Below are positions 1 through 64,000 of a stretch of 64,000 nucleotides of DNA, piece by piece. The first letter of the stretch is position 1. Each line of letters starts with the position of its first letter. Made by a program: the position numbers and the translations under genes. The notes under the pieces were generated by a model. It searched no databases, was not told the DNA's origin, and was given only the letters and a program-made list of their open reading frames with translations. The stretch is from Weissella bombi (lineage in GTDB: Bacteria; Bacillota; Bacilli; Lactobacillales; Lactobacillaceae), in contig NZ_FMAO01000002.1 of NCBI RefSeq assembly GCF_900094835.1, positions 124,001-188,000 on the forward strand, given 5' to 3'.

Positions 1-87
1 TTTTTATTAGGGATCGTTGTACTTGTCGTTATTGAAATGCTACTGATCAAAGTAACGGGTAGTCGCTTTTGGTATCCATTTTCATAA
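1..87 (+). CDS. C-terminal end of a membrane protein (partial)
   Basis: The window opens inside a reading frame that ends in TAA at 85-87. The 28 visible residues begin with a hydrophobic helix (FLLGIVVLVVIEMLLI) and finish with the polar tail KVTGSRFWYPFS, so this is the last membrane segment and short tail of an integral membrane protein. The family cannot be told from so little. It lies just upstream of the T-box promoter and is probably a separate transcription unit. Confidence 0.6.
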   Translation, partial: FLLGIVVLVVIEMLLIKVTGSRFWYPFS

Positions 88-135
88 TCACTAAATATAA
101 AATGTGAGATAAATGAGATTATTTTAATTTAATGA

Positions 136-446
136 TTGACTTTTCATAATACGCGTTTTACCATAATATGAGTAAACACGATGAATGGGTGAGTAGTTTG
201 TGATGGATACGCAAAGCGAGTTGTAGATAGTGTAAGGCAACCGATTCAGCAAATGAATTTTGGCCCGGGAGTGAATGGAATTATGAGTAGTTAATATAAG
301 TAATTTCCGGTGTGCGCGATATAGCATGTAAGTAATTCATGACTTAGTGAGCAATTTGCAGTGATGTAAATTGAAACACGGGTGGTAACGCGATTTCAAT
401 CGTCCCGTCGTTCCGTATTTTTTATGGAGCGACGGGATTTTTTTAT
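136..446 (+). promoter_or_regulatory. T-box leader riboswitch with promoter and terminator
   Basis: A TTGACT hexamer at 136-141 and a CATAAT hexamer at 162-167 suggest a promoter, although the spacing is loose. The leader then carries an AGTA-type element (about 192-195), an AGCGAG element near 216-221, and the diagnostic T-box GGGTGGTAACGCG at about 380-392. After it comes a hairpin, CCCGTCG pairing with CGACGGG, and a T-run that ends near 445. T-boxes read the charge of a specific tRNA; uncharged tRNA stabilises the antiterminator. The UGGU bulge fits a tRNA with discriminator A. After the GAA of the likely specifier loop (about 255-257) the sequence is TTTTGG, so UUU (Phe) or UUG (Leu) is the likely specifier. 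The amino acid is an inference. Confidence 0.88.
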
Positions 447-459
447 TTAGAGGAGCAAT

Positions 460-1830
460 ATGACAATGACAAATTGGGGGTCTTTGCAATTGCCAGATGG
501 TGAAATTGCATTAGACGAGCAAACAAGAGCCGAATATGGCGCAAATGATTATACACAAGAAATTACAACCAAGGTGTTACCAGATGCAGTAATCTTTGCA
601 TCTTCAATCGCTGATGTTCAAGCAACGGTAAAATTTGCGGCTGCAAATCAAATTGCGGTCGTACCACAGGGTGCTAAGACATCTATTGTTAACAGTGCGG
701 CTGGGTTGGCCGGCAGTGTAGTTTTAAATCTATCACGAATGAACAAAATTTTAGCGATAGAACCAGAAAATCAGGTTGCTATCGTTCAACCGGGTGTGTT
801 GAATGGTGATTTGGACACACAAGCACGTCAGGTCGGTTATTTTTACGCACCTGATCCAGGTTCAAAACCAATTAGTTCAATTGGTGGTAATATCGCCACC
901 AACGCTGGTGGTATGTCTTCGTTAAAGTATGGTACGACGAAGCAGTCAGTGTTAGGACTAAAAGTGGTTCTGGCAAATGGTGAAGTCGTTACATTTGGTG
1001 GTAAAACATTTAAAAATAATACAGCATACGATTTAACGGATTTGATGATTGGTTCAGAAGGAACTTTGGGGGTTATTGTCGAGGCAACAGTCCGCTTATT
1101 ACCAGTTCCTTTGGGACAACCAGTTACAGGATTGGCAACTTTTCCAACTATTCATGAGTTAATGCAGGCGGTTCAAGCAGTTCAGGCTAGTGGGGTGAAC
1201 CCATCAATGCTAGAAATCTTAAATCGTGTATCGATAGAAGCACTTGATGAGTATGAAGGCAGTCATTTGGGAAGTCATGGGGAACAAGCATTGTTGGTTT
1301 TCCAAATTGATGTTGCTGCAGCGGATGCTTTAAGCACAGTTGAACAAGTATTACATACATATGGTGCAACGAAGATTGATGTTACTGAAGACCAACAACG
1401 TACTAGTGAAATTATTAAAATTCGCCAGGATATTTTTGCAGCTGGTGCACAGTATGGTCGTTTAATTGTTGAAGATGTGGCAGTTCCATTGGGACAATTA
1501 GCCAAGGTAGCAGACAAAGCAGAGGAATTAGCAAGCAAGTATGATCAACGATTATTATTGTTAGGTCATGCGGGGGATGGTAATTTGCACCCAGATATTA
1601 TCTTAGAAGATAAAGATGGGGCTTTACCAGAAGAAACGCAACGATTTATTGATGAACTATTAGCGTTTGTCATTGAAGTAAAGGGGACTGTTAGCGCGGA
1701 ACATGGTATTGGTAGCTTGAAGAATGCATGGGTACCAAAACAATTAGATGCAAGCGTTAGAATTCTACAAAAGCAAATTAAGCAAGTCTTTGATCCATTG
1801 GGGATTTTAAATCCAGGACGCAAAATTTAA
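460..1830 (+). CDS. FAD-linked oxidase, GlcD / D-2-hydroxyacid dehydrogenase family
   Basis: This is a 456-residue flavoprotein of the GlcD / D-lactate dehydrogenase family, which oxidises 2-hydroxy acids to 2-oxo acids. The N-terminal FAD-binding half has the pyrophosphate-binding stretch PGSKPISSIGGNIATNAGG at about residues 131-149. The C-terminal FAD-oxidase domain has GHAGDGNLHP (about 367) and EHGIGSLK (about 413), which hold the usual catalytic and metal-binding histidines. The start at 460 follows AGAGGAG; a second ATG two codons later is also possible. It is the first gene behind the T-box and is followed after 19 bases by an aminotransferase, suggesting amino-acid-derived hydroxy acids as substrates. 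D-lactate is an alternative substrate. Confidence 0.85.
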   Translation: MTMTNWGSLQLPDGEIALDEQTRAEYGANDYTQEITTKVLPDAVIFASSIADVQATVKFAAANQIAVVPQGAKTSIVNSAAGLAGSVVLNLSRMNKILAIEPENQVAIVQPGVLNGDLDTQARQVGYFYAPDPGSKPISSIGGNIATNAGGMSSLKYGTTKQSVLGLKVVLANGEVVTFGGKTFKNNTAYDLTDLMIGSEGTLGVIVEATVRLLPVPLGQPVTGLATFPTIHELMQAVQAVQASGVNPSMLEILNRVSIEALDEYEGSHLGSHGEQALLVFQIDVAAADALSTVEQVLHTYGATKIDVTEDQQRTSEIIKIRQDIFAAGAQYGRLIVEDVAVPLGQLAKVADKAEELASKYDQRLLLLGHAGDGNLHPDIILEDKDGALPEETQRFIDELLAFVIEVKGTVSAEHGIGSLKNAWVPKQLDASVRILQKQIKQVFDPLGILNPGRKI

Positions 1831-1849
1831 AACAAGTAGGGGTAAAAAT

Positions 1850-3010
1850 ATGGGCGTAAATAAACGAGTTGCAGCAATCCAGCCGAATGCTATTCGAGCA
1901 TTTGATGATCAAACTAGTGACGTAGAGGATATTTTAAAACTAACACTTGGGGAACCTGATTTTTCTGTCCCACAACATGTTAAGCAAGCAGCAATTGATA
2001 GTATTAGTAGTGATGATTCACATTATGCACCTTCTAAGGGAAGTGTGGCTTTGCGTAAAGCAATTCGTCATTTTATGATAGATCGTTACGATTTGTCATA
2101 CGATGCTGAGACTGAAATCGTTGTAACTTTGGGTGCAACGGAAGGGATTTATGACACATTAACAGCCTTCATTAATGATGGTGATAAGGTGTTGTTACCA
2201 GCGCCTAATTTTTCAATGTATGATCAAACCATTGCTTTAGCCGGTGGGGATGTTGTTTATGTCGATACATCAAAATCTGATTTCTTATTGACCCCTGAAC
2301 AATTGCAAGCAGCAGTCGATCAATACGGTGATCAGTTAACGACTGTGTTGTTGAACTATCCTTCTAACCCAACTGGCGTGACTTATACGGCAGAACAATT
2401 AGCAGCATTAGCGGATATTTTGCGGGGAACAGATATCACTGTTATTGCGGATGAAATTTACTCAGAGTTAACGTATGACGTTGAGCATTATTCAATTGCA
2501 AAGTTATTGCCAGAACAAACAGTCATCTTGAATGGTGTTTCTAAGTCACATGCAATGACTGGTTACCGAATTGGATTCATTGTTGGACCAGCAGAATTAA
2601 TAGCACCAGCAGCAACGTTGCATCAGTTTACGGTAACGTCTGCTTCAAATCCGGCAATGGCCGCTGCAGCCGAAGCGTTGGGCTCAGCACAAGGAAAGTT
2701 GGATTCTAAGAGGATGCGTGATGCATATCGTGAACGACGTGATTATCTAGTACCAGCTTTGCGACAATTAGGTTTTGAAATACCACAACCTAATGGAGCT
2801 TTTTATGTCTTTGCGAAATTACCAGCTAATGTTGACCAAGATGATTATGCGTTTGGTATTGATTTAGCTAAGCGCGGCAAGGTTGCCGTTATTCCGGGTT
2901 CAATTTTCAACATTGGTGGTGAAGGTTACATCCGTATTAGCTATGCGGCATCAATGGAAACGTTACATGAAGCAGTAAAGCGCATTGGCACATTTTTGGC
3001 AAATTACTAA
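1850..3010 (+). CDS. araT: PLP-dependent aminotransferase, class I/II (aromatic type)
   Basis: This 386-residue fold-type I aminotransferase moves an amino group between an amino acid and a 2-oxo acid using pyridoxal phosphate. Visible motifs are NYPSNPTGV (about residue 167), DEIYSELTY (about 200), and VSKSHAMTGYRIGF (about 229), where the lysine is the PLP Schiff-base residue. An Arg near the C-terminus (YIRISYA) would bind the substrate carboxylate. The length and motifs match the lactic-acid-bacterial aminotransferase A / AraT group acting on Phe, Tyr and Leu. It lies between the oxidase and a hydroxyacid dehydrogenase under the same T-box, so it probably feeds phenylpyruvate or ketoisocaproate to them. 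The exact substrate is inferred. Confidence 0.8.
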   Translation: MGVNKRVAAIQPNAIRAFDDQTSDVEDILKLTLGEPDFSVPQHVKQAAIDSISSDDSHYAPSKGSVALRKAIRHFMIDRYDLSYDAETEIVVTLGATEGIYDTLTAFINDGDKVLLPAPNFSMYDQTIALAGGDVVYVDTSKSDFLLTPEQLQAAVDQYGDQLTTVLLNYPSNPTGVTYTAEQLAALADILRGTDITVIADEIYSELTYDVEHYSIAKLLPEQTVILNGVSKSHAMTGYRIGFIVGPAELIAPAATLHQFTVTSASNPAMAAAAEALGSAQGKLDSKRMRDAYRERRDYLVPALRQLGFEIPQPNGAFYVFAKLPANVDQDDYAFGIDLAKRGKVAVIPGSIFNIGGEGYIRISYAASMETLHEAVKRIGTFLANY

Positions 3011-3031
3011 ACATATTAGAGGGGTAGTATC

Positions 3032-3961
3032 ATGACACGAAAAGTGGGATTATTGGTTTAGGTCATGTTGGAGCAGCAGTTGCACATAGTTTGTCTGCAC
3101 AAGGTGCAGTAGATGAATTTGTTTTTATTGATAGTGATAAAGCCAAAGTAACCGCTGAAGCGTTGGATTTTGAAGATGCAAAGGCGAATTTAGAATATAA
3201 CGCTAATTACGTTGTTAATGATTGGGATGCTTTGGCTGATGCTGATGTCGTAATTTCTTCAGTTGGTAAGATTTCATTACAGGGGACAGTTAAAAATAAG
3301 GATCGCTTCGTTGAATTGCAATTTACAAAGCACCAGATAAAGGGCGTTTCTGAAAAATTAGTTGCATCAGGATTTAAAGGTATTTTGGTTGTCATTACGA
3401 ATCCAGTTGATGTTATCACAACAATGTATCAACATTTTACTGGTTTTCCAAAAAAACGAGTTATTGGAACAGGAACCCTTTTGGATACGGCGCGATTGCA
3501 TCGCGCTGTTGGACAAGCATTGCAGGTCCATCCAAAGTCAGTACAAGGGTACAATGTTGGTGAACATGGGAATTCACAGTTTACAGCTTGGTCGACAGTG
3601 AAGGTTAAAGGACAACCCATTACCTCATATGATTTGCCATTATCAGAATTAGATGAAGCTGTTAAAACCGGTGGCTTTACTGTGTACGATGGTAAGAAAT
3701 TTACTAGTTATGGTATTGCTAGTGCAGCTAGTCGACTAACGAAGGCTATTTTGACTGATAGTCATGAAGAATTACCAGTCTCTAATTAATCGACCAGAAT
3801 ATGGTGTTTATGTATCATATCCGATGATTGTTGGTCGTGCAGGGATTGTTGATGAGGTTAAATTGAATTTATCAGCTGATGAACAAGATAAGTTAGATGC
3901 ATCAGCAAAATTAATCCATGACCGATATGATGAAGTTATTGCTGAATTGGAAAATGAGTAA
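3032..3961 (+). pseudogene. L-2-hydroxyisocaproate dehydrogenase, two frameshifts
   Basis: The pieces together make a full L-lactate/malate dehydrogenase family protein of the L-2-hydroxyisocaproate dehydrogenase type (NAD-dependent reduction of branched or aromatic 2-oxo acids). The ATG at 3032 follows AGAGGGG and encodes MTRKVG, but one base is missing in the G-run at about 3046-3049 so the frame stops at TAG 3058. The correct frame resumes as [11 protein letters not shown] and runs through [17 protein letters not shown] and GEHGNS (catalytic His). A second shift at about 3781-3790, after ELPVSN, moves the last third of the C-terminal domain (NRPEYGVYVSYP to the stop at 3961) to another frame. 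Two indels in one gene suggest decay, although sequencing errors in short homopolymers cannot be excluded. Confidence 0.85.
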
Positions 3962-4002
3962 ATTGTATAAATATACAATTTTACGAATAATTAAACAATA
4001 AA

Positions 4003-4048
4003 AAGAACCACCAATTTACCATTTTAATGTGGTAGATTGGTGGTTCTT
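4003..4048 (+). terminator. Terminator or bidirectional hairpin after hicD
   Basis: An 18-base stem beginning AAGAACCACC pairs with its partner ending GGTGGTTCTT with one internal mismatch. It ends the T-box operon. The T-run is weak on this strand. Confidence 0.6.
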
Positions 4049-4053
4049 AAATA

Positions 4054-4260
4054 TGTTCCAAAAGACTGAATCCTAAATGATGTTACAACCGGATTCAAGA
4101 CGTCTTTTGTTACACTCTGTTTTTAAACGTGCTCCAAAAGACTGAATCCTAAATGTAACAACATTTAGGTATATCACAACCTACGCGTTGCTACGGTCGT
4201 AATACACCTAAACGATGTTACAACCGGATTCAAAGCGTCTTTTGTTACACTCTGTTTTTA
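4054..4260. repeat. Tandem palindromic repeat, two copies
   Basis: Two direct copies of a roughly 73-base unit lie at 4054-4126 and 4129-4260. Each begins CCAAAAGACTGAATCCTAAATG and ends with GTTACAACCGGATTCA, GTCTTTTGTTACACTCTG (one or two changes between copies). Within each copy AAAAGACTGAATCC is nearly the reverse complement of the GGATTCA...GTCTTTT half, so each unit folds on itself. Copy 2 carries an extra palindromic insert of about 60 bases (about 4156-4214) flanked by TTTAGGT and ACCTAAA. The second copy touches the stop codon of the aldo/keto reductase. The stretch has no coding potential. Confidence 0.75.
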
Positions 4261-5115
4261 AAATTCAGTTTGTGAAGCTTCTTGGTGCATACCAGCAACA
4301 CCTTCTAGTTGATCAAGTGCAGACATTTCTTCATCTGTTAGGGTGAAGTCAAAGACATCCGCATTTTGCTCAATTCGTTCAGCGTGTGTAGACTTTGGTA
4401 ATGGTAGGAAACCATGTTGTAGTGACCAACGTACCAATACTTGGGCTGCTGACTTATCATGCTTTGCGGCAATATCATTAATCTCAGTTACTGATAGCAA
4501 AGAACCAGTTCCTAATGGTGAATATGCTTCTGTTAGAATGTCGTGCTCATTGTTAAAGGCAACAATGTCCTTTTCCAAATCAGAAGGGTTCACAAATAGT
4601 TGGTTAACCATTGGGGCGATTGTTGCTGTCTTTAGCAAAGCTTCAACGTGTTCGATTTGGAAGTTAGAAATACCAATGGCACGGATTTTACCTTCTTTGT
4701 ATGCGTCTTCCATGTAACGCCAAGCTTCAGTATTAGCCTTGTCCCAGTCACGACGGTTAATCAATGGGTTAGGCCAGTGAATTAGGTACAAATCTAGGTA
4801 GTCTAAGCCAAGTAGCTTCAATGACTTATCCAAAGCGATTTTAGCAGCTTCATAACTGTGGCTATCATTCCACAACTTTGAAGTAACGAATAATTCTTCA
4901 CGTGGGATACCTGAGTCTTTAATGGCCCGGCCGACTGAAGCTTCGTTACCATAAGCAGCAGCAGTGTCGATGTGACGGTAACCGGCCTTTAGTGCATCAA
5001 GCACACTTTGATAGGCAACATCCCCATCAGGCGTTTGCCAAGTACCAAATCCTATAACTGGGATTTTAACACCGTTATTTAAGGTAAATGTATCGGTTAA
5101 TGATGAAATGGTCAT
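4258..5115 (-). CDS. Aldo/keto reductase (AKR5-like)
   Basis: This 285-residue protein is a cytosolic NADPH-dependent aldo/keto reductase that reduces aldehydes or ketones to alcohols. It shows GFGTWQTP near the N-terminus, the family signature GYRHIDTAAAYGNE (catalytic Asp and Tyr, about residues 45-58), the catalytic Lys in VTSKLWN (about 79), the His in LIHWPNP (about 112) and IPLPKS-like FLPLPKSTHAERIEQN near the C-terminus for NADPH binding. The length is typical of the AKR5 / YvgN / 2,5-diketogluconate reductase group. It is divergent from a TetR-family regulator that probably controls it. The physiological substrate is unknown; methylglyoxal detoxification is one option. Confidence 0.88.
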   Translation of the reverse strand: MTISSLTDTFTLNNGVKIPVIGFGTWQTPDGDVAYQSVLDALKAGYRHIDTAAAYGNEASVGRAIKDSGIPREELFVTSKLWNDSHSYEAAKIALDKSLKLLGLDYLDLYLIHWPNPLINRRDWDKANTEAWRYMEDAYKEGKIRAIGISNFQIEHVEALLKTATIAPMVNQLFVNPSDLEKDIVAFNNEHDILTEAYSPLGTGSLLSVTEINDIAAKHDKSAAQVLVRWSLQHGFLPLPKSTHAERIEQNADVFDFTLTDEEMSALDQLEGVAGMHQEASQTEF

Positions 5116-5193
5116 ATACTTACACCTCTTATTAAATATATTTCAGTTAGTTTTAGCTGATAATTCATTTTCTAGTATAACAAAGAATAATGA

Positions 5194-5240
5194 TAAACTA
5201 AAATTATATAGTTTATATACTTGATACAGTTGGGTATAAT
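5194..5240. promoter_or_regulatory. Candidate TetR operator and promoter
   Basis: TAAACTA at 5194-5200 and TAGTTTA at 5209-5215 form an inverted repeat with an 8-base spacer, between the divergent reductase and TetR genes. A TATAAT at 5235-5240 lies 34 bases before the tetR start. Such a palindrome is where a TetR dimer would bind, but binding is inferred. Confidence 0.4.
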
Positions 5241-5273
5241 ATTAAGGATAATAAAGTGAGAAAGGAAAGTGAA

Positions 5274-5855
5274 ATGTCAAAAGTTACAAAGGAAGCAATT
5301 TTTGAAGCAACGCAAGCTGTGTTGATGGAAAAAGGCTATGAAAAAGCACGTCTTGCTGATGTTGCGCGTAAACTGACAATTACGCCAGCTGCGTTGTACA
5401 AACATTTTGCCAACCGTGACGCCTTATTCCAAGAAATGGACGAGGATTGGTTGTTACATGTTGATGCACCAATCTTAGCGGCTAGTGAACGTGCACCAGA
5501 ACAAGATCGGGTGCAGGCACTACATGATTGGTTATGGCTACTCTCAACGCGTCGTCAACAAAGTTTTGCTGACGCTCCAGAAATGCTAGCTTTTTATAAA
5601 TATGAGTTGGGGAAACATGATAGTTTGATTGAACCTCGACTTAAAGAATTTGCGTCTGCTGTTGAAAAAATCATGGCTTGGGACACGTTCCGTCAGCAAC
5701 GTGGTCAAACTGTTATGCAGACATTTACTTATTTTTATCATCCGTTTTTTGCAGGTCGTTGGGATGATAATTTCTTTAAAACAATTTTTGAAACAACATG
5801 GCAAGAGATGTTACCCGTTGTTCAACAAGGATTGACGCAACAGCCTGAAGAATGA
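5274..5855 (+). CDS. TetR/AcrR family transcriptional regulator
   Basis: The ATG at 5274 follows GAAAGGAAAG and gives 193 residues; an upstream in-frame GTG at 5256 lies in the ribosome-binding site and is unlikely. The N-terminal TetR_N helix-turn-helix is clear, from KEAIFEATQAVLMEKGYEKARLADVARKL in two parts to ITPAALYKHFANRDALFQEM at about residues 35-54. The rest is a mostly helical ligand domain with no recognisable specificity. Its divergent position to the aldo/keto reductase suggests that it represses that gene and perhaps itself, released by a reactive carbonyl or similar small molecule. The ligand is inferred and cannot be identified here. Confidence 0.85.
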   Translation: MSKVTKEAIFEATQAVLMEKGYEKARLADVARKLTITPAALYKHFANRDALFQEMDEDWLLHVDAPILAASERAPEQDRVQALHDWLWLLSTRRQQSFADAPEMLAFYKYELGKHDSLIEPRLKEFASAVEKIMAWDTFRQQRGQTVMQTFTYFYHPFFAGRWDDNFFKTIFETTWQEMLPVVQQGLTQQPEE

Positions 5856-5897
5856 CAATTTAAAACCCAACCAGAATTTACTGGTATAAGGTGTATG

Positions 5898-5936
5898 TAC
5901 CCTGAAAGTTAAAGTGAAAATTTAACTTTCAGGGTA
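5898..5936 (+). terminator. Terminator after tetR
   Basis: TACCCTGAAAGTTAAA pairs perfectly with TTTAACTTTCAGGGTA across a 7-base loop. The T-tract after it is short and interrupted, so it may be only partly efficient. Confidence 0.65.
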
Positions 5937-6061
5937 TATTTGTCTAGAACGGCTAATTGTTTTCGCTAATATATAAAAAATCGCTTATCTTTACGTTTTA
6001 TTTGGTAAAACTTCATGATAATATACAAAAAATAAATGTATTTCAAAATGAGGATGAAATT

Positions 6062-7324
6062 ATGGCGAAATATAAATTGTTAAAACAATATATTTACACA
6101 GTTGGTGGTCAATCCCTACCTAAGAATATAATTGCTGATCAAGAATATAATCGTCGTATTAATGGAAACTCTACAACAGTGACGCAAATGCGACCTAAAA
6201 CAATGAACGATGAAGAAGTTTTTAGCACAACGTACCCAATATTTTTTGTTGAGACTGTTCGAATTAATGAATTAATTTCAAAAATGTATCGTAATTCAAA
6301 GCAAATTATTCTTTTAGAAGATATATTACCAGGGGTAGCTAAGACTAGTTTTATTAACACATTACTAATTAATGAAATTCATTATACAAATGAAATAGAG
6401 GGTGTAAACACAAATCGTGAAGAAATAGGAACAATTGTAGGAAATAATAAAAAAAACACGAAAACAAAAAGATTAGTTTCCACCGTAAATCTGTATATTG
6501 ATACTATCAATGAAGAATCAAAAAGGATATTACAATTAAGAGATTTTAGAGCTATATATGATGAGCTTTTACAAGGCGAAATTACAGATAAAGAAAAACC
6601 AGATGGACGATACTTTAGAAATGGATTTGTACGTATTGGGAATTCGTTAGAAACGGTGTATATTCCGCCCGTTAATGAAGAGGAAATATTTACGGCATTA
6701 ACAAGTTTAATTGCTTTTATGAATTCTGATAATATAGATCCAATTTTAAAGGCTTTAGTAACGCATTTTATGTTTGAAAATACGCATCCATTTTATGATG
6801 GTAACGGTAGGATGGGGCGGTATTTACTCTCCTCATATATCTCTTCAAAAGTAGACATATATTCAGGTCTATCGATTGCAACGGCTATTAGGAAACATAG
6901 TGATAAATATTATCGTACGTTTAAACAAGCTGATGATATGTTTAATCGAGGCGATTTGACAATATTTTTAGAGGACATGTTAAGCATATTAGTATCTGGA
7001 CAGCAGGATGTTATACAAGATTTAAGGGGCAAAAAAGAGAAATTAGACACAATAAAACATAATCTTGCACAACGAGAACAGCTTTCGGATTTAGATAAAG
7101 GTATATTATTTATAATTTCTCAATCACAGTTGTTTAATATTGTTGAATCAACATCAATCAAGGATAACGAGATAGTAGAGATTATTAATAAAAGAAAAGT
7201 GGCAGTGAATAGGATAAAAGGTGCTATTAAAAATCTAACTAGTGATGGTACATTAGTTGAAATTTCAAAAAATCCTTTAAAACATATTATTAATAAGAAA
7301 ATTTGGCATGAATTACTTAATTAA
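6062..7324 (+). CDS. Fic-domain protein AMP-transferase, inhibitory-helix type
   Basis: The start at 6062 follows GAGGATG and gives 420 residues; a longer frame from 5957 runs into the terminator of tetR. The core motif HPFYDGNGRMGR (His general base, about residue 242) matches the Fic consensus HxFx(D/E)GNGRxxR, so catalysis should be intact. An upstream TNEIEG (about residue 114) fits the (S/T)xxxE(G/N) motif of an intramolecular inhibitory helix, and the C-terminal third looks like a winged-helix module. Such proteins AMPylate a protein target and are self-inhibited. The gene is strikingly AT-rich compared with its neighbours, is flanked by hairpins on both sides and stands alone, suggesting acquisition by transfer. 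The target is unknown. Confidence 0.85.
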   Translation: MAKYKLLKQYIYTVGGQSLPKNIIADQEYNRRINGNSTTVTQMRPKTMNDEEVFSTTYPIFFVETVRINELISKMYRNSKQIILLEDILPGVAKTSFINTLLINEIHYTNEIEGVNTNREEIGTIVGNNKKNTKTKRLVSTVNLYIDTINEESKRILQLRDFRAIYDELLQGEITDKEKPDGRYFRNGFVRIGNSLETVYIPPVNEEEIFTALTSLIAFMNSDNIDPILKALVTHFMFENTHPFYDGNGRMGRYLLSSYISSKVDIYSGLSIATAIRKHSDKYYRTFKQADDMFNRGDLTIFLEDMLSILVSGQQDVIQDLRGKKEKLDTIKHNLAQREQLSDLDKGILFIISQSQLFNIVESTSIKDNEIVEIINKRKVAVNRIKGAIKNLTSDGTLVEISKNPLKHIINKKIWHELLN

Positions 7325-7347
7325 GTAAGTTCTCCGGATTATATAAA

Positions 7348-7388
7348 AATACCCCGGCAGTAAAAATTTAACTTTCGGGGTATTTTTT
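7348..7388. terminator. Bidirectional terminator between fic and the ABC operon
   Basis: AATACCCCG pairs with CGGGGTATT and is followed by a T-run in + and by TTTTTATAT on the - strand, so it can end both convergent units. Confidence 0.75.
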
Positions 7389-7408
7389 AATCTTTTAATT
7401 ACTTACTG

Positions 7409-8158
7409 TTAGGCTTCACCTTGATCAAATTTAAACGCGTTTAAGAAGCGGTTAATACGCTCAGTAGGTTTGTTAAAGAATTCATCTGGCGTGCCATCAA
7501 AGTTGATTTTACCGTCTTCTAAGAATAGCATCCGATCAGCAGCGTGACGTGCAAAATCCATGTTGTGTGTCACGATAATCATTGATTGATTATCATTGGC
7601 TAAGTCGTTTAGTACACGTAGAACCTGTGCTTCTAGTTCAGGGTCCAATGCCGAAGTTGGCTCATCCAATAATAAGTAATCGGGCGCCATTGCCATTGCA
7701 CGCGCAATAGCAACACGTTGGGTTTGTCCACCAGACAATTGATAAGGATAACGATCAGCCGTGTTATCTAAATCAACAGCAGCTAATAATTCGTGCGCAT
7801 GTTTAGTAGCTTGTGCCTTCGATTGTTTAAGGACATGTACTGGTGCTTCAATCATGTTTCCCATGATTGTTAGGTGGTCAAACATACGTGGTTGTTGGAA
7901 AACCATGCCTGTTTTACGACGAACCCAAAGCAAAGTGTCGGTTGTTAATGGTTGGCTCAAGTCGATAGTACGATCGTCGATAGTGTATTGACCACTATCT
8001 GGACGTTCCAATAAATTTAATGAGCGTAACAAAGTAGATTTACCAGAACCAGATGGCCCAACAATAACAGTTGTTTCATGCGGGTTAAAGGTAACATTGA
8101 TGTCTTGAAGCGCATGATGCTCAGTATAACGTTTATCAATATGTTCTAATTTAAGCAT
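7409..8158 (-). CDS. Polar amino acid (cystine) ABC transporter ATPase
   Basis: This 249-residue protein is the nucleotide-binding subunit of a polar amino-acid ABC importer. It has Walker A GPSGSGKST (about residue 35), a Q-loop in VFQQPRMF, the signature LSGGQTQRVAIARAM (about 138), Walker B DYLLLDEPTSALD (about 161) and the H-loop IIVTHNM. Length and sequence resemble GlnQ/TcyC. It begins six bases after the permease gene, so the two are co-transcribed from the promoter at about 9081-9109 behind a Cys-codon leader. The matching binding protein is encoded divergently. The leader and binding protein point to cystine as substrate, which is an inference. Confidence 0.88.
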   Translation of the reverse strand: MLKLEHIDKRYTEHHALQDINVTFNPHETTVIVGPSGSGKSTLLRSLNLLERPDSGQYTIDDRTIDLSQPLTTDTLLWVRRKTGMVFQQPRMFDHLTIMGNMIEAPVHVLKQSKAQATKHAHELLAAVDLDNTADRYPYQLSGGQTQRVAIARAMAMAPDYLLLDEPTSALDPELEAQVLRVLNDLANDNQSMIIVTHNMDFARHAADRMLFLEDGKINFDGTPDEFFNKPTERINRFLNAFKFDQGEA

Positions 8159-8163
8159 TATTT

Positions 8164-8865
8164 TTACCTCTGTTCTTTCACAAAACGGTCAGCCCAACGT
8201 TGGATATAACGTTGTGGGAATGATAAGATGCTGACAAATAGGGCGTAAATAGCGGCAACAAGTAGATACATTTGCAAAGGCTCAAAGTTAACCGCAGCTA
8301 ATTGCTGTGACAAGTAGAACATTTCAACAATTGTAACAACTGATGCCAATGACGTATCTTTAACCAAAGAAACAAAAGAATTTGCTAATGTGGGAATTGA
8401 AATACGCGTTGCTTGCGGCAAGATAATACGCAAAAAGATTTGACGATCAGTCATTCCCAAGGCAGCACCAGCTTCACGTTGCGTATCAGGTATTGATGAA
8501 ATTGCTGCGCGAATGGCTTCGGATGCATAGGCACCAGTGTTTAATGACAAGACCATCACGGCGGCTGACCAGCCTGATGGAGATAACCAACTAATACCTA
8601 ATTTTGGTAAGCCGTAGAAAACAACGAATAATTGCACAAGCATCGGTGTTGAACGGAACACCCAAACATAAAAGCTAAGAATAAATTTTAAAATTCGCCA
8701 ACCAATTTTACCTAATCCGGTAGCGTGAGGGACATAAGAACGTAAGACTGCGACTGCGGCGGCAATCACAACGGCAATAACAAAAGAAATTAATGCTAAT
8801 GGAATCGTATATTTGATTCCAGCAATAATTAATTGTGGTGCATAAGTTGCAATGAATTGAAGCAT
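8164..8865 (-). CDS. Polar amino acid (cystine) ABC transporter permease
   Basis: This 233-residue permease of the HisM/TcyB type has several hydrophobic segments and the family EAA-like loop EAGAALGMTDRQIFLRIILP (about residues 137-156), which contacts the ATPase. The N-terminal hydrophobic stretch starts in LIIAGIKYTIPLALISF. The ATG at 8865 follows AAAGGATG on the minus strand. It is the first structural gene after the leader peptide and terminator at 8890-9037, so its expression would be set by attenuation. With one permease gene the complex is probably a homodimer with two ATPases. Specificity for cystine is inferred from the leader and the binding protein. Confidence 0.85.
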   Translation of the reverse strand: MLQFIATYAPQLIIAGIKYTIPLALISFVIAVVIAAAVAVLRSYVPHATGLGKIGWRILKFILSFYVWVFRSTPMLVQLFVVFYGLPKLGISWLSPSGWSAAVMVLSLNTGAYASEAIRAAISSIPDTQREAGAALGMTDRQIFLRIILPQATRISIPTLANSFVSLVKDTSLASVVTIVEMFYLSQQLAAVNFEPLQMYLLVAAIYALFVSILSFPQRYIQRWADRFVKEQR

Positions 8866-8889
8866 GAGTCATCCTTTCAAAAAATGAAC

Positions 8890-8998
8890 ATAAAAAAAGT
8901 GCTAAACGATCCTGATAAACTCAGATGCCTAACACACTTTTTGCAGTTATTAAAATGGTGTACACCAAGATAACCTACCGCAAAAAATGCGCTAGGCA
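8890..8998 (-). promoter_or_regulatory. Attenuator: terminator and competing antiterminator
   Basis: On the - strand AAAGTG...TTA pairs with GTTTAGCACTTT and is followed by a T-run (8892-8898), giving a terminator before the permease. The 21 bases at 8926-8946, which include the whole 5' arm of that terminator, can instead pair without a gap, with G-U pairs, to 8978-8998. The latter lies in the leader peptide from its second Cys codon onwards. The two structures exclude each other. A ribosome paused at the first Cys codon would leave most of 8978-8998 free, favouring read-through; one at the stop codon would cover it. Confidence 0.65.
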
Positions 8999-9037
8999 TG
9001 CACAAGCAATATAGTTATTTGATGAAGCTTGTAACAT
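8975..9037 (-). CDS. Leader peptide with two Cys codons
   Basis: A 20-residue ORF, MLQASSNNYIACACLAHFLR, is preceded by AAGGAG at a good distance and by a promoter (9081-9109). It holds a TGT and a TGC codon separated by one Ala codon in the middle of the peptide, and ends just before an attenuator structure upstream of the transporter permease. The peptide has no sign of function itself; codon sensing by the ribosome is the likely role. It is too short for standard gene finders. The conclusion that it senses Cys-tRNA rests on codon position and pairing logic, not on experiment. Confidence 0.65.
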   Translation of the reverse strand: MLQASSNNYIACACLAHFLR

Positions 9038-9080
9038 AATGGGACTCCTTAAAAAATAAAATATATTATTAATCTCCTTT

Positions 9081-9109
9081 ATTTTAGGAGTCTTACTAAT
9101 TAAATGCAA
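9081..9109 (-). promoter_or_regulatory. Promoter of the leader-permease-ATPase operon
   Basis: On the - strand a TTGCAT -35 (9104-9109) and a TAAAAT -10 (9081-9086) are 17 bases apart and lie 44 bases before the leader ATG. Confidence 0.6.
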
Positions 9110-9135
9110 GTAAATTTTTATCGGTTATTAACGTG

Positions 9136-9165
9136 TTGACAAAATGTTAGTAAACAGAGTATGAT
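9136..9165 (+). promoter_or_regulatory. Promoter of the binding-protein gene
   Basis: TTGACA at 9136-9141 and TATGAT at 9160-9165 are 18 bases apart, a near-consensus vegetative promoter directed to the binding-protein gene. Confidence 0.75.
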
Positions 9166-9195
9166 TTGCGTCAGTAACTAAGAGAGGTGACATTT

Positions 9196-9219
9196 ATGGC
9201 TTTGGGGATGCGATGTTAA
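9196..9219 (+). CDS. Seven-codon leader ORF ending in Cys
   Basis: A short ORF, MALGMRC, follows AGAGAGGTGAC, a strong ribosome-binding site, and its only Cys codon is the last one before TAA. Just after it TTAAC...GGTG can pair with CATC...GTTAA (ending about 9267), next to the AAGGAAG of the binding-protein gene. There is no T-run, so any control would act on translation rather than termination. A possible coding-free reading is a chance ORF; the strong ribosome-binding site and the Cys codon next to a cystine transporter argue for a role. Confidence 0.45.
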   Translation: MALGMRC

Positions 9220-9279
9220 ATTAACAGGTGATATGACGTTGAAAAATGACAAAATAAACATCAGTTAAGGAAGATTAAA

Positions 9280-10092
9280 ATGAATAAATATACAAAAATT
9301 GCAGCAACCGCAGCTGTCGCATTGACTGTTGCCAGTACCGGTGCATATGCAGTAGTTCCAAGTGTTTCTGCTAAGGCAACACCAGCATACGAAAAGAATT
9401 TGCACAAAAAAGGTACTTTGACAATTGGGCTAGAAGGAACATATTCACCTTATTCATATCGTGATAAGTCAGGTAAGCTAACTGGTTTTGAAGTCGATTT
9501 GTCAAAAGCAGTTGCTAAGAAATTAAAGTTGAAGCCTGAATTTTCACAGACAAAGTTTGATTCACTTGTTGCTGGACTAAATGCACGTAAGTACGATGTT
9601 GTATACAATAACATGGGTAAGAACAAAGAACGTGCAAAGCACTATGTTTTCGCAGCACCATATATGTATACTAAGACAGTAATGATTACGAAGCCGGATT
9701 CAGATATCAAAACGGCTACTGATTTGAAGGGTAAGAAGTCAGCACAATCAGCTTCTTCAAATTTTGGTCAAGCTGCTAAGAAGGCGGGAACAAACGTTGT
9801 TTCAGTGCCTGGTTTTGCAGAAGCAATTGACTTGGTTAACTCTGGTAAAGTGGATGTGACACTAAACTCACAAGATTCATGGGGTGTTTATAAAAAGAAG
9901 CATCCAGAAACAAAGTTGAAGGCTAAGACAACAGATGTCTTGGGCGATACTTCTGCTTCACCAATGTTGAATAAGAAGGATAAGGCTTTAGCTAAGAAGA
10001 TTACTAAGGCACAAAAAGAATTGAAGAAAGATGGTACTGTTGCCAAATTATCTGAAAAGTACTTTGGATCTGATTTGACGAAAAAACCATAG
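9280..10092 (+). CDS. Cystine-type ABC transporter substrate-binding protein
   Basis: This 270-residue type II periplasmic-binding fold protein (SBP_bac_3) binds polar amino acids outside the cell and passes them to the permease/ATPase encoded divergently. It has a signal peptide of about 31 residues ending near SVSAKA, followed by LTIGLEGTYSPYSYRDKSGK and the family GFEVDLSKAV motif. No Cys is present at the signal cleavage region, so it is not a lipoprotein. It is very rich in Lys, like the L. fermentum BspA cystine-uptake protein and related collagen-binding-named proteins that stick to the cell surface by charge. A terminator follows. Cystine specificity is inferred from that similarity and from the Cys leaders. 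Confidence 0.85.
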   Translation: MNKYTKIAATAAVALTVASTGAYAVVPSVSAKATPAYEKNLHKKGTLTIGLEGTYSPYSYRDKSGKLTGFEVDLSKAVAKKLKLKPEFSQTKFDSLVAGLNARKYDVVYNNMGKNKERAKHYVFAAPYMYTKTVMITKPDSDIKTATDLKGKKSAQSASSNFGQAAKKAGTNVVSVPGFAEAIDLVNSGKVDVTLNSQDSWGVYKKKHPETKLKAKTTDVLGDTSASPMLNKKDKALAKKITKAQKELKKDGTVAKLSEKYFGSDLTKKP

Positions 10093-10109
10093 AATAACGT
10101 TATAATATG

Positions 10110-10144
10110 GTCCTAAGGTAAAATTACCTTTAGGACTGTTTTTG
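10110..10144 (+). terminator. Terminator after the binding-protein gene
   Basis: GTCCTAAGGTAA pairs with TTACCTTTAGGAC and is followed by TGTTTTTG. Confidence 0.8.
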
Positions 10145-10165
10145 TATTTATAGGGGGAGAATTTT

Positions 10166-10441
10166 ATGTCAATTGCTAAGAAAATTATTGTGCGTGGTCG
10201 TGTGCAAGGGGTTGGTTTTCGCTATACGACAACACAGTTGGCTAAGGAACTTGGTGTAACCGGTACTGTATGGAATGAAAGTGACGGTTCAGTTCATATT
10301 GAAGCTCAAGCTGAGGAAAGCGTACTAAAGGAATTTATTTCTAAAGTAGATGATTCACCATCACCATATGGTCGTGTTGATTCATTGAACGTAACAGATA
10401 TTGCAGTGAACGAAAACCGTAATAAATTTCGTGAAATATAA
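10166..10441 (+). CDS. acyP: Acylphosphatase
   Basis: This 91-residue protein hydrolyses acyl phosphates such as acetyl phosphate and 1,3-bisphosphoglycerate. The signature VRGRVQGVGFRYTTTQLAKE (about residues 9-28) has the catalytic Arg in GFRY, and the catalytic Asn lies in GTVWNESDGSVHIEAQ (about residue 39). The length is typical. The start follows AGGGGGAG. It stands alone between two terminators. AcyP is a housekeeping enzyme in lactic acid bacteria; no regulatory sequence other than the terminators is visible. Confidence 0.95.
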   Translation: MSIAKKIIVRGRVQGVGFRYTTTQLAKELGVTGTVWNESDGSVHIEAQAEESVLKEFISKVDDSPSPYGRVDSLNVTDIAVNENRNKFREI

Positions 10442-10452
10442 ACCAGTATATT

Positions 10453-10491
10453 AACCAGTTTGTAATGTTACATTGCACGACTGGTTTTTTT
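10453..10491 (+). terminator. Terminator after acyP
   Basis: AACCAGT pairs with ACTGGTT with an AT-rich centre, followed by a T-run. Confidence 0.75.
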
Positions 10492-10534
10492 AATGTAAGC
10501 TGAGTTGTTAAGAGTTTTTAGGAGGTTTTGAAGA

Positions 10535-11431
10535 ATGACTGTCAAAACGTGGTTAAAATTTGTTGAGGTGCAATCACTAGTAGCAAGTGTCTTACCACTA
10601 ATATTAGGTAATTTATATGCCGCAATTACCTATCAAGAATTTAATGTCGGTTATGCAATTTTATTTGCAATTGTTGTATTTTCATTGCAAATGGTGGCAA
10701 ATGTTTGGAATAACATTCAAGATTTTAAATCTGCGACCAGCGATGAATGGAAAAATGGTGTAAATAACATCGTTGGTAATGGCGGTATTTCACAACGTCA
10801 ATCGTGGACAACGTTAGTGATTTTGATTTTGATTGCAGCTATCGGTGGACTATGGTTAGCATTCCAAACGGGATGGCCTTTGTTTATCATGGGTGTCGTT
10901 GGCTTTATTGTGACGTATTGGTATGCAGGAACACCGCTACCATTGTCACGGACACCGTTTGGTGAATTGGCGTCAGGGTTAACCATGGGATATTTGATTT
11001 TCCTAAGTGCAACATATATTAATATTGCGCCAACATTCAATGGTGAATTGGTTATTCATGCTATTATTGCTTCAGCCATTGCATGGTGTGCAATTGGTGA
11101 TATTATGTTTGCTAATAATATTGGTGACTATGAAGAAGATGTTGCTGAGGGCCGTCATACATTGGTTTGGCATCTCGGAAAAGATCGAGCTGTTAAAGCA
11201 TTCGGTTGGGTTTACATTGCAGGTTATGTCATGTTAATCATTGCCGTGGTGTTTGGCATTTTGCCTTGGTTATCATTAGTTGCTATTTTATCATTGCCAA
11301 TTGTAATGAAAAACGTACGTGCTTTTCAAGCTAATCCCATTAAGCCTAATTTTCCATACGCGATTAAAAATGCCGTGGTTATTTCAATCACTTTGGCAAT
11401 TGGTCTAGTTTTAGCTTTGATCTTTAAGTAA
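10535..11431 (+). CDS. menA: 1,4-dihydroxy-2-naphthoate polyprenyltransferase
   Basis: This 298-residue UbiA-superfamily membrane enzyme transfers a prenyl chain to 1,4-dihydroxy-2-naphthoate, the penultimate step of menaquinone synthesis. Eight or nine membrane helices are visible. The two Asp-rich prenyl-diphosphate/Mg sites appear as NVWNNIQDFKSATSD (about residues 61-75) and NNIGDYEEDVAEGRHTL (about 195-211), matching MenA rather than UbiA. It follows AGGAGG. menB, menE and a hotdog thioesterase are at 48.9-51.8 kb in this window, so the quinone genes are split. menD, menF, menH and menC are not seen here. Confidence 0.88.
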   Translation: MTVKTWLKFVEVQSLVASVLPLILGNLYAAITYQEFNVGYAILFAIVVFSLQMVANVWNNIQDFKSATSDEWKNGVNNIVGNGGISQRQSWTTLVILILIAAIGGLWLAFQTGWPLFIMGVVGFIVTYWYAGTPLPLSRTPFGELASGLTMGYLIFLSATYINIAPTFNGELVIHAIIASAIAWCAIGDIMFANNIGDYEEDVAEGRHTLVWHLGKDRAVKAFGWVYIAGYVMLIIAVVFGILPWLSLVAILSLPIVMKNVRAFQANPIKPNFPYAIKNAVVISITLAIGLVLALIFK

Positions 11432-11470
11432 AACATTGTGAAAAAAGTGTTGCTTTTGAAATGATTTTAA

Positions 11471-11521
11471 AAGAGTATCAGACTACTGTAGAAAAAGCAG
11501 TTAGTTTGGTACTCTTTTTTT
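11471..11521 (+). terminator. Terminator after menA
   Basis: AAGAGTATC/ACT pairs with AGT/GGTACTCTT and runs into TTTTTTT. A spurious ORF covers it. Confidence 0.75.
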
Positions 11522-11544
11522 GCACACAAATGTTGGTTGTGCCC

Positions 11545-11576
11545 TGTGGAAAACTTGTGTATAAGTTTGTGGATAA
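11545..11576 (+). promoter_or_regulatory. Tandem array of three DnaA-box-like sites
   Basis: TGTGGAAAA (11545-11553), TGTGTATAA (11556-11564) and TGTGGATAA (11568-11576) lie in the same direction, 11 and 12 bases apart. The third is the perfect DnaA box, the others differ by one base. A very AT-rich stretch follows. This is the look of a DnaA-binding cluster between menA and the next gene, but dnaA is not in the window. Confidence 0.6.
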
Positions 11577-11704
11577 AATTAAATTAAACTTAACAATTTT
11601 GTTATTAATTTCACAAATAATATGTTGTAGCATTAATGATGCTAGAAACTTTTTGGTACCATATTATCTGGTATAATTAGAAAAAATGAAAGTGAGGGTG
11701 TGAA

Positions 11705-12856
11705 GTGTTAGCAAACCTAAAACGTTCCAAACTACTTTTTTGGACGCTTGAAATATTAGCTATCGCGTTACTGATTTTAGTTGTTACACAACTACGCTTT
11801 ATTTTAGAACCCATTAGTCAATTTATCGGGGCAGTTTTTGTACCGTTAATTATTTCGGGTTTTTTATATTATTTATTGAATCCTGTTGTGGTATTTTTAC
11901 AAAAAATCCCGTTGGGTAAAGTAAAGCACGTTAGTCGTGGTTGGGCGATTACAATTGTGATGTTGCTGTTGGTTGGTATTTTAATAGCATTAATATTAAT
12001 GTTATTACCAACATTGGTTGAACAAATTACTGGGTTGATCCGGAATATTCCAGGCTTAATCGATACAATCCAACAGTTAGTTAATGATATTAGTAAAATT
12101 AATGTCGCTAAAGAATACGGTATTAAGCTGGATTTTGATAAGATACAAGATGAAGTACAAAAGTTTGGTCAGACAGTAGTTGCTGGTATGGCAACCAGTT
12201 TGAGTTCCGTTATTGGTAAATTAACAAACGTTACAGTTACGGCAATTACCGTACCTGTTATGACAATTTACATGTTAAATGATGGTCACAAACTATCACC
12301 ATTTATTCAAAAGATTTTCCCAAGTAAGCAACAAGATCGTATTTCAGATGTTTTGTCACGTTTGAATCGAACTATTGCACAATACATCAGTGGACAAGCC
12401 ATAGAAATGTTATTCGTAGGATTCTTTACGACGATTGGTTATTTCATAATTGGTCAAAATTATGCGTTGTTGCTAGGTGTGTTTGCGGGAGTAACCAATA
12501 TTATTCCATATGTTGGACCTTATATTGGGTTAGTACCGGCCTTATTTGTCGCAATTACTGACTCACCTTTACAAGCACTTTGGGTAATTGTTGTGGTCTT
12601 GATTGTACAGCAAGTAGATAGTAACCTAATTTATCCACGAATTATGGGTGCTTCATTAAATATTCATCCATTAACAATCATTGTGCTATTATTGGCAGCC
12701 GGTAATATTGCTGGAATTGCGGGGATGATTTTGGCAGTTCCATTCTATGCAATTATTCGTACTATTACGGTATATGCATGGGAACTTTGGCAAGTACATC
12801 GTAGAGATGATTCAGAATCAGATGAAAATGAATCTGAAATTGATGCAACTGTTTAA
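11705..12856 (+). CDS. AI-2E family transporter
   Basis: This 383-residue membrane protein belongs to the AI-2E / DUF20 permease family (PF01594). The usual pattern is present: an N-terminal pair of helices, a longer soluble segment with amphipathic helices (about residues 100-180), then several C-terminal helices containing the family stretch NIIPYVGPYIGLVPALF (about residue 260) and QQVDSNLIYPRIMG (about 302). The start is GTG after GTGAGGGTG. Members include the proposed AI-2 exporter YdgG and sodium/proton antiporters, so the substrate is unknown. The C-terminal tail is acidic (DDSESDENESEID). A hairpin follows the gene. Confidence 0.85.
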   Translation: MLANLKRSKLLFWTLEILAIALLILVVTQLRFILEPISQFIGAVFVPLIISGFLYYLLNPVVVFLQKIPLGKVKHVSRGWAITIVMLLLVGILIALILMLLPTLVEQITGLIRNIPGLIDTIQQLVNDISKINVAKEYGIKLDFDKIQDEVQKFGQTVVAGMATSLSSVIGKLTNVTVTAITVPVMTIYMLNDGHKLSPFIQKIFPSKQQDRISDVLSRLNRTIAQYISGQAIEMLFVGFFTTIGYFIIGQNYALLLGVFAGVTNIIPYVGPYIGLVPALFVAITDSPLQALWVIVVVLIVQQVDSNLIYPRIMGASLNIHPLTIIVLLLAAGNIAGIAGMILAVPFYAIIRTITVYAWELWQVHRRDDSESDENESEIDATV

Positions 12857-12878
12857 TGAATTAAGAAACTAATGAAAT

Positions 12879-12922
12879 CGGCCCTTGTGTGTGGTATATT
12901 CCATATACGCAAGGCCGTTTTT
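12879..12922 (+). terminator. Terminator before gshA
   Basis: CGGCCCTTGTGTGTGGTATA pairs with TATACGCAAGGCCG (with mismatches) and runs into TTTTTA. An ORF that begins inside this hairpin is not the true gshA start. Confidence 0.75.
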
Positions 12923-12954
12923 ATTTAGTATCAATTTTAATGAGGGAAAAGATT

Positions 12955-14400
12955 ATGGTAGATGATTTACATTTAGGACAAATAATCAAAAATAATAACT
13001 TATACAAAGAATTAATTGGTGGAAAATTCGGCATTGAATTGGAAGCACATCGTGTATCTAAGGAAGGCCGTTTGAGTAGAATTAATCATTCGGCAAAACT
13101 TGGGTCAAGACGTATGCATCCTTATTTACAAACGGATTATAGTGAAACACAAGCAGAGTTAGTAACGGAACCGGTGGGGTCATTTGAAGAAGCACGTGAT
13201 CGTTTATTACAATTACAATGGGTTTTACGTCATCACATGACAGATGACGAATCAATTTGGCCATTAAGTATGCCGCCTCAATTAAAAAAGGATGATTTAC
13301 AGTGGTTAGATGAAACGTTTGAACGTTCATGGGTGCAAGATTACCGAGATTGGTTGATGCATAAATATGGATCAACACACGAAATTATGACGGGATTGCA
13401 TTTAAACTATTCGTTACCTGAGGATTTGGTGCAACATTTGTTTACTGCAAGTGGTGCTGATAATTTTAATGTTTTTAAAGATCGGGTTTATTTTCATTTA
13501 GCACAGCAAATTGTGGCACACCAATGGTTGTTTAACTATTTATTTGGCGCAACACCATTTAACTTAAATGATACAGATTCAAGGACGCCGCAATTTAGTC
13601 ATCCAGTGCGTTCATTACGAACCAGTGAATATGGTTTTGTTAATGATCATGGTGAAAAGCTAGCTTACAGTGGTGATTATGAAAAGTACAAGCAACAAAT
13701 TCAGCAATTATTATCTGAAGATAAGTTGTTCTCGGAACACGAAATTTATGGCCCAGTGCGTTTTAAAAAAATAGCAGCAGATAATCCAAGTGTTGATTAT
13801 TTAGAAATTCGTTTGGTGGATACTAATCCATTTGATATTGCTGGTATTTCTGAGAATGAATTAAATTTGATTCATTTATTATTGATTTATTTTGTGATAA
13901 ATGATGAAGAGTTGAGTGATAGTGTGTTGCAGGGGCAAGATGATGTTGCCAATGCAGTATCGTTAGAAAACCCAACGGATACATTAGCGAATAAACCAGC
14001 AGCGCTTAAAATTATGCAAGATATTTCGCAATTGGCTGATCACTTTGGTATGCGTTTTAATGATGGATTATCATTAGTTACAGATCGAGTGCTAACACCA
14101 AGTAAAACACCTGCAGCTAAGATGATTGCTGCTGCACCTGATGTGGCAACTATGCAAGAGTGGGCAACAAACTTAGGAAATGAACGTACGGCTTACTTCG
14201 AAGAAAATGAAACAGCATTATTCCATGAATATTTTGGCGAGAATCCATTAGGCGTTACTGTTAAAGATGCTTTGACCGTTGGTGTGCGTGTTGTGTCATA
14301 TGATGGCAAGACAGTATCTTTACGGTTAGGTAGCCATGTTGAAAATTTGACGGAACCAGATGATATTTATCGTATTTTTCCGGAATTAAACATTAACTAA
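12955..14400 (+). CDS. gshA: Glutamate-cysteine ligase
   Basis: The ATG at 12955 follows GAGGGAAAAG and gives 481 residues; the longer frame runs into a terminator. The enzyme joins Glu and Cys to gamma-glutamylcysteine with ATP, the first step of glutathione synthesis. Family motifs are FGIELEAHRVSKEG near the N-terminus, then QTDYSETQAELVTEP (about residue 60), HEIMTGLHLNYSLP (about 143), and VDYLEIRLVDTNPF (about 282). The protein lacks the ATP-grasp extension of the fused GshF, so it is the GshA type and glutathione synthase must come from elsewhere or be absent. It stands alone; with the cystine transporter nearby, a sulfur-thiol function is plausible. Confidence 0.9.
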   Translation: MVDDLHLGQIIKNNNLYKELIGGKFGIELEAHRVSKEGRLSRINHSAKLGSRRMHPYLQTDYSETQAELVTEPVGSFEEARDRLLQLQWVLRHHMTDDESIWPLSMPPQLKKDDLQWLDETFERSWVQDYRDWLMHKYGSTHEIMTGLHLNYSLPEDLVQHLFTASGADNFNVFKDRVYFHLAQQIVAHQWLFNYLFGATPFNLNDTDSRTPQFSHPVRSLRTSEYGFVNDHGEKLAYSGDYEKYKQQIQQLLSEDKLFSEHEIYGPVRFKKIAADNPSVDYLEIRLVDTNPFDIAGISENELNLIHLLLIYFVINDEELSDSVLQGQDDVANAVSLENPTDTLANKPAALKIMQDISQLADHFGMRFNDGLSLVTDRVLTPSKTPAAKMIAAAPDVATMQEWATNLGNERTAYFEENETALFHEYFGENPLGVTVKDALTVGVRVVSYDGKTVSLRLGSHVENLTEPDDIYRIFPELNIN

Positions 14401-14455
14401 CTTTAAATAAGTGTTATCATAACAGATGATAGTTAATAACTGGAGGCACTTAACA

Positions 14456-14866
14456 GTGAGAAAACAACATCCATTTAATTTTGAAAAGTGGTATCAATTT
14501 TTAGTTAATGCAGAAGGTGTTCAAATTCCTTGGGTTGAAGGTGAACACATGACAACACATCCTGTTTATGATGACCAAATGGTGTCTTTAGTACGATCAT
14601 TTGAATGGTCGGATTATTATGATCAAAATTATGACCGTACTTTACATCAAAAGGGACTAGATCAGTTGCGTGAGGAAGAAGTGGATATGATTGCGCGGAC
14701 GAGTCACGATTTTCGAGAATTACGGGCGGTTACTTCAGTGATTATTCACGAAGAACGCCATCTTGAAGGTATGTGGGCGGCCATGCTAGAAAAAGGAATT
14801 CTGTTGCGCTTGTTGCAACGATTGGAGAGTCAGACACCAACAGATTTTCTAGGTCCTAATTACTAG
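14456..14866 (+). CDS. Conserved hypothetical, DUF6508-like
   Basis: The GTG start at 14456 follows TGGAGG and gives 136 residues. The sequence carries the DUF6508-like opening FEKWYQFLVNAEGVQIPWVEGE and a helical C-terminal half with a HEERHLEGMW segment. There is no signal peptide or membrane helix. I do not know a function. It lies 55 bases after gshA and before a strong terminator, so it is probably co-transcribed with gshA. Family assignment is from general resemblance only. Confidence 0.6.
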   Translation: MRKQHPFNFEKWYQFLVNAEGVQIPWVEGEHMTTHPVYDDQMVSLVRSFEWSDYYDQNYDRTLHQKGLDQLREEEVDMIARTSHDFRELRAVTSVIIHEERHLEGMWAAMLEKGILLRLLQRLESQTPTDFLGPNY

Positions 14867-14917
14867 GTGAAGATTTGACTAATTTTTGTTTTATTTAGCT
14901 ACAAAAAATATTAAGAT

Positions 14918-14970
14918 AAAAACTGTGATGTAGTGAAATGATACAAATTTCGCTACATTGCAGTTTTTTT
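14918..14970 (+). terminator. Terminator after the gshA operon
   Basis: AAAACTG(T)GATGTAGTGAAAT pairs with ATTTCGCTACATTGCAGTTTT and runs into T7. Confidence 0.85.
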
Positions 14971-15108
14971 AATCTGCATAAAAATTTTAGAATTGTTAAA
15001 ATTAAATTTTCTGAAATTTTGAAAAATATAAAAATTCTTATATACTAGATAATATGTATTTTTTAAATATCGTAAACATGATGTAGTTATGGAAAAGGGA
15101 GTGTGAAT

Positions 15109-16458
15109 ATGTCACAACAAAAAGGGTCCCCGCAGAAACTAGACAGAGGCTTAACAGGTCGTCATGTTGAGATGATTGCCTTAGGTGGGACAATTGGAAC
15201 AGGATTGTTCTTGGGGGCAGGGCGCTCGATTAGTGCAGCTGGTCCGGTCATTTTATTTGTCTATGCAATTGTCGGGATATTTATGTTTTGGATGATGCGA
15301 GCCTTAGGTGAGTTATTGTTAACAGATCCTAATCGTTCAACATTCGTTGGCTTTATTGAAAAGTATGTCGGTCCTAAAGCGGGATTTATCATTGGATGGA
15401 CTTATTGGATAGGGTGGATTACGATTGCCATGGCCGAGTTAACGGCGGTGGGAACGTATATGGAGTTTTGGTTCCCCAATATTCCAGTTTGGATATGGGA
15501 ACTAATTGTTCTAGCCATATTGTATGGTATTAATATTATTGCAGTAGCGGCCTTTGGTGAAACTGAGTTTTGGTTCTCAATGATTAAAATTATCGCGATT
15601 ATTGCAATGATTGTCACTGGGGTTATTATGATGGTGATGCATACTAAAACGTCATCAGGAATTACTTCAATTAGTAATTTATGGCAACATGGTTTTGTCG
15701 CTGATGGTGGTGGCCACTTGTTATCAGCTTTCCAAATGGTATTCTTTGCTTTCTTGGGAATTGAATTTGTGGGGATGACAGCTGCTGAAGCACAAGATCC
15801 TTACAAGAATATTCCCAAAGCAATTAATTCAATTATTGTACGTATTTTAATTTTCTATATTGGTGCCCTAATTGCTATTATGAGTATTCAACCATGGACT
15901 AATTATCATGCTGGTGAATCACCCTTTGTTCAAGTGTTCGCAGGAATTGGAATAACGGGGGCTGCTGGAATCATTAACTTTGTTGTTTTGACAGCTGCTG
16001 CTTCATCATTGAATAGTGCTATTTTTACAACTGGACGGATGCTTTTCTCATTATCAAAGGGTAAGGGATACGTTGGTAAGATAAATAAACGTTATATTCC
16101 AAATAACGCGATTAATGTTTCAGTATTATTGATTGCTGTAGCCGTTGTGTTGAATTTCTTCTTCCCAGCCACAGCGTTTGATTTGGTTACTTCAGTTGCA
16201 TCAGCAGCATTCGTTGTGATGTATGGTGTGTTGGTGTACGCACACGTTAAGTATCGTAAAAGTGATGATTATAAGAATGGTAAAAAGTTATTTAAGATGC
16301 CAGGTTCTCCTGTAACAGATTACCTAACGATTGCTTTCTTAATTGGAATTTTCCTAATCTTGCTATTTACGAAGGATACAATGCCAACAACAGTATTAGC
16401 TATTGTATGGTTTGTAATAATGATTGTCTTAAGTTTACGAATAAAAACTAAAAAATAG
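15109..16458 (+). CDS. Amino acid permease, AAT family of APC
   Basis: This 449-residue permease has about twelve membrane segments and the AAT-family opening LTGRHVEMIALGGTIGTGLF, plus FLGIEFVGMTAAEAQDP (about residue 215). Proteins of this group import neutral, basic or aromatic amino acids with protons. The ATG at 15109 follows AAAGGGAG; an upstream GTG at 15103 is less likely. No leader peptide is visible upstream, unlike the permeases at 32.4, 41.5 and 44.8 kb. A terminator follows. The substrate cannot be assigned from the sequence. Confidence 0.82.
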   Translation: MSQQKGSPQKLDRGLTGRHVEMIALGGTIGTGLFLGAGRSISAAGPVILFVYAIVGIFMFWMMRALGELLLTDPNRSTFVGFIEKYVGPKAGFIIGWTYWIGWITIAMAELTAVGTYMEFWFPNIPVWIWELIVLAILYGINIIAVAAFGETEFWFSMIKIIAIIAMIVTGVIMMVMHTKTSSGITSISNLWQHGFVADGGGHLLSAFQMVFFAFLGIEFVGMTAAEAQDPYKNIPKAINSIIVRILIFYIGALIAIMSIQPWTNYHAGESPFVQVFAGIGITGAAGIINFVVLTAAASSLNSAIFTTGRMLFSLSKGKGYVGKINKRYIPNNAINVSVLLIAVAVVLNFFFPATAFDLVTSVASAAFVVMYGVLVYAHVKYRKSDDYKNGKKLFKMPGSPVTDYLTIAFLIGIFLILLFTKDTMPTTVLAIVWFVIMIVLSLRIKTKK

Positions 16459-16468
16459 TGTATTATGA

Positions 16469-16499
16469 AAGGATAGTTGGATAGGCAACTATCCTTTTT
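16469..16499 (+). terminator. Terminator after the permease
   Basis: AAGGATAGTTG pairs perfectly with CAACTATCCTT, followed by TTTA. Confidence 0.8.
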
Positions 16500-16529
16500 A
16501 ATTAGGGTAATGATAGGAGGCTAATTAAG

Positions 16530-17423
16530 GTGACAGAAAAATTTATCGAACGTCCTTATACACGGACGTTTGCAAAAACAGATTATATTAAACAACAATG
16601 GCAAGATGTATCTTATATGGCTGGTGAGCGTCATGATTTAGATATTTATTTACCAAATGAAGGCAATGGTCCATTCCCAGTTATCGTGGATGTATTTGGT
16701 GGTGGTTTGGTATTTGGTGATAAGAGCTCACATAAACTTGACCCAGCATTGAAGTTATTGGATAAGGGATATGCGGTTGTAAGTATTTCATATACTTGGA
16801 TCCAAAATGCAGCATTTCCAACACAAATCTATGAGGTTAAAGCGGCAATTCGTTTCTTACGTGCTCATGCGGCTGAGTATCAATTGGATATGGATCGAGT
16901 GGCATTAATGGGCGAGTCATCTGGTGCACAATTGGCTTTGCTCGCAGGAGTAACCGCAACGGTAGATGAAATATCTAATCGTGAGTTTGGCGAAAATGCT
17001 GACGAATCTGAACAGGTAAATGCAATTATTTCGCTTTATGGACCATATGAGTTTGATAAATTTGTGCCACAATTTAAAGAGAGTGGTATCGAACCAAATT
17101 ATTCTGAAACTGGTACTGCAGAGTCATTTGAAGGTCAGATGTTTAATAAACAAGCACCAAAAGATGTACCAGATAAGGTTAAAGAATATAATCCAGCGAC
17201 ATATTTCAGTGCAGAAATGCCACCAATTTTGGCTTTTGTTGGTACCGCTGATGTGATTGTGCCATATCAACAAACGGTTAATATGATTGCAGCTGCTCGT
17301 CAGGTTGTGAGTGATGATCGTGCTGAAATTCATGTTATCGAAGGTAAGGGACATGGACCAGGTGCTTATATGACGCCAGAAAATACAGAGATTAAAGCTA
17401 ATTTTTTGCAAAAATGGCTATAA
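16530..17423 (+). CDS. Alpha/beta hydrolase, esterase-like
   Basis: This 297-residue protein belongs to the alpha/beta-hydrolase fold, hormone-sensitive-lipase-like esterases (BD-FAE/DLH-like). Visible features are VDVFGGGLVFGDK, the oxyanion-hole motif (about residue 53), GESSGAQLALLAG with the nucleophilic Ser (about 130), and an Asp in VGTADVIVPYQQT (about 235) with the His in GKGHGPGAYM (about 275). The GTG start follows ATAGGAGGC. No signal peptide is seen, so it acts in the cytosol. It is 14 bases before a small membrane gene and may share a transcript. The natural ester is unknown. Confidence 0.85.
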   Translation: MTEKFIERPYTRTFAKTDYIKQQWQDVSYMAGERHDLDIYLPNEGNGPFPVIVDVFGGGLVFGDKSSHKLDPALKLLDKGYAVVSISYTWIQNAAFPTQIYEVKAAIRFLRAHAAEYQLDMDRVALMGESSGAQLALLAGVTATVDEISNREFGENADESEQVNAIISLYGPYEFDKFVPQFKESGIEPNYSETGTAESFEGQMFNKQAPKDVPDKVKEYNPATYFSAEMPPILAFVGTADVIVPYQQTVNMIAAARQVVSDDRAEIHVIEGKGHGPGAYMTPENTEIKANFLQKWL

Positions 17424-17437
17424 ATTGAGGTTAAAGA

Positions 17438-17653
17438 ATGCTAGGTGCTTTTGGTAAAACATTTTTTCGAGCAACACCACAACAGTTATTTATGCAATTA
17501 ATGATTGATATTTTGTGGTATTTGATTTTTCGTCCTACTGATTCATTTTCAATGTGGGTTTATATAATTATTTTGCCAGGCTTTGATTTAGTATCAGCCA
17601 TTGGTAGTTTTTGGAATTATGTGAAAGATAACAAGCAACAATCAAATAAATAA
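17438..17653 (+). CDS. Small membrane protein
   Basis: This 71-residue protein has two hydrophobic stretches (about residues 20-35 and 42-58) and a basic, Gln- and Asn-rich tail KDNKQQSNK. The start follows GAGG and is 14 bases after the esterase stop, which suggests co-transcription. It has no recognisable family. The stop codon is immediately next to a parS site. Confidence 0.6.
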   Translation: MLGAFGKTFFRATPQQLFMQLMIDILWYLIFRPTDSFSMWVYIIILPGFDLVSAIGSFWNYVKDNKQQSNK

Positions 17654-17669
17654 TGTTTCACGTGGAACA
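17654..17669. promoter_or_regulatory. parS centromere site
   Basis: The 16-mer TGTTTCACGTGGAACA reads on the - strand as TGTTCCACGTGAAACA, the exact consensus for Spo0J/ParB binding. ParB (60.9 kb) nucleates here and spreads, helping origin segregation. The same 16-mer occurs again at 59294. It begins directly after the stop codon of the preceding gene. Confidence 0.9.
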
Positions 17670-17676
17670 TTTAATT

Positions 17677-17712
17677 AACAGGTTACTTTTAAAGAAAGTG
17701 GCCTGTTTTTTT
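17677..17712 (+). terminator. Terminator before the LytTR island
   Basis: AACAGG(TT)AC pairs with GT(GG)CCTGTT and ends in T7. Confidence 0.75.
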
Positions 17713-17742
17713 GCGTTCAATAATAGAAACGTAACGTTTAAT
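17713..17742 (+). promoter_or_regulatory. LytTR-type operator, direct repeats
   Basis: GCGTTCAAT (17713-17721) and ACGTTTAAT (17734-17742) match at seven of nine positions and start 21 bases apart, that is, two helical turns. This geometry (9-bp repeats, 12-bp gap) is the known binding site of AgrA/PlnC-type LytTR regulators. It lies 177 bases before the orphan LytTR gene, consistent with autoregulation. Confidence 0.6.
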
Positions 17743-17827
17743 ATTTTTTGTTTGTAAATGAATGAATCAATTTAAGATTAATTGATATATGTAAGAAGTT
17801 AGATTTTTAGCTAAATATAAATATTAG

Positions 17828-17870
17828 GACAATTTTTAGTGGACTTTTAAATCTAAAAACTGTCTTTTTA
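17828..17870 (+). terminator. Hairpin in the LytTR leader
   Basis: GACA(A)TTTTTAG pairs with CTAAAAA(C)TGTC and is followed by TTTTTA. It sits between the operator and the LytTR gene, so it either attenuates that gene or ends a short transcript. No ORF is seen between 17742 and 17828. Confidence 0.6.
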
Positions 17871-17918
17871 TATGAGCGATTGTTGAATATAACGTGCTAG
17901 CAATATGGAGGGAAATTT

Positions 17919-18668
17919 GTGTTAGAGATAATAATATTAGAAGATGGGCAGCAACGATTAACTTGGATATCTAATTTTATTAAACGATATACGAAATTTG
18001 AGGAACTAGCGGTAACCATTAAGATTGCTACACCTGATGTTGAACGAATAAAGGCTTTTGTTCAAACAAGCTTGCACCAAAATTTTTTGTTTTTTATATA
18101 TGTTGTAGATGATGAAGGTGTCAGATTGGGAAAATATATCAGGAAAAAATTACCAGCAGCTAATCTAGTATTTATTGCTGCGTGTGAAGAACCATTATCG
18201 TCAATATTGAAACATCGTTTAGCACCGTTAGATTATGTAGCTGATTTAACGAATGATGATTTGATTGAAGAAGCAATCCGTAAAGATATTAATATCTCTT
18301 TAAAACGGACCGTTGATCATATGTACAATAATCCAGAGAAATTTGTGTATAAATTACAGAATCGTTATTATGATGTGCCGATGTCTGAAATATTGTATAT
18401 CGCTTCAAAACCAAATTATGTTAACCGTGTTATTTTATATACCAAAAATACAGTAATTGAGTTAAATGATTCATTATCAAATATTGAAAAAAGACATCCG
18501 GCATTATTTCGATCTCATAAGGGTTTTATTGTTAATTTGTCAGCCGTCAATTATGTTGATGTCCAAGCTAATCGCATTTACTTTCGTAGTCATGAAGACT
18601 TATTTTGTCCAATATCGGTGCGAAAGAAGCAACGCTTTAAAGAAATTTGGCGACAAGAGAAATTATAA
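17919..18668 (+). CDS. LytTR-family response regulator, orphan
   Basis: This 249-residue AgrA/ComE-type regulator has a receiver domain with an ILED motif (about residues 5-8) and a phosphoacceptor-region VVDDEGVRLGKYIRKKL (about 63), and a C-terminal LytTR DNA-binding domain with HPALFRSHKGFIVNLSAVNY (about 200). These regulators control bacteriocin or competence genes through 9-bp direct repeats, which are present upstream at 17713 and possibly 18676. The GTG start follows ATGGAGG. There is no histidine kinase gene beside it, which is unusual; the kinase may be elsewhere, or the regulator may act without phosphorylation. The region is markedly AT-rich up to 25.2 kb. Confidence 0.85.
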   Translation: MLEIIILEDGQQRLTWISNFIKRYTKFEELAVTIKIATPDVERIKAFVQTSLHQNFLFFIYVVDDEGVRLGKYIRKKLPAANLVFIAACEEPLSSILKHRLAPLDYVADLTNDDLIEEAIRKDINISLKRTVDHMYNNPEKFVYKLQNRYYDVPMSEILYIASKPNYVNRVILYTKNTVIELNDSLSNIEKRHPALFRSHKGFIVNLSAVNYVDVQANRIYFRSHEDLFCPISVRKKQRFKEIWRQEKL

Positions 18669-18675
18669 ATTAGCA

Positions 18676-18705
18676 ACGAATACTAGTGAGAAATTAACGT
18701 TAAAT
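18676..18705 (+). promoter_or_regulatory. Second, weaker LytTR-type repeat pair
   Basis: ACGAATACT (18676) and ACGTTAAAT (18697) start 21 bases apart, the same spacing as the pair at 17713. They agree at five of nine positions, so this is a weak candidate operator for the operon starting at 18803. Confidence 0.35.
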
Positions 18706-18802
18706 TCTTTTTTATCTGAATTTGTAAATTAAATTTATTATTAGGAGTGTGGAAGGAGGAAATGTAGTATATCGGTACAGTCATAGTATAGGGAAAAGTA
18801 AA

Positions 18803-18997
18803 ATGATATTTTCAAATAAATATAGTCGATTAATACCATTACACTTGTTGTTATTTATTGTTAGCTGTAATATTCCTGATTTAATTAAAACAGATCAATT
18901 TTTGTTGGAAGAAAGTATTCGTACGTACGGGGCTTTGGCTATTGTTATTTATATGGAAGTTAGGACGTACCGGAAAATAAATAATAGTCTTGGGTAG
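18803..18997 (+). CDS. Small membrane protein of the peptide-export island
   Basis: I take the ATG at 18803, after AGGGAAAAG, giving 64 residues (MIFSNKYSRLIPLHLL onward) with hydrophobic stretches at about residues 9-20 and 41-52. A longer frame opens with GTG at 18749 but the ribosome-binding site is too close to it. The strongest site nearby, GGAAGGAGG at about 18751, is followed by ATG and immediately TAG. No family is recognised. Such small membrane proteins next to bacteriocin exporters are often immunity factors, an inference only. Confidence 0.4.
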   Translation: MIFSNKYSRLIPLHLLLFIVSCNIPDLIKTDQFLLEESIRTYGALAIVIYMEVRTYRKINNSLG

Positions 18998-19021
18998 ATA
19001 GGAATCTTTATAAAACAAAAA

Positions 19022-19675
19022 ATGAAGTTAATTAAAATTAATTATAAAGTAGTGCTTACGTATGTTTTAATAATCCCGTTTAGCTTTTATTGTGCGGTTA
19101 CTGTACCGTACGTTGGATTACTGACATCTTTTTTAGGAGGTATAATTTCGTTACTATTGACGCTTGGTAGTCAACAGGTATTTTTATTATTGAAACCAAT
19201 GAATAAACCTTTTCTACGGCAAATGGTTAGGTTATTATTTTTAGCCTTTTTAATACGATTAGCATTAGTGTGTATGATGGTAATGTTTGATTTCCAAAAT
19301 ACAAGTAATGTAATTGGTAATGGATATATCACTCAGCTAGTTCATGCGAATATAGTAACAAAATTAAGTTTATTAATTTTGTTACTAATAGAAATGACGG
19401 GGGAAGAACTGTTATTAGCTAGCGTCATATTACCAATGTTTTTTTATTTAAAAAAATGGAATTACTCATGGATATTTAGTGTTTTTATGGGGAGCTTATT
19501 ATTCTCTTTAATGCATCTATACGCCTATGATTTTAATATTTGGTTTTGTGTTATTGCAGGATTATCGCATATACCAATGATTCAAGCATGGAGAGTTACT
19601 AATTCTTTACGTGGAGGTATATATATACATATTTTTTATAATATGATTTCGATATTTCCAGCTTTACTGCTATAG
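19022..19675 (+). CDS. CPBP (Abi) family membrane protein
   Basis: This 217-residue protein has six or so membrane helices and the CPBP/CAAX-like motifs: EE in GEELLLASVILP (about residues 129-130), FSLMH (about 161-165) and HIFYN near the C-terminus. The usual Arg of the EExxxR motif is not at its expected place, so protease activity is uncertain. Family members near bacteriocin genes give self-immunity or process peptides. A clear ribosome-binding site is lacking; the gene is 24 bases after the small membrane gene and six before the next ORF. Its AT-rich composition matches the island. Confidence 0.7.
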   Translation: MKLIKINYKVVLTYVLIIPFSFYCAVTVPYVGLLTSFLGGIISLLLTLGSQQVFLLLKPMNKPFLRQMVRLLFLAFLIRLALVCMMVMFDFQNTSNVIGNGYITQLVHANIVTKLSLLILLLIEMTGEELLLASVILPMFFYLKKWNYSWIFSVFMGSLLFSLMHLYAYDFNIWFCVIAGLSHIPMIQAWRVTNSLRGGIYIHIFYNMISIFPALLL

Positions 19676-19705
19676 TTTTTAATGATTTCTAGAAGAGGGA
19701 TAAAT

Positions 19706-21298
19706 ATGTTTCACATTGTTATTGATCGATTTAATTTCAAATTCGTAGTTTATTGGATTATTGGAATTATTATGTTTTTATATGGTGCTGTTCTTCAGAT
19801 ACAAATACCCGAAAAATTACAAAATGTGATAAATTTGGCTGTTAAAAATCAATTTAAACATATTTATGTTAATCATTTGGTTGAGCTATTGCTATTTATA
19901 ATTATTATTTCGTTTATAAGTCAATTACTAGTAGGTTTATCAAGCGAAAATATAATACTAAATATTAGAAATAAGCAATTTGCTCAAATTATTAAGCAAT
20001 CCAGTTATAACCTTAATAAATCTTATGCTGAAATTTCTAACAGATTAACAAATGATACAGAAGCTATTGGTAGTCTATTTAGTTCAACAATACCTAATTT
20101 ATGTAAGGAGGTAATAATTTTTATAGGTTCTCTTTTTTTGTTATTCAGATTAAATAAGGAATTATTTACAATACTTATGATTTCTGTCGTAATATTTGCG
20201 GTATTTATGGGTGTAATTGGAATTGTATTATCTAAATATTCCGAATTGTTTAAACAAGCAGGATCGGATTACTTGAGAGTTGTTCTGAATTTATTTGAAA
20301 ATTGGAATTTAATTAAAGTTTTAAATTTAGAGCAACATGCAGTGACTCTTGAAAAAAAACAAGCCCAAAAATTATATAAATGGAGTATAAAAGGGCTCCT
20401 GCTTAGTATTTTTTCTGGGCCCATACAATTATTGTTTTTTTCTGGTCTCATTATTACCATAACCTACGTTATAGGTAAACAATTAGATGACGGTACCATG
20501 AATTATGGATCAATTGCAGCATTAATAATGTTGTTAGTTAACCTTTTACAATCATTAATTGGAACATTTAATGGTTTTCTCGAATATAAAAAAGATATTG
20601 GACAATTAAAGGGCTTACGACATATTTCTGAGATTTTAAAAAATTCAGTAAATATTAAAAATAACCTAGCAACCCATAAACCTGTTAAATATATAACGTT
20701 AAATGAAGTATGTATTAAAAAAAAAGATAAAAACATACTGAAAAATGTCTCTTATGAGTTTACAGATAATTATTACGCAATAATGGGTGAAAATGGTGTT
20801 GGGAAAAGCACTCTTGTAAAGGCTATGTTAGGACTAGAGGTCATATCATCAGGTAATATTTATATACCTGAAAATTATAAAATTGCCTATATAGAACAAA
20901 ATCCAAAATTTTTCATTGGAACGATACGTGATAACGTTTCTTTTGACAAACCGATTAGTGACACAATACTTATTGAAACATTAAAAAAAGTAAATTTATG
21001 GGATGCTTTTAAAAATAGAAATGGGCTAGACACTTTGATAAGTGATACTTCCGTCTTTTCAGGCGGTGAAGCACAAAAGCTTTCTATTGCAAGAGCACTT
21101 GCTTCTAAATTTGATGTTTTAATATGTGATGAAATTACGTCAAATTTAGATAAAGCTAGTAGCATGCTAATAAACAACTTATTGCAAGATTTATCCAAAA
21201 GCAAACAAGTTATTGAAATAACACATCATGTAATAAATGACAATAATCGAAAAATATTACAAATTTCAGAGGGATTTTTACAAGAGTATGAAAATTAA
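19706..21298 (+). CDS. ABC transporter, fused permease and ATPase (exporter)
   Basis: The ATG at 19706 follows AGAAGAGGGA and gives 530 residues; an ATG at 19682 has no such site. The N-terminal half has five or six membrane helices; the C-terminal half has Walker A MGENGVGKST (about residue 364), a signature FSGGEAQKLSIARAL (about 450) and Walker B DVLICDEITSNLD (about 471). This is a half-size exporter that works as a dimer. It has no N-terminal peptidase C39 domain, so it would not cleave a double-Gly leader, which fits a leaderless peptide. The next gene overlaps its last 11 bases. Confidence 0.8.
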   Translation: MFHIVIDRFNFKFVVYWIIGIIMFLYGAVLQIQIPEKLQNVINLAVKNQFKHIYVNHLVELLLFIIIISFISQLLVGLSSENIILNIRNKQFAQIIKQSSYNLNKSYAEISNRLTNDTEAIGSLFSSTIPNLCKEVIIFIGSLFLLFRLNKELFTILMISVVIFAVFMGVIGIVLSKYSELFKQAGSDYLRVVLNLFENWNLIKVLNLEQHAVTLEKKQAQKLYKWSIKGLLLSIFSGPIQLLFFSGLIITITYVIGKQLDDGTMNYGSIAALIMLLVNLLQSLIGTFNGFLEYKKDIGQLKGLRHISEILKNSVNIKNNLATHKPVKYITLNEVCIKKKDKNILKNVSYEFTDNYYAIMGENGVGKSTLVKAMLGLEVISSGNIYIPENYKIAYIEQNPKFFIGTIRDNVSFDKPISDTILIETLKKVNLWDAFKNRNGLDTLISDTSVFSGGEAQKLSIARALASKFDVLICDEITSNLDKASSMLINNLLQDLSKSKQVIEITHHVINDNNRKILQISEGFLQEYEN

Positions 21299-22052
21299 AA
21301 ACAAAATATCTTTAATTGTTATTCTAGTTGTTTTAATTGTTAGTGTTCTCGTCAGTTTACTCTTTGTGAAAGAGCAAAATCAGATGAAAAGTTCTGATAT
21401 TTATAAAAATAAAGAAACAAAAGTTAAATTAAGACCTTATAATATGCCAGCACAACTAGCTACTGTAGATACTGTGAAGTCATATTTGCTTGCTAATTTT
21501 TTTAAAAATAACTCTTTAGTAGATGATGGTGCATGGTTAAATAAAAACCAAAAAATATCTACTAATAACATGGTGTCACCCATTGATGGTATTTTTTCAT
21601 TTCAGAATGATATACCTATAATTTATTATCCTGAGTCTCGGATTTCATTTTATGTAACAGAAAATGAAATAAGTAATATTTCGATAGGCATGCCTTTAAA
21701 TTTTCAGCTAATTTCAAATCCTGAAATTAAAGGGAATACTACAATTGCGTCTATTTCTGCAGTGCCTATAAATAAAAATGGAAGTATATCAAAATACAAA
21801 GTTATATCAGAAATTTTAGATCAAAGTAAATTAGACTTACGTAAAGTGAAATTTGGACAACATTTATCTGTAAAAATATTGTCCCATGAATTTATTCTGC
21901 CGAAAAAAATGATTCAAAAAAATAACGTTATAACCGCAAAACTATCAAACAAGTGGACCAAGGTTCACGTGAAGATTAACAAAGTCATTGACAATAATGT
22001 ACTAATTTCTCCATCCGGTGAATTACATGTAGGCATGGAAGTTAAAAAATGA
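21288..22052 (+). CDS. HlyD/YknX-like membrane fusion protein
   Basis: The start at 21288 overlaps the ABC gene end by 11 bases and gives 254 residues. There is one N-terminal membrane anchor (about residues 6-27), then a hydrophilic, mostly beta-rich region with a lipoyl-like segment (MVSPIDGIFSF, about 89) and a beta-barrel-like ISFYVTENEISNISIGM. This is the adaptor of the YknXYZ/MacA type, smaller than Gram-negative MacA. It ends four bases into the MacB-like ATPase gene. Such adaptors work with the two genes after it. Sequence similarity is modest and the call depends partly on gene order. Confidence 0.7.
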   Translation: MKIKNKISLIVILVVLIVSVLVSLLFVKEQNQMKSSDIYKNKETKVKLRPYNMPAQLATVDTVKSYLLANFFKNNSLVDDGAWLNKNQKISTNNMVSPIDGIFSFQNDIPIIYYPESRISFYVTENEISNISIGMPLNFQLISNPEIKGNTTIASISAVPINKNGSISKYKVISEILDQSKLDLRKVKFGQHLSVKILSHEFILPKKMIQKNNVITAKLSNKWTKVHVKINKVIDNNVLISPSGELHVGMEVKK

Positions 22053-22729
22053 ATAATTTAATATCATTTAAAAATGTAACTAAATCATATATTGATGGTG
22101 AAAATAAAAAGACAATCTTGAATAACGTTTCTTTACAAATTAAACAAGCTGATTTTGTTGTAATTGTAGGAGAGTCTGGTTCAGGTAAGACAACTTTACT
22201 TAATATAATTTCTCTATTAGATAATAATTTTGATGGAGAATATTTATTAAACAATGAAAATATTCAAAATATGTCTGATTATAAATTGTCTAAATTACGA
22301 AGAGATAGAATTGGTTTTGTATTTCAAGATTTTAAGTTATTACCAAACCTAAATGTTGAACAAAATGTTCAATTGCAAAGAGAGTATCAAACAAATCCTC
22401 AAAAAAAAGAAGATGTACGTACTTATGTAAATAAGTTATTAAAAATAGTTGGCCTTTTGGAACACAAACATAAATTTCCAAATCAACTTTCTGGAGGACA
22501 AAAACAACGTGTTGCAATTGCACGCTCACTATTTAATGACGCAGATATTGTCATAGCAGATGAGCCAACAGGTGCGCTAGATAAAGACACAGGAAAATCA
22601 ATAATGGAGCTACTTAGAAAGCTTAATGGTTTAGGTAAAACAATCATATTAGTTACTCATGATTTATCACTGGCAGATTATGCAAAGCAAAAAATAGTAG
22701 TTGATACTAAAGGAGTACACAAAATTTGA
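22049..22729 (+). CDS. MacB/LolD-type ABC transporter ATPase
   Basis: This 226-residue ATPase has Walker A VGESGSGKT (about residue 37), VFQDFKLLPNLNVEQNVQL typical of MacB/LolD proteins, the signature LSGGQKQRVAIARSL (about 149) and Walker B ADIVIADEPTGALD (about 167). It overlaps the adaptor gene by four bases and its stop overlaps the start of the permease gene by four bases. With them it forms a three-part transporter as in YknXYZ (SdpC immunity) or the AucEFG set of the leaderless bacteriocin aureocin A53. The substrate here is inferred. Confidence 0.88.
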   Translation: MNNLISFKNVTKSYIDGENKKTILNNVSLQIKQADFVVIVGESGSGKTTLLNIISLLDNNFDGEYLLNNENIQNMSDYKLSKLRRDRIGFVFQDFKLLPNLNVEQNVQLQREYQTNPQKKEDVRTYVNKLLKIVGLLEHKHKFPNQLSGGQKQRVAIARSLFNDADIVIADEPTGALDKDTGKSIMELLRKLNGLGKTIILVTHDLSLADYAKQKIVVDTKGVHKI

Positions 22730-23883
22730 ATATACGAGAAAAATTAGTATATAGAATTAAAGACGTTCGTTCCTATCCTAAACAAAATGGAGCAGTTCTT
22801 GTATCTGTAATTATATCCATGATTAGTGTATTACTTATAATTGCTATCGGAAATGGTTTAGCTAACAATATAGCATCTCAATTGAAACCCATGTCTTCTA
22901 ATAAATTATCATTTCTTTACACTAGCAATACTAAACAATCAATTAGTGACAAAGATTTTAGTTACCTTAATAACATTCCAGAAGTGCAAAGTTTTAATGT
23001 TTCTAGTGATGAAAAAATGAGTAACGTAGATACGTTATTAAAACAGGAACAACATTTGGCGACTATTGGTAAAATAACAGATTTTTCTACGTTTAAAATC
23101 ATTAAAGGTAATAAAAATGCTTTAGATACAGATAATTCTGTATTTATAAATCAATCTGCGCTTTGGATTAGACCTAGTGTTTTAAATTCTTTAATTAACA
23201 GTAGTATCTTTATAAATGGCAAAATGTTTATCATTAAAGGTTTATATACTACTAATCTATTGGATGGTGGTAATCTACCAGATATTTTAATTAGCGCTAC
23301 TCATTTTAAGAATTTGGGATTGCATATTTCTAATAACATGTTAAATGTTAACTTTGATTTAAAATCAGAACATAGTATAAAAAAATTAGAAGACACTATA
23401 ATCGATCAATATGATGAATTACACTCTGGTGATGGTGGTTTAGTTGTATTGGATGATACTGTATTATCTGACAGTATGCACGGATTAGTTAGTAAAATAA
23501 CAACACTAGTTGTTATAGTTGCTTCGATTTCACTTATAGTTTCTGGATTCAGTATTTCAAGTAGTATGTATGCCAACATTGCAATTAGGTCAAATGAGAT
23601 AGGATTAAGACGGACATTAGGGGCTACTAGAAAGAATATTCGGAATCAATTTATTATAGAAGGTTTAATCTTATTAGTAGCAGGAGTGTTCATAGGTGAT
23701 ATTATTTCCCAAGTAGCAGTTCTAATCATGAAAGTTTTAGGTATTGATACTTATATAAGTGTAGAGGAAATGTTAATGGTAGGATTTATACCAATTATTA
23801 TTGGTTTCATATCTAGTATCAGCCCGGCAACAATAGCCGCAAATAAAAATATAACTGACATATTGAAATCGGAATATAATTAA
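22726..23883 (+). CDS. FtsX/MacB-type ABC permease
   Basis: This 385-residue permease has one N-terminal membrane helix, a large extracytoplasmic domain (about residues 47-245) and three C-terminal helices with the FtsX-family motif RSNEIGLRRTLGATRKNIRN (about residues 288-307). The start is TTG and overlaps the ATPase stop; AAAGGAG lies about ten bases upstream. It is the partner of the ATPase and adaptor before it. It would extrude or protect against a peptide rather than import. The next gene begins one base after its stop. Confidence 0.85.
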   Translation: MNIREKLVYRIKDVRSYPKQNGAVLVSVIISMISVLLIIAIGNGLANNIASQLKPMSSNKLSFLYTSNTKQSISDKDFSYLNNIPEVQSFNVSSDEKMSNVDTLLKQEQHLATIGKITDFSTFKIIKGNKNALDTDNSVFINQSALWIRPSVLNSLINSSIFINGKMFIIKGLYTTNLLDGGNLPDILISATHFKNLGLHISNNMLNVNFDLKSEHSIKKLEDTIIDQYDELHSGDGGLVVLDDTVLSDSMHGLVSKITTLVVIVASISLIVSGFSISSSMYANIAIRSNEIGLRRTLGATRKNIRNQFIIEGLILLVAGVFIGDIISQVAVLIMKVLGIDTYISVEEMLMVGFIPIIIGFISSISPATIAANKNITDILKSEYN

Positions 23884-24510
23884 ATGGATTATAAATATAA
23901 TTTAATTTTTTTGGGTTTATTAATAAATTGTGGTATTAGTTTATGCTTTTCTTTGATAGTTTCATTTTTAAATATATTTGTTGCTATATGGAATAATAGT
24001 ATATCAATGGAATATGCAATATTATTACAAAATATAATTCGTATCATAGTAGCTGGTAATTTACTGATTTTTTTCGTGTTTTATCAAGATAGCATGATGA
24101 AAGAAAAATTAGAATATAACTTGAAAATAAATTTATCAGTATTTGTGTGCATATTAATTATGCTCATTAGCATTATATTAATCGGTAGTGTTTCTGATAA
24201 TCTTAAAACACCATTTTCAATAACTATAATTGCAATGTCTATGTTATTAACTGGATTTTCAGAAGAGATAGTTTATAGAATGGTAGCTATGAATTGTTAT
24301 CCAAATCATTTCTGGCTAGTTATTTTATTACAAGGTATTATTTTTTCATTTGTCGGACATGGTTTATTTAATGATTTTAGTACAAATTTGTTTATTCGCC
24401 TGCCATTAGGTATAATTTTTGGTTTTATTTATAGGCATACCCAAAAAATTTGGTATGGATCTTGTTTACATGGGCTTTATGATTTTTGTATTTACGCAGA
24501 AATATTTTAA
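23884..24510 (+). CDS. CPBP family intramembrane metalloprotease
   Basis: This 208-residue protein has about seven membrane helices. The catalytic motif EEIVYR is at about residues 129-134 (EExxxR), followed by FSFVGHG and by CLHGLYDF near the C-terminus, so, unlike the copy at 19022, the Arg is kept. CPBP proteins in bacteriocin loci act in immunity or peptide maturation. The ATG directly follows the TAA of the permease gene, so the two are translationally coupled. The role here is inferred from its neighbours. Confidence 0.75.
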   Translation: MDYKYNLIFLGLLINCGISLCFSLIVSFLNIFVAIWNNSISMEYAILLQNIIRIIVAGNLLIFFVFYQDSMMKEKLEYNLKINLSVFVCILIMLISIILIGSVSDNLKTPFSITIIAMSMLLTGFSEEIVYRMVAMNCYPNHFWLVILLQGIIFSFVGHGLFNDFSTNLFIRLPLGIIFGFIYRHTQKIWYGSCLHGLYDFCIYAEIF

Positions 24511-24524
24511 TTTAAGGAGAAATA

Positions 24525-24962
24525 ATGATTAAAAAAACTGGAAATGTACTAATAATAATTGCGTTTTTGGCAATATTGTCTCCATTATTTTATATGTCAG
24601 ATAATATTTTTACATTTTTAATTGTTCAAAGTTATGGTCCAATACTTTTGTTAGGATTGGGATTGGCATTTGCTTTTGGAAGGCAGGATTGGACTAGTAA
24701 TATATTACCTGTTGTTTCTATCAGTTTATTATTTTCTGTATTTACTGATTCGCTCTCTCTTTATTTGCAACCACAAATAAATGGATTAGCACAACATAGT
24801 AGTACACAAAATTTGGCTGTAAGTGTCAGTAAGCCAACGCTATCAGGCATTATTATAATGCTTATATTTGATTTTTTTGTAACATATGTTGTTTCGTTTT
24901 TATTTGTATTTGTAGCTAATAAATTTCTTTTATTTAAAAATAAGGTTAAGGAAAGGGGGTGA
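24525..24962 (+). CDS. Membrane protein of unknown function
   Basis: This 145-residue protein has four hydrophobic segments (about residues 7-25, 30-48, 58-75 and 112-135) and a basic C-terminal tail (NKVKERG). The start follows AAGGAG. No family is recognised. It lies between a CPBP protein and the two small peptides with almost no gap, so it belongs to the operon; an immunity role is possible but not shown. Its stop overlaps the GGGGGTGAGAA ribosome-binding region of the first peptide. Confidence 0.6.
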   Translation: MIKKTGNVLIIIAFLAILSPLFYMSDNIFTFLIVQSYGPILLLGLGLAFAFGRQDWTSNILPVVSISLLFSVFTDSLSLYLQPQINGLAQHSSTQNLAVSVSKPTLSGIIIMLIFDFFVTYVVSFLFVFVANKFLLFKNKVKERG

Positions 24963-24967
24963 GAAAA

Positions 24968-25057
24968 ATGAAAAAATTTAAATTGGCTCAAATTTTCTAT
25001 TTAGGTCGTGGATTTGTAAATATCAAGTGGCATTATGCAAAGCATAAGTATATTTAG
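24968..25057 (+). CDS. Small cationic peptide 1, bacteriocin-like candidate
   Basis: A 29-residue ORF starts at 24968 behind the strong ribosome-binding site GGAAAGGGGGTGAG. It is basic (six Lys, one Arg), has two His and one Trp, and ends GFVNIKWHYAKHKYI. There is no double-Gly leader. Its C-terminal half shares IKWxYxKxxxI with peptide 2. It is the penultimate gene of an export/immunity operon, so a leaderless bacteriocin or signalling peptide is proposed. It is too short for standard gene calls. A chance ORF is unlikely because of the ribosome-binding site and the related neighbour. Confidence 0.6.
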   Translation: MKKFKLAQIFYLGRGFVNIKWHYAKHKYI

Positions 25058-25074
25058 TAAGGAGATAGTTATTA

Positions 25075-25161
25075 GTGAGGAATAAATTCATGATAATTCC
25101 ATTTTTTGCTTATGGAATTTGGAAAATAAAATGGCAATATCGTAAGGGACATTCTATTTAA
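25075..25161 (+). CDS. Small cationic peptide 2, bacteriocin-like candidate
   Basis: A 28-residue ORF starts with GTG at 25075, eight bases after AAGGAGAT. It ends GIWKIKWQYRKGHSI and has two Trp, three Lys in the last half, and a hydrophobic centre (MIIPFFAYG). It shares IKWxYxKxxxI in the last 11 residues with peptide 1 and lies 17 bases after it, so the two are paralogues that could act together. No leader is present. It is followed by a strong terminator, which marks the end of the operon. Confidence 0.58.
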   Translation: MRNKFMIIPFFAYGIWKIKWQYRKGHSI

Positions 25162-25197
25162 TAAATGATTACCTAATTTTAGTAGAATATACTTTTT

Positions 25198-25228
25198 AGA
25201 GGCTGAGATAGAACTCAGCCTCTTTTTG
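25198..25228 (+). terminator. Terminator ending the peptide island
   Basis: AGAGGCTGAG pairs perfectly with CTCAGCCTCT and runs into TTTTTG. Confidence 0.88.
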
Positions 25229-25404
25229 TTTTTTTCATACTTGAATTGAAAATTAAAAGGTTAAGTATCATTAGTTAAAAATGTTTAACTTAAAAATTGA
25301 TACTAAAACAATGATAATCGCTTGTTATTAATGGAATAATATTTGCTATCTCTGGCAAACATTGCGATACTGAAATATATATTTAATAAAGGAGATGAAC
25401 AAAC

Positions 25405-26349
25405 ATGCGACAAATACTTGTTGATGTACACCGCCTGACAAAAAAATTTCAGTTGACGCAATTACAACTATATATTAAAAGAGGCAATTTGAAGATGGTG
25501 GGACCAACCATTACTTATTATGCACTTTTGTCATTGGTTCCGATCTTGATGAGTGTGGGGGCAGTTGCGAGTTTAGTAGGGTTAGATTCGCATGATTTAA
25601 TCACTTTGCTATCACAACAGTTACCTGCAAACATTATGAATGTTTTAGGTCCGATTATTCAGTCGGTGTTAAAAGGTGGCGTTGGAATTTTGTCATTTTC
25701 AATTGTGACAACCGTATGGGCAGCTAGTTCTGTTTTGGCAATCATTCGTAAATCGTTTAATGCTATTTATGATGTTCCTGAACGAGTTAGTGGGTTATTA
25801 ACTCGCGTATTCAGCTTTTTATGGTTAGCAGTTATACTACTTTCGGTTGGATTAGTGATGGTAGTTAGCGCTATTTTACCTGCAATTATTGCTGCTATTC
25901 CAGGAATTGAATGGTTGGAATTTATTACTAAACAACGTTGGCTTATTACGCTAATTGGACTTTGGCTCATTATATGTTTGTTTAATATTGCAATGCCGGC
26001 TAAGCGTCTTGCCGTGAAGCCATTGATTATTGGTTCGGGTATAGAAGTTGTTCTGATGATTATTTTAAATTATTCATTTGGTTGGTATGCACAATTTACT
26101 GTTAAAAATGTTGGCTTTTATCAATCTTTGGGATCATTGCTTGTGCTAATTGTCTATTTGAATTTAGTTGGGACTATTATGGTTATTGGTCAGATTATTA
26201 TTGCTTGGTTAGAAGGCATTTTTGCAACTAGTTTAAATCCGATAGACCCAGTGCCTGCGGCAGCTAAACGACCTGCTGCTAAGAATCGTCAGACTGCTAC
26301 AACGCAAAATATCACAAACAAAGGCAACCGTAAAAAAAGCCGTCGTTAA
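25405..26349 (+). CDS. YihY/BrkB family membrane protein
   Basis: This 314-residue protein belongs to the YihY/virulence factor BrkB family (PF03631). Six membrane helices are visible, with the family features MVGPTITYYALLSLVPILM (about residues 31-49), FSIVTTVWAASSVLAIIRKSF in two halves near residue 95, and FGWYAQFTVKNVGFYQSLGS (about 230-249). A Lys- and Ala-rich tail after residue 290 is poorly conserved. The start follows AAAGGAG. Base composition returns to normal here after the island. Function in the family is unclear; the older RNase BN assignment was wrong. Confidence 0.85.
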   Translation: MRQILVDVHRLTKKFQLTQLQLYIKRGNLKMVGPTITYYALLSLVPILMSVGAVASLVGLDSHDLITLLSQQLPANIMNVLGPIIQSVLKGGVGILSFSIVTTVWAASSVLAIIRKSFNAIYDVPERVSGLLTRVFSFLWLAVILLSVGLVMVVSAILPAIIAAIPGIEWLEFITKQRWLITLIGLWLIICLFNIAMPAKRLAVKPLIIGSGIEVVLMIILNYSFGWYAQFTVKNVGFYQSLGSLLVLIVYLNLVGTIMVIGQIIIAWLEGIFATSLNPIDPVPAAAKRPAAKNRQTATTQNITNKGNRKKSRR

Positions 26350-26474
26350 GGCACTACTTGTGATTTTTATAAGGTTAAAATTAATAGATTGTGAAAAAGT
26401 TTATCCCCCTTTTTTGGAAAATGGCGTTATAATAGTGGCGTAGAATTGTTGTCGTTTTCATTAAGGGGGATATT

Positions 26475-27845
26475 ATGACATACAAAACCACATATCCATA
26501 TACTGGGGAAGTGTTGCAGACGTATGATGATGCAACTGAAGCAGATTTAGAACAAGCATTGGCAACTGGTCATGAACTGTATAAGACATGGCGTGGTACA
26601 TCGGTTCGGGAACGTGCAGATGTATTGGCAAAGATTGCTGATGCTATTATTGCGCATAAGAAAGAGCTAGCTAAGGCAATGACTTACGACATGGGAAAGT
26701 TGTTGACTGAAGCTGAAGGGGAAGTTGATTTATGTGCAAGTATTGTTTCTTATTATGCAGACAAGGGTGAAGAATTCATGGCTGATACGCCATTGGAAAC
26801 ACCCGCAGGTAATGCACATTATATTAAGCAATCAACTGGTATTATTGTTGCTGTAGAACCATGGAATTTCCCACTATATCAAGTTGTTCGTGTATTTGCA
26901 CCAAACTTTATTGTTGGAAATCCTATTATTTTAAAGCATGCTTCAATTTGTCCAAAGTCTGCACAATTATTTGCAGATATTGTTTTAGAGGCTGGTGCAC
27001 CTGAGGGAGCACTTAACAATTTGTTTATTGATTATGACTTGGTATCTAAGGCTATTCATGATCCACGTGTAGCTGGTGTTTGTTTGACTGGTTCAGAACG
27101 TGGTGGATCAGCTGTTGCCAAGGAGGCCGGTGAAGCATTAAAGAAGTCAACTTTAGAACTTGGTGGTAACGATGCCTTTATCATTTTGGATGATGCCGAT
27201 TGGGATGAAGTTAAGGCCGTAGCACCAGGAGCTCGTTTATATAATGCTGGTCAAGTCTGCACATCATCAAAGCGATTTATTGTAATGGCTGACAAGTATG
27301 ATGAGTTTATTGACGTGTTAAAGGATGGTTTCTCAAAGGCAAAAGTTGGTGATCCAATGGATCCTGCTACTGATGTGGCACCATTATCATCAAAGAGCGC
27401 GCAAGAAAAGTTACAAAAGCAAGTTCAAACGGCGATTGATGGTGGAGCAACCTTAGTTTATCGTCAAGATCATGTTGGTGGGGATGGATTCTTCTTTGAG
27501 CCAACAATTTTGACAGATATTACTAAGGATAATCCAATTTATAATCAAGAGATGTTTGGACCTGTTGCTTCAGTATACAAGGTAAACTCAGAAGAGGAAG
27601 CAATTGCTTTAGCTAATGACTCAAGTTACGGTCTTGGTAACACAATTTTCTCAAGTGACATTGAACATGCACAACGTGTAGCAGCTCAAATCGAGACTGG
27701 AATGTCATTTATTAATTCAGGTTGGGCATCATTACCTGAGTTACCATTTGGTGGTGTTAAGAACTCTGGTTATGGTCGTGAGTTGAGTGAATTAGGATTG
27801 AATGCCTTTGTAAACGAGCATTTGATTTTTGAACCAACTAAGTAA
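26475..27845 (+). CDS. NAD(P)-dependent aldehyde / succinate-semialdehyde dehydrogenase
   Basis: This 456-residue aldehyde dehydrogenase oxidises an aldehyde to its acid. It has VEPWNFPLYQVV (about residue 136), the LELGGNDAFIIL motif with the general base Glu (about 233) and the catalytic Cys in NAGQVCTSSKR (about 266), then FGPVASVYKV. It is of the succinate-semialdehyde / lactaldehyde type (GabD-like), but no GABA genes are near and no substrate can be named with confidence. The start follows AAGGGGG and a TATAAT lies about 45 bases upstream. A terminator follows. Confidence 0.85.
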   Translation: MTYKTTYPYTGEVLQTYDDATEADLEQALATGHELYKTWRGTSVRERADVLAKIADAIIAHKKELAKAMTYDMGKLLTEAEGEVDLCASIVSYYADKGEEFMADTPLETPAGNAHYIKQSTGIIVAVEPWNFPLYQVVRVFAPNFIVGNPIILKHASICPKSAQLFADIVLEAGAPEGALNNLFIDYDLVSKAIHDPRVAGVCLTGSERGGSAVAKEAGEALKKSTLELGGNDAFIILDDADWDEVKAVAPGARLYNAGQVCTSSKRFIVMADKYDEFIDVLKDGFSKAKVGDPMDPATDVAPLSSKSAQEKLQKQVQTAIDGGATLVYRQDHVGGDGFFFEPTILTDITKDNPIYNQEMFGPVASVYKVNSEEEAIALANDSSYGLGNTIFSSDIEHAQRVAAQIETGMSFINSGWASLPELPFGGVKNSGYGRELSELGLNAFVNEHLIFEPTK

Positions 27846-27856
27846 AATAATATGAA

Positions 27857-27896
27857 AGAACATGCTCCGATAACTTTCGGAACATGTTCTTTTTTA
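27857..27896 (+). terminator. Terminator after the aldehyde dehydrogenase
   Basis: AAGAACATGCTCCGA pairs with TCGGAACATGTTCTT across a short loop, followed by T-run. Confidence 0.85.
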
Positions 27897-27910
27897 TTTT
27901 GAATCATTAG

Positions 27911-28207
27911 TTAAAACCATAAATTAGAAAAGAAAGCACCAATACCAGCGCCCTCATTAACGTTGTTAACTTGGGAAATGTCTAGGGCTATTCTAGTAAG
28001 AAATTTAGGTGCTTGGTAATTATGTTGTAATTGATAGAAATTAATGTCTGCTTTTAAATCAAGTAGAGCCTTGTTGAGATTATGATCTTTTTTTTCATTA
28101 AATTTTAGGAAAATGGCATTTAATTCTGGAGTGGATTTTGTTTCTTTTGCGTGTGCACTTTTATCAATTAAAGTAAGTAACTCACTAAGATTGTTTTTAT
28201 TACTCAT
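27911..28207 (-). CDS. Small helical protein, possibly bacteriocin-immunity-like
   Basis: This 98-residue soluble protein is predicted to be almost all helical, with heptad-like leucines (LLTLIDKSAHAKE, LDLKADINFYQLQ) and a Gly-rich C-terminus (NEGAGIGAFFSNLWF). The size and helical layout resemble the enterocin A/pediocin immunity family, but I see no decisive motif, and no matching class IIa bacteriocin is in the window. A ribosome-binding site (AGGTAAATT) is weak. It is alone on the - strand between two hairpins. Treat the immunity idea as a guess. Confidence 0.5.
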   Translation of the reverse strand: MSNKNNLSELLTLIDKSAHAKETKSTPELNAIFLKFNEKKDHNLNKALLDLKADINFYQLQHNYQAPKFLTRIALDISQVNNVNEGAGIGAFFSNLWF

Positions 28208-28289
28208 GAAAAAATTTACCTTTCTGGATTAATTACGTTGAAATTATATCATGCTATATATGTTGGATGATTAATTATATTGAACGTTA

Positions 28290-28337
28290 AAAAGGTCCAT
28301 TAATCTCACCATTATGAATGGCAGATTAACGGACCTT
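28290..28337 (-). terminator. Terminator after dus
   Basis: AAGGTCCGTTAATCTGCCATT pairs with AATGGTGAGATTAATGGACCTT (- strand) and runs into TTTTTAA. Confidence 0.75.
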
Positions 28338-28349
28338 GAATATTTTTAA

Positions 28350-29411
28350 CTATTTTGTCGTGATAGCAATAGTATCAGATGCTTTTTGAGCAGCCCATTG
28401 CTTATCAAATTGGTCAAGTAGCTCGCGAACTTGTGTTGTATTGGTTGTATCCATCAATGCGACACGTAAATCAGAAGCATATGAGAAGTGACGGACATAA
28501 ATCTTGAAGAAACGCTTTAATTTTTGGAAGTGCATTGGTCCAAATTTTGCCGTAAATTGATCATATAGATCTAATTGCATACGTAACAAAGTAAGTGTCT
28601 CATCCAAGGTGTGTTCTCTAGGGGTGATTTCAAACGCGAATGGATTTTCAAAGATACCACGACCAATCATGATACCGTCGATACCAGGGTGTTGGCGCAC
28701 TAATTCAAGTCCATCTTCACGATCCTTGATATCACCATTGATTTGAAGCAAAGTATTAGGCGCAATTTCATCACGTAATGCAATTAAACGGTCGATATAC
28801 TCATAGTGAGCGGGAACCTTTGACATCTCTTTACGTGTACGCATGTGTACGGTTAACAATGGAATGTCTTGCTTTAGCAAGAACGGAATCCATTCTTCAA
28901 AAGTATCGATTTGATTGAAACCAAGGCGTGTTTTAACAGACACAGCTAGACCAGCGGCTTTAGCTGCAGCAATAACATTTTTGGCATCTTCGAAATGACG
29001 AATTAAATCTGAACCACCACCATTTTTAACAACGGTTGCTGCAGGGCAACCCATGTTTAAATCAAGGGCTTCGTAACCACGTTCTTTTAAGTCATAACTA
29101 GCGGCTTCAAAATCTTCTGGACGATTTCCCCATAGTTGGGCAACCGGCATTTTTTCTGATTCTTCTACGTATAGACGTCCTTGCACCGTAAATTTTGCTT
29201 TTGGATGAGTAATACTACGGGCGTTTGTAAATTCTGTAAAGTAGACGTCAGGACCACCAGCTTTAGCGACAACGCGACGGAAAACTGAATCAGTAACAGC
29301 TTCCATTGGTGCCATTGTAAAGAATGGTATTTTTTCTAGACCGGGGACGGCCGGATGCTTTTGAGCATCATCTACGACTTTTTGCCAATAAGGCGATTTT
29401 ACTTGGACCAT
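28350..29411 (-). CDS. dus: tRNA-dihydrouridine synthase
   Basis: This 353-residue flavoenzyme reduces uridines in tRNA to dihydrouridine. The N-terminal TIM barrel has MAPMEAVTDSVFRRVV (about residue 32), LNMGCPAATVVKNGGGS with the catalytic Cys (about 119), and the FMN site GIMIGRGIFENPF (about 244). The C-terminal helical domain recognises tRNA. The length is typical. It sits alone with its own terminator. The exact tRNA position modified (DusB-like or other) cannot be told. Confidence 0.92.
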   Translation of the reverse strand: MVQVKSPYWQKVVDDAQKHPAVPGLEKIPFFTMAPMEAVTDSVFRRVVAKAGGPDVYFTEFTNARSITHPKAKFTVQGRLYVEESEKMPVAQLWGNRPEDFEAASYDLKERGYEALDLNMGCPAATVVKNGGGSDLIRHFEDAKNVIAAAKAAGLAVSVKTRLGFNQIDTFEEWIPFLLKQDIPLLTVHMRTRKEMSKVPAHYEYIDRLIALRDEIAPNTLLQINGDIKDREDGLELVRQHPGIDGIMIGRGIFENPFAFEITPREHTLDETLTLLRMQLDLYDQFTAKFGPMHFQKLKRFFKIYVRHFSYASDLRVALMDTTNTTQVRELLDQFDKQWAAQKASDTIAITTK

Positions 29412-29630
29412 TTCAAGTTCCTTTCATTGTTAAATATGTATTTTTTCATGTACAAAATTATTTTTTAAAACCTTATCCATATTAGCGATATTTCACATAA
29501 TTTTCAAGATATTAACTTGTAAAAAGTACATAATTGTTAATTCCAGTGTGCATATGAACCTTTCTTAGAGTGGTCTTAAAGAATAAGGTGTATAATATGA
29601 GCTCGTGAATGTATATTTAAGGAGTTTGTT

Positions 29631-30629
29631 ATGAGAATCAAGAAAAATATGGTGGCAGGAATTTTGCTGACGTTGGTGTTGGCAGTTGTTGCAAAGCTTT
29701 TAGCACCATTTTTACCAAAATTGGGCGCAGAAGCATTGGCCATGTTAGCTGGAATTGTTTTAGGAAATACAGTGTTTGCTAATCAGCGGTGGGGTGCCGG
29801 TGTTAAATGGGCAGAAAAGTATCCAATTGAGATTGGAATTGCGTTGTTAGGACTAAATGTTACTTTGCAGAATATGGAATCACTCGGATGGAGTGGAGTT
29901 ATCTTCATTTTGCTACAAATGACATTAACTATTTTATTTGTTATGTGGATTGGTGGTCGTGTCTTTAAGGTATCATCACAATCAGCAATGATGATGGGTG
30001 CTGGAAATGCTGTCTGTGGATCTAGTGCGATTGCATCAGTTGCACCAGCTGTTGGTGCGACAGATGATCAACGACGGACAACAGTTGCGACAGTTTCGCT
30101 AGCTGGAGTTGTCCTACTATTTGTTTTGCCAGTAATTGGACCAGCTATTTTGCCAAATAACATGATGGTTAGTGCCTTGATTGGTGGAACCGTACAATCT
30201 GTTGGTCAAGTTTCTGGTACTGCATCTTTGGTTGGTGGTAGCGTTGTTACCTTTGCTCCAATCTTTAAAATGCTACGTGTGATTATGTTGTCAGTTGTTG
30301 TTATTTTTATGGCAAAACATGCCTCAAAGCTTTCAGCACAAACAACAACGGCATCAGCAACAAAGAATAAGTTCAGTATTCCTTGGTTTGTTATTGTATT
30401 TATTATTTTCATGTTGTTTAATTCATTTGTGACGTTACCACATGTTCTTACTAATTCAGCACAAGAAATTACAAGTTTCTTTGGAGTTGTTAACTTGGCT
30501 GGTATTGGATTAAATCTAAAGTGGTCAACTATCAAGTCATCAGGTGCTAAATTCATGGGTTACGGTTTAGTTACAATCATTTTCCAAGTTGTCGTTGCAC
30601 TTGCTTTGATTTACGTATTAATGGGATAA
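29631..30629 (+). CDS. YeiH/UPF0324 family membrane protein (putative sulfate exporter)
   Basis: This 332-residue protein belongs to the UPF0324 family (PF03601), with ten or so membrane segments. The family motif GAGNAVCGSSAIASVAPAV is at about residues 124-142 and KYPIEIGIALLGLNVT at about 64-79. Members are annotated as putative sulfate exporters, on weak experimental grounds. The start follows AAGGAG. It is monocistronic, with a terminator 12 bases after the stop. Confidence 0.85.
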   Translation: MRIKKNMVAGILLTLVLAVVAKLLAPFLPKLGAEALAMLAGIVLGNTVFANQRWGAGVKWAEKYPIEIGIALLGLNVTLQNMESLGWSGVIFILLQMTLTILFVMWIGGRVFKVSSQSAMMMGAGNAVCGSSAIASVAPAVGATDDQRRTTVATVSLAGVVLLFVLPVIGPAILPNNMMVSALIGGTVQSVGQVSGTASLVGGSVVTFAPIFKMLRVIMLSVVVIFMAKHASKLSAQTTTASATKNKFSIPWFVIVFIIFMLFNSFVTLPHVLTNSAQEITSFFGVVNLAGIGLNLKWSTIKSSGAKFMGYGLVTIIFQVVVALALIYVLMG

Positions 30630-30640
30630 ATTATTATATT

Positions 30641-30681
30641 AGCAGATTATCAAAATGTGTTTTTGGTAATCTGCTTTTTTA
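30641..30681 (+). terminator. Terminator after yeiH
   Basis: AGCAGATTATCAAAA pairs with TTTTGGTAATCTGCT and ends in T6. Confidence 0.88.
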
Positions 30682-30782
30682 TTATGCATAAAAATAGGTA
30701 ATATCAGATTAATCATATTATTGTTACAATAAAGAATAGTGGGAATTCATATATTAATTATAATGAGGGAGGCTCCAAAAAA

Positions 30783-31334
30783 ATGTTATTTACGGATTTA
30801 GAGAATTACGTTGTGTTTGATTTGGAGATGAATGGTAGTAACCAAATTATCGAAATTGGCGCACTTAAAATTACGGGTTCAAAAAATATTGAGAAATTCT
30901 CCGTGATTGTTAATAACCCCCCAGTAGGAAGTGCGATGAAGTCGTTTAAGTACATTACCAAAGCTATGGGTAATAAGGATGGTTGGATTACGCTAGATAT
31001 GATTCATCATGGTATTTCTGAAGAGCGGGCATTAAGTCGATTTATGCGTTTTGTGGGTGATTATGCTGTTGTTGGTCATGCCATTGTTGATGGGGATGTA
31101 CAGTTAATTAAAGAAGGTCTACAACGTAATAATTTAGGAAAATGGGATACTCGTGGTAAGTTGTATGACACGCAACAGATTCATGGTGCGATTATGGGTA
31201 ATCCGCAAGATATTTCTTTAAAAGATTTAGCAGAGTTATATCAAGTTAATGTAGGTGAGCAAAAACATCGTGCATTAGCTGATTCAAAAGAGACGCTGGC
31301 TATCTTTTTAGCGATGAAAAAGGCTTGGAGTTAA
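30783..31334 (+). CDS. 3'-5' exonuclease, DnaQ-like
   Basis: This 183-residue DEDDh-type exonuclease has ExoI VFDLEMNG (about residue 12), ExoII VGHAIVDGDV (about 97) and the ExoIII HRALADSKET (His and Asp, about 162), the three acidic metal-binding motifs. The family trims 3' ends of DNA or RNA; DnaQ-like stand-alone proteins in Firmicutes often act as polymerase proofreading or cleanup enzymes. The start follows GAGGGAGG. The gene ends within a hairpin that can serve as terminator. Confidence 0.88.
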   Translation: MLFTDLENYVVFDLEMNGSNQIIEIGALKITGSKNIEKFSVIVNNPPVGSAMKSFKYITKAMGNKDGWITLDMIHHGISEERALSRFMRFVGDYAVVGHAIVDGDVQLIKEGLQRNNLGKWDTRGKLYDTQQIHGAIMGNPQDISLKDLAELYQVNVGEQKHRALADSKETLAIFLAMKKAWS

Positions 31335-31353
31335 TACGCTGCAAGTCTTTTTT
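31320..31353 (+). terminator. Terminator overlapping the exonuclease stop
   Basis: AGGCTTG pairs with CAAGTCT, with T-run after it; the 5' arm lies in the last codons of the gene. Confidence 0.65.
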
Positions 31354-31527
31354 CGTTCATGAAAAATAATAACGAAAAAAATGAGATAAATTCTTATTTA
31401 AAAAGTATTGGGTTTTATGTCATGATTTGTTAGTATAATGTTCTGCTATTTAATAATTTAGTAGCTATTAAATAAGAAACGTACCATTATTATTTTCATT
31501 AACAATGGGCACGCGGAGGAAACGATT

Positions 31528-32040
31528 ATGTTAATGTACACTAGACCAGCACAAATGAAAGATTTTCCAGAAATTTGGGCTGCATTCCAAGATGGCGTTG
31601 CATACTTGGGCGAGCAAGGCGCATCACAATGGCAAGGTGACGGTGCGCCAAGTGAAGCTTTATTTAAAAATGATATTGAAAACGGTTGGGGCATTGTTTT
31701 AATTTATGATGGTCAAGTTGCCGGCTATGGTTCATTGGTTCCAGGTCCTGAAGATGAATATGAAATTTTACAAGGTGAATGGGTTGGTGAAGAGCCTGAA
31801 TATGTGGCCATTCATCGTGTGACAATTAATTCAGCTATTCGTGGTAAAGGCGTTGGGAAAACATTAACGCGTGATTTGGTTAATTTGGCCCGTGCGCGTG
31901 GTTATCGCGATATTCGCATTGATACATTTCCAGAAAATGTTATTATGCAAAATGTTATTAAAAAGACGGCATTTACATATAGAGGTATGGTGCCATTCGA
32001 ATATGGTGATCGGTTAGGTTACCAATTATTAGTAGATTAA
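31528..32040 (+). CDS. GNAT family N-acetyltransferase
   Basis: This 170-residue protein has the GNAT acetyl-CoA fold: HRVTINSAIRGKGVGKTLTR (about residues 92-111) contains the R/Q-x-x-G-x-G/A pyrophosphate loop, followed by ARGYRDIRIDTFPENVIMQN. Acetyltransferases of this kind modify small amines, antibiotics or proteins; the acceptor is unknown. The start follows GCGGAGG. The gene stands alone before the promoter of the aromatic leader. Confidence 0.85.
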   Translation: MLMYTRPAQMKDFPEIWAAFQDGVAYLGEQGASQWQGDGAPSEALFKNDIENGWGIVLIYDGQVAGYGSLVPGPEDEYEILQGEWVGEEPEYVAIHRVTINSAIRGKGVGKTLTRDLVNLARARGYRDIRIDTFPENVIMQNVIKKTAFTYRGMVPFEYGDRLGYQLLVD

Positions 32041-32069
32041 TTTTTTATGAGACTTTTTTCATAAAAAAT

Positions 32070-32098
32070 TTGACAATATTGCAAATTGGGCTTATTAT
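32070..32098 (+). promoter_or_regulatory. Promoter of the aromatic leader and permease
   Basis: TTGACA at 32070-32075 and TATTAT at 32093-32098 are exactly 17 bases apart, and the leader ATG follows 35 bases later. Confidence 0.8.
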
Positions 32099-32132
32099 CT
32101 AGAAGGTAAACTAAAAAAAGGAAGTGTAGATT

Positions 32133-32189
32133 ATGCAAGGTCATTTGTCATTAACGCAAGCGTTTAGTTACTTTACGTATTTCGGTTAG
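32133..32189 (+). CDS. Leader peptide rich in Phe and Tyr codons
   Basis: An 18-residue ORF, MQGHLSLTQAFSYFTYFG, follows AAAGGAAGTG, with five aromatic codons (TTT, TAC, TTT, TAT, TTC) in its last eight positions. A set of alternative hairpins and a terminator follow it, and then an amino-acid permease. The arrangement is that of the phe/trp-type attenuators of enterobacteria: a ribosome waiting for Phe- or Tyr-tRNA would stop over 32170-32185. The peptide itself has no visible function. Which of the two aromatic residues dominates is not decided by the sequence. Confidence 0.75.
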   Translation: MQGHLSLTQAFSYFTYFG

Positions 32190-32340
32190 TCATCCGAATT
32201 ATGCGTAAAGTTATTTACGTTGAGCATTTGGATGACGGTAAAGGTATCCAAATGTGTGTGTGAAATCAAAAACACCTTGATATGCATTATCTGCATATAC
32301 ACGTATTGGATATGATTTATTATCCAATGCGTGTTTTTTT
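32170..32340 (+). promoter_or_regulatory. Six-segment attenuator
   Basis: Six segments can pair in two exclusive ways. S1 (32170-32185, in the aromatic codons) pairs with S2 (32191-32211); S3 (32225-32234) pairs with S4 (32246-32260); S5 (32299-32311) pairs with S6 (32322-32334) and T7 as terminator. Alternatively S2 CATCCGAAT pairs with S3 ATTTGGATG (9 bp, one G-U) and S4 pairs with S5 (6 and 8 bp around one bulged base), which prevents the terminator. A ribosome stalled on S1 frees S2 and would drive the second state, giving read-through in aromatic starvation. Confidence 0.72.
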
Positions 32341-32409
32341 ATTATATTTAGGTATTATTGGTATATATGACAATGATTTTAGTATTAATTACATAGAAGG
32401 AGATTGCGT

Positions 32410-33810
32410 ATGGGAATGTGGCAACGAATGTTTAAAAAAGAGTCGTTAGACACCTATATGAGTAGTGATGAAAATTTTGAGAAAACATTAAATGCAAAAG
32501 ATTTAATGGCTCTTGGAATTGGGGCGGTTATTGGATCAGGAATTTTCGTTTTGCCTGGAACGGTAGCCGCAACTACAACTGGGCCGGCGATTATTTTTAG
32601 TTTTATTTTGGCAGCTTTGGTATCTAGTTTGGTTGCAATGGCCTACTCTGAGATGTCTACGGCAATGCCAGTTGCGGGTTCAGCTTATTCATATGGAAAT
32701 GTTATTTTTGGTGAAGTAATTGGTTGGGTCTTAGGATGGGCTTTGATTTTGGAGTACATGCTAAGTGTGTCTGCTGTGTCAACTGGCTGGTCAGCATATT
32801 TTGCTAACTTAATATCACCGTTAGTTAAAATTCCAACGGCACTATCAGGTGCCTTTGATCCAGCTCATGGTACTTATATTAATATTGTGGCTGTTGTGAT
32901 TGTATTGTTAGTTGGATTATTGTTGCGTGGTGGTATGCGACAGTCAAAGCGTGTTGAAAATGCGATGGTTGTGTTGAAGTTGGTTATCATCTTGGCATTC
33001 ATTGTGATTGGCTTCTTCTTCATTAAGAGTAGTAATTACCACCCACTTATTCCAGAGCGTATTAACGGCGCATTTGGTTGGCAAGGAATTATTACCGGAA
33101 CATCAATGGTCTTCTTTGCTTTCTTGGGATTTGATGCTTTGTCATCATCTGCAGCTGAAGTTAAGAACCCTAAGCGTAATATGCCGATTGGTATTATTGG
33201 TACGTTGATTGTGGCTGCTATTTTGTACGGTGCAATGGGACTGGTTTTGACGGGGATGGTACATTACTCAAAGTTGAACGTTGCTGATCCAGCCGCTTTT
33301 GCACTACAACAAGTTGGTCAAAATTGGGCATCTTTGATTATTACAATTGGTGCACTAATTGGAATGGCAACAATGATGTACACAATGACTTATGCAGCTT
33401 CACGTTTGATTTATGCAGTCGGTCGTGATGGATTACTACCTGGTGGCGTTGGAAAAGTAAACAAGCATGGTAATCCTAATCGTGCCTTGGCAGTTGCAAC
33501 AATTGTCATCGCCATCTTTAGTGGTTTGGTACCATTGGATAAGTTGGTTGATTTGGTTAACGTTGGAACTTTGTTGGCGTTCGTTGTTGTATCTATTGGA
33601 ATTTTGCCATTACGTCACCGTAAGGACGTTAATCATGATGGTTACAAAATGCCAGGATATCCAGTTATGCCAATTGTTTCTGCCTTGTTATCAGGATTTT
33701 TGATTACGCAATTACATGCTGAAACTTTAATTGCAGCAGGTATTTGGTTTATCATTGGAATTGTTTTGTATATGACATACGGTATTCGTCATTCAAGAAT
33801 GAATAAGTAA
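32410..33810 (+). CDS. APC family permease (CAT type), possibly aromatic amino acids
   Basis: This 466-residue permease of the CAT/YfnA subgroup has 12 or more membrane helices, with the opening LGIGAVIGSGIFVLPGTVAA (about residues 36-55) and FFAFLGFDALSSSAAEVKNP (about 235-254). It carries amino acids with protons. ATG 32410 follows AAGGAG. The leader upstream has Phe and Tyr codons, so aromatic amino acids are the likely substrates, although CAT-type members usually carry basic or branched ones. The related permease at 45299 has no such leader. Confidence 0.8.
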   Translation: MGMWQRMFKKESLDTYMSSDENFEKTLNAKDLMALGIGAVIGSGIFVLPGTVAATTTGPAIIFSFILAALVSSLVAMAYSEMSTAMPVAGSAYSYGNVIFGEVIGWVLGWALILEYMLSVSAVSTGWSAYFANLISPLVKIPTALSGAFDPAHGTYINIVAVVIVLLVGLLLRGGMRQSKRVENAMVVLKLVIILAFIVIGFFFIKSSNYHPLIPERINGAFGWQGIITGTSMVFFAFLGFDALSSSAAEVKNPKRNMPIGIIGTLIVAAILYGAMGLVLTGMVHYSKLNVADPAAFALQQVGQNWASLIITIGALIGMATMMYTMTYAASRLIYAVGRDGLLPGGVGKVNKHGNPNRALAVATIVIAIFSGLVPLDKLVDLVNVGTLLAFVVVSIGILPLRHRKDVNHDGYKMPGYPVMPIVSALLSGFLITQLHAETLIAAGIWFIIGIVLYMTYGIRHSRMNK

Positions 33811-33823
33811 ATAAATTTAAATG

Positions 33824-33856
33824 AAACCAAAATGGCTATTAGTCATTTTGGTTTTT
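33824..33856 (+). terminator. Terminator after the permease
   Basis: AAACCAAAATG pairs with CATTTTGGTTT, followed by TTATAT; the T-tract is short. Confidence 0.7.
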
Positions 33857-33953
33857 ATATTGTAGTCATATATTAATAACGGAGCTTGTAGATAATGTTG
33901 GCTGTGTGCTAAGATTGATTGTTAATGGAATTATAAAAATAGGAGTGAGCGTT

Positions 33954-35426
33954 TTGGAAAAAGAAAAAACGAATAAAGGAATGGTAACATTCGCGCTTTT
34001 TATTGCGACGTTTTTGAGTGCCATTGAGGGAACAATCGTTTCGACAGCGATGCCGACGATTGTTGGTGACCTTCATGGTATCTCGATTATGAATTGGGTG
34101 TTTTCAATTTTCTTAATGACAAGTACTTTGACGACACCTATTTATGGAAAACTAGCTGATAATATTGGGCGTAAGCCAGTGTTTATTAGTGGATTAATCA
34201 TATTTTTAGCTGGATCAATGTTAAGTGGACTTTCAGCAAGTATGCCACAATTAATTTTTTGGCGTGCTATTCAAGGAATTGGTGCCGGTGCTGTTTTGCC
34301 GATATCAAATACAATTATTGCTGATATTTATCCACCAGAGAAACGTGCACAAATTATGGGAATTAATAATTCAGCCTGGGGTATTGCATCTGTTGCAGCG
34401 CCATTGTTAGGTGGTTTGATTGTTGATAACTTTAGTTGGCGTTGGGTATTCTTTATTAATGTACCATTCGGCTTGTTATCAATGGGATTAATTATTGCGT
34501 TCCTAAAAGAAAATGCTCGTGTTGGGCACAGTCGTTTGGATGTCTGGGGTGTTGTTTGGTTGTCAGTTGCCATATCAGGATTATTATATGGTGTTGAGTT
34601 AATCAACAAGACAACGATAAACGTGTTTGCTGTTGTAATTGTGTTTGCGATGGCAATTATAGGGTTACTTTTGTTTATTAGACAAGAGAAACGCGCAGCT
34701 GATCCAATTATTTTGCTTGATTTATTTAAGAATCCGACATTTGCCATACAAAATTTTGCGGTAGGAATGATGTCAGTATTCTTGATTGCGTTTGATGTTT
34801 ATATTCCATCATGGACACAAGGAATATTAGGCTTGCCAGCCACATTAGCAGGCTTTGCGACAACGCCTAGTTCAATCTTTTGGATTGTTGGATCTTTCTT
34901 TGCTGGTAAAATGTTATCAAAGTTAAAGCCACAAAAGATTTTGATGATTAGTATGGGATTGTTAGTTGTTGGTGGAACAGTTATTGCGTTATTGCCAGCA
35001 AATGTTTCATTCTATGTATTCTTATTTATCGGTATTTTCTTAGGAATGGGATTTGGTATTACTGTCACTGGCTCAACGATTATTTCACAGAGCGTCGTTG
35101 CACCACAACATATTGGAATGGCAACGTCATTTAATACATTAATCCGTAGTTTGTCACAGAGTATTTTTATCTCAATTTTTGGTATTGTTATGAACCAATC
35201 GTTACTACATGGTATATCACAACATCCAGAAGCACACTTAAATGTGGATATGTTCAATAAAATGATTAATCCACATACGGTAAATGAGTTACCTAATAAA
35301 TTGGTACCAGTTATGCATAACATTTATCATTCTGGTTTAAAAAATATCTTTATCATTGCTGTTGTATGTATGGCATTAGCATTCATTTACAATTTGAAGC
35401 ATCAAGATCAAGATGTTGTACAATAA
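33954..35426 (+). CDS. MFS transporter, DHA2 (EmrB/QacA) family
   Basis: The TTG start at 33954 after ATAGGAGTGAGC gives 490 residues and about 14 membrane segments. MFS signatures are visible: IEGTIVSTAMPTIVGDL (motif D1-like), GKLADNIGRKPVF (motif A, about residue 65), RAIQGIGAGAVLPISNTII (motif B/C-like, about 104) and GITVTGSTIISQ. Members export drugs, dyes or metabolites using protons. No regulator lies next to it. A strong bidirectional terminator follows. Confidence 0.85.
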   Translation: MEKEKTNKGMVTFALFIATFLSAIEGTIVSTAMPTIVGDLHGISIMNWVFSIFLMTSTLTTPIYGKLADNIGRKPVFISGLIIFLAGSMLSGLSASMPQLIFWRAIQGIGAGAVLPISNTIIADIYPPEKRAQIMGINNSAWGIASVAAPLLGGLIVDNFSWRWVFFINVPFGLLSMGLIIAFLKENARVGHSRLDVWGVVWLSVAISGLLYGVELINKTTINVFAVVIVFAMAIIGLLLFIRQEKRAADPIILLDLFKNPTFAIQNFAVGMMSVFLIAFDVYIPSWTQGILGLPATLAGFATTPSSIFWIVGSFFAGKMLSKLKPQKILMISMGLLVVGGTVIALLPANVSFYVFLFIGIFLGMGFGITVTGSTIISQSVVAPQHIGMATSFNTLIRSLSQSIFISIFGIVMNQSLLHGISQHPEAHLNVDMFNKMINPHTVNELPNKLVPVMHNIYHSGLKNIFIIAVVCMALAFIYNLKHQDQDVVQ

Positions 35427-35452
35427 TCCGATGATTTTATAAATTGTAAAGA

Positions 35453-35486
35453 AAAAAGCGTTTCGAAATTAATCGAAACGCTTTTT
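35453..35486. terminator. Bidirectional terminator
   Basis: AAAAAGCGTTTCG pairs with CGAAACGCTTTTT, T-runs on both strands, between the MFS gene and the convergent FAD protein. Confidence 0.9.
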
Positions 35487-35518
35487 CTTTATGTTGTTTT
35501 TAATGGATGGAATAAATA

Positions 35519-37366
35519 TTACTCAAAAATCGTATGAGCGATATTTTCGGCATCAATCAAATTTTTATCCGAAATATCAGGGCGAGGTGAGAAGGTTGTA
35601 AACCATGACCAACCTTCTGTTGGAACTCCCCAGATAAATAGCCCAGGAACTTCTTGGTCGTGGGTATCGATTGCAGTTAACGTATCTTTATTCATACGCA
35701 TACCACCGACTGAGTAAGTCGTACCATCTGAACGTGTATACGTTGCTTCACTCAATAATTCGTGGTCACGTAAATTAGCTAACAAAGTATTGTTTGTATT
35801 TGTTAGTGATAGTGGTGATAAATGTGCCTCAACTAGATTATCTACTGTCCAACGGTTGTGACGACTATCTGTGACAACGTAATGCGTGTCTTGAATGTCT
35901 ACTTTTAGACCAGGTCCGGCAACTGTTAATAAGCCAGCTTCAATTAGTGCACGCATTTGCTCAATACGCAAAATTGGTGGGCCAACTGAAATTAATGAGT
36001 TGAATGGGTTGAAATGCTTTAAGAATTTCTCGTATTCATCGTCATTAAGATAACCAGCATCTAAATAGTGACGAATAACTGAACGGATGTCACGTAACAT
36101 ATCAAATGCACCGGCGTATGGTGCATCATCATTACCCTTGTAAGCATCATTGATATCCCATGTTAAGTAGTTCATCATGAAGTCGCTATATTCGACTTCT
36201 TCAGGAACATCAGCGACAGGATCAAGGATGCGCTTCCAATCCATGATGTATTCTTCGGCAACACCAAATTGGCGAGCTGTTGTATTTAAATCATCACTTT
36301 CAGCTAAAGCAGTCATAAAGTGGTTAGCATTAAATGGCCAGGTAATACCAAAATCATTAATTGTATTACGATAATGCTTATATTCTAGCTCTTTTTTCAA
36401 TAATTTGAAAAAGGCATCATAAGATAATTGACCATCATTTTCGGCGGCTAACTTATCTAAATTCTTATTTGTAAAGAATAGGGGCTTATAGCCGGCATTG
36501 ACTTTTTGATTGATACCACGTGCATGTAGCGGCAACCCACGGCGTGAACCAGCAATAATATGAGGCTCATTACCAGAAGGTAGATAGTACAAAACACTAT
36601 TGTTATCACGTGCGAAACGACCACCGCGACCAATTGTTAGCTTGGCTAGGTAGTCAAAAAAGCTTAAACCTAATCCGCGAAGAACAACTTTTTGACGAGC
36701 TGGAATTGCATCTAAATGCGCTTCAGCTGGATGAGTTGGCGCGATGTAAAGCATATTTTTGTTGGCATCAGCGGCATCGGCAAAGGCTTGTTGTTCTGGT
36801 GACAAGACGCTATCAGTCATACCAGTTGCTAAAATAACTTTGTCGGCAATAAATGACTTACCATCTGCTAAGGTAACAGTGTATTGTGAATCTTGGCGTG
36901 CAACGTCAGTAATTTGCTTGCGCTCATAAGATAAGATAACGTTACCAGGTACCTGTGAACCTAAACGTTCATAGAACCATTGTGCGTAGGCACCGAAAAG
37001 GGCACGTGAGGTAAAACGATTAGGATTAATGCGGGCAATTTCATCTAGAAAATGTTCTTCATTAATAAATTGACGACGTTCTACATATTCTTTACCGTAT
37101 GTAACGGCCCACTCGTAAAAATTAGGACCATAAGTAGCTGTGGCAGCATGATTTGGCACTGAAGGATCTGGGAATAACGTCAGTTGGCGTGTGACTGTAT
37201 TCATCAAAAAAGTAGGATCTTGGTCCGGATTCCAAACACGTCCGCCAATTGGGAAGTTATCATATAAGGTAATGTCAATTGGGTCTGTAGTACCCTTAGC
37301 GTAAGACATAAGGCGTTCTAATAATGTTAAATTACGTGGTCCGGCACCGACTAAAACAATTTTCAT
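35519..37366 (-). CDS. FAD/NAD(P)-binding protein
   Basis: This 615-residue protein opens with a Rossmann signature VLVGAGPRNLTLLERL and continues with GGRVWNPDQDPTFLMNTVT, typical of the large FAD/NAD(P)-binding domain family (PF13454) found in lactic acid bacteria. An NAD(P)-site-like VVLRGLGLSFFDYLAK is at about residue 225, and WGVPTEGWSWFTTFSPRP near the C-terminus. The reaction is unknown. It is the second gene of an operon with the NAD(P)HX epimerase and overlaps it by four bases, which hints at a link to nicotinamide nucleotide chemistry (inference). Confidence 0.75.
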   Translation of the reverse strand: MKIVLVGAGPRNLTLLERLMSYAKGTTDPIDITLYDNFPIGGRVWNPDQDPTFLMNTVTRQLTLFPDPSVPNHAATATYGPNFYEWAVTYGKEYVERRQFINEEHFLDEIARINPNRFTSRALFGAYAQWFYERLGSQVPGNVILSYERKQITDVARQDSQYTVTLADGKSFIADKVILATGMTDSVLSPEQQAFADAADANKNMLYIAPTHPAEAHLDAIPARQKVVLRGLGLSFFDYLAKLTIGRGGRFARDNNSVLYYLPSGNEPHIIAGSRRGLPLHARGINQKVNAGYKPLFFTNKNLDKLAAENDGQLSYDAFFKLLKKELEYKHYRNTINDFGITWPFNANHFMTALAESDDLNTTARQFGVAEEYIMDWKRILDPVADVPEEVEYSDFMMNYLTWDINDAYKGNDDAPYAGAFDMLRDIRSVIRHYLDAGYLNDDEYEKFLKHFNPFNSLISVGPPILRIEQMRALIEAGLLTVAGPGLKVDIQDTHYVVTDSRHNRWTVDNLVEAHLSPLSLTNTNNTLLANLRDHELLSEATYTRSDGTTYSVGGMRMNKDTLTAIDTHDQEVPGLFIWGVPTEGWSWFTTFSPRPDISDKNLIDAENIAHTIFE

Positions 37367-38028
37367 TGGGTGCTGCTCTCTTTCTTAAAGTTTGATAATT
37401 CGTCTGGCGAATAAATACCAATATCTTTGACATAAATATTACCAGATCTTTTAAGTCCTTCGTTTTGCAAAAGGCCTTTCTTAGGATAGGCAAAGGTAAC
37501 GGTTGCAGTGGCACGAATGGCTGAGCCTAAAATTGCGCCAGTTGTGGCATGTAATCCTGAAGGAATATCAACCGAAACGACTGGAATATTAGCAGAATTA
37601 ACACGCTTAATCATGTCACCAAGTTTAACTGGGACATGTTTTGATAATCCAGCCCCAAATAGGGCATCAATAATAACGGTGTAGTGACGGAAATCACGCA
37701 CACGACTATGTGGCATAATACCATAATTACGGGCGATGTCTAATTGTTTAGCAGTATTGGGAGTGGCGCGATGCTCATCTCCTAGTAATAGTAAATCAAC
37801 GTTAACTCCTTTTTGAGCTAACATTCGGGTAACGGCAATCCCATCACCACCATTATTGCCTAATCCAGCAATGACTAGCACATTGGATAAATCAAAATTA
37901 CCAGCCCCTAGTACATCAATAACAGCCATAGCTGCTCGTTCCATTAATACTAATGGATGAACACCAATTTCATCAATGGTATAGTGGCTAAATCGTTGCA
38001 TTTCTTGTGCAGTGACTGACTCAATCAT
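37363..38028 (-). CDS. nnrE: NAD(P)H-hydrate epimerase
   Basis: The ATG at 38028 follows AAGGAGAT and gives 221 residues; the longer frame up to 38067 is unlikely. The YjeF N-terminal domain motifs are visible: MERAAMAVIDVL, VIAGLGNNGGDGIAVTRML (nucleotide-binding loop, about residue 52), VIIDALFGAGLS (about 117) and VDIPSGLHATTG (about 145). It epimerises damaged (R)-NAD(P)HX to the S form for the dehydratase to repair. The separate dehydratase domain (NnrD) is not in this protein. Its stop overlaps the FAD gene start. Confidence 0.88.
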   Translation of the reverse strand: MIESVTAQEMQRFSHYTIDEIGVHPLVLMERAAMAVIDVLGAGNFDLSNVLVIAGLGNNGGDGIAVTRMLAQKGVNVDLLLLGDEHRATPNTAKQLDIARNYGIMPHSRVRDFRHYTVIIDALFGAGLSKHVPVKLGDMIKRVNSANIPVVSVDIPSGLHATTGAILGSAIRATATVTFAYPKKGLLQNEGLKRSGNIYVKDIGIYSPDELSNFKKESSTQ

Positions 38029-38165
38029 GAAAAGCAATCTCCTTGTAAATTTTATATTAATAATCAATTATTACGTTCACTGTTTATTATATCGCAACTG
38101 ACTGTTAAAATGTTTCTAGTACAATATTTTTTAATATAAAGTAAGAAAAAAGGAGGAGAGTGACA

Positions 38166-38504
38166 ATGGATGTTGAAAAAATTCCAGAAGATATGCAAGA
38201 TGTTCGTGATCGCGTTGCATTAATGGCGGGTCGTGGATTTACTGTATCTGAAGAAGATGTCATTAAAGAAGCCTTGAAAGCCGGTTTTCAATCAATCGTT
38301 GATGAAAAAATGGATGGTAATTATTATACTGTACGCTGGGATGAAAAGTTTAATGCTTTACAAATCTTAGGTATGGATAATGAGTTAGTTGGATCAGCTG
38401 TCCCAAAGGAAGATGGACCTGATTTTATCAAGCAATTTGAGGCAAACGCAACTAACACTTGGTATGCTTTGGATAAGGAAGCTTTAAAAGTTATTGGACG
38501 TTAA
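38166..38504 (+). CDS. Conserved hypothetical protein
   Basis: This 112-residue soluble protein starts at ATG 38166 behind AGGAGGAG; a GTG two codons earlier is possible. It is acidic and has the opening DVEKIPEDMQDVRDRVALMA and a beta-rich middle (NYYTVRWDEKFNALQILGMD). No family is recognised and there is no membrane segment. It lies between the nnrE promoter region and a glycerol/water channel gene. I cannot name a function. Confidence 0.6.
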   Translation: MDVEKIPEDMQDVRDRVALMAGRGFTVSEEDVIKEALKAGFQSIVDEKMDGNYYTVRWDEKFNALQILGMDNELVGSAVPKEDGPDFIKQFEANATNTWYALDKEALKVIGR

Positions 38505-38620
38505 GTTTAAAAATTGGTAAATAAAGCTGATTTTAAGTGCAATATTGTTATATAGTTAATGTTAGTTTATTTATTTCGTTATTAAACGAAGCAATCTCAT
38601 TTAAGGAGCAATTATAGATT

Positions 38621-39325
38621 ATGGAAAGTAATATGCGTAAATATCTAGCAGAGTTCTTCGGAACTTTGATGTTAGTCGCTGTAGGTACTGGTACGGTGGT
38701 ATTAGTTGGCCTACAAACAGGTCCACTTCCTGTTGCCTTGGCATTTGGTATCGCTTTAGCAGCTGGTGCCTATGCCTTTGGCCCAATTTCAGGTGGTCAC
38801 TTTAACCCAGCTGTTTCTTTGGGTGCAGCCATTAACGGCCGTATCACTTGGGGAGAATTTGTTGGTTATGTGATTTCACAATTAATCGGTGGTCTTGCAG
38901 GTTCAGCTGTTGTATGGGCAATCATGCAAAGTGTTGGTGCTAACGCCACAATGATCAAGCAAGTTGGTTTCGGTCAAACTGATTATACAGCTCCTGTATC
39001 ATTTATTGGTGCAACTATTATTGAGTTGATTTTGACATTCTTGTTCGTTCTAGTTATTTTGATGGTAACTTCAAAGAAGGCTTCTGCATCTTCAGTAGCA
39101 GCTCCAATGATTATTGGTTTGACATTGGCTGCATTGATCACTGTCGGTGTTTCAGTTACTGGTGCTTCATTGAACCCTGCACGTTCATTTGGACCAGCAA
39201 TCTTCTTCGCAATGTTCGGCTCAGCAACAGCATTGACTCACATTGCTGCATACTTCATCGGACCTTTGGTTGGTGGTGCATTAGCTGCACTAGTTGCTAA
39301 GTACGGTCTTGGATCAGAAGAATAA
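38621..39325 (+). CDS. MIP family channel (aquaporin / glycerol facilitator)
   Basis: This 234-residue channel has six membrane helices and two pore NPA motifs, GGHFNPAVSLG (about residue 66) and GASLNPARSFG (about 187). The NPARS arginine of the selectivity filter is present. The overall short loops and length resemble water-type aquaporins (AqpZ-like) more than the long-loop GlpF channels, but lactic acid bacterial MIPs often carry both water and glycerol. The start at 38621 follows AAGGAG at 12 bases; another ATG is at 38633. It is monocistronic with its own terminator. Confidence 0.9.
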   Translation: MESNMRKYLAEFFGTLMLVAVGTGTVVLVGLQTGPLPVALAFGIALAAGAYAFGPISGGHFNPAVSLGAAINGRITWGEFVGYVISQLIGGLAGSAVVWAIMQSVGANATMIKQVGFGQTDYTAPVSFIGATIIELILTFLFVLVILMVTSKKASASSVAAPMIIGLTLAALITVGVSVTGASLNPARSFGPAIFFAMFGSATALTHIAAYFIGPLVGGALAALVAKYGLGSEE

Positions 39326-39340
39326 TAGCGTTTAAAAATA

Positions 39341-39378
39341 AAGCCATGGTAAACGGAAATGTTTACCATGGCTTTTTT
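39341..39378 (+). terminator. Terminator after the MIP gene
   Basis: AAGCCATGGTAAAC pairs with GTTTACCATGGCTT, followed by TTTTG. Confidence 0.88.
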
Positions 39379-39388
39379 GTGTTTATTG

Positions 39389-39682
39389 CTTATTTTGTAC
39401 TTTAAAACGGTAGTTATATCCGCTCTTCATAAACGCGATAAATTTTCAATCCAGGTAATATAAGCCCAATTTTGACCCAGACGCCTGACAGCGTCAGGGC
39501 ACAAAACAGGTCTTATACCGGAATGTTACCCGCAGATTGGCAAGGCTCTTCCTAAACGCGATAAACTACCAGTCCGTCAAAAATAAGCAATAAATATGTC
39601 ATACGCCTACGCTTTGCTCCGGCAGCATGCCAAATTTATCACTTATTTTGGACTTCAAAACGGTAGTTATATCAGCTCTTCC
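39389..39682. repeat. Mosaic of palindromic and direct repeats
   Basis: No gene lies in this stretch. A 40-base unit beginning CTTATTTTG and ending GGTAGTTATATC, then CGCTCTTC or AGCTCTTCC is present at 39389-39428 and again at 39642-39682. TAAACGCGATAAA occurs at about 39430 and 39553. Between them the stretch 39565-39586 is a partial reverse complement of the unit. CCTGACAGCGTCAGG (39484-39498) is a palindrome. CCTACGC, TTGCTCCGGCAGCATG (about 39606-39629) resembles the insert in the 4.19 kb repeat. The last copy ends at the stop codon of the PgpA-like gene. Confidence 0.65.
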
Positions 39683-40168
39683 TTAATCATGCGCAATCCT
39701 TGCTTCCGCTGCCGCTGCAATGGCGGCCACAATATCGTCGATGAAAGTGTTAACTCGGCCACCATCGTGTTGTTCGTCATTTAATTGACCAACGATACCG
39801 GGCTTTGTGCGATCTAGATAACCAAAATTGGTCCATGAAATCGTACCGTATACGCCAAGAATTGACATTACTAATTGTTCATCAATACCATACGTTGCGT
39901 GGTCACGACTAATGCGGTCTTGTAATGGTGCAGGCAATTGATTTGCTTCAGCTAGGTCATCAATTGCTAAACCAGTCATAATTGCGTCTTGCACCTCAGT
40001 CTTGTGTAGGACGTGTTTGATAGAGTCAACGGCATCTTCGTGAGTCATATCAGGAATGTGATCCTTTTGACCGGCAACGGTTAATTCAGCGATTGCGTCT
40101 AGACTAACACCACGGTCAGCCAACATTTTAACAACATCTTCATAGTAATCACGTTCAGTAAATAACAT
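39683..40168 (-). CDS. Phosphatidylglycerophosphatase A-like protein
   Basis: This 161-residue protein belongs to the PgpA/YutG family (PF04608), whose model members remove the phosphate from phosphatidylglycerophosphate. The family GxxxTxxNFGYxDxxKPGIxxxLxx pattern is seen as GTISWTNFGYLDRTKPG (about residue 108) and FIDDIVAAIAAA near the C-terminus. It lacks clear membrane helices, like B. subtilis YutG. The start is ATG at 40168 behind AAGGAGT. It stands alone beside the repeats. Whether it is a real phosphatase here is unproven. Confidence 0.82.
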   Translation of the reverse strand: MLFTERDYYEDVVKMLADRGVSLDAIAELTVAGQKDHIPDMTHEDAVDSIKHVLHKTEVQDAIMTGLAIDDLAEANQLPAPLQDRISRDHATYGIDEQLVMSILGVYGTISWTNFGYLDRTKPGIVGQLNDEQHDGGRVNTFIDDIVAAIAAAAEARIAHD

Positions 40169-40224
40169 CTTTGGGTAAACTCCTTGTTTAATGATGGCCT
40201 TATTGTATCAAAGATAGTCGGATA

Positions 40225-41145
40225 TTAAAATTCCGTCATAGTTAATATTGTTTTTCCTTGTAATGAATGTTGACGTGCTTGTTCGTGAATATTTTGTAAG
40301 TTAGTTAAGGTAAAGGGTAAAATTTGACCGATACGAATTGTAATTTTTCCTGCTGCCATGTCATCAAACAAGGCTTGTAAGTTTGGACGTTTACCATCTG
40401 AGAAAGTGCTGGCAGCATCAATATTAAAGCTGGCAACGGCATCTTCGTCTAGACTAGCTAGGCTACGTAATACGCCACCTTTCTTTAAAATTTTAGCTGA
40501 TTGAATAGAAACCTGCCCCCCGATTGTATCTAACACAGCATCGAAATCAGAAAGTTCATTTTCATAGGCAGTATTATAATCAACTGGCGTAACATTACCA
40601 AATGATTTTAAGTAGTCAAAGTCAGCAGGCTTAGCCGTTGCAAAGACTTTTGCACCAATGTTTAGTGCAGCCTGAATCGCTACGGAACCAACCGCACCAG
40701 CACCACCTTGAATAAGGACCTTTTGACCTGGTTGCACATTTAAATCGCGATGAATCATTTGGTATCCAGTTGCCGCACCAATAACAGCAGCAACGGCGTG
40801 GGCGTCATCAATATTATCAGGAACTTTAGTGGCAGCAGATTGACCAACTGGTACTAATTGCGCATATGTTTTTTGATGGCGGGTTGCAGCGATGCGATCA
40901 CCAACTTTGAAATCAGTAACGTCAGAGCCAATTGCAATGACTTCACCAACAACACTAGAACCAGGAATTAAAGGCAATTCTTCGGAATTCCCCATATTTC
41001 CAGCGATAAACTTTACGTCATACGGATCGATAGCGATAGCATGATTTTTCACCAATACTTGTTTTTTTAATAATTTAGGCGTTTCAGTTGTAATGGTTGT
41101 GAGTCCAGTTACTGGACCATATTGATTTAGTTGAATTGCTTTCAT
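40225..41145 (-). CDS. NADP-dependent oxidoreductase, MDR (quinone-reductase type)
   Basis: The ATG at 41145 lies eight bases after AGGAG and gives 306 residues; the ATG two codons upstream is too close. This is a zinc-free medium-chain dehydrogenase/reductase: an N-terminal GroES-like domain with PLIPGSSVVGEV (about residue 57) and a Rossmann domain with VLIQGGAGAVGSVAIQAAL (about residue 143). No structural-zinc cysteines are seen. Members reduce quinones or enones with NADPH. The substrate is unknown. It points away from the Ser/Thr leader unit. Confidence 0.85.
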   Translation of the reverse strand: MKAIQLNQYGPVTGLTTITTETPKLLKKQVLVKNHAIAIDPYDVKFIAGNMGNSEELPLIPGSSVVGEVIAIGSDVTDFKVGDRIAATRHQKTYAQLVPVGQSAATKVPDNIDDAHAVAAVIGAATGYQMIHRDLNVQPGQKVLIQGGAGAVGSVAIQAALNIGAKVFATAKPADFDYLKSFGNVTPVDYNTAYENELSDFDAVLDTIGGQVSIQSAKILKKGGVLRSLASLDEDAVASFNIDAASTFSDGKRPNLQALFDDMAAGKITIRIGQILPFTLTNLQNIHEQARQHSLQGKTILTMTEF

Positions 41146-41354
41146 GTTCATATCTCCTAATATTTATATACATCAATAGTGTAACTTAATTTTCTTTTTA
41201 AAGGCATAATAAAGAATATTAAATATGCAATATAGATAAAATTGCTTACTTTATGAGAGCAAATTAAAATAAAATTAAAAAACAGTTGTCAAACAATAAG
41301 GGCTGTGGTAATTTATTCATATACTAAATCACGAACAAAAGGAGGGCAGACCGT

Positions 41355-41432
41355 ATGAATAAGAATAATTTAAAATTTAATATGATGACGTCCTCTGACT
41401 CAACTGTGTTACCAAACAGTTGGGTATTTTGA
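41355..41432 (+). CDS. Leader peptide with Ser and Thr codons
   Basis: A 25-residue ORF (from ATG 41355) follows AAAGGAGGGC and has a TTGTCA/TAATTT promoter at 41286-41314. Its end reads MTSSDSTVLPNSWVF with four Ser, two Thr and one Trp codon, and a strong terminator lies 24 bases after the stop. The downstream permease is SteT-like, a Ser/Thr exchanger family, so Ser/Thr sensing is proposed. Inside it TTACCAA and TTGGGTA (about 41409-41426) mimic parts of the terminator stem, so alternative pairing is possible, but I cannot establish a single scheme. Confidence 0.55.
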   Translation: MNKNNLKFNMMTSSDSTVLPNSWVF

Positions 41433-41456
41433 GGTGATTAATTAACTATCACTAAT

Positions 41457-41518
41457 AAAAGCCATTCAACTTGGGTAATACAGGTTTACTGCTATTACCC
41501 AGGATGAATGGCTTTTTT
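41457..41518 (+). terminator. Attenuation terminator before the SteT-like permease
   Basis: AAAAGCCATTCA pairs with TGAATGGCTTTT and TGGGTAATA with TATTACCCA around a short loop, giving a very strong hairpin with a T-run just 24 bases before the permease ATG. Confidence 0.85.
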
Positions 41519-41541
41519 GTTTGGAATAAAGGAGAAGATAT

Positions 41542-42870
41542 ATGGAAACAGGCAAGCATGAATTAAGGCGCTCGATGGGCGTGTGGACGGGGATTTCGGT
41601 TGTAATTGGAACAGTCATTGGGTCAGGGATTTTCTTTAAACAAGGACAAGTTTTAGAGACAGCAGGGGGCACAAATGCTGGTTTAGCAGCATGGTTAATC
41701 GGTGGTTTGATTACATTAGCGGGTGGTTTAACAGTATCAGAAGTTGGATCAAGAATTCCTGAAACTGGTGGCATTTATGTTTATATGAAGAAATTATACG
41801 GTGAATTTGTCGGCTTTTTGACAGGTTGGACGCAGGTTGCCATTTATGCACCAGCAATTATTGCCTCAGTGACTGCATACTTTTCACAATTATTTGCAGA
41901 CTTTTTTGGGATTCCGATGCAATGGGTACCTGTCATTGGCATTATTACATTAATCTTGATTACGACAATGAATTCATTTGATAATCGTATTGCAAGCGCC
42001 TTTCAAGTTACGACAACAAGTATTAAGCTAATTCCGATTGCTGCATTAATTATTTTTGGTATGTTTTTTGGTAAGGCAGATGCGTTGGGACAAACGGTAG
42101 CTCATGTTACGTCAACAGCGTCTGGAAACTTTGGATTAGCTATTTTAGCAACACTATTTGCTTATGATGGTTGGGCAACGTTGGCAAATTTGGGTGGTGA
42201 GTTAAAAAATCCAAGTAAGAATTTACCAAGAGCAATTATTTTTGGATTGTTGATTGTTATTTTAGCTTATGTTGGTGTGACTTATGGTATTTATCAAGCA
42301 GTTCCAGCAAATCAAATTGTTGCGCTAGATAGTCAGGTGCCGTATACCGTTGCAAAACAAGCTTTTGGTCAAGTAGGAGGTAAGTTACTAGCGATTGGTA
42401 TTTTAGTTTCAATGGCAGGAACGTTAAATGGAAAAATGTTGGCATTTCCACGTATGGTCTATGCAATGGCTGATGAGGGCGTTTTACCTCGCTTTTTAAA
42501 GCGTATTAATAAGGCAAAGGAACCAATTGCGGCATTATGGACCACGGCTGGTTTAGCTATGATTCTAATTGTCATTTCAGGTGCTGATTGGCTGTCAGAT
42601 ATGGCTGTGTTTGTTATTTGGTTGTTTTATGCGGCAACATTCTGTGGTGTTTTTATTTTAAGAGTACAGGATCGTAAAAATGGTGTTGAGCAGGATGCAA
42701 CTTTATTTAAAGTACCGTTGTATCCATTGGTACCTATAATTGCAATTGGCGGTGCTTTGTTTGTGTTAATTAATACTCTGATTGCTAGCTTTTCAATGGT
42801 TTTGATTTCGTTTGTTTTTGTTGCTATTGGTATCCCAGTTTATTATTATTACCAAGTTAAAAATAAATAA
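41542..42870 (+). CDS. APC family permease, SteT/LAT-like
   Basis: This 442-residue permease of the LAT-like (L-type) group has about 12 membrane helices, the opening GISVVIGTVIGSGIFFKQGQ (about residues 16-35) and IPETGGIYVYMKKLYGEFVGF-like helix 3 region, matching B. subtilis SteT, a serine/threonine exchanger. The start follows AAAGGAG. It is preceded by a Ser/Thr-containing leader peptide and attenuation terminator. A truncated transposase gene follows 103 bases after the stop. The substrate is inferred from family and leader, not shown. Confidence 0.8.
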   Translation: METGKHELRRSMGVWTGISVVIGTVIGSGIFFKQGQVLETAGGTNAGLAAWLIGGLITLAGGLTVSEVGSRIPETGGIYVYMKKLYGEFVGFLTGWTQVAIYAPAIIASVTAYFSQLFADFFGIPMQWVPVIGIITLILITTMNSFDNRIASAFQVTTTSIKLIPIAALIIFGMFFGKADALGQTVAHVTSTASGNFGLAILATLFAYDGWATLANLGGELKNPSKNLPRAIIFGLLIVILAYVGVTYGIYQAVPANQIVALDSQVPYTVAKQAFGQVGGKLLAIGILVSMAGTLNGKMLAFPRMVYAMADEGVLPRFLKRINKAKEPIAALWTTAGLAMILIVISGADWLSDMAVFVIWLFYAATFCGVFILRVQDRKNGVEQDATLFKVPLYPLVPIIAIGGALFVLINTLIASFSMVLISFVFVAIGIPVYYYYQVKNK

Positions 42871-42973
42871 TACTGATGAATTAACTACTTATAGGAATAC
42901 GTAAAATTACCTGCTTATTATAAAAGTATGCGATAATAAATGTACAAGTATAATTAGTAGGGAGTGCATTCGG

Positions 42974-43420
42974 ATGGGAAAATATCATGTGACAAATTAT
43001 GAACAAATGTCGTTTGATGATTTTAATCAACCAACTGGTTTACCAATTAATCGAGATAATCGATGGGTTGTGCGTGCTGATAATATGCCATGGCATGATT
43101 TGGAAGGGCAATATGCGATGGTTTTTACGAGTAATCGTGGACCTAAACCCTTACCATTTCGATTGGTATTTGGTGCTTTGATGATTCAACAGTTGTTAGA
43201 ATTAACAGATGAAGAAACATTGGAACAAATTAAAGAAAATCCGTACCTACAATATTTTGTCGGTTTACCTGGTTATGTGTATGAACGGCCGTTTAGTTCA
43301 TCAACATTAAGTCGTGCGCGACAACGTATTGGTGATACGGAAGTTTTGACCATGGTGAATGAAATGGAAGATTTAATGGCGCAAAAAGGCATTACTTCTA
43401 AAATTGGTAGACAACATTAG
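42974..43420 (+). pseudogene. Truncated transposase, DUF772 N-terminal part
   Basis: This 148-residue ORF carries the N-terminal DUF772 domain of IS5/IS1182-type transposases: NRGPKPLPFRLVFGALMIQQ (about residues 55-74), then YERPFSSSTLSRARQRIG. The catalytic DDE domain that should follow is missing because the frame ends after residue 148, so it is a remnant. No terminal inverted repeats or target duplications are obvious. It lies between the SteT-like permease and the terminator of the ThrP-like gene, an insertion scar in the middle of the permease cluster. Confidence 0.8.
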
Positions 43421-43430
43421 TTATAAAAAT

Positions 43431-43470
43431 AAAGCTCTGCGCTTGTCGAATCGGCAAACGTAGAGCTTTT
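43431..43470. terminator. Bidirectional terminator
   Basis: AAAGCTCT(G)CG(C)TTG pairs with CAA(A)CG(T)AGAGCTTT, and ends both the transposase remnant and the convergent ThrP-like gene. Confidence 0.7.
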
Positions 43471-43473
43471 TAG

Positions 43474-44868
43474 TTAATCTATTTGTTTATTATTAGATTT
43501 ACGTGCTTGAATGAAGTAGATAATTGATAACAAAATTAGGAAGCCTGCACCAATACTTACCGAAATACGTGTATCAGGATTGATAAACATAAAAATGACG
43601 ATGACGATTAATGCTAGTAGGGCAAAGTAATTTGTTAATGGGTAAAGTGGCATTTTAAATGGATGCTTTTCCATCAAATTTTTATTAGCAGCTCTAAAGC
43701 GTAGCTCTGAAACTAGAATAACGAACCAAGGTACCATACCTGGTAGCACACTAGAACTATAAACTAACACAAATAGGTCAGCAGTTGATTTGCTATAGGC
43801 TGTGAAAACTGTGTTTAAAATAAGACCAAGTAAGATACCACCAGAAATGGCTAAGATAGAAACATAAGGTACTTGATGTGAAGAAATTTTAGATAAAACC
43901 TTCGTTGTTTGACCATCTCTTGATAATTTGAATAACATACGACTTGAACTGTAAATACCTGAATTTGCACCAGACATAGCAGCAGTTAGCACAACGAAGT
44001 TAATAATTCCGGCCGCTCCTGAAATTCCGACTTTAGCAAATGTTTCAACGAATGGTGATCCAACAGCATCCAGTTGATTCCATGGATAAATTGTTACGAT
44101 AACAAAAATAGCACCAATATAGAAAATCAAAATACGCCAAACAATTGAGCGAACAGATGCGATAATGGCATGTTTTGGATGTTCAGCTTCACCGGCTGTA
44201 ATACCAAGAACTTCAATACCTTGGTATGAACCCACAACGATTGATAGGGCGAAGATAAATCCTTTAACACCACCCGTAAAGAAACCACCATGAGCCCATA
44301 GGTTAGATAAACCAACAGCATGCCAGTTATTACCCAGTCCTAAGAAGATAACCATCAAACCAAGTACAATCATGATGATAATTGTAACAACTTTAATCAT
44401 TGCAAAATAAAATTCCATGGTACCGTATGCTTTGGCTGAAGCAAGATTAGCTAATGTTAGGGTAGCAATAACAACCACACCAGAAATCCAACCTGGTAAA
44501 TGAGGCCACCAATAATTTAAATAAGTGCTAACAGCAACAACCTCACTAATACCAACAACGATATATTGGAAAACATTACTCCATTTTGTTAGATAACCTG
44601 CTAAAGGGTGGATGTAATTTGAAGCATAGTCAGCGAATGATCCGGTTGATGGGTTGATAAAAATCATCTCACCTAAGGCACGCATGACTAAGTATAGTAG
44701 GATACCTACAAATGCGTAAGCTAATAGAACTGAAGGACCAGTCCACTGAATGGTTGAAGTAGAACCCATGAACAGGCCGACCCCGATTGTTCCCCCCAGG
44801 GCGATCATTTGCATCTGACCACCCGTTAAGGACCGTTTTAATTCTAATTTACTTCTGTCTTGCTTCAT
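43474..44868 (-). CDS. ThrP/YifK-like amino acid permease (AAT family)
   Basis: The ATG at 44868 follows AAAGGAG and gives 464 residues; a longer frame from 44973 runs through the attenuator and is not real. Twelve membrane helices and AAT motifs IALGGTIGVGLFMGSTST (about residue 23), GPSVLLAYAF and GITAGEAEHP are visible. The middle part, GLSNLWAHGGFFTGG, closely resembles E. coli YifK/ThrP, a threonine and serine permease. It is preceded by a leader peptide with six Thr codons, so threonine is the most likely substrate. Both lines of evidence are independent and agree. Confidence 0.82.
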   Translation of the reverse strand: MKQDRSKLELKRSLTGGQMQMIALGGTIGVGLFMGSTSTIQWTGPSVLLAYAFVGILLYLVMRALGEMIFINPSTGSFADYASNYIHPLAGYLTKWSNVFQYIVVGISEVVAVSTYLNYWWPHLPGWISGVVVIATLTLANLASAKAYGTMEFYFAMIKVVTIIIMIVLGLMVIFLGLGNNWHAVGLSNLWAHGGFFTGGVKGFIFALSIVVGSYQGIEVLGITAGEAEHPKHAIIASVRSIVWRILIFYIGAIFVIVTIYPWNQLDAVGSPFVETFAKVGISGAAGIINFVVLTAAMSGANSGIYSSSRMLFKLSRDGQTTKVLSKISSHQVPYVSILAISGGILLGLILNTVFTAYSKSTADLFVLVYSSSVLPGMVPWFVILVSELRFRAANKNLMEKHPFKMPLYPLTNYFALLALIVIVIFMFINPDTRISVSIGAGFLILLSIIYFIQARKSNNKQID

Positions 44869-44900
44869 AAGCTTTTCTCCTTTTTGTTTAAAGAGTATAC

Positions 44901-44962
44901 AAAAAACCCATCCAATTAACCTGCACCGCGAAAAAAGGGTGTCGAGCTGATTGGATGGGTTG
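44901..44962 (-). promoter_or_regulatory. Attenuation terminator for the ThrP-like permease
   Basis: On the - strand AACCCATCCAAT pairs perfectly with ATTGGATGGGTT (12 bp), followed by T6. The leader segment TTGGCTGG, just after the Thr codons, can pair with CCATCCAA of the 5' arm (one mismatch) and would stop the terminator from forming when the ribosome waits at the Thr codons. Confidence 0.75.
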
Positions 44963-44991
44963 CTAATAATCAATAGTTTATTAATAGCACG

Positions 44992-45072
44992 CTAAATTCC
45001 CCAACCAGCCAAGATGGTGGTTGAGGTGGTGGTCGTTATTAAATTGTTATTTTCCATTTTAGACTTAAACAT
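44992..45072 (-). CDS. Leader peptide with six Thr codons
   Basis: A 26-residue ORF (ATG 45072-45070) lies behind GGAGGTC with a promoter at 45108-45136. Its second half is NNNLITTTTSTTILAGWGI; the six Thr codons (one ACG, five ACC) are almost consecutive, very like the enterobacterial thr operon leader. A terminator follows before a threonine-permease-like gene. The peptide is far too Thr-rich and well placed for a chance ORF. The exact sensing of threonine, or threonine with serine and isoleucine, is inferred. Confidence 0.78.
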   Translation of the reverse strand: MFKSKMENNNLITTTTSTTILAGWGI

Positions 45073-45107
45073 AATGAATGACCTCCATGCGTTAATTAAT
45101 AACTAGA

Positions 45108-45136
45108 AGAATAGCATTATTATTTATTAAATTCAA
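45108..45136 (-). promoter_or_regulatory. Promoter of the Thr leader and permease
   Basis: On the - strand TTGAAT (45131-45136) and TATTCT (45108-45113) are 17 bases apart, upstream of the leader ribosome-binding site. Confidence 0.55.
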
Positions 45137-45298
45137 GGGTTATTTTGAAATAATGAAAATTATCGACTTGTTTATTAATCAAATAATAAGAATTTAGTCA
45201 GCATTTTCTAATTTTTGATGAGAAAATTTTATCAGTTATATGCCGCTGGTTAATAAATCAGGTGGTGAATAATAATAAATTTTTGCAAGAGGAAAACA

Positions 45299-46708
45299 AT
45301 GCGTAAATTAACATTATGGCAAAAAATGTGTCGGTGTGAGAGTCCACAACATTATGCGGATAAAGATGGTAAATTAAAAGCAGTATTGGGTAAACGAGAA
45401 ATGATTGCGATGGGGATTGGAACTGTGATTGGTGCAGGTGTCTTTACCATGCCCGGAATTGTAGCTGCTGAATATGCTGGACCTGCGGTTGTTATTTCGT
45501 TTATTTTGGCTGCCTTAATTGCTGGACTGGCAGCTTTGGCTTATGCCGAATTGGCATCAGCAATGCCTTTTGCGGGTTCAATTTATTCTTGGGCTAACGT
45601 TATTTTTGGTGAATTTATTGGATGGTTAGCTGGGTGGGCAATTTTGGCTGAATATTTAATTGCATTAGCATTGGTATCTTCGGCCTGGTCATCATATTTT
45701 CAAGGCTATTTAACGGGGTTCGGGTTCGAATTACCGCAATTTTTTCAAGCAGCGTTTAATATTAATAATGGAACTGGATTTGATTTGTTTGGTGCGTTAG
45801 CAATTTTATTAGTTGGTTATTTAGCGTGTCGCGGTTTAAAAAATATTGCTCGCATTGAAAATTGGTTGGTGATTGGAAAAATTTTAGTTATTATCTTGTT
45901 TATCTTAGTTGGACTGACAGCTGTGCAAGTGAATAATTGGGTGCCCTTTGTACCACAACATCAACCGGGGACACATTTTGGTGGGATGACTGGTATTTTA
46001 GCAGGTGCAACACAAATATTTTTTGCATACATTGGCTTTGATACGATTGCCGCTAATTCAGCTGAAGTAAAAAATCCACAAAAAACAATGCCTCAAGCAA
46101 TTATTGGGACATTAATTATTGCAACAGCCTTGTTTGTTGGTGTTGCGGCAGTACTAACGGGAATGTTTCCATATGAAAAATTTTTAAATAATGCTGAGCC
46201 AGCAGCTTGGGCATTACGAGAATCTGGCCATTTATTTACAGCTAATTTGTTGTCGGTCGTTGCATTGGTAGGGATGTTTTCAGGGTTAGTAGCATTGCTA
46301 ATTGGTGGTTCGCGTCTTATTTATTCATTTGGCCGTGATGGGTTAATGCCCCGACAGTTTGCAAGGATGGATCAAAAGGGATTACCTAAGACAGCTGTTA
46401 TTATGATAACGATTATTGCGATTATTTTAGGTGCAGTTTTTCCAATTGGCATGCTTGCTAACTTAGTTTCAGCTGGCACATTATTAGCATTTATTGTGGC
46501 TGGACTTGCGGTTTTGCGATTACGAAAGCGACAAGATATTGTACACAATGGCTTTAAAATGCCCTGGTTTCCTATTTTACCAATTATGACGGTGTTAGCC
46601 TCATTTATCTTATTGTGTTCATTAAACATGGCCGCCATTTGGTTAATGATTGCTTGGTTGGTCGTTGGTATGTTGGTATATTTTTTTTACGGTAGTCAAC
46701 ATGATTAA
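45299..46708 (+). CDS. APC family permease (CAT type)
   Basis: This 469-residue permease has 12 or more membrane helices, with MGIGTVIGAGVFTMPGIVAA (about residues 38-57), ATQIFFAYIGFDTIAANSAE and a conserved DGLMPRQFARM loop. It is a close relative of the permease at 32410. The start follows AGAGGAAAAC. No leader peptide is visible in the 226 bases between it and the Thr leader, which leave divergently. The substrate is unknown. A terminator follows and then asparaginase, which makes asparagine or aspartate-related transport conceivable but unproven. Confidence 0.8.
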   Translation: MRKLTLWQKMCRCESPQHYADKDGKLKAVLGKREMIAMGIGTVIGAGVFTMPGIVAAEYAGPAVVISFILAALIAGLAALAYAELASAMPFAGSIYSWANVIFGEFIGWLAGWAILAEYLIALALVSSAWSSYFQGYLTGFGFELPQFFQAAFNINNGTGFDLFGALAILLVGYLACRGLKNIARIENWLVIGKILVIILFILVGLTAVQVNNWVPFVPQHQPGTHFGGMTGILAGATQIFFAYIGFDTIAANSAEVKNPQKTMPQAIIGTLIIATALFVGVAAVLTGMFPYEKFLNNAEPAAWALRESGHLFTANLLSVVALVGMFSGLVALLIGGSRLIYSFGRDGLMPRQFARMDQKGLPKTAVIMITIIAIILGAVFPIGMLANLVSAGTLLAFIVAGLAVLRLRKRQDIVHNGFKMPWFPILPIMTVLASFILLCSLNMAAIWLMIAWLVVGMLVYFFYGSQHD

Positions 46709-46728
46709 AAAATAAAATTATTTATTGG

Positions 46729-46766
46729 AAGCCCAAAGGGTGAAGGCCCTTTAGAGGCTTTATTTT
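46729..46766 (+). terminator. Terminator after the permease
   Basis: AAGCC(CA)AAGGG pairs with CCCTT(TAGA)GGCTT with unpaired bases, followed by TATTTTTATT. Confidence 0.6.
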
Positions 46767-46841
46767 TATTTAACGGTATATTGAGAAAAGTAAGTGTGCG
46801 ATAATAAGCAATAAGATACGTTTAGATATGGGAGAAAGCCG

Positions 46842-47831
46842 ATGAAAAAATTATTGGTTTTAACGACAGGTGGAACAATTGCCTCTACCAAAACAGAGCA
46901 AGGTTTAGCACCTGGGATGACAGCTGATGAATTGATGACTTATGTTGTTCCACGGGATAATGTTCAAATGTCAGTTGAAAATATTATGGGAAAAGATTCA
47001 ACCAATATGCAACCGGAAGATTGGTTGATTATTGCTGGTCGAATTTTAGAACATGAGGATGAATTTGATGGCTTTATTGTGACTCATGGTACTGATACTA
47101 TGGGCTACACAGCTGCGGCATTGTCATATTTATTGTATGGCGTTAAAAAGCCAGTTGCACTAACAGGTTCACAGATTCCGTTGGGAGAGTTACAAACGGA
47201 TGCGATTCGAAATTTGGACGATGCTGTGACGTTTGTTAGTCAAACTCATTTAACCGGGGTTTATTTAGTGTTTAATGGTTTGGTTATGATGGGAACGCGA
47301 GCTGTGAAGACAAAAACTAAAAGTTATGATGCGTTTGAAAGTATTAATTATCCATATTTAGCTAGTGTGAATGCTGGCGAAATGGTGTCATTATATGAAC
47401 CAGAACATGAAGAACATCAGTTGAAATCGCACGCTTCATTAGATCCAAATATATTTGTACTAAAGGCCTTTCCAGGATTGTCAGTTGATATTTTTGATTA
47501 TTTAGTAGACCATACCCATGGTGTCATTATTGAAAGTTTTGGTAATGGTGGTTTACCATTTCAAAGACGTAATTTGATTCCTGGTATTGAAAAATTAATT
47601 GCAGCAAATATTCCAGTTATTATCACAACACAGATTTTAGAAGAAGGCCAAGATATTAATTTGTATGAGGTTGGTAAACGTGTTGCTGATGCAGGCGGCG
47701 TGACTGTTGGTGATATGAATACAGAAGCTGTTGTTGCTAAGTTGATGTGGGTGCTAGATCAAACACATGATCCGCAAACAATCACAAAGATGATTCAAAC
47801 ACAAACATCACATGATATCGGTTTCGTTTAA
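46842..47831 (+). CDS. ansA: L-asparaginase, type I
   Basis: This 329-residue enzyme hydrolyses asparagine to aspartate and ammonia. The catalytic motifs are LTTGGTIASTKT at the N-terminus (nucleophilic Thr) and VTHGTDTMGYTAAAL (Thr-Asp, about residue 86); the length and absence of a signal peptide indicate the cytosolic type I AnsA. The start follows GGGAGAAAG. A small PC4-like gene follows after 23 bases with its own ribosome-binding site and may be co-transcribed. Confidence 0.92.
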   Translation: MKKLLVLTTGGTIASTKTEQGLAPGMTADELMTYVVPRDNVQMSVENIMGKDSTNMQPEDWLIIAGRILEHEDEFDGFIVTHGTDTMGYTAAALSYLLYGVKKPVALTGSQIPLGELQTDAIRNLDDAVTFVSQTHLTGVYLVFNGLVMMGTRAVKTKTKSYDAFESINYPYLASVNAGEMVSLYEPEHEEHQLKSHASLDPNIFVLKAFPGLSVDIFDYLVDHTHGVIIESFGNGGLPFQRRNLIPGIEKLIAANIPVIITTQILEEGQDINLYEVGKRVADAGGVTVGDMNTEAVVAKLMWVLDQTHDPQTITKMIQTQTSHDIGFV

Positions 47832-47854
47832 TTAGTATGCTTTAGGAGGGACAA

Positions 47855-48169
47855 ATGGCAAAATTATCATATGATATTTTAGAAAAATTTGGTTCACTAT
47901 CAACTAGCAAGAGTGGTTGGGAACTACAATTGAATTTCGTACAATGGGGTGATAATAAACCTAAGTTTGATTTGCGATCATGGTCACCCGACAATAGTAA
48001 AATGGGTAAAGGATTGACGCTGTCACATGAAGAGATAGTAGCCTTGAACAAGTTATTAACGGAGATTTTATCTGCCGAACATGCGCCTATTATCGATAAT
48101 ACGGTTGTTGAAGAACCCGAAGAAAATGAAGAAGGTCATCCTAAATGGGGTCGTTTGGACGATATGTAA
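47855..48169 (+). CDS. PC4/YdbC-like ssDNA-binding protein
   Basis: This 104-residue protein resembles the bacterial PC4-domain family (L. lactis YdbC, PF02229), with GWELQLNFVQWGDNKPKFDL (about residues 28-47) and DLRSWSPDNSKMGKGLTLS. Such proteins form dimers that bind single-stranded nucleic acid. The C-terminus is acidic (EEPEENEEG). The start follows TAGGAGG. Its place after asparaginase is likely a shared operon without a functional link. Confidence 0.8.
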   Translation: MAKLSYDILEKFGSLSTSKSGWELQLNFVQWGDNKPKFDLRSWSPDNSKMGKGLTLSHEEIVALNKLLTEILSAEHAPIIDNTVVEEPEENEEGHPKWGRLDDM

Positions 48170-48215
48170 TTAATGGGTTGGGATACCTGAAATCCTGTTT
48201 TTTATTACATTTTTA

Positions 48216-48256
48216 AGGACATCAGTTCACTATTTGGTGAGTTTGGTGTCTTTTTT
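48216..48256 (+). terminator. Terminator after the PC4-like gene
   Basis: GGACATCAGTTCAC pairs with GTGAGTTTGGTGTC (some mismatches) and runs into T6. Confidence 0.75.
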
Positions 48257-48349
48257 ATTATGATGAAAAAAGTTAGTTAATGATGTTATTGTTGCACGTT
48301 GTTTTGTTGTCTACACTGGTAACAGCGCTTTTGAAATGGGGACAAGACA

Positions 48350-48919
48350 ATGAAATTTGCGATTATTGATGGTATGCTTGCGCAGCGTCAACAATTAGAT
48401 GTGGTAGTTGTAGCAAATTGGTTAAGTAATCAGGTTAATAAGGTTATCGTTTTAACAGATTTTATGATGTTTGGTTATGCCAAACAACTCTACCAAGCAT
48501 TGCAAGACAATGATGATACTTGGCAATTTGTACAAAAAGAAAGCATCGTAATGATGCATAAAGAAAAAACGTTCCGCAGTTTGGAACGTCAATTAATAGG
48601 TAATGGGACATTACATATTTTTGATTTTAGTCAGATGACAGTTGTTGTGCCTTATGTTGATAGGAAGAGTTCAGAACATTTTTCTAATCAAATAGAACAA
48701 ATTTCTGATTACTTGTATGGACAGATGAAACCAATGTGTTTATTGCCACCACAACATATTGTTGAGCATCTGGTTACTAAAGGTTGGCGTTATGCCAACG
48801 CGCAGACTAATTTAGGACCGATAACTTTAACTGACGCAACTACGACTAGTAAAGTGAATAAAATTGTATATCATAATCAACCATTACCTAATAGTATTTT
48901 GTTGACTTTATTAAATTAA
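48350..48919 (+). CDS. Hypothetical protein
   Basis: This 189-residue soluble protein is not a family I can name. The first 50 residues (MKFAIIDGMLAQRQQL, then VVVANWLSNQVNKVIVL) resemble in outline the mannose-type PTS IIB fold, but the phosphorylated His loop is not clear and the rest does not fit. The start follows GGGGACAAG. It overlaps the convergent thioesterase gene by four bases. I do not assign a function. Confidence 0.55.
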   Translation: MKFAIIDGMLAQRQQLDVVVVANWLSNQVNKVIVLTDFMMFGYAKQLYQALQDNDDTWQFVQKESIVMMHKEKTFRSLERQLIGNGTLHIFDFSQMTVVVPYVDRKSSEHFSNQIEQISDYLYGQMKPMCLLPPQHIVEHLVTKGWRYANAQTNLGPITLTDATTTSKVNKIVYHNQPLPNSILLTLLN

Positions 48920-49293
48920 GGCTTGCTAGTAATCATAATAGTAACGGTTGAGGTGGCAGTTTTTTGTTGAGTTTCTTCTATAAAAATGTCGACTTGCCAA
49001 GTTTGAATACGATGGCCTAGTTTTATTGGTGTCGCATTTGCTATTAGGGTCCCTTGATTTGCAGGCGATAGATGGTGCGTATGAATATCAACACCAACGG
49101 GGATGTGTTTGTCATCGGTTATAGATGCTTGGGCTCCCAAGCTAGATGCAGTTTCAGCTAAAAAGGCATTGATACCGCCATGCACGATACCATAAGGTTG
49201 TTTGATGTTATCTGAAATAGGTAAGCGAATAATAGTTTTCTCAGCTGAAATGGTGTCAGTTTGCACATTTAGATACTCTAGAGCGTTCATCAT
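48916..49293 (-). CDS. Hotdog thioesterase, possibly DHNA-CoA thioesterase
   Basis: This 125-residue PaaI/4HBT hotdog protein has the catalytic-region PYGIVHGGINAFLAETASS (about residues 33-51; HGG motif) and conserved GVDIHTHHLSP (about 68). Hotdog thioesterases of this size cleave acyl-CoA. It lies divergent to menB and menE, so hydrolysis of 1,4-dihydroxy-2-naphthoyl-CoA (the MenI role) is the best guess. The start is ATG 49293 with another ATG next to it. Confidence 0.8.
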   Translation of the reverse strand: MMNALEYLNVQTDTISAEKTIIRLPISDNIKQPYGIVHGGINAFLAETASSLGAQASITDDKHIPVGVDIHTHHLSPANQGTLIANATPIKLGHRIQTWQVDIFIEETQQKTATSTVTIMITSKP

Positions 49294-49422
49294 GAAACCT
49301 CACTTAATATAGATTATTATTCATCATTCTAATATTAATTTGGAAAAAATAATAGAAAAAGTTATACTACTAATAGTGTTTACAGCATAAAAAGAACAAA
49401 AAATAGGAAGTGCAGAAGAGAT

Positions 49423-50241
49423 ATGACAGTAGAATGGTCAACAGTTAAAGAATATTCAGAAATTTTCTTTGAGCGTGCCGATGCCATCGCAAAAATAACG
49501 ATGAATAATCCACGACACCACAATGCATTTACACCAGATATGGTGCAAGAAATGATTGATGCGTTTTCAATTGCGCGCGATGATGCCTCAATTGGCGTTA
49601 TTATTTTAACCGGTGAAGGTGATAAGGCCTTTTCATCTGGTGGTGATCAATCAGTTCGTGGTAATGGTGGTTATGTTGGACATGATCACATTGCTCGTTT
49701 GAATGTTTTGGACCTACAACACTTGATGCGTATCATTCCTAAGCCAATTATTGCAATGGTTAAGGGATGGTCAGTTGGTGGTGGTAACATTTTGCAACTA
49801 GTTTGTGATTTGACGATTGCCGCTGATAACGCTATGTTTGGTCAAACAGGACCTAAGGTTGGTTCATTTGATGCTGGTTATGGTTCAGGTTACTTGGCAC
49901 GTGTTATCGGTCATAAGCGTGCCAAAGAAGTTTGGTTCTTAAATAAGTTCTACACAGCAAAAGAAGCTTATGATATGAACTGGATTAACCGTGTAGTACC
50001 ATTGGCAGAAGTTGAAGATGCAACGATTGAATGGGCTAATATCATTTTGCAAAAGTCACCAACTGCTTTGCGCTTTATTAAGGCCGCAATGAATGCAGAT
50101 ACTGACGGTTTGGCTGGTTTGCAACAATTCGCTGGGGATGCAACGATGTTGTACTACACAACTGATGAAGGAAAAGAAGGAAAGAACGCCTTCCTAGAAA
50201 AGCGCGATCCTGATTTTTCAAAGTATCCAAAATTCCCATAA
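49423..50241 (+). CDS. menB: 1,4-dihydroxy-2-naphthoyl-CoA synthase
   Basis: This 272-residue crotonase-fold enzyme closes the naphthoate ring from o-succinylbenzoyl-CoA. The MenB motifs [15 protein letters not shown] (about residue 67), [18 protein letters not shown] (oxyanion hole, about 115) and [19 protein letters not shown] (about 145) are clear. The start follows AGGAAG. It is followed by menE after a weak hairpin. With menA at 10.5 kb and the thioesterase next door, the window holds most late menaquinone steps. Confidence 0.93.
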
Positions 50242-50250
50242 ATAAATGAT

Positions 50251-50297
50251 GAGACTCGATAGGTGACCATTAATAATGGCAGCTGTTGAGTTTTTTA
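50251..50297 (+). terminator. Hairpin between menB and menE
   Basis: ACTCGATAG pairs with CTGTTGAGT (one mismatch), then TTTTTT; likely partial, because menE follows. Confidence 0.55.
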
Positions 50298-50330
50298 TCG
50301 TTTAAGGATAATTTTAAAAAAGGAATGAAT

Positions 50331-51782
50331 ATGGATAATTGGCTAATAAAAAGAGCACAGTTAACGCCTGATCGCTTAGCTGTACATTATCAAGATACTA
50401 GGTTAACTTTTGCACAGATGAAAGATCGTGTATTAAAGTTAGCTTCTCAATTGGCAGTCTATACGCAAAATCAAGAACGTGTGGCTGTGATTACATCAAA
50501 TAATTTACAAGGTTATTTGATGATTTTGGCTGTGCAACAGTTAGGTAAGACGGTTGTTCTAATTAATCGTCGTCTAGCTGCGCGAGAAATTGATTTTCAG
50601 TTAAAAGATGCAGCTATTAATGTTGTTGTGCAGGATGATGATTTTAATTTAACGTTATCAAACGTGCAACAACTGACATTTGCAAAAATCTCTGATACAA
50701 CTGTTGTGGATACTATAACACCAGTGTCTGACTTTGATTTAGAAAAAGTTACATCAATTATGTATACATCAGGCACGACGGGTAATCCCAAAGGTGTAAT
50801 GCAAACATTTGGTAATCATTTTTATTCAGCTGTTGGTTCAGCATTGAATTTAGGTATTATGCCAAATGACGTTTGGCTAGCTGTAGTACCGATTTTTCAT
50901 ATTAGTGGTTTATCAATTATGATGCGCTCATTGATTTACGGTATGGGTGTACGTTTGGTTGAAAAGTTTGATGTTCAGAAAATTAATGATATTTTGCTTG
51001 CTGGTGAGGTAACAACAATTTCTGTGGTACCGATGATGTTGACGCGTTTGTTAGCGGCTTTGCCTACGAATACGCAATATCATCGTAATTTTCGGACGAT
51101 GTTATTAGGTGGCGGACCTACTGATTTAACGACTCTGCAGAAAGCAACAAATGCTGGTATTGAAGTTGTACAATCGTACGGCATGACTGAAACTGCATCA
51201 CAAGTAATCGCTTTAGATGCTGCAAACGCACCACGTAAAATTGGTTCGGCTGGTCAACCACTATTGCCGGTTTCCTTGCGGATTGCACATCCAGATAATA
51301 AACAACATGGGCGCATTCAAATTAAGTCACCAACATTAGCAGTCGGTTATTTGAATCAACCAGAAAAATATGCAGATTCATTTGAAGACGGTTGGTTTGA
51401 TACTGGTGACATGGGTTGGATCGATGATGAAGGATTCTTGTATATTGATGGTCGTGAGGGTGATATGATTTCGTCGGGTGGTGAAAATGTTTTCCCTGAT
51501 GAAATTGAAAGTGCTTATGCGGAGCTATCTGAAATTGCACAAATAGCTGTCGTGGGTGTGCCTGATGAAAAATGGGGTGCAGTACCAATTGCCTTTATTA
51601 CTTTTAAAGATAATAACGTATTATCCCAAGAAGCTTTGCGTGATTTTGGTCGCGAAATGCTAGCACATTACAAAGTACCCGCTAGATTCTATCAACTTGA
51701 TGAATTTCCAAGAACAGCTAGTGGCAAAGTACAGCGTCATAAGTTAATGGATGTTATGTCGCATGCTACTCTTATAAATTAA
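50331..51782 (+). CDS. menE: o-Succinylbenzoate-CoA ligase
   Basis: The ATG at 50331 is six bases after AAGGA and gives 483 residues; the ATG at 50325 is too close. It is an AMP-forming acyl-CoA ligase with the P-loop SIMYTSGTTGNPKGVMQ (about residue 141), QSYGMTETAS (about 281), FDTGDMGWIDDEGFLYIDGR (about 356-375) and a C-terminal TASGKVQRHKL with the catalytic Lys. The neighbours menB and the thioesterase assign it as MenE. Confidence 0.92.
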   Translation: MDNWLIKRAQLTPDRLAVHYQDTRLTFAQMKDRVLKLASQLAVYTQNQERVAVITSNNLQGYLMILAVQQLGKTVVLINRRLAAREIDFQLKDAAINVVVQDDDFNLTLSNVQQLTFAKISDTTVVDTITPVSDFDLEKVTSIMYTSGTTGNPKGVMQTFGNHFYSAVGSALNLGIMPNDVWLAVVPIFHISGLSIMMRSLIYGMGVRLVEKFDVQKINDILLAGEVTTISVVPMMLTRLLAALPTNTQYHRNFRTMLLGGGPTDLTTLQKATNAGIEVVQSYGMTETASQVIALDAANAPRKIGSAGQPLLPVSLRIAHPDNKQHGRIQIKSPTLAVGYLNQPEKYADSFEDGWFDTGDMGWIDDEGFLYIDGREGDMISSGGENVFPDEIESAYAELSEIAQIAVVGVPDEKWGAVPIAFITFKDNNVLSQEALRDFGREMLAHYKVPARFYQLDEFPRTASGKVQRHKLMDVMSHATLIN

Positions 51783-51808
51783 TGATTTGAATTTTTTAGA
51801 TGAAAGTT

Positions 51809-52003
51809 TATAATAGTCAGTAATCTAGGAAAGGGGGTGATACGTTTTGGCAGATTTAAACAATCAACGAAACGTATCGCCCTTGTAAAAGGAAACAAGG
51901 GCGATACGTTCTGTAAGTTAGTAGATAACTACTAACATGATTATGCAGATTGTAATTAATGAGCATAATCAGAGGCATCAAGTGACGAGCTTGGTGCTTT
52001 TTT
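51809..52003 (+). ncRNA. Short structured transcript with a strong ribosome-binding site
   Basis: A TATAAT (51809-51814) with TTGAAT 16 bases upstream would start RNA near 51821, and a terminator (GCATCAAG/CTTGGTGC plus T6) ends it at 52003. Near its 5' end is AAAGGGGGTGAT, a near-ideal ribosome-binding site, before TTG at 51847 (13 codons) or overlapping GTG at 51837 (32 codons). The 16 bases at 51871-51886 pair perfectly with 51895-51910, or alternatively with 51833-51846 (14 bp, G-U pairs), which hides the ribosome-binding site. A translation switch, leader or type I toxin-like RNA is possible. Confidence 0.5.
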
Positions 52004-52059
52004 ATTACCATGATATAATCGTGGGGAAACAAGAAAATAAGTTAAATGAGGTGTTAAGA

Positions 52060-52581
52060 ATGGAGATCATTGATGTTACGCCAAATACACAAAACGATTG
52101 GAAACGCGTTTATGATGAGGCGTTTCCACCATATGAACAACGACCAATTTCGGAATTGTTTGACCTTGTTGAACAACAAGATGCAATAAAGATGCAAGTT
52201 GTTGTTGATGAACAAAATGTCGTTGGTATTGTTTATTTATGTGAAATTGGACTATCAAAAGCGTTTGTATTGTATTTTGCTATTGATGCAAATATTCAAA
52301 GTAAAGGCTTTGGAAGTCGCGCATTAGCCATGTTGCAAGAACGGTATCCAGGTGGCGTTATTTTGGAAGCCGAAGAGACTGGTACACAGGCTGAAAATGA
52401 AGAACAACGAGTTCGTCGTTATGATTTTTATATGCGGAATGGTTTTGAGGATAAGCAATTAATATCTGAAAATTCCGGTGGTACGTTCCACTTATTGGCA
52501 AGTACACCTGATATTAATACGACAGAGTATCTACAAGCAATGCATGCAATGTCGATTGAAGCAATTGTAAAGCGTGCTTAG
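52060..52581 (+). CDS. GNAT family N-acetyltransferase
   Basis: The ATG at 52060 follows TGAGGTG and gives 173 residues; the frame upstream to 51937 is part of the small RNA unit and unlikely to be translated. The GNAT fold shows ANIQSKGFGSRALAMLQ with the Q/R-x-x-G-x-G loop (about residue 82) and EEQRVRRYDFYMRNGFEDKQ, typical of the C-terminal helix-strand pair. The acetyl acceptor is unknown. A terminator follows. Confidence 0.82.
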   Translation: MEIIDVTPNTQNDWKRVYDEAFPPYEQRPISELFDLVEQQDAIKMQVVVDEQNVVGIVYLCEIGLSKAFVLYFAIDANIQSKGFGSRALAMLQERYPGGVILEAEETGTQAENEEQRVRRYDFYMRNGFEDKQLISENSGGTFHLLASTPDINTTEYLQAMHAMSIEAIVKRA

Positions 52582-52604
52582 TTGAGTATATGTTAATAAA
52601 AGTT

Positions 52605-52644
52605 TGGGACATCGATCTAATCATTTGGATTGATGCCCTTTTTG
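52605..52644 (+). terminator. Terminator after the acetyltransferase
   Basis: GGGACATCGATC pairs with GATTGATGCCC (one mismatch), followed by TTTTTG. Confidence 0.8.
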
Positions 52645-52825
52645 TTTTGTATTAGTAATAAAAAGCAAAATGATAAATAAATTTAATTTGTATTAAATAT
52701 TGTCATTTCTCGCTCATTTTTTGGTAGAATTATGTTTAATAAACAGCTATGGTTTAGAGATGTATTGTGTGTTTAAGCACTTTTAATTCAGTATAAGTAG
52801 GACGGAGAAAGGTAGGTTTGTGTGT

Positions 52826-54178
52826 ATGGCACAAAATGGATTAAAACCTAGTATTAGCACATTTGGAATTGTTTCTTTAGGTGCTGGTGGGGTAATTGGT
52901 AGTAGTTGGATCTATACAAATAGTCAATTTTTCCATCAATATGGAGCAGGTGGAGAAATTTTTGGACTACTTGCGGCTTCGATTTTAGCGATTTTAGTAT
53001 CCCTATCATTTGCGGAATTGTCAACGGTTTATCCAAAAGCAGGTGGAGAAGTCGTTTATGGGTATGAAGCGTTTGGTAAAAAAGGTGGTTTATTTGCCGG
53101 TTGGGCTTTATTGGGATCATATTTAAGTGCTTTGGCATTTTATGTGACGGCATCAAGTATGTTGTTATCACAAATTATTCCCAAAATCGCAACAGGTCCC
53201 GCCTATTCGTTTGCGGGAGCTAAAGTTCATTACACAGAACTAATTTTGGGTGTATTAATTACATTGTTTATTTTCGCCATTAACTATCGTGGTGCTAATT
53301 TAACAAGTAATGTGCAGATTGTTTTGTTTATCTTTTTGGTCTTAATCGGTGTTGTCCTTGTAGTTGTTGGGTTTAGCCATGGTAAGCCAAGTAATTTTTG
53401 GCCAGCATTCTATGACCATCAAACAAAGGTACCCGAAATTTTCCGCTTTATTTTGCCGGCGATGACATTCTTAACTGGATGGGAATCAATTGGGGTCATG
53501 GCTGAAGAAGTTAAGACACCAGCTCGTAAAATTGGTCGTATTGTTGTTATTGCAATTATGATTTCGGCAGCATACTACCTATTAGTATTGCTGGCATCAG
53601 CATGGGTTCACCCATGGCAAAGTACGGCAATGATGGAAATGGGAACGGTTGATGCCTTCAAGGCAGAAGGCTTCCCAATTCTTGGAACAGCTGCATTTGT
53701 GATTGCGTTCCTAGGTTTGGGAACTAGTTTCTTGGCATTGTTCTCAGCAGCACCACGTTTAATTTACTCATTAGCAGAACAAAAGATTTTGCCAAGTTAT
53801 TTTGCAAAGGTTCACCCTAAGTATGGCACACCAAGTCGTGCAATCGTGATGACATTAATTTTGGTATTGGCATTAGGTTGGCTTGGAAAAGGTGCTTTGA
53901 CGTACTTCTTGGATATTGGTGGATTCCTAACAGCTTTGGCTTGGGGAATTAATGCCTTTAACTTGTTGGCAATTCGTAAGAAGCATCCTGAGCTAAAGGG
54001 TGGTTTCCGTAATAAGCATCTATCATTGCCTGTTATTGGTGGTGTGATTGCCATTTTGATTGCCGTATCAACTATTATTCCTGGAACGTCGGTTTCATTG
54101 GTTTGGCCATATGAATACGTTATTTTAGGTATCTGGATTGTAATTGGTTTGGTAAGTTACTTTACGGGTAAAAAATAA
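52826..54178 (+). CDS. APC family permease
   Basis: This 450-residue APC permease has 12 membrane helices, with GIVSLGAGGVIGSSWIYTN (about residues 12-30) and LTGWESIGVMAEEVKTPARK (about 213-232), which suggests a basic amino-acid/polyamine or YbaT-like relative. Either ATG 52826 or GTG 52820 after GGAGAAAGG could start it. No leader peptide is evident, although a short ORF MFNKQLWFRDVLCV lies at 52732. The substrate is unknown. A terminator follows. Confidence 0.78.
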   Translation: MAQNGLKPSISTFGIVSLGAGGVIGSSWIYTNSQFFHQYGAGGEIFGLLAASILAILVSLSFAELSTVYPKAGGEVVYGYEAFGKKGGLFAGWALLGSYLSALAFYVTASSMLLSQIIPKIATGPAYSFAGAKVHYTELILGVLITLFIFAINYRGANLTSNVQIVLFIFLVLIGVVLVVVGFSHGKPSNFWPAFYDHQTKVPEIFRFILPAMTFLTGWESIGVMAEEVKTPARKIGRIVVIAIMISAAYYLLVLLASAWVHPWQSTAMMEMGTVDAFKAEGFPILGTAAFVIAFLGLGTSFLALFSAAPRLIYSLAEQKILPSYFAKVHPKYGTPSRAIVMTLILVLALGWLGKGALTYFLDIGGFLTALAWGINAFNLLAIRKKHPELKGGFRNKHLSLPVIGGVIAILIAVSTIIPGTSVSLVWPYEYVILGIWIVIGLVSYFTGKK

Positions 54179-54188
54179 AATTAGCGTA

Positions 54189-54223
54189 AAGAGAGTTGTG
54201 AATTTGTCACGGCTCTTTTTTTT
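54189..54223 (+). terminator. Terminator after the permease
   Basis: AGAG(A)G(TT)GTGA pairs with TCAC(GG)CTCT, followed by T8. Confidence 0.8.
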
Positions 54224-54265
54224 GTGAAAGAAAACGAATTTTCAGCAATTATTAGATTTAGGCTC

Positions 54266-54308
54266 TATAATTAAGGATAGAACCTTAAATATTTAAGGTT
54301 TAGGTAAG
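54266..54308 (+). promoter_or_regulatory. Candidate CiaR-type promoter region
   Basis: TATAAT (54266-54271) is a -10-like hexamer, and TTTAAG-N5-GGTAAG (54292-54308) resembles the streptococcal CiaR direct repeat TTTAAG-N5-TTTAAG (four of six in the second half). CCTTAAATATTTAAGG at 54283-54298 is also a palindrome. Autoregulation of the two genes after it is possible. Confidence 0.35.
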
Positions 54309-54390
54309 CTGAAAATAGGCACATTTTAAGGTTCAACGCTTATAGTCACCTTTAAAAGATGGAAACAAACAAGTAAAGAGGGCAAATGTT

Positions 54391-55086
54391 ATGGTTGAAA
54401 ATACAATTAAATTATTAGTGGTTGAAGATGATTATGCGTTAAATGATACGGTAAAGGAAACTATCTCAGAACTCGGTGAAGTTGTGCAGGTTCATGATGG
54501 TGATGAAGGTTGGTTTGAAATTGAGTCTGGTGTATATGATGCAGTTATTTTAGATGTCATGTTGCCTGGACAAGATGGTTTTACAATTTTAAAGAAAGCC
54601 AAAGAGGCCTTTCCAAACTTACCAATTTTGATGTTAACGGCTAAGGGTGAATTAACGGACAAGATGCAAGGCTTTGATTTAGGAGCCGATGAATATATTA
54701 CGAAGCCTTTCTACAAAGAAGAACTTTTGGCTCGTTTAAAGACGTTACTACGTCACACGGGTGTGTTAGGACAAGATGGCGCTTTGGAAGTTGGAAATAT
54801 TCAAATTTTTGTAGATCAACACAAAGTATTAGTTGGTGATAAAGAAATTAGCTTGCAAGGCCGTGAATTTGGACTATTAGTTTATCTAGTACAACACGTT
54901 GGCCAAATTGTTACGAAGGATCAAATTTTTGATCGTCTATGGGGCTTTGATTCAGATACTTCTTTGACAGTAGTTGAAGTTTATATGTCTAATCTACGTA
55001 AGAACTTACGCCAAGCGGAAGCGCAAGTGAATATTAAGACATTGCGTAATGTGGGTTACACCCTAAACGCAACAGAAGAGGATTAA
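54391..55086 (+). CDS. ciaR: Response regulator, CiaR-like
   Basis: This 231-residue OmpR-family regulator has receiver motifs VVEDDY, AVILDVMLPGQDGF with the phosphorylated Asp (about residue 54) and LTAKGE, then DEYITKPFY with the conserved Lys, and a winged helix ending IFDRLWGFDSDTSLTVVEVY. The stretch WGFDSD and VEVYMSNLRK match CiaR of streptococci closely. Its stop overlaps the kinase start (ATTAATGG), so the pair is translationally coupled. It probably senses cell-envelope stress, as CiaRH does. Confidence 0.85.
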   Translation: MVENTIKLLVVEDDYALNDTVKETISELGEVVQVHDGDEGWFEIESGVYDAVILDVMLPGQDGFTILKKAKEAFPNLPILMLTAKGELTDKMQGFDLGADEYITKPFYKEELLARLKTLLRHTGVLGQDGALEVGNIQIFVDQHKVLVGDKEISLQGREFGLLVYLVQHVGQIVTKDQIFDRLWGFDSDTSLTVVEVYMSNLRKNLRQAEAQVNIKTLRNVGYTLNATEED

Positions 55087-56309
55087 TGGCTGATACCAAA
55101 GTGGTCAAAGAACCACATTATCAATGGCATCGATTTAAAAAGTGGTTGCAGAGGATCCGCGCTTCGCTACCACAGCAAGTAAAAATGACGATTTTAATGG
55201 TGATGGGTTTTACGTTTGTCTTCGTGTTAATTGGTACATTTACCATTAATCAATTTCGAACGGTTATGTATGGCAATGCGCAACATCGTGTTAGTCGTGC
55301 ATTTGATGTGCAGTCCAATCGATTTGATCGACCAATTATTCAAACGGAAACGGCGCAAATCACGGATTTTGTCAGTTCTTTTAAAACGTTGAATTTGCCA
55401 AAAGAAAACAAAGTTTATTTACGCCAATATCGTGGTAGTTGGTACTTTTTTAATCGACGTGATGATGAATTAGCATATGTAGATGTGACAGCTGAACATG
55501 AATTAGTTGAATCATATCAAGTGCGCTTGCTTTGGATTTATGTATTATCAGAGTTGGCATTGTTGCTGATGGGAATGGCATTAACCCGAGCTAATATGCG
55601 CCCGATTATGCGATCGTGGAATCAACAGCGAACCTTCGTTGCGGATGCTGCACACGAATTTAAAACGCCAATGACGGTCATTCAAAATAATTTGGAACGT
55701 ATGCTGGAGCATCCTAATGATACTGTGATGGATCAGGTTGAGAGCGTTGCAAATGCATTAACTGAAGTTAGACATTTAAATAATCTAACGGGTGATCTTT
55801 TGACTTTGTCACAGGCTGATGCTGATATTCCGTTGTTTGCTTTTGCGGAGATGGATTTGGCAGCAACAATTCGTGAAGTCGGTGATATTTATGCTTACAA
55901 TGCGGCTGAGAAAAAACAAACTTTGTCAGTTAACGTTCCTGATACAGTACCAATTGTGGGAGATGCGCAACGATTACGTCAATTATTGGTTATTCTAACG
56001 GATAATGCACAAAAGTATGCTGGTGAAGGTGCTAGTGTAACAATTGAAGCTAAAGTGATCGGTAATAATGTGAGAATTATGGTTTCCGATACAGGACCTG
56101 GTGTGTCAGATGAAGATAAGAAACATCTATTCGATCGTTTCTATCGTATTGATAAGGCACGGTCGCGATCGACTGGTGGTCATGGACTTGGATTGTCCAT
56201 TGCAAAATGGGTTGTACAAGGACATCGTGGTACTATCGATATTGTAGATAATCAACCTAAGGGAACCATTTTTAAAATTTTGATTCCTAAAGGACAAAAG
56301 AATGCGTAA
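55086..56309 (+). CDS. ciaH: Sensor histidine kinase, CiaH-like
   Basis: This 407-residue kinase has two membrane helices (about residues 35-57 and 149-166) with an extracytoplasmic loop, no clear HAMP domain, the H-box ADAAHEFKTPMTVIQNN (His about residue 193), an N-box LTDNAQKYA (about 311), and G-boxes VSDTGPGVSD and GGHGLGLSIAK. It is the partner of the CiaR-like regulator. The start shares bases with the regulator stop. It is followed by a bidirectional terminator. Confidence 0.85.
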   Translation: MADTKVVKEPHYQWHRFKKWLQRIRASLPQQVKMTILMVMGFTFVFVLIGTFTINQFRTVMYGNAQHRVSRAFDVQSNRFDRPIIQTETAQITDFVSSFKTLNLPKENKVYLRQYRGSWYFFNRRDDELAYVDVTAEHELVESYQVRLLWIYVLSELALLLMGMALTRANMRPIMRSWNQQRTFVADAAHEFKTPMTVIQNNLERMLEHPNDTVMDQVESVANALTEVRHLNNLTGDLLTLSQADADIPLFAFAEMDLAATIREVGDIYAYNAAEKKQTLSVNVPDTVPIVGDAQRLRQLLVILTDNAQKYAGEGASVTIEAKVIGNNVRIMVSDTGPGVSDEDKKHLFDRFYRIDKARSRSTGGHGLGLSIAKWVVQGHRGTIDIVDNQPKGTIFKILIPKGQKNA

Positions 56310-56310
56310 T

Positions 56311-56380
56311 AAAAAAAGCTTAACTTAACTAACCATTAATGGCGACAGTGCCGAAAAGTTAGTAAAGTTAAGCTTTTTTA
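56311..56380. terminator. Bidirectional terminator between ciaH and rpiA
   Basis: AAAAAAGCTTAACTTTACTAAC-like arms pair, AAAAAGCTTAACTT with AAGTTAAGCTTTTT, with T-runs on both strands. Confidence 0.88.
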
Positions 56381-56385
56381 TATAT

Positions 56386-57087
56386 TTAGATTAAAGGTGA
56401 TGGGTGAGCGTTAAAAACGTCAACTGTTTCGTCTGGACGCCCAACAATCACTTGATCAACTACATTTAAGAATAGTCCGTGTTCAACGACTCCAACCATA
56501 CTGGTTAGCTCACGACCTAAAGTAAATGGATCAGGCATTTTATCAAAGTGTAAATCAATTAGGTAGTTAGCTGAATCAGTACGAACAGGGTTACCGTTTT
56601 GATCTAAACGCCAAGTTGGCTTGTAGCCCTTTGCTTCAAGTCGCTTAAATAGTTGGTCAGCACCATATGGGATAACTTCTACAGGTAGGTAGTGAGTTAG
56701 GGTTTCTGATAGTTTTGAATCATCAACGACCCAAACGTTACGTTTTGAGTTAACGGCAACTATCTTTTCCCAAAGTAATGCTGCACCACCACCCTTAATG
56801 GCTGCAAAATTTTCATCAATTTGATCAGCACCGTCAATTGTTAAATCAATATGATCAACATCATCAACGTTGTGCATTGGAATGCCTAGCTTTGCGGCAG
56901 TACGACGTGTCTTATCAGAAGTTGGGACACCCTTAATTTTAAGACCATCTTCGGCAACACGCTTTCCTAGTGCCTCAATGACATAGGCAATTGTTGAACC
57001 AGAACCAATACCGACTACCATACCATCTTCAACTAATTCGGCTGCACGATACCCCGCTAATTTTTTCAGTGAAGTTTGATCTGTCAT
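56386..57087 (-). CDS. rpiA: Ribose-5-phosphate isomerase A
   Basis: This 233-residue enzyme interconverts ribose-5-phosphate and ribulose-5-phosphate, central in the phosphoketolase pathway of heterofermenters. RpiA motifs are VGIGSGSTIAYVIEALG (phosphate loop, about residue 25), IDGADQIDENFAAIKGGGAALL (about residues 84-105, with catalytic Asp and Lys) and VVDDSKLSE. The start follows AAGGAAATG on the minus strand (GAGGCATTTCC). It stands alone. Confidence 0.95.
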   Translation of the reverse strand: MTDQTSLKKLAGYRAAELVEDGMVVGIGSGSTIAYVIEALGKRVAEDGLKIKGVPTSDKTRRTAAKLGIPMHNVDDVDHIDLTIDGADQIDENFAAIKGGGAALLWEKIVAVNSKRNVWVVDDSKLSETLTHYLPVEVIPYGADQLFKRLEAKGYKPTWRLDQNGNPVRTDSANYLIDLHFDKMPDPFTLGRELTSMVGVVEHGLFLNVVDQVIVGRPDETVDVFNAHPSPLI

Positions 57088-57223
57088 AAGGAAATGCCTC
57101 TTTCTATATCTATTATTATATCTATTATAGTTATATTATCTCTCATTAAACGAGGTTTAGGCAAATCGAAAATCATAAAATGTTACACTAGGTAAATAAC
57201 TTTTAAAAAGGTGGCAAATTTTC

Positions 57224-58324
57224 ATGATTGAAATGTGGGATGATGATAAAATAAACGCTTTTCAAGCAACATTATTAACTTGGTATGACCAAGAAGGAAG
57301 AGCAACATTACCATGGCGTCGGGATAGAGAACCTTACCATATTTGGGTTTCTGAAATTATGTTACAACAAACACAGGTTCAAACTGTTATTCCATATTTT
57401 GAGCGGTTTATGGCAACATTTCCAACTATCGCAGATTTAGCCGCAGCACCTGAACAATTGTTGTTAAAGACGTGGGAAGGCTTGGGCTACTATTCGAGAG
57501 TGCGTAACATGCAAAAAGCAGCACAACAAATTATTGATGATTATGCAGGTATATGGCCTGATAATATGCAGGATTTGCAAAAGTTGTCTGGAATTGGTCC
57601 GTATACTGCTGCGGCAATTGCCAGCATTGCTTTTAATGAACCTGTCCCAGCAATTGATGGAAATGCTTTTCGTGTGTTTGCGCGTTTGTTTAAAATCGAT
57701 GCTGACATTGCACAGCCCAAAACACGTAAAATTTTCTTTGAATTAGGACAAAAAATAATTGATAAGAAACGACCAGGTGATTTTAACCAAGCAATTATGG
57801 ATTTGGGTTCATCATATATGAGCGCTAAAAATTATGATAGTGAACATTCACCTGTTAAAGCATTCAATGCTGCTTATTTGGATGGTACAGAGGAATTTTA
57901 TCCGGTTAAAACGAAGGCACCCAAGCCTAAGCCGGTAACGTATTTTGCTGTTGCTATAAAATCACCCGCGGGTTACTTGTGGGAACAGCGGCCAGCAAAT
58001 GGCTTATTAGGTAATTTTTGGATGATGCCACTATATCCATTAACGGATTTTATAACTGATACCGATGCAAATTGGACTGAAGAGGAAATGATTCAGGCAA
58101 CGCAGAAACGTTTAGCAACAGATTATGGTATTGTTGCGGAGTTAAAACGAGTACCTGGTCGACCAGTTACTCATGTATATACACATTTGAAATGGACCGT
58201 AACTATTTTGACAGCGGAAGTAGATGATCAGACGTTACGTCGAGGACAATGGCAGTCAATGGCGGCCATTCAAAAAGATCCGCAGCCAAAAATACAGGAA
58301 AAGATTTGGCAACGATTAAAATAA
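57224..58324 (+). CDS. mutY: A/G-specific adenine glycosylase without Fe-S cluster
   Basis: This 366-residue DNA glycosylase removes adenine paired with 8-oxoguanine. It has the opening TLPWRRDREPYHIWVSEIML (catalytic Glu about residue 43), the helix-hairpin-helix SGIGPYTAAAIASIAFN (about 124) and the catalytic Asp in PAIDGNAFRVFAR. The four Cys that normally hold the 4Fe-4S cluster after residue 195 are absent (MSAKNYDSEHSPVKAFN instead). The C-terminal NUDIX-like domain (about 236-366) that checks oxoG is present. Cluster-less MutY has been reported in lactobacilli and protists. Confidence 0.9.
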   Translation: MIEMWDDDKINAFQATLLTWYDQEGRATLPWRRDREPYHIWVSEIMLQQTQVQTVIPYFERFMATFPTIADLAAAPEQLLLKTWEGLGYYSRVRNMQKAAQQIIDDYAGIWPDNMQDLQKLSGIGPYTAAAIASIAFNEPVPAIDGNAFRVFARLFKIDADIAQPKTRKIFFELGQKIIDKKRPGDFNQAIMDLGSSYMSAKNYDSEHSPVKAFNAAYLDGTEEFYPVKTKAPKPKPVTYFAVAIKSPAGYLWEQRPANGLLGNFWMMPLYPLTDFITDTDANWTEEEMIQATQKRLATDYGIVAELKRVPGRPVTHVYTHLKWTVTILTAEVDDQTLRRGQWQSMAAIQKDPQPKIQEKIWQRLK

Positions 58325-58389
58325 TGAACCGCAAACATGCGCTGTCATGTGATACTATCTAAGTACCAAAAAGGGGATGAGGTGTAAAG

Positions 58390-59289
58390 ATGACGCAAAA
58401 GATATTATTGGATATGGATCCAGGAATTGACGATGCAGCAGCATTATCAATTGCTTTAACGGATGATACATTTCAAGTAATGTTACTAACAACAGTTGCA
58501 GGTAATGTTTCAGTTGATAAAACAACTAAAAATGCGTTGCGATTAGTTGAATTTTTTAATCAAGAAAAAGTTGTGCCAGTTGCAGCAGGGGCTTCAGCAC
58601 CATTGATTAAAAAGTATGCTGATGCAGCTGATGTTCATGGTGAATCGGGGATGGATGGTTGGCAATTTCCAGATATTAAAACAGACGTTTTACCTGAACA
58701 TGCTGTCGTTGCAATGCGTAATGTTTTAATGAGTAGCCCAGAAAAAATAACAATTGTTGCAACAGGAGCATTTACTAATATTGCGTTGTTAATTCGCATG
58801 TATCCAGAAGTGCTCCCTAAAATTGCGCAAATTGTTTTAATGGGTGGAACCTTAGGAAAAGGTAACATCACTAATGTTGCAGAATTTAATGTCTTTACTG
58901 ATCCGCATGCGGCACAAATTTTATTTACGTCTGGATTGCCAATTAAAATGATTGGATTAAATGTCACTTTACAAGCTTTGCTAAGTAAGGAAAATATTCG
59001 TAAATTAGGTGAAATTAATCAAACAGGTCAGATGCTACAAGCTTTATTTAATCACTACGCTGATGATCAGAATGGTGCTAAACCCATGCATGATGTGAAT
59101 ACGTTGTTTTATTTATCACAACCGGAATCGTTTGTATTTGAAGATTATCATGTTGAGGTAATTACTGAAGGACCCGCTAATGGTGCGACCGTTGCAAATA
59201 AAGAAACTGACAAAAATGTTAGCGTTGCCATAAAAGTCGATGTTGAAGCGTTCAACGATTGGTTTATGAAAAAAATTATTGCTATTTAA
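58390..59289 (+). CDS. Inosine-uridine preferring nucleoside hydrolase
   Basis: This 299-residue enzyme hydrolyses ribonucleosides to base and ribose. The Ca-binding motif LLDMDPGIDDAAALSIAL (DxDxxxDD, about residues 6-23) opens the protein, with VLMGGTLGKGNIT and NVFTDPHAAQILFTSGLP in the core (about 145-180), and HDVNTLFYLS near the C-terminus. Its stop lies four bases before a parS site. The Rih subclass and preference cannot be told. Confidence 0.92.
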   Translation: MTQKILLDMDPGIDDAAALSIALTDDTFQVMLLTTVAGNVSVDKTTKNALRLVEFFNQEKVVPVAAGASAPLIKKYADAADVHGESGMDGWQFPDIKTDVLPEHAVVAMRNVLMSSPEKITIVATGAFTNIALLIRMYPEVLPKIAQIVLMGGTLGKGNITNVAEFNVFTDPHAAQILFTSGLPIKMIGLNVTLQALLSKENIRKLGEINQTGQMLQALFNHYADDQNGAKPMHDVNTLFYLSQPESFVFEDYHVEVITEGPANGATVANKETDKNVSVAIKVDVEAFNDWFMKKIIAI

Positions 59290-59293
59290 TTGG

Positions 59294-59309
59294 TGTTTCA
59301 CGTGGAACA
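59294..59309. promoter_or_regulatory. parS centromere site
   Basis: The same 16-mer as at 17654, TGTTTCACGTGGAACA, whose complement is the exact ParB/Spo0J consensus. It lies between the nucleoside hydrolase and rsmG, 1.6 kb before parB. Confidence 0.92.
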
Positions 59310-59407
59310 TTAGCGTGTTATATAATAGATTCAACTCGGTCATACTATTGAATAGATAGGCATTTTGCGGTATTCTTTTAGTATTGGAATCAGTTTGGAG
59401 AATAATA

Positions 59408-60127
59408 ATGAATCCCGAAGAATTTGCGGCGGCATTACGCGAAAAAAACATTATTTTAGATGATAAACAACTGGCACAATATCAAACGTATTATGATCGA
59501 TTGGTAGAAGTCAATGAACATATGAATTTAACAGCTATTACGGATCGAGATGAGGTGTATTTAAAGCACTTTTATGATTCGTTAACTTTGGCATGGGCTT
59601 ATCCCAAGTTGCAAACTGAGCAACTTAGCATGGTTGATGTAGGGGCTGGTGCTGGTTTTCCATCATTACCATTAAAAATTGCCTTTCCACAACTAAAAAT
59701 TACAATTATTGATGCTTTAAATAAGCGCATTAAGTTTTTGCAAGAATTAGTTGATGAATTGGGCCTTGAAGATGTGACTGTTATTCATGCTCGTGCAGAA
59801 GAATTTGGACAAAAAAAGGCCCCTAATCGTGAACAGTATGATGTGACAACGGCTCGTGCTTTAGCTCGTTTGAATGTATTGGGTGAATTAACTTTGCCTT
59901 TGGTAAAGGTTGGCGGTGTGCTACTAGCTATGAAAGGTAGTGCAGCCAATGAAGAACTCGAAGAAGCTCAAGGAGCAATCAAGAAGCTTGGTGGTAAAAT
60001 CGGTGAATCAATACCGGTTAACTTACCAAATGGTGATCCAAGAACGATTATTGTAATTGAAAAAATTACTGCAACACCAAATCGTTATCCAAGAAAACCA
60101 GGAGATCCGGCGCGTAAACCATTGTAG
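59408..60127 (+). CDS. rsmG: 16S rRNA (guanine-527-N7) methyltransferase
   Basis: The ATG at 59408 follows TTTGGAG and gives 239 residues; the earlier TTG in frame is not needed. It is an SAM-dependent methyltransferase with DVGAGAGFPSLPLKIAFPQ (motif I, about residue 77), LLAMKG and NLPNGDPRTIIVIEK-like ends. The gene order rsmG-parA-parB (gidB-soj-spo0J) near the origin is conserved in Firmicutes. parA starts 14 bases after the stop. Confidence 0.94.
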   Translation: MNPEEFAAALREKNIILDDKQLAQYQTYYDRLVEVNEHMNLTAITDRDEVYLKHFYDSLTLAWAYPKLQTEQLSMVDVGAGAGFPSLPLKIAFPQLKITIIDALNKRIKFLQELVDELGLEDVTVIHARAEEFGQKKAPNREQYDVTTARALARLNVLGELTLPLVKVGGVLLAMKGSAANEELEEAQGAIKKLGGKIGESIPVNLPNGDPRTIIVIEKITATPNRYPRKPGDPARKPL

Positions 60128-60140
60128 GAAGGAGAAAATA

Positions 60141-60911
60141 ATGGGACACATTATTGCATTAGCAAACCAAAAAGGTGGCGTTGGTAAAACAACGACAACG
60201 GTTAATTTAGCTGCTGCGTTAGCTACCTTTGGCAAGAAAGTATTAATTATTGATACTGATGCACAAGGAAATGCAACTTCAGGAACGGGTGTACATAAGT
60301 CTAATATTGAACAAGACATTTATGATGTTTTAATTAATGACGTACCATTATTGGATGTTGTTTTACCAACATCACACGAAGGTGTTGATATTGTACCTGC
60401 AACAATTCGTTTAGCTGGTGCAGAGCTAGAATTAGCCCCAGTTATGGCACGCGAATTGCGACTAAAAAATGCATTAGGTGATGTTCGTGAAAAATATGAT
60501 TATGTATTAATTGATAATCCACCTTCACTAGGACTTGTAACAATTAATACTTTTTCAGCAGCAGATTCAATTTTAATTCCAGTGCAGGCTGAGTATTATG
60601 CGCTAGAAGGTTTGGGACAATTGATGAATAATATGAAATTAGTTAAACGTCATTTTAATCCAGATTTAGAAATTGAAGGTGTGTTGATGACAATGGTGGA
60701 TCCACGTACTAATTTATCAGCCGATGTTGTTGAAAACGTGCGCGAGTACTTTGATAGTGAAGTATACGATACAGTAATCCCACGTAATGTACGTTTGTCA
60801 GAGGCACCTTCACGTGGAATGGCGATTATCGACTATGATCCTAAATCAAAGGGTGCTGAAGTTTACACAAACTTGGCAGAGGAGGTCCTTAAAGCTCATG
60901 GTGAAATCTAA
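60141..60911 (+). CDS. parA: Chromosome partitioning ATPase ParA/Soj
   Basis: ATG 60141 follows GGAAGGAG and gives 256 residues; the longer frame from 60057 overlaps rsmG. It is a deviant Walker A ATPase (NQKGGVGKTTTTVNLAAAL, about residue 9) with VLIIDTDAQGNATSG, LIDNPPSLGLVTIN and QAEYYALEGLGQL, which bind DNA and move ParB-parS complexes. The parB start overlaps its last 14 bases. Confidence 0.95.
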   Translation: MGHIIALANQKGGVGKTTTTVNLAAALATFGKKVLIIDTDAQGNATSGTGVHKSNIEQDIYDVLINDVPLLDVVLPTSHEGVDIVPATIRLAGAELELAPVMARELRLKNALGDVREKYDYVLIDNPPSLGLVTINTFSAADSILIPVQAEYYALEGLGQLMNNMKLVKRHFNPDLEIEGVLMTMVDPRTNLSADVVENVREYFDSEVYDTVIPRNVRLSEAPSRGMAIIDYDPKSKGAEVYTNLAEEVLKAHGEI

Positions 60912-61803
60912 GAAAACAGGTTTGGGGGGCCTTGGTGCAAAAGGTGGCGGCTTAGGCGCTTTATTTGCCGATCAAGGCTTGGATAATGCAGTCAATAGTG
61001 GTGACGAAGTACGAGAGATTGCAATTGAAAAAATTGTTGCTAATCCATTTCAACCACGACGCGTTTTTGATCAAAACAAATTGCAAGAACTAGCAGATTC
61101 AATTAAACAAAATGGTGTTTTGCAACCAATTATTGTGCGCCATAATCCTAAAGATAATAGTCAATATGAATTATTAGCTGGTGAACGCCGATGGCGCGCA
61201 TCACAATTAGCAGAATTGACAACCATTCCAGCCATTGTACGTAAATTAGACGATGATCAAATGTTGCAAGCTGCTATTTTGGAAAACTTACAACGTGAAG
61301 ATTTGACACCGTTGGAAGAAGCACAAGCGTACCGTGATATGATGGATGGTCTTAATCTAACCCAGGCACAAGTTGCTAAACGATTAGGAAAAGCTCGTTC
61401 AGCGGTAGCTAACTTTTTGCGATTGTTAAATTTGCCCGATGAAGTTAAGGACTTATTAAATGCAGGTCAGTTATCAATGGGACAGGCTCGAACTTTATTG
61501 GGACTCCATAATAAGCGTCGCATTACGCCAGTTGCTAAGCGTGCTGTTGCAGAAGGTATGACAGTTCGTCAATTAGAACAATTGGTTAATAAGTTGAACG
61601 AACAAGCAACGTCTACTAAAAATCAACCAAGTCTTTCACCTTACATTAAAGCGTCAACGAACGCATTAGAAGATAAATTTGGCACGAAAGTTCATATGAC
61701 TCGTAACCGTAAAGGTGCTGGTAAAATTGAAATTACATATTTATCAGATGAAGATTTGAATCGGATTTTTGATACCTTGGGTATTAACCTTGATGATGAG
61801 TAA
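60898..61803 (+). CDS. parB: Chromosome partitioning protein ParB/Spo0J
   Basis: ATG 60898, overlapping the end of parA and behind GAGGAGG, gives 301 residues. It has the N-terminal CTPase/ParB domain with NPFQPRRVFDQNKLQELADS (about residues 46-65), LLAGERRWRASQLA with the GERR(x)RA motif (about 93), and ENLQREDLTPLEEA (about 133), then the helix-turn-helix QVAKRLGKARSAVANFLR and a C-terminal dimer domain. A Gly-rich start (GLGGLGAKGGGLGALF) is typical of spo0J. It binds the parS sites at 17654 and 59294. Confidence 0.95.
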   Translation: MVKSKKTGLGGLGAKGGGLGALFADQGLDNAVNSGDEVREIAIEKIVANPFQPRRVFDQNKLQELADSIKQNGVLQPIIVRHNPKDNSQYELLAGERRWRASQLAELTTIPAIVRKLDDDQMLQAAILENLQREDLTPLEEAQAYRDMMDGLNLTQAQVAKRLGKARSAVANFLRLLNLPDEVKDLLNAGQLSMGQARTLLGLHNKRRITPVAKRAVAEGMTVRQLEQLVNKLNEQATSTKNQPSLSPYIKASTNALEDKFGTKVHMTRNRKGAGKIEITYLSDEDLNRIFDTLGINLDDE

Positions 61804-61813
61804 GGAGACGGCA

Positions 61814-61999
61814 ATGTATAATTTACATGATGTTGTTGAAATGAAAAAGCCGCATGCTTGTGGCGTCAATGAGTGGCAGATTATGCGTGTTGGTGCTGAT
61901 ATGAAGATTGTTTGTCAAGGATGTCAGCGTCAAGTTGTCATGACCCGTCATGAATTTGATAAAAGATTTAAACGTGTATTGCAGAGTGCACAAGATTAA
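61814..61999 (+). CDS. DUF951 family protein (YyzM-like)
   Basis: ATG 61814 lies behind AAGGAGACGG and gives 61 residues. It has two Cys in IVCQGCQR (CxxC, about residue 34) and another in ACGVNEWQ, a zinc-ribbon-like pattern typical of DUF951. It is always found between parB and ychF in this group. Function is unknown. Confidence 0.88.
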   Translation: MYNLHDVVEMKKPHACGVNEWQIMRVGADMKIVCQGCQRQVVMTRHEFDKRFKRVLQSAQD

Positions 62000-62023
62000 A
62001 GAAAAGAGATAGGTAAATATATA

Positions 62024-63127
62024 ATGGCTCTTACAGCAGGAATTGTTGGCTTGCCAAACGTTGGTAAGTCAACACTATTTAACGCAATCACTAAAGCAGG
62101 GGCAGAGATGGCTAACTACCCATTTGCAACTATTGAACCAAATGTGGGAATGGTTGAAGTGCCAGATGATCGTTTAGCTCGTATCCAAGAACTAATCCCA
62201 GCTGACAAAGTAGTACCAACAACTTTTGAGTTTACTGATATTGCTGGTATTGTAAAGGGTGCTTCACAAGGTGAAGGACTTGGAAATAAGTTTCTAGAAA
62301 ACATTCGTCAAGTTAATGCGATTGTTCACGTGGTGCGTGCGTTTGATGATGATGATATTACACACGTTTCAGGTAAAGTTGATCCATTGGATGATATTGA
62401 AACAATTAATACTGAACTTGTACTAGCTGATTTGGAATCAATTGACAAGCGTTATGCTCGTGTTGAAAAGACAGCAAAGTCAGCTAAGGATAAGGATGCG
62501 ATTGCTGAATTGGCCGTATTGGACCAATTAAAGCCAGCTTTAGAGGCTGGTAAACCAGCACGTTCAATTGAATGGGATGAAGATGAACAAAAGATTATTC
62601 ATGATTTGTTCTTGCTAACATCAAAGCCAGTGCTATATGTTGCCAACGTTGCTGAAGATGATATGGCTGATCCAGAAGCTTCTGAATATTATCAACAAAT
62701 CAAGCAATATGCTGATAGTGAAAATGCAGGTGTTATCGGTATTTCAGCCCGTGCAGAAGAAGAAATTGCTGAAATGGATGATGAAGATAAAGCAGAATTC
62801 ATGGAATTGCAAGGAATTACTGAACCAGGACTAAATCGTTTGATTAGAGCTGCTTACCACATGCTTGATTTGCGTACATTCTTTACAGCTGGTGGTAAAG
62901 AGACACGTGCTTGGACATTCCGTGCGGGCATGAAAGCACCACAAGTTGCCGGTGTTATCCACTCAGACTTTGAGCGAGGATTTATTCGTGCCGAAACGTT
63001 CTCATTTGAAGACCTTGATAAGTATGCATCATTAAAGGCAATCAAAGAAGCGGGTCGCCGTCGTTCAGAAGGAAAAGAATACGTTGTACAAGACGGTGAT
63101 ATCATCGAATTCTTGTTCAATGTTTAA
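62024..63127 (+). CDS. ychF: Redox-regulated ATPase YchF
   Basis: This 367-residue Obg-related P-loop protein prefers ATP over GTP. Walker A GLPNVGKSTLFNAIT (about residue 8), FEFTDIAGIVKGASQGEGLG (G3-like, about 66), a TGS-like C-terminal domain with TFFTAGGKETRAWTFRAGMK (about 287) and the conserved QDGDIIEFLFNV end are visible. It binds ribosomes and the 26S-like stress machinery is not relevant here. The order parB-DUF951-ychF is conserved. Confidence 0.95.
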   Translation: MALTAGIVGLPNVGKSTLFNAITKAGAEMANYPFATIEPNVGMVEVPDDRLARIQELIPADKVVPTTFEFTDIAGIVKGASQGEGLGNKFLENIRQVNAIVHVVRAFDDDDITHVSGKVDPLDDIETINTELVLADLESIDKRYARVEKTAKSAKDKDAIAELAVLDQLKPALEAGKPARSIEWDEDEQKIIHDLFLLTSKPVLYVANVAEDDMADPEASEYYQQIKQYADSENAGVIGISARAEEEIAEMDDEDKAEFMELQGITEPGLNRLIRAAYHMLDLRTFFTAGGKETRAWTFRAGMKAPQVAGVIHSDFERGFIRAETFSFEDLDKYASLKAIKEAGRRRSEGKEYVVQDGDIIEFLFNV

Positions 63128-63138
63128 TTGGGGGAAAT

Positions 63139-63879
63139 ATGACAGAGTCAAAGGAACAAACACAATCACAGGCTACACAGCCGACATTGCCTACAGTTCA
63201 AGAACTGGCAACATCTGGATTAACGAAACGTAATCAAGAATTTATTCGTCAAATGGTTATTTTAGCTAATGGTGACGAATCAAAGGCAAAATTAATTACT
63301 GAAGTTGGGGCTAAGTTGTTAACGGCACAAAAGACGGGGCAAACGGCACGTCAATTGTATAATTCTCCTGCAGAAGCAATGGGATTAAAGACCGTTGAAG
63401 AAAAGCAAGAAGAATCACGTGGTTACGCTAGCTATGGTTTTTGGCCACTAGCAATTGATAATGCGATTGCATTCTTTATGATGTTTAGCTTTATGTTCGG
63501 TCTAACTTTGCTATTTAGCCGTAATACGGCGTCAATGCAAGGATCTGGTGGGGCCGCTGGTATTACGTCATTGATCTTAACGTCAATTTTGGGAGGAGTA
63601 TTCTTCTCAGCCGTAACGTTAATGATTGCACCACGCCGTGATGGTAAGCATGTATCAATCTGGAAGAAGATTGTTGTAACCATTGTTGCGTTTGCTATCT
63701 GGTTTGTTGCATATCTTGGATTTGCTTACTTGCCACCAATTATCAACCCACTATTGCCAGGTTGGGCTTATATTATCTTTGCTGTTTTGGCATTCTTTGG
63801 TTTCCGTTACTGGCGTTCAAAGACCGGAATTCGCGGTGGCTTCTTAGGAACAAACACTACGCAATCACGTTCTAAATAA
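63139..63879 (+). CDS. DUF1129 family membrane protein
   Basis: This 246-residue protein has a hydrophilic N-terminus (SKEQTQSQATQPTLP) and four membrane segments from about residue 112 to 225, which matches the DUF1129 family found next to ychF in lactic acid bacteria. The start is ATG 63139 behind GGGGGAAAT. The family has no assigned function. The last gene of the window begins after a 33-base gap. Confidence 0.85.
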   Translation: MTESKEQTQSQATQPTLPTVQELATSGLTKRNQEFIRQMVILANGDESKAKLITEVGAKLLTAQKTGQTARQLYNSPAEAMGLKTVEEKQEESRGYASYGFWPLAIDNAIAFFMMFSFMFGLTLLFSRNTASMQGSGGAAGITSLILTSILGGVFFSAVTLMIAPRRDGKHVSIWKKIVVTIVAFAIWFVAYLGFAYLPPIINPLLPGWAYIIFAVLAFFGFRYWRSKTGIRGGFLGTNTTQSRSK

Positions 63880-63912
63880 CGGCTAGTTGTAAGAGACAGT
63901 GGAGGTAGATTG

Positions 63913-64000
63913 ATGAAAATTTTGATTGTTGATGATGATCATGAAATTGCTGAACTACTTGAAATCTACGTTAAAAATGAAGGTTATGACCCAGTAATTG
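63913..64000 (+). CDS. Response regulator, OmpR type (partial)
   Basis: Only the first 29 residues are in the window: MKILIVDDDHEIAELLEIYV, the opening of a receiver domain with its acidic pocket DDD. The ribosome-binding site GTGGAGG lies seven bases upstream. VanR/PhoP-like OmpR family is likely, but the DNA-binding part is beyond the edge, so the subfamily cannot be told. Confidence 0.8.
   Translation, partial: MKILIVDDDHEIAELLEIYVKNEGYDPVI

Follow-up and report, generated by a model that had tools for sequence, protein, structure and literature searches.

The window, that is the whole 64,000-nucleotide stretch of Weissella bombi DNA that was analysed, contains an AT-rich island that ends in two tiny genes for cationic peptides. 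All features described lie on the forward strand. A LytTR-type direct repeat (17713–17742, GCGTTCAAT-N12-ACGTTTAAT) precedes a gene for a LytTR-family regulator with an apparently degenerate receiver domain (17919–18668), and a possible second LytTR-type repeat (18676–18705, ACGAATACT-N12-ACGTTAAAT) lies between the regulator and the cargo operon. This apparent operon comprises p64 (18803–18997; 64 amino acids, one strong hydrophobic segment), the Abi/CAAX-type membrane protein CPBP1 (19022–19675; Rce1-like, 3.4e-6), a half-size ABC exporter with membrane and ATPase domains (19706–21298; profile scan and hydrophobicity), a MacA-like adaptor or membrane fusion protein (21288–22052), a MacB-type ATPase (22049–22729; profile scans), an FtsX/MacB-type permease with a TTG start (22726–23883; profile scan, relatives, and hydrophobicity), the membrane protein CPBP2 with an EExxxR motif (23884–24510; profile match 9.9e-13), m145 (24525–24962; 145 amino acids, four hydrophobic segments), and, as its last genes, pep1 (24968–25057; 29 amino acids) and pep2 (25075–25161; 28 amino acids, GTG start). 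None of the ten genes, p64 through pep2, has an interrupted frame, and the intergenic gaps measure −11 to 30 bp. For the exporter, ATG 19706 (SD −8.7) is the more likely start than 19682 (SD +0.8). Every gene named in an earlier note on this DNA was recovered as an open frame from the ORF list and profile scans, including the two peptide frames at identical positions, while p64 was absent from its list. Its description of the island as AT-rich also agrees with our data (G+C 0.273 in 19684–25284, 0.362 in the whole window). The strong terminator that it reported is present as a 10-pair intrinsic-terminator-like stem with a trailing T run (25198–25223); a 9-kb scan returned three sites of this kind, shuffles 2.9 on average.

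The regulator matched the Pfam LytTR family (2.7e-15) and, across residues 3–236, the AgrA profile (1.7e-16, far under the profile's cutoff), and is approximately 59–92% identical to its counterparts in five sister genomes. Its first 127 residues were aligned to ComE by phmmer and had no Pfam match. The Asp column of genome G018 in alignment A1, which we take to be the phosphorylation site of the receiver domain, is occupied by Tyr61 in the window, by Tyr in G019 and G012, and by Asn in G023 and, as judged by eye, in G009; a four-residue gap adjoins this column, and Asp64 of the window could be placed there. The alignment suggests a degenerate receiver domain, so that "orphan" may mean kinase-independent. 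No histidine kinase was matched among the island proteins scanned, and GHKL-domain matches are present elsewhere in the genome. At 1e-20 the regulator has a single relative on plasmids, from Limosilactobacillus reuteri (35.5%, 8e-43), which adjoins a GHKL kinase, a C39-type exporter, and a Blp-family bacteriocin.

The halves of the first repeat are identical at 7/9 positions, and it is the unique site in the window, on both strands, with a consensus score of 18/18, a score that is partly circular since the consensus was drawn from the sites themselves. Similar repeats occupy the same place in G019, G012, G018, and G023. Searching the window for the IUPAC pattern at three or fewer mismatches gave four matches (3.0 expected), the exact one being that at 17713. 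Across six genomes the pattern occurred 39 times with at most one mismatch (nine at the locus), compared to 25 times for the reversed control, and seven times without mismatch (five at the locus); restricted to the own genome, the pattern was not commoner than the control (5 vs. 9). For the second repeat, the window, G019, and G012 have only weak forms (halves 5/9 identical, score 15/18), with stronger ones at the same place in G018 (8/9), G023 (7/9), and G009 (8/9). This arrangement is that of a LytTR Regulatory System, with predicted 9-bp direct repeats spaced 12 bp apart upstream of the regulator gene (17713–17742 and in sister genomes) and p64, whose membrane location is derived from hydrophobicity only, just downstream. 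Conserved in all six genomes aligned (41–95% identity), p64 may either inhibit the regulator or act in immunity. The HdrRM/BrsRM systems, as excerpted from PMC6193735, similarly consist of a LytTR regulator and a hydrophobic protein just downstream, with bacteriocin genes among the targets and 9-bp repeats spaced 12 bp; the likeness extends to the regulator, the repeat spacing, and, by position and hydrophobicity, p64. The window differs in that its regulator retains a ComE-like N-terminal part and in the second repeat between regulator and p64.

The slot behind the regulator and p64 is occupied by double-glycine bacteriocins in two of the five sister genomes. In G019, three double-glycine peptide genes are followed by CPBP1; one peptide matched Bacteriocin_IIc over the cutoff (7.8e-9), the others matched Bacteriocin_IIc (0.021) and Lactococcin G-beta (3.4e-4), both under the cutoff. 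Together with a C39 exporter split over two frames (TIGR01193, over cutoff) and a TIGR01000 accessory protein, they form a class IIb-like set with an interrupted exporter. G009 encodes a Bacteriocin_IIc peptide (4.8e-8, over cutoff) and a C39 exporter. These class II bacteriocins in the sister slots point to a bacteriocin slot with exchangeable cargo. Regulator, p64, CPBP1, and m145 are common to the window and one sister genome, CPBP1 and m145 being 89% and 75% identical to their G019 copies; CPBP2 is reduced to its C-terminal end in G019. Private to the window are approximately 19684–24340 and 24943–25284, and both the peptide block and the transporter block are missing from G019 and G012. 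The window's cargo hence consists of the non-C39 exporter, the adaptor/MacB/FtsX pump, CPBP2, pep1, and pep2. By this comparison the regulator, which the earlier note had rightly reported but counted with the island set, is part of the conserved frame and not of the new cargo. Class IIb double-glycine loci (lactococcin G, Blp type) are therefore sister cargo of the same slot under the same regulator, whereas the window's operon lacks both a double-glycine leader, none of which was detected in 16501–26500, and, as had been claimed, a C39 peptidase domain, which was not matched in the exporter by profile scan; a C39 exporter is encoded elsewhere in the own genome. Frame breaks mark a partial decay of the sister loci, and the window's locus could be silent.

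The peptides pep1 (MKKFKLAQIFYLGRGFVNIKWHYAKHKYI) and pep2 (MRNKFMIIPFFAYGIWKIKWQYRKGHSI) have pI values of 10.3 and 10.7, six to seven K/R each and no D/E, and share the C-terminal pattern IKWxYxKxxxI. Being short, cationic, and free of a double-glycine site, both fit the leaderless type. Their calculated average masses are 3657.4 and 3588.3 Da in N-formylated form and 3629.4 and 3560.3 Da without the formyl group. Their ribosome-binding sites are strong, as had been noted, with anti-SD pairing of −21.0 kcal/mol for pep1, the strongest among 17 starts computed, and −8.2 kcal/mol for pep2. At least one SD-led ORF of 25–45 amino acids arose in 331 of 4000 dinucleotide shuffles of 24940–25197, two successive ones in a single shuffle (1/4000). 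As a leading view, chance ORFs were rejected on this result, though no homologue confirms the frames. A membrane-peptide toxin was also rejected, as no 19-residue segment in either peptide attains the hydrophobicity limit used. That pep1 and pep2 are paralogues, as proposed, is no more than suggested by their similarity score, which 201 of 20000 shuffles reached. Helical moments were not above those of shuffles, leaving an amphipathic helix unsupported. AlphaFold predicted a single helix for a 32-residue form of pep1 (pLDDT 79) from one sequence; we gave this model no weight. Neither peptide matched Pfam or NCBIfam, and a PDB sequence search with E up to 10 returned a lectin and a cell surface protein, and no bacteriocin; similarity to aureocin A53, LsbB, or enterocin L50 was thus not found in these searches. 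Both peptides lack the PWE-containing C-terminal motif of the LsbB-like subgroup.

No convincing homologue of pep1 was recovered from 28 genomes of the genus, nor of either peptide from 350 family and 395 order genomes, so the ORFs are without support from conservation. Beyond the window's own two, peptide models gave 24 weak rows at E up to 0.1 and, in a second search over overlapping genome sets, three at E up to 0.01. For 12 of these 27 rows the loci were inspected, and none of these matches is a free-standing ORF of 25–35 amino acids; one had no match near its centre, and the other 11 had longer frames, no upstream start codon, overlap with another gene, or few residues after the first start. 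The genus search with pep1 gave three more matches at E 0.22–0.28, two of them containing stops, and the single plasmid match of pep1 (E = 7) lies inside a Providencia nadA gene. The check that the earlier note proposed, for peptide copies beside the transporters elsewhere, accordingly yielded none. The missing copies say little, because the adaptor and exporter were likewise not found elsewhere at the limits used.

Leaderless two-peptide enterocins have peptides of about 43–44 amino acids, compared to 28–29 amino acids without family match in the window. The transporter set closest in kind in the literature sampled is that of enterocin DD14, where, in the available portion of PMC7332713, two leaderless peptides are encoded with a four-helix protein, an adaptor, an ATPase, and an FtsX permease; the window likewise combines two cationic peptides with four-helix, adaptor, ATPase, and FtsX-like genes. 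In contrast to enterocin DD14, it adds the half-size exporter, two CPBP proteins, and a LytTR regulator, has the peptide genes last, and encodes no PH-domain match among the island proteins. The LsbB-like leaderless bacteriocins, as excerpted from PMC6131525, PMC5413573, and PMC7332713, comprise LsbB (30 amino acids), served by the ABC transporter LmrB, and enterocins K1, EJ97, and Q, which resemble one another C-terminally; the window peptides are similar in size and charge but lack PWE, are two in number, and are accompanied by a MacAB-like pump. Aureocin A53, lacticin Q, and lactolisterin BU are also leaderless and cationic, with multi-gene export and immunity, and as excerpted from PMC6131525 and PMC6249370 are longer (43–53 amino acids), lacticin Q being regulated by the TetR-type LnqR; pep1 and pep2 matched none of this group in Pfam, NCBIfam, or PDB sequence searches. 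The high pI and the K/R-rich, D/E-free composition resemble those of the leaderless bacteriocins tabulated in the portion of PMC6131525 available.

Based on this context, we read the locus as a slot with exchangeable bacteriocin cargo that here encodes a leaderless two-peptide bacteriocin (probability about 0.6). The bacteriocin locus claimed previously is well supported by the two sister slots; the claim that the peptides are a new leaderless pair is the leading reading and plausible from context, but has no convincing peptide relative behind it. Most likely the two peptides are new and unusually short bacteriocins. More tentatively, and with the odds slightly against so specific a statement, they could represent a new leaderless two-peptide family with the IKWxYxKxxxI end, at or below the shortest leaderless sizes in the literature sampled, in a chromosomal LytTR/p64-driven slot where bacteriocin classes replace one another between species. 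The frame, made up of the regulator and p64 and, in the nearest sister, of CPBP1 and m145 as well, would stay while the peptide and export cargo swaps. The regulator would bind the pair of 9-bp repeats, spaced 12 bp, that precedes its own gene, probably also the pair ahead of the cargo operon, and turn on p64 to pep2 as a single transcript. The peptides would be made leaderless, N-formylated, and unmodified, exit via the half-size exporter, a candidate peptide exporter, via the MacA/MacB/FtsX-like pump, or via both, and permeabilise the cells of Gram-positive relatives, a receptor perhaps being recognised through their common end. The producer would be protected by the pump, CPBP2 (candidate immunity or processing protein), m145 (candidate immunity/export accessory), and possibly CPBP1. 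If correct, the locus adds a bacteriocin family that would escape homology mining, because none of the models searched recognises such short peptides. Others might be found by tracking the regulator, p64, and the repeats and reading the slot content, and cargo of changing class under a single LytTR regulator whose receiver domain is degenerate would offer a handle on kinase-free regulation.

We counted against the bacteriocin reading the terminal position of the peptide genes in the operon, the weak second repeat, the lack of a kinase or inducer in the locus, of a convincing peptide homologue and of a family match, helical moments within shuffles, a repeat pattern no commoner than its control in the own genome, and the partial decay of the sister loci. 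The main rival, which we consider unlikely, is that pep1 and pep2 are inducing peptides secreted via the ABC systems for sensing neighbours or density, the antimicrobial cargo having been lost. The ComE/AgrA-type regulator, whose plasmid relative adjoins both a kinase and a Blp bacteriocin, would suit such a role, as would the absence of the G019 double-glycine peptides from the window, and signal-peptide processing by a CAAX protease is considered possible for one bacteriocin locus (excerpt of PMC9298176). However, the receiver domain appears degenerate, the locus has neither a histidine kinase match nor a double-glycine leader, and a signal would need less than a peptide pair with two ABC systems and several putative immunity proteins. 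Somewhat less likely still is a decaying immunity/efflux island, in which CPBP1, CPBP2, m145, and the MacAB-like pump would act against neighbours' peptides and pep1 and pep2 would be chance or relic ORFs. The lack of convincing peptide relatives, the sister frame breaks, and the close similarity of CPBP1 to a protein adjoining bacteriocins that the window lacks fit this explanation; it sits poorly with ten open genes in a row, the SD of pep1 as the strongest among the starts computed, the rarity of a successive SD-led pair among shuffles, and a half-size exporter seemingly superfluous for immunity alone. Modification (e.g., a Lys-Trp crosslink) or CPBP cleavage before acting, suggested by the KW pair in both peptides and by two CPBP proteins, one with EExxxR, is very improbable, given that no radical SAM enzyme, as already noted, or other modifying enzyme was found among the ten island proteins scanned.

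The adaptor had no significant Pfam match and is adaptor-like by alignment, hydrophobicity, and predicted fold (pLDDT 64, modest confidence; PDB matches at low TM-scores). Adaptor, ATPase, and FtsX permease follow one another in the order of a MacAB-type tripartite pump, and these ABC export/immunity genes share the apparent operon with pep1 and pep2, on which they may act. Neither adaptor nor m145 had a relative on plasmids, m145 had none in phages, and neither m145 nor FtsX had one in viral contigs. Exporter relatives were found in 1668 plasmid records at 1e-10, the best place of each below 60% identity; of three neighbourhoods, one in Jeotgalibaca adjoins a class III lanthipeptide synthetase and two adjoin other gene kinds. 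One plasmid record, from Lactococcus raffinolactis, contains an FtsX relative, its adaptor-ATPase-permease set adjoining an Rgg-type regulator. Among 394 order genomes, the own excluded, 13 encode FtsX relatives at 1e-25. The seven regions inspected contained neither the window's exporter nor its peptides, and in all seven a MacB-type ATPase adjoins the permease, with an adaptor-sized frame beside.

We regard the region between a small membrane protein gene (17438-17653) and a gene of YihY type (25405, named by eye) as a well-supported bacteriocin slot (probability about 0.85). All genes listed in the earlier note are present in it as open frames. Our genus search covered 28 genomes, including that of the window, and found the LytTR regulator (17919-18668) at the slot position in 5 of the 27 others (G019, G012, G018, G023, and G009). 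A sixth regulator match, in G024 (1.7e-9), was without any of the slot neighbours, and in G010, G002, and G007 of the same genus the search showed no island protein between the two bordering genes.

G019 is 89-95% identical to the window in the upstream flank, the regulator, the 64-aa protein that follows it (p64, 18803-18997), and CPBP1, 75% in m145 (145 aa, four hydrophobic segments), and 76% in YihY. It encodes three double-glycine peptides where the window has its exporter block. One matched Pfam Bacteriocin_IIc over cutoff (7.8e-9), a further peptide matched it weakly (0.021), and a further one matched LcnG-beta (3.4e-4) and NCBIfam lactococcin G-beta (6.4e-7), both under cutoff. A C39 exporter divided over two frames (L046 4446-6616) and a bacteriocin accessory protein (TIGR01000, 1.4e-144) adjoin these peptides; of CPBP2 the end alone remains. 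G009 carries a C39 exporter ahead of the regulator, which has a frame break (L050 3326-4095), and one Bacteriocin_IIc peptide (4.8e-8, over cutoff) downstream of p64. In G012, a stub of a double-glycine peptide is left and m145 is broken (L047 3069-3484). G018, G023, and G009 have a short-chain dehydrogenase between p64 and the YihY-type gene (L048 1971-2777, L049 1945-2751, and L050 1713-2519; Pfam adh_short 1.9e-57 for the G018 copy) that is not in the slot of the window, and a double-glycine scan of the G018 and G023 loci gave nothing. Two of the five sister loci thus hold recognisable bacteriocins, one a remnant, and two none, and the frame breaks suggest that the slot decays often. DNA common to the window and G019 ends at 19684, restarts at 24340, ends at 24943, and restarts at 25284, so the transporter and peptide blocks are both private to the window relative to G019 and G012. 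The G+C content of these two blocks is 0.273 versus 0.362 window-wide.

The genes from p64 to the second of two tiny ORFs, pep1 (24968-25057, 29 aa) and pep2 (25075-25161, 28 aa), are separated by -11 to 30 bp. A terminator-like stem follows at 25198-25223, one of three such sites in a 9-kb scan, no more than in shuffles (mean 2.9); the remaining two lie upstream of the regulator and within FtsX. Computed anti-Shine-Dalgarno pairing was -21.0 kcal/mol for the pep1 start (ATG, 24968), top among 17 starts computed, and -8.2 kcal/mol for that of pep2 (GTG, 25075). Dinucleotide shuffles of 24940-25197 contained at least one Shine-Dalgarno-led ORF of 25-45 aa in 331 of 4000 cases and two successive ones in 1 of 4000. 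The peptides have masses of 3629.4 and 3560.3 Da, pI values of 10.3 and 10.7, and seven and six K/R residues, respectively, and no acidic residues. Leaderless bacteriocins in rows of a review table have pI values above 10 and charges of +4 to +9, LsbB (30 aa) being the shortest among those rows (PMC6131525). A different paper puts the usual length at 30-50 aa (PMC6249370). Weissellicins Y and M of Weissella hellenica are leaderless, with 42 and 43 aa (PMC6131525). Given context, translation signals, and charge, the best reading, which we somewhat favour, is that pep1 and pep2 are the product of the slot, leave the cell without a leader, and work as a pair.

Both peptides have IKW, then Y, K, and a terminal I. 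Common ancestry is likely, not proven, since 201 of 20000 shuffles reach their local alignment score. Their helical moments do not exceed those of shuffles. Neither matched in Pfam and NCBIfam scans, a PDB sequence search (E up to 10) gave non-bacteriocins as sole matches, and because family matches were sought and none found, we place the peptides in no leaderless subgroup. A two-row model recovered both strongly in the window, with 24 further rows in 350 family genomes (E up to 0.1, all weak) and three in 395 order genomes (E up to 0.01; best E outside the window 9.0e-4); none of the 12 inspected among these 27 weak rows was a free-standing small ORF. Among the titles listed by literature searches on Weissella with leaderless bacteriocins and with LytTR gene clusters, none concerned such peptides.

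The half-size ABC exporter has six hydrophobic segments and no match to a C39 domain. A search at 1e-45 in 350 family genomes found it in the window's own genome only, and a pattern scan of GTDB species genomes yielded two distant relatives of the ABC type; with one sequence as its basis, such a scan is limited to close relatives. The adaptor had no significant Pfam match and was likewise confined to the window's genome at 1e-5 among 395 order genomes. It is similar (6.9e-6) to one adaptor-like protein adjoining a MacB/FtsX pair elsewhere, and its modest predicted model (pLDDT 64) had BesA, MacA, and Spr0693 as PDB matches, at low TM-scores and a best E of 1.6e-7. Set side by side by description, m145, adaptor, MacB, and FtsX parallel in kind the enterocin DD14 cluster, which encodes a 163-aa four-helix protein of unknown function, a periplasmic-component-like protein, an ATPase, and an FtsX-like permease, and in which deletion of the ATPase lowered yield to 25% of wild-type (PMC7332713). 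CPBP2 has an EExxxR motif and CPBP1 a glutamate pair without Arg; CAAX proteases have been implicated in immunity to bacteriocins, in their processing, and in receptor functions, and one has been connected with a signal peptide instead (PMC9298176).

Full-length ComE was a match to the regulator (5.7e-13), and the AgrA profile matched it below cutoff. A Pfam scan of residues 1-127 by themselves gave nothing. The regulator alignment has a column, which we take to be the phosphate site, with Asp in G018, Tyr in the window (Tyr61), G019, and G012, and Asn in G023 and, by eye, G009. A 4-residue gap adjoining this column leaves Asp64 of the window as a possible shifted site, and we describe the receiver domain as degenerate rather than dead. 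A plasmid search at 1e-20 gave a single relative (35.5% identity across 97%); it is from Limosilactobacillus reuteri and neighbours a GHKL kinase, a peptide cleavage/export transporter, a thioredoxin-family protein, and a Blp-family bacteriocin. No kinase was found among the scanned island proteins; GHKL-domain matches occur elsewhere in the genome.

A 9-bp repeat, 12 bp apart and 7/9 identical, precedes the regulator (17713-17742). A possible second pair before p64 has 5/9 identical positions, a weak agreement, in the window, G019, and G012, and 8/9, 7/9, and 8/9 in G018, G023, and G009. The same repeat spacing is reported for LytTR Regulatory Systems, whose LytTR regulator is inhibited by the membrane protein of a downstream gene (PMC6193735). 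Since p64 occupies the position of that protein and is conserved in all six genomes aligned, it is a candidate inhibitor of the regulator; it may just as well serve immunity. A strong Shine-Dalgarno-like stretch lies some 40-50 bases ahead of p64 (18750-18802), likewise in L048, L049, and L050, where it opens a very short frame of about 9-13 codons (by eye), and in the window ATG-TAG only; this arrangement could act as a leader or attenuator for the cargo operon.

Five of the seven zero-mismatch repeats in the six genomes lie at the slot locus. With one mismatch allowed, the pattern occurred 39 times versus 25 in the reversed control, and in the window's genome alone five versus nine times. 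One zero-mismatch repeat in the latter genome (C12:46805-46834; L092 6806-6835, minus strand; G019 counterpart C10:21442) directly precedes a flippase-like gene (Polysacc_synt 3.1e-20). In the window's genome a C39-domain ABC exporter comes after this gene, and none turned up on the corresponding G019 contig. The regulator may act on the flippase-like gene as a second target.
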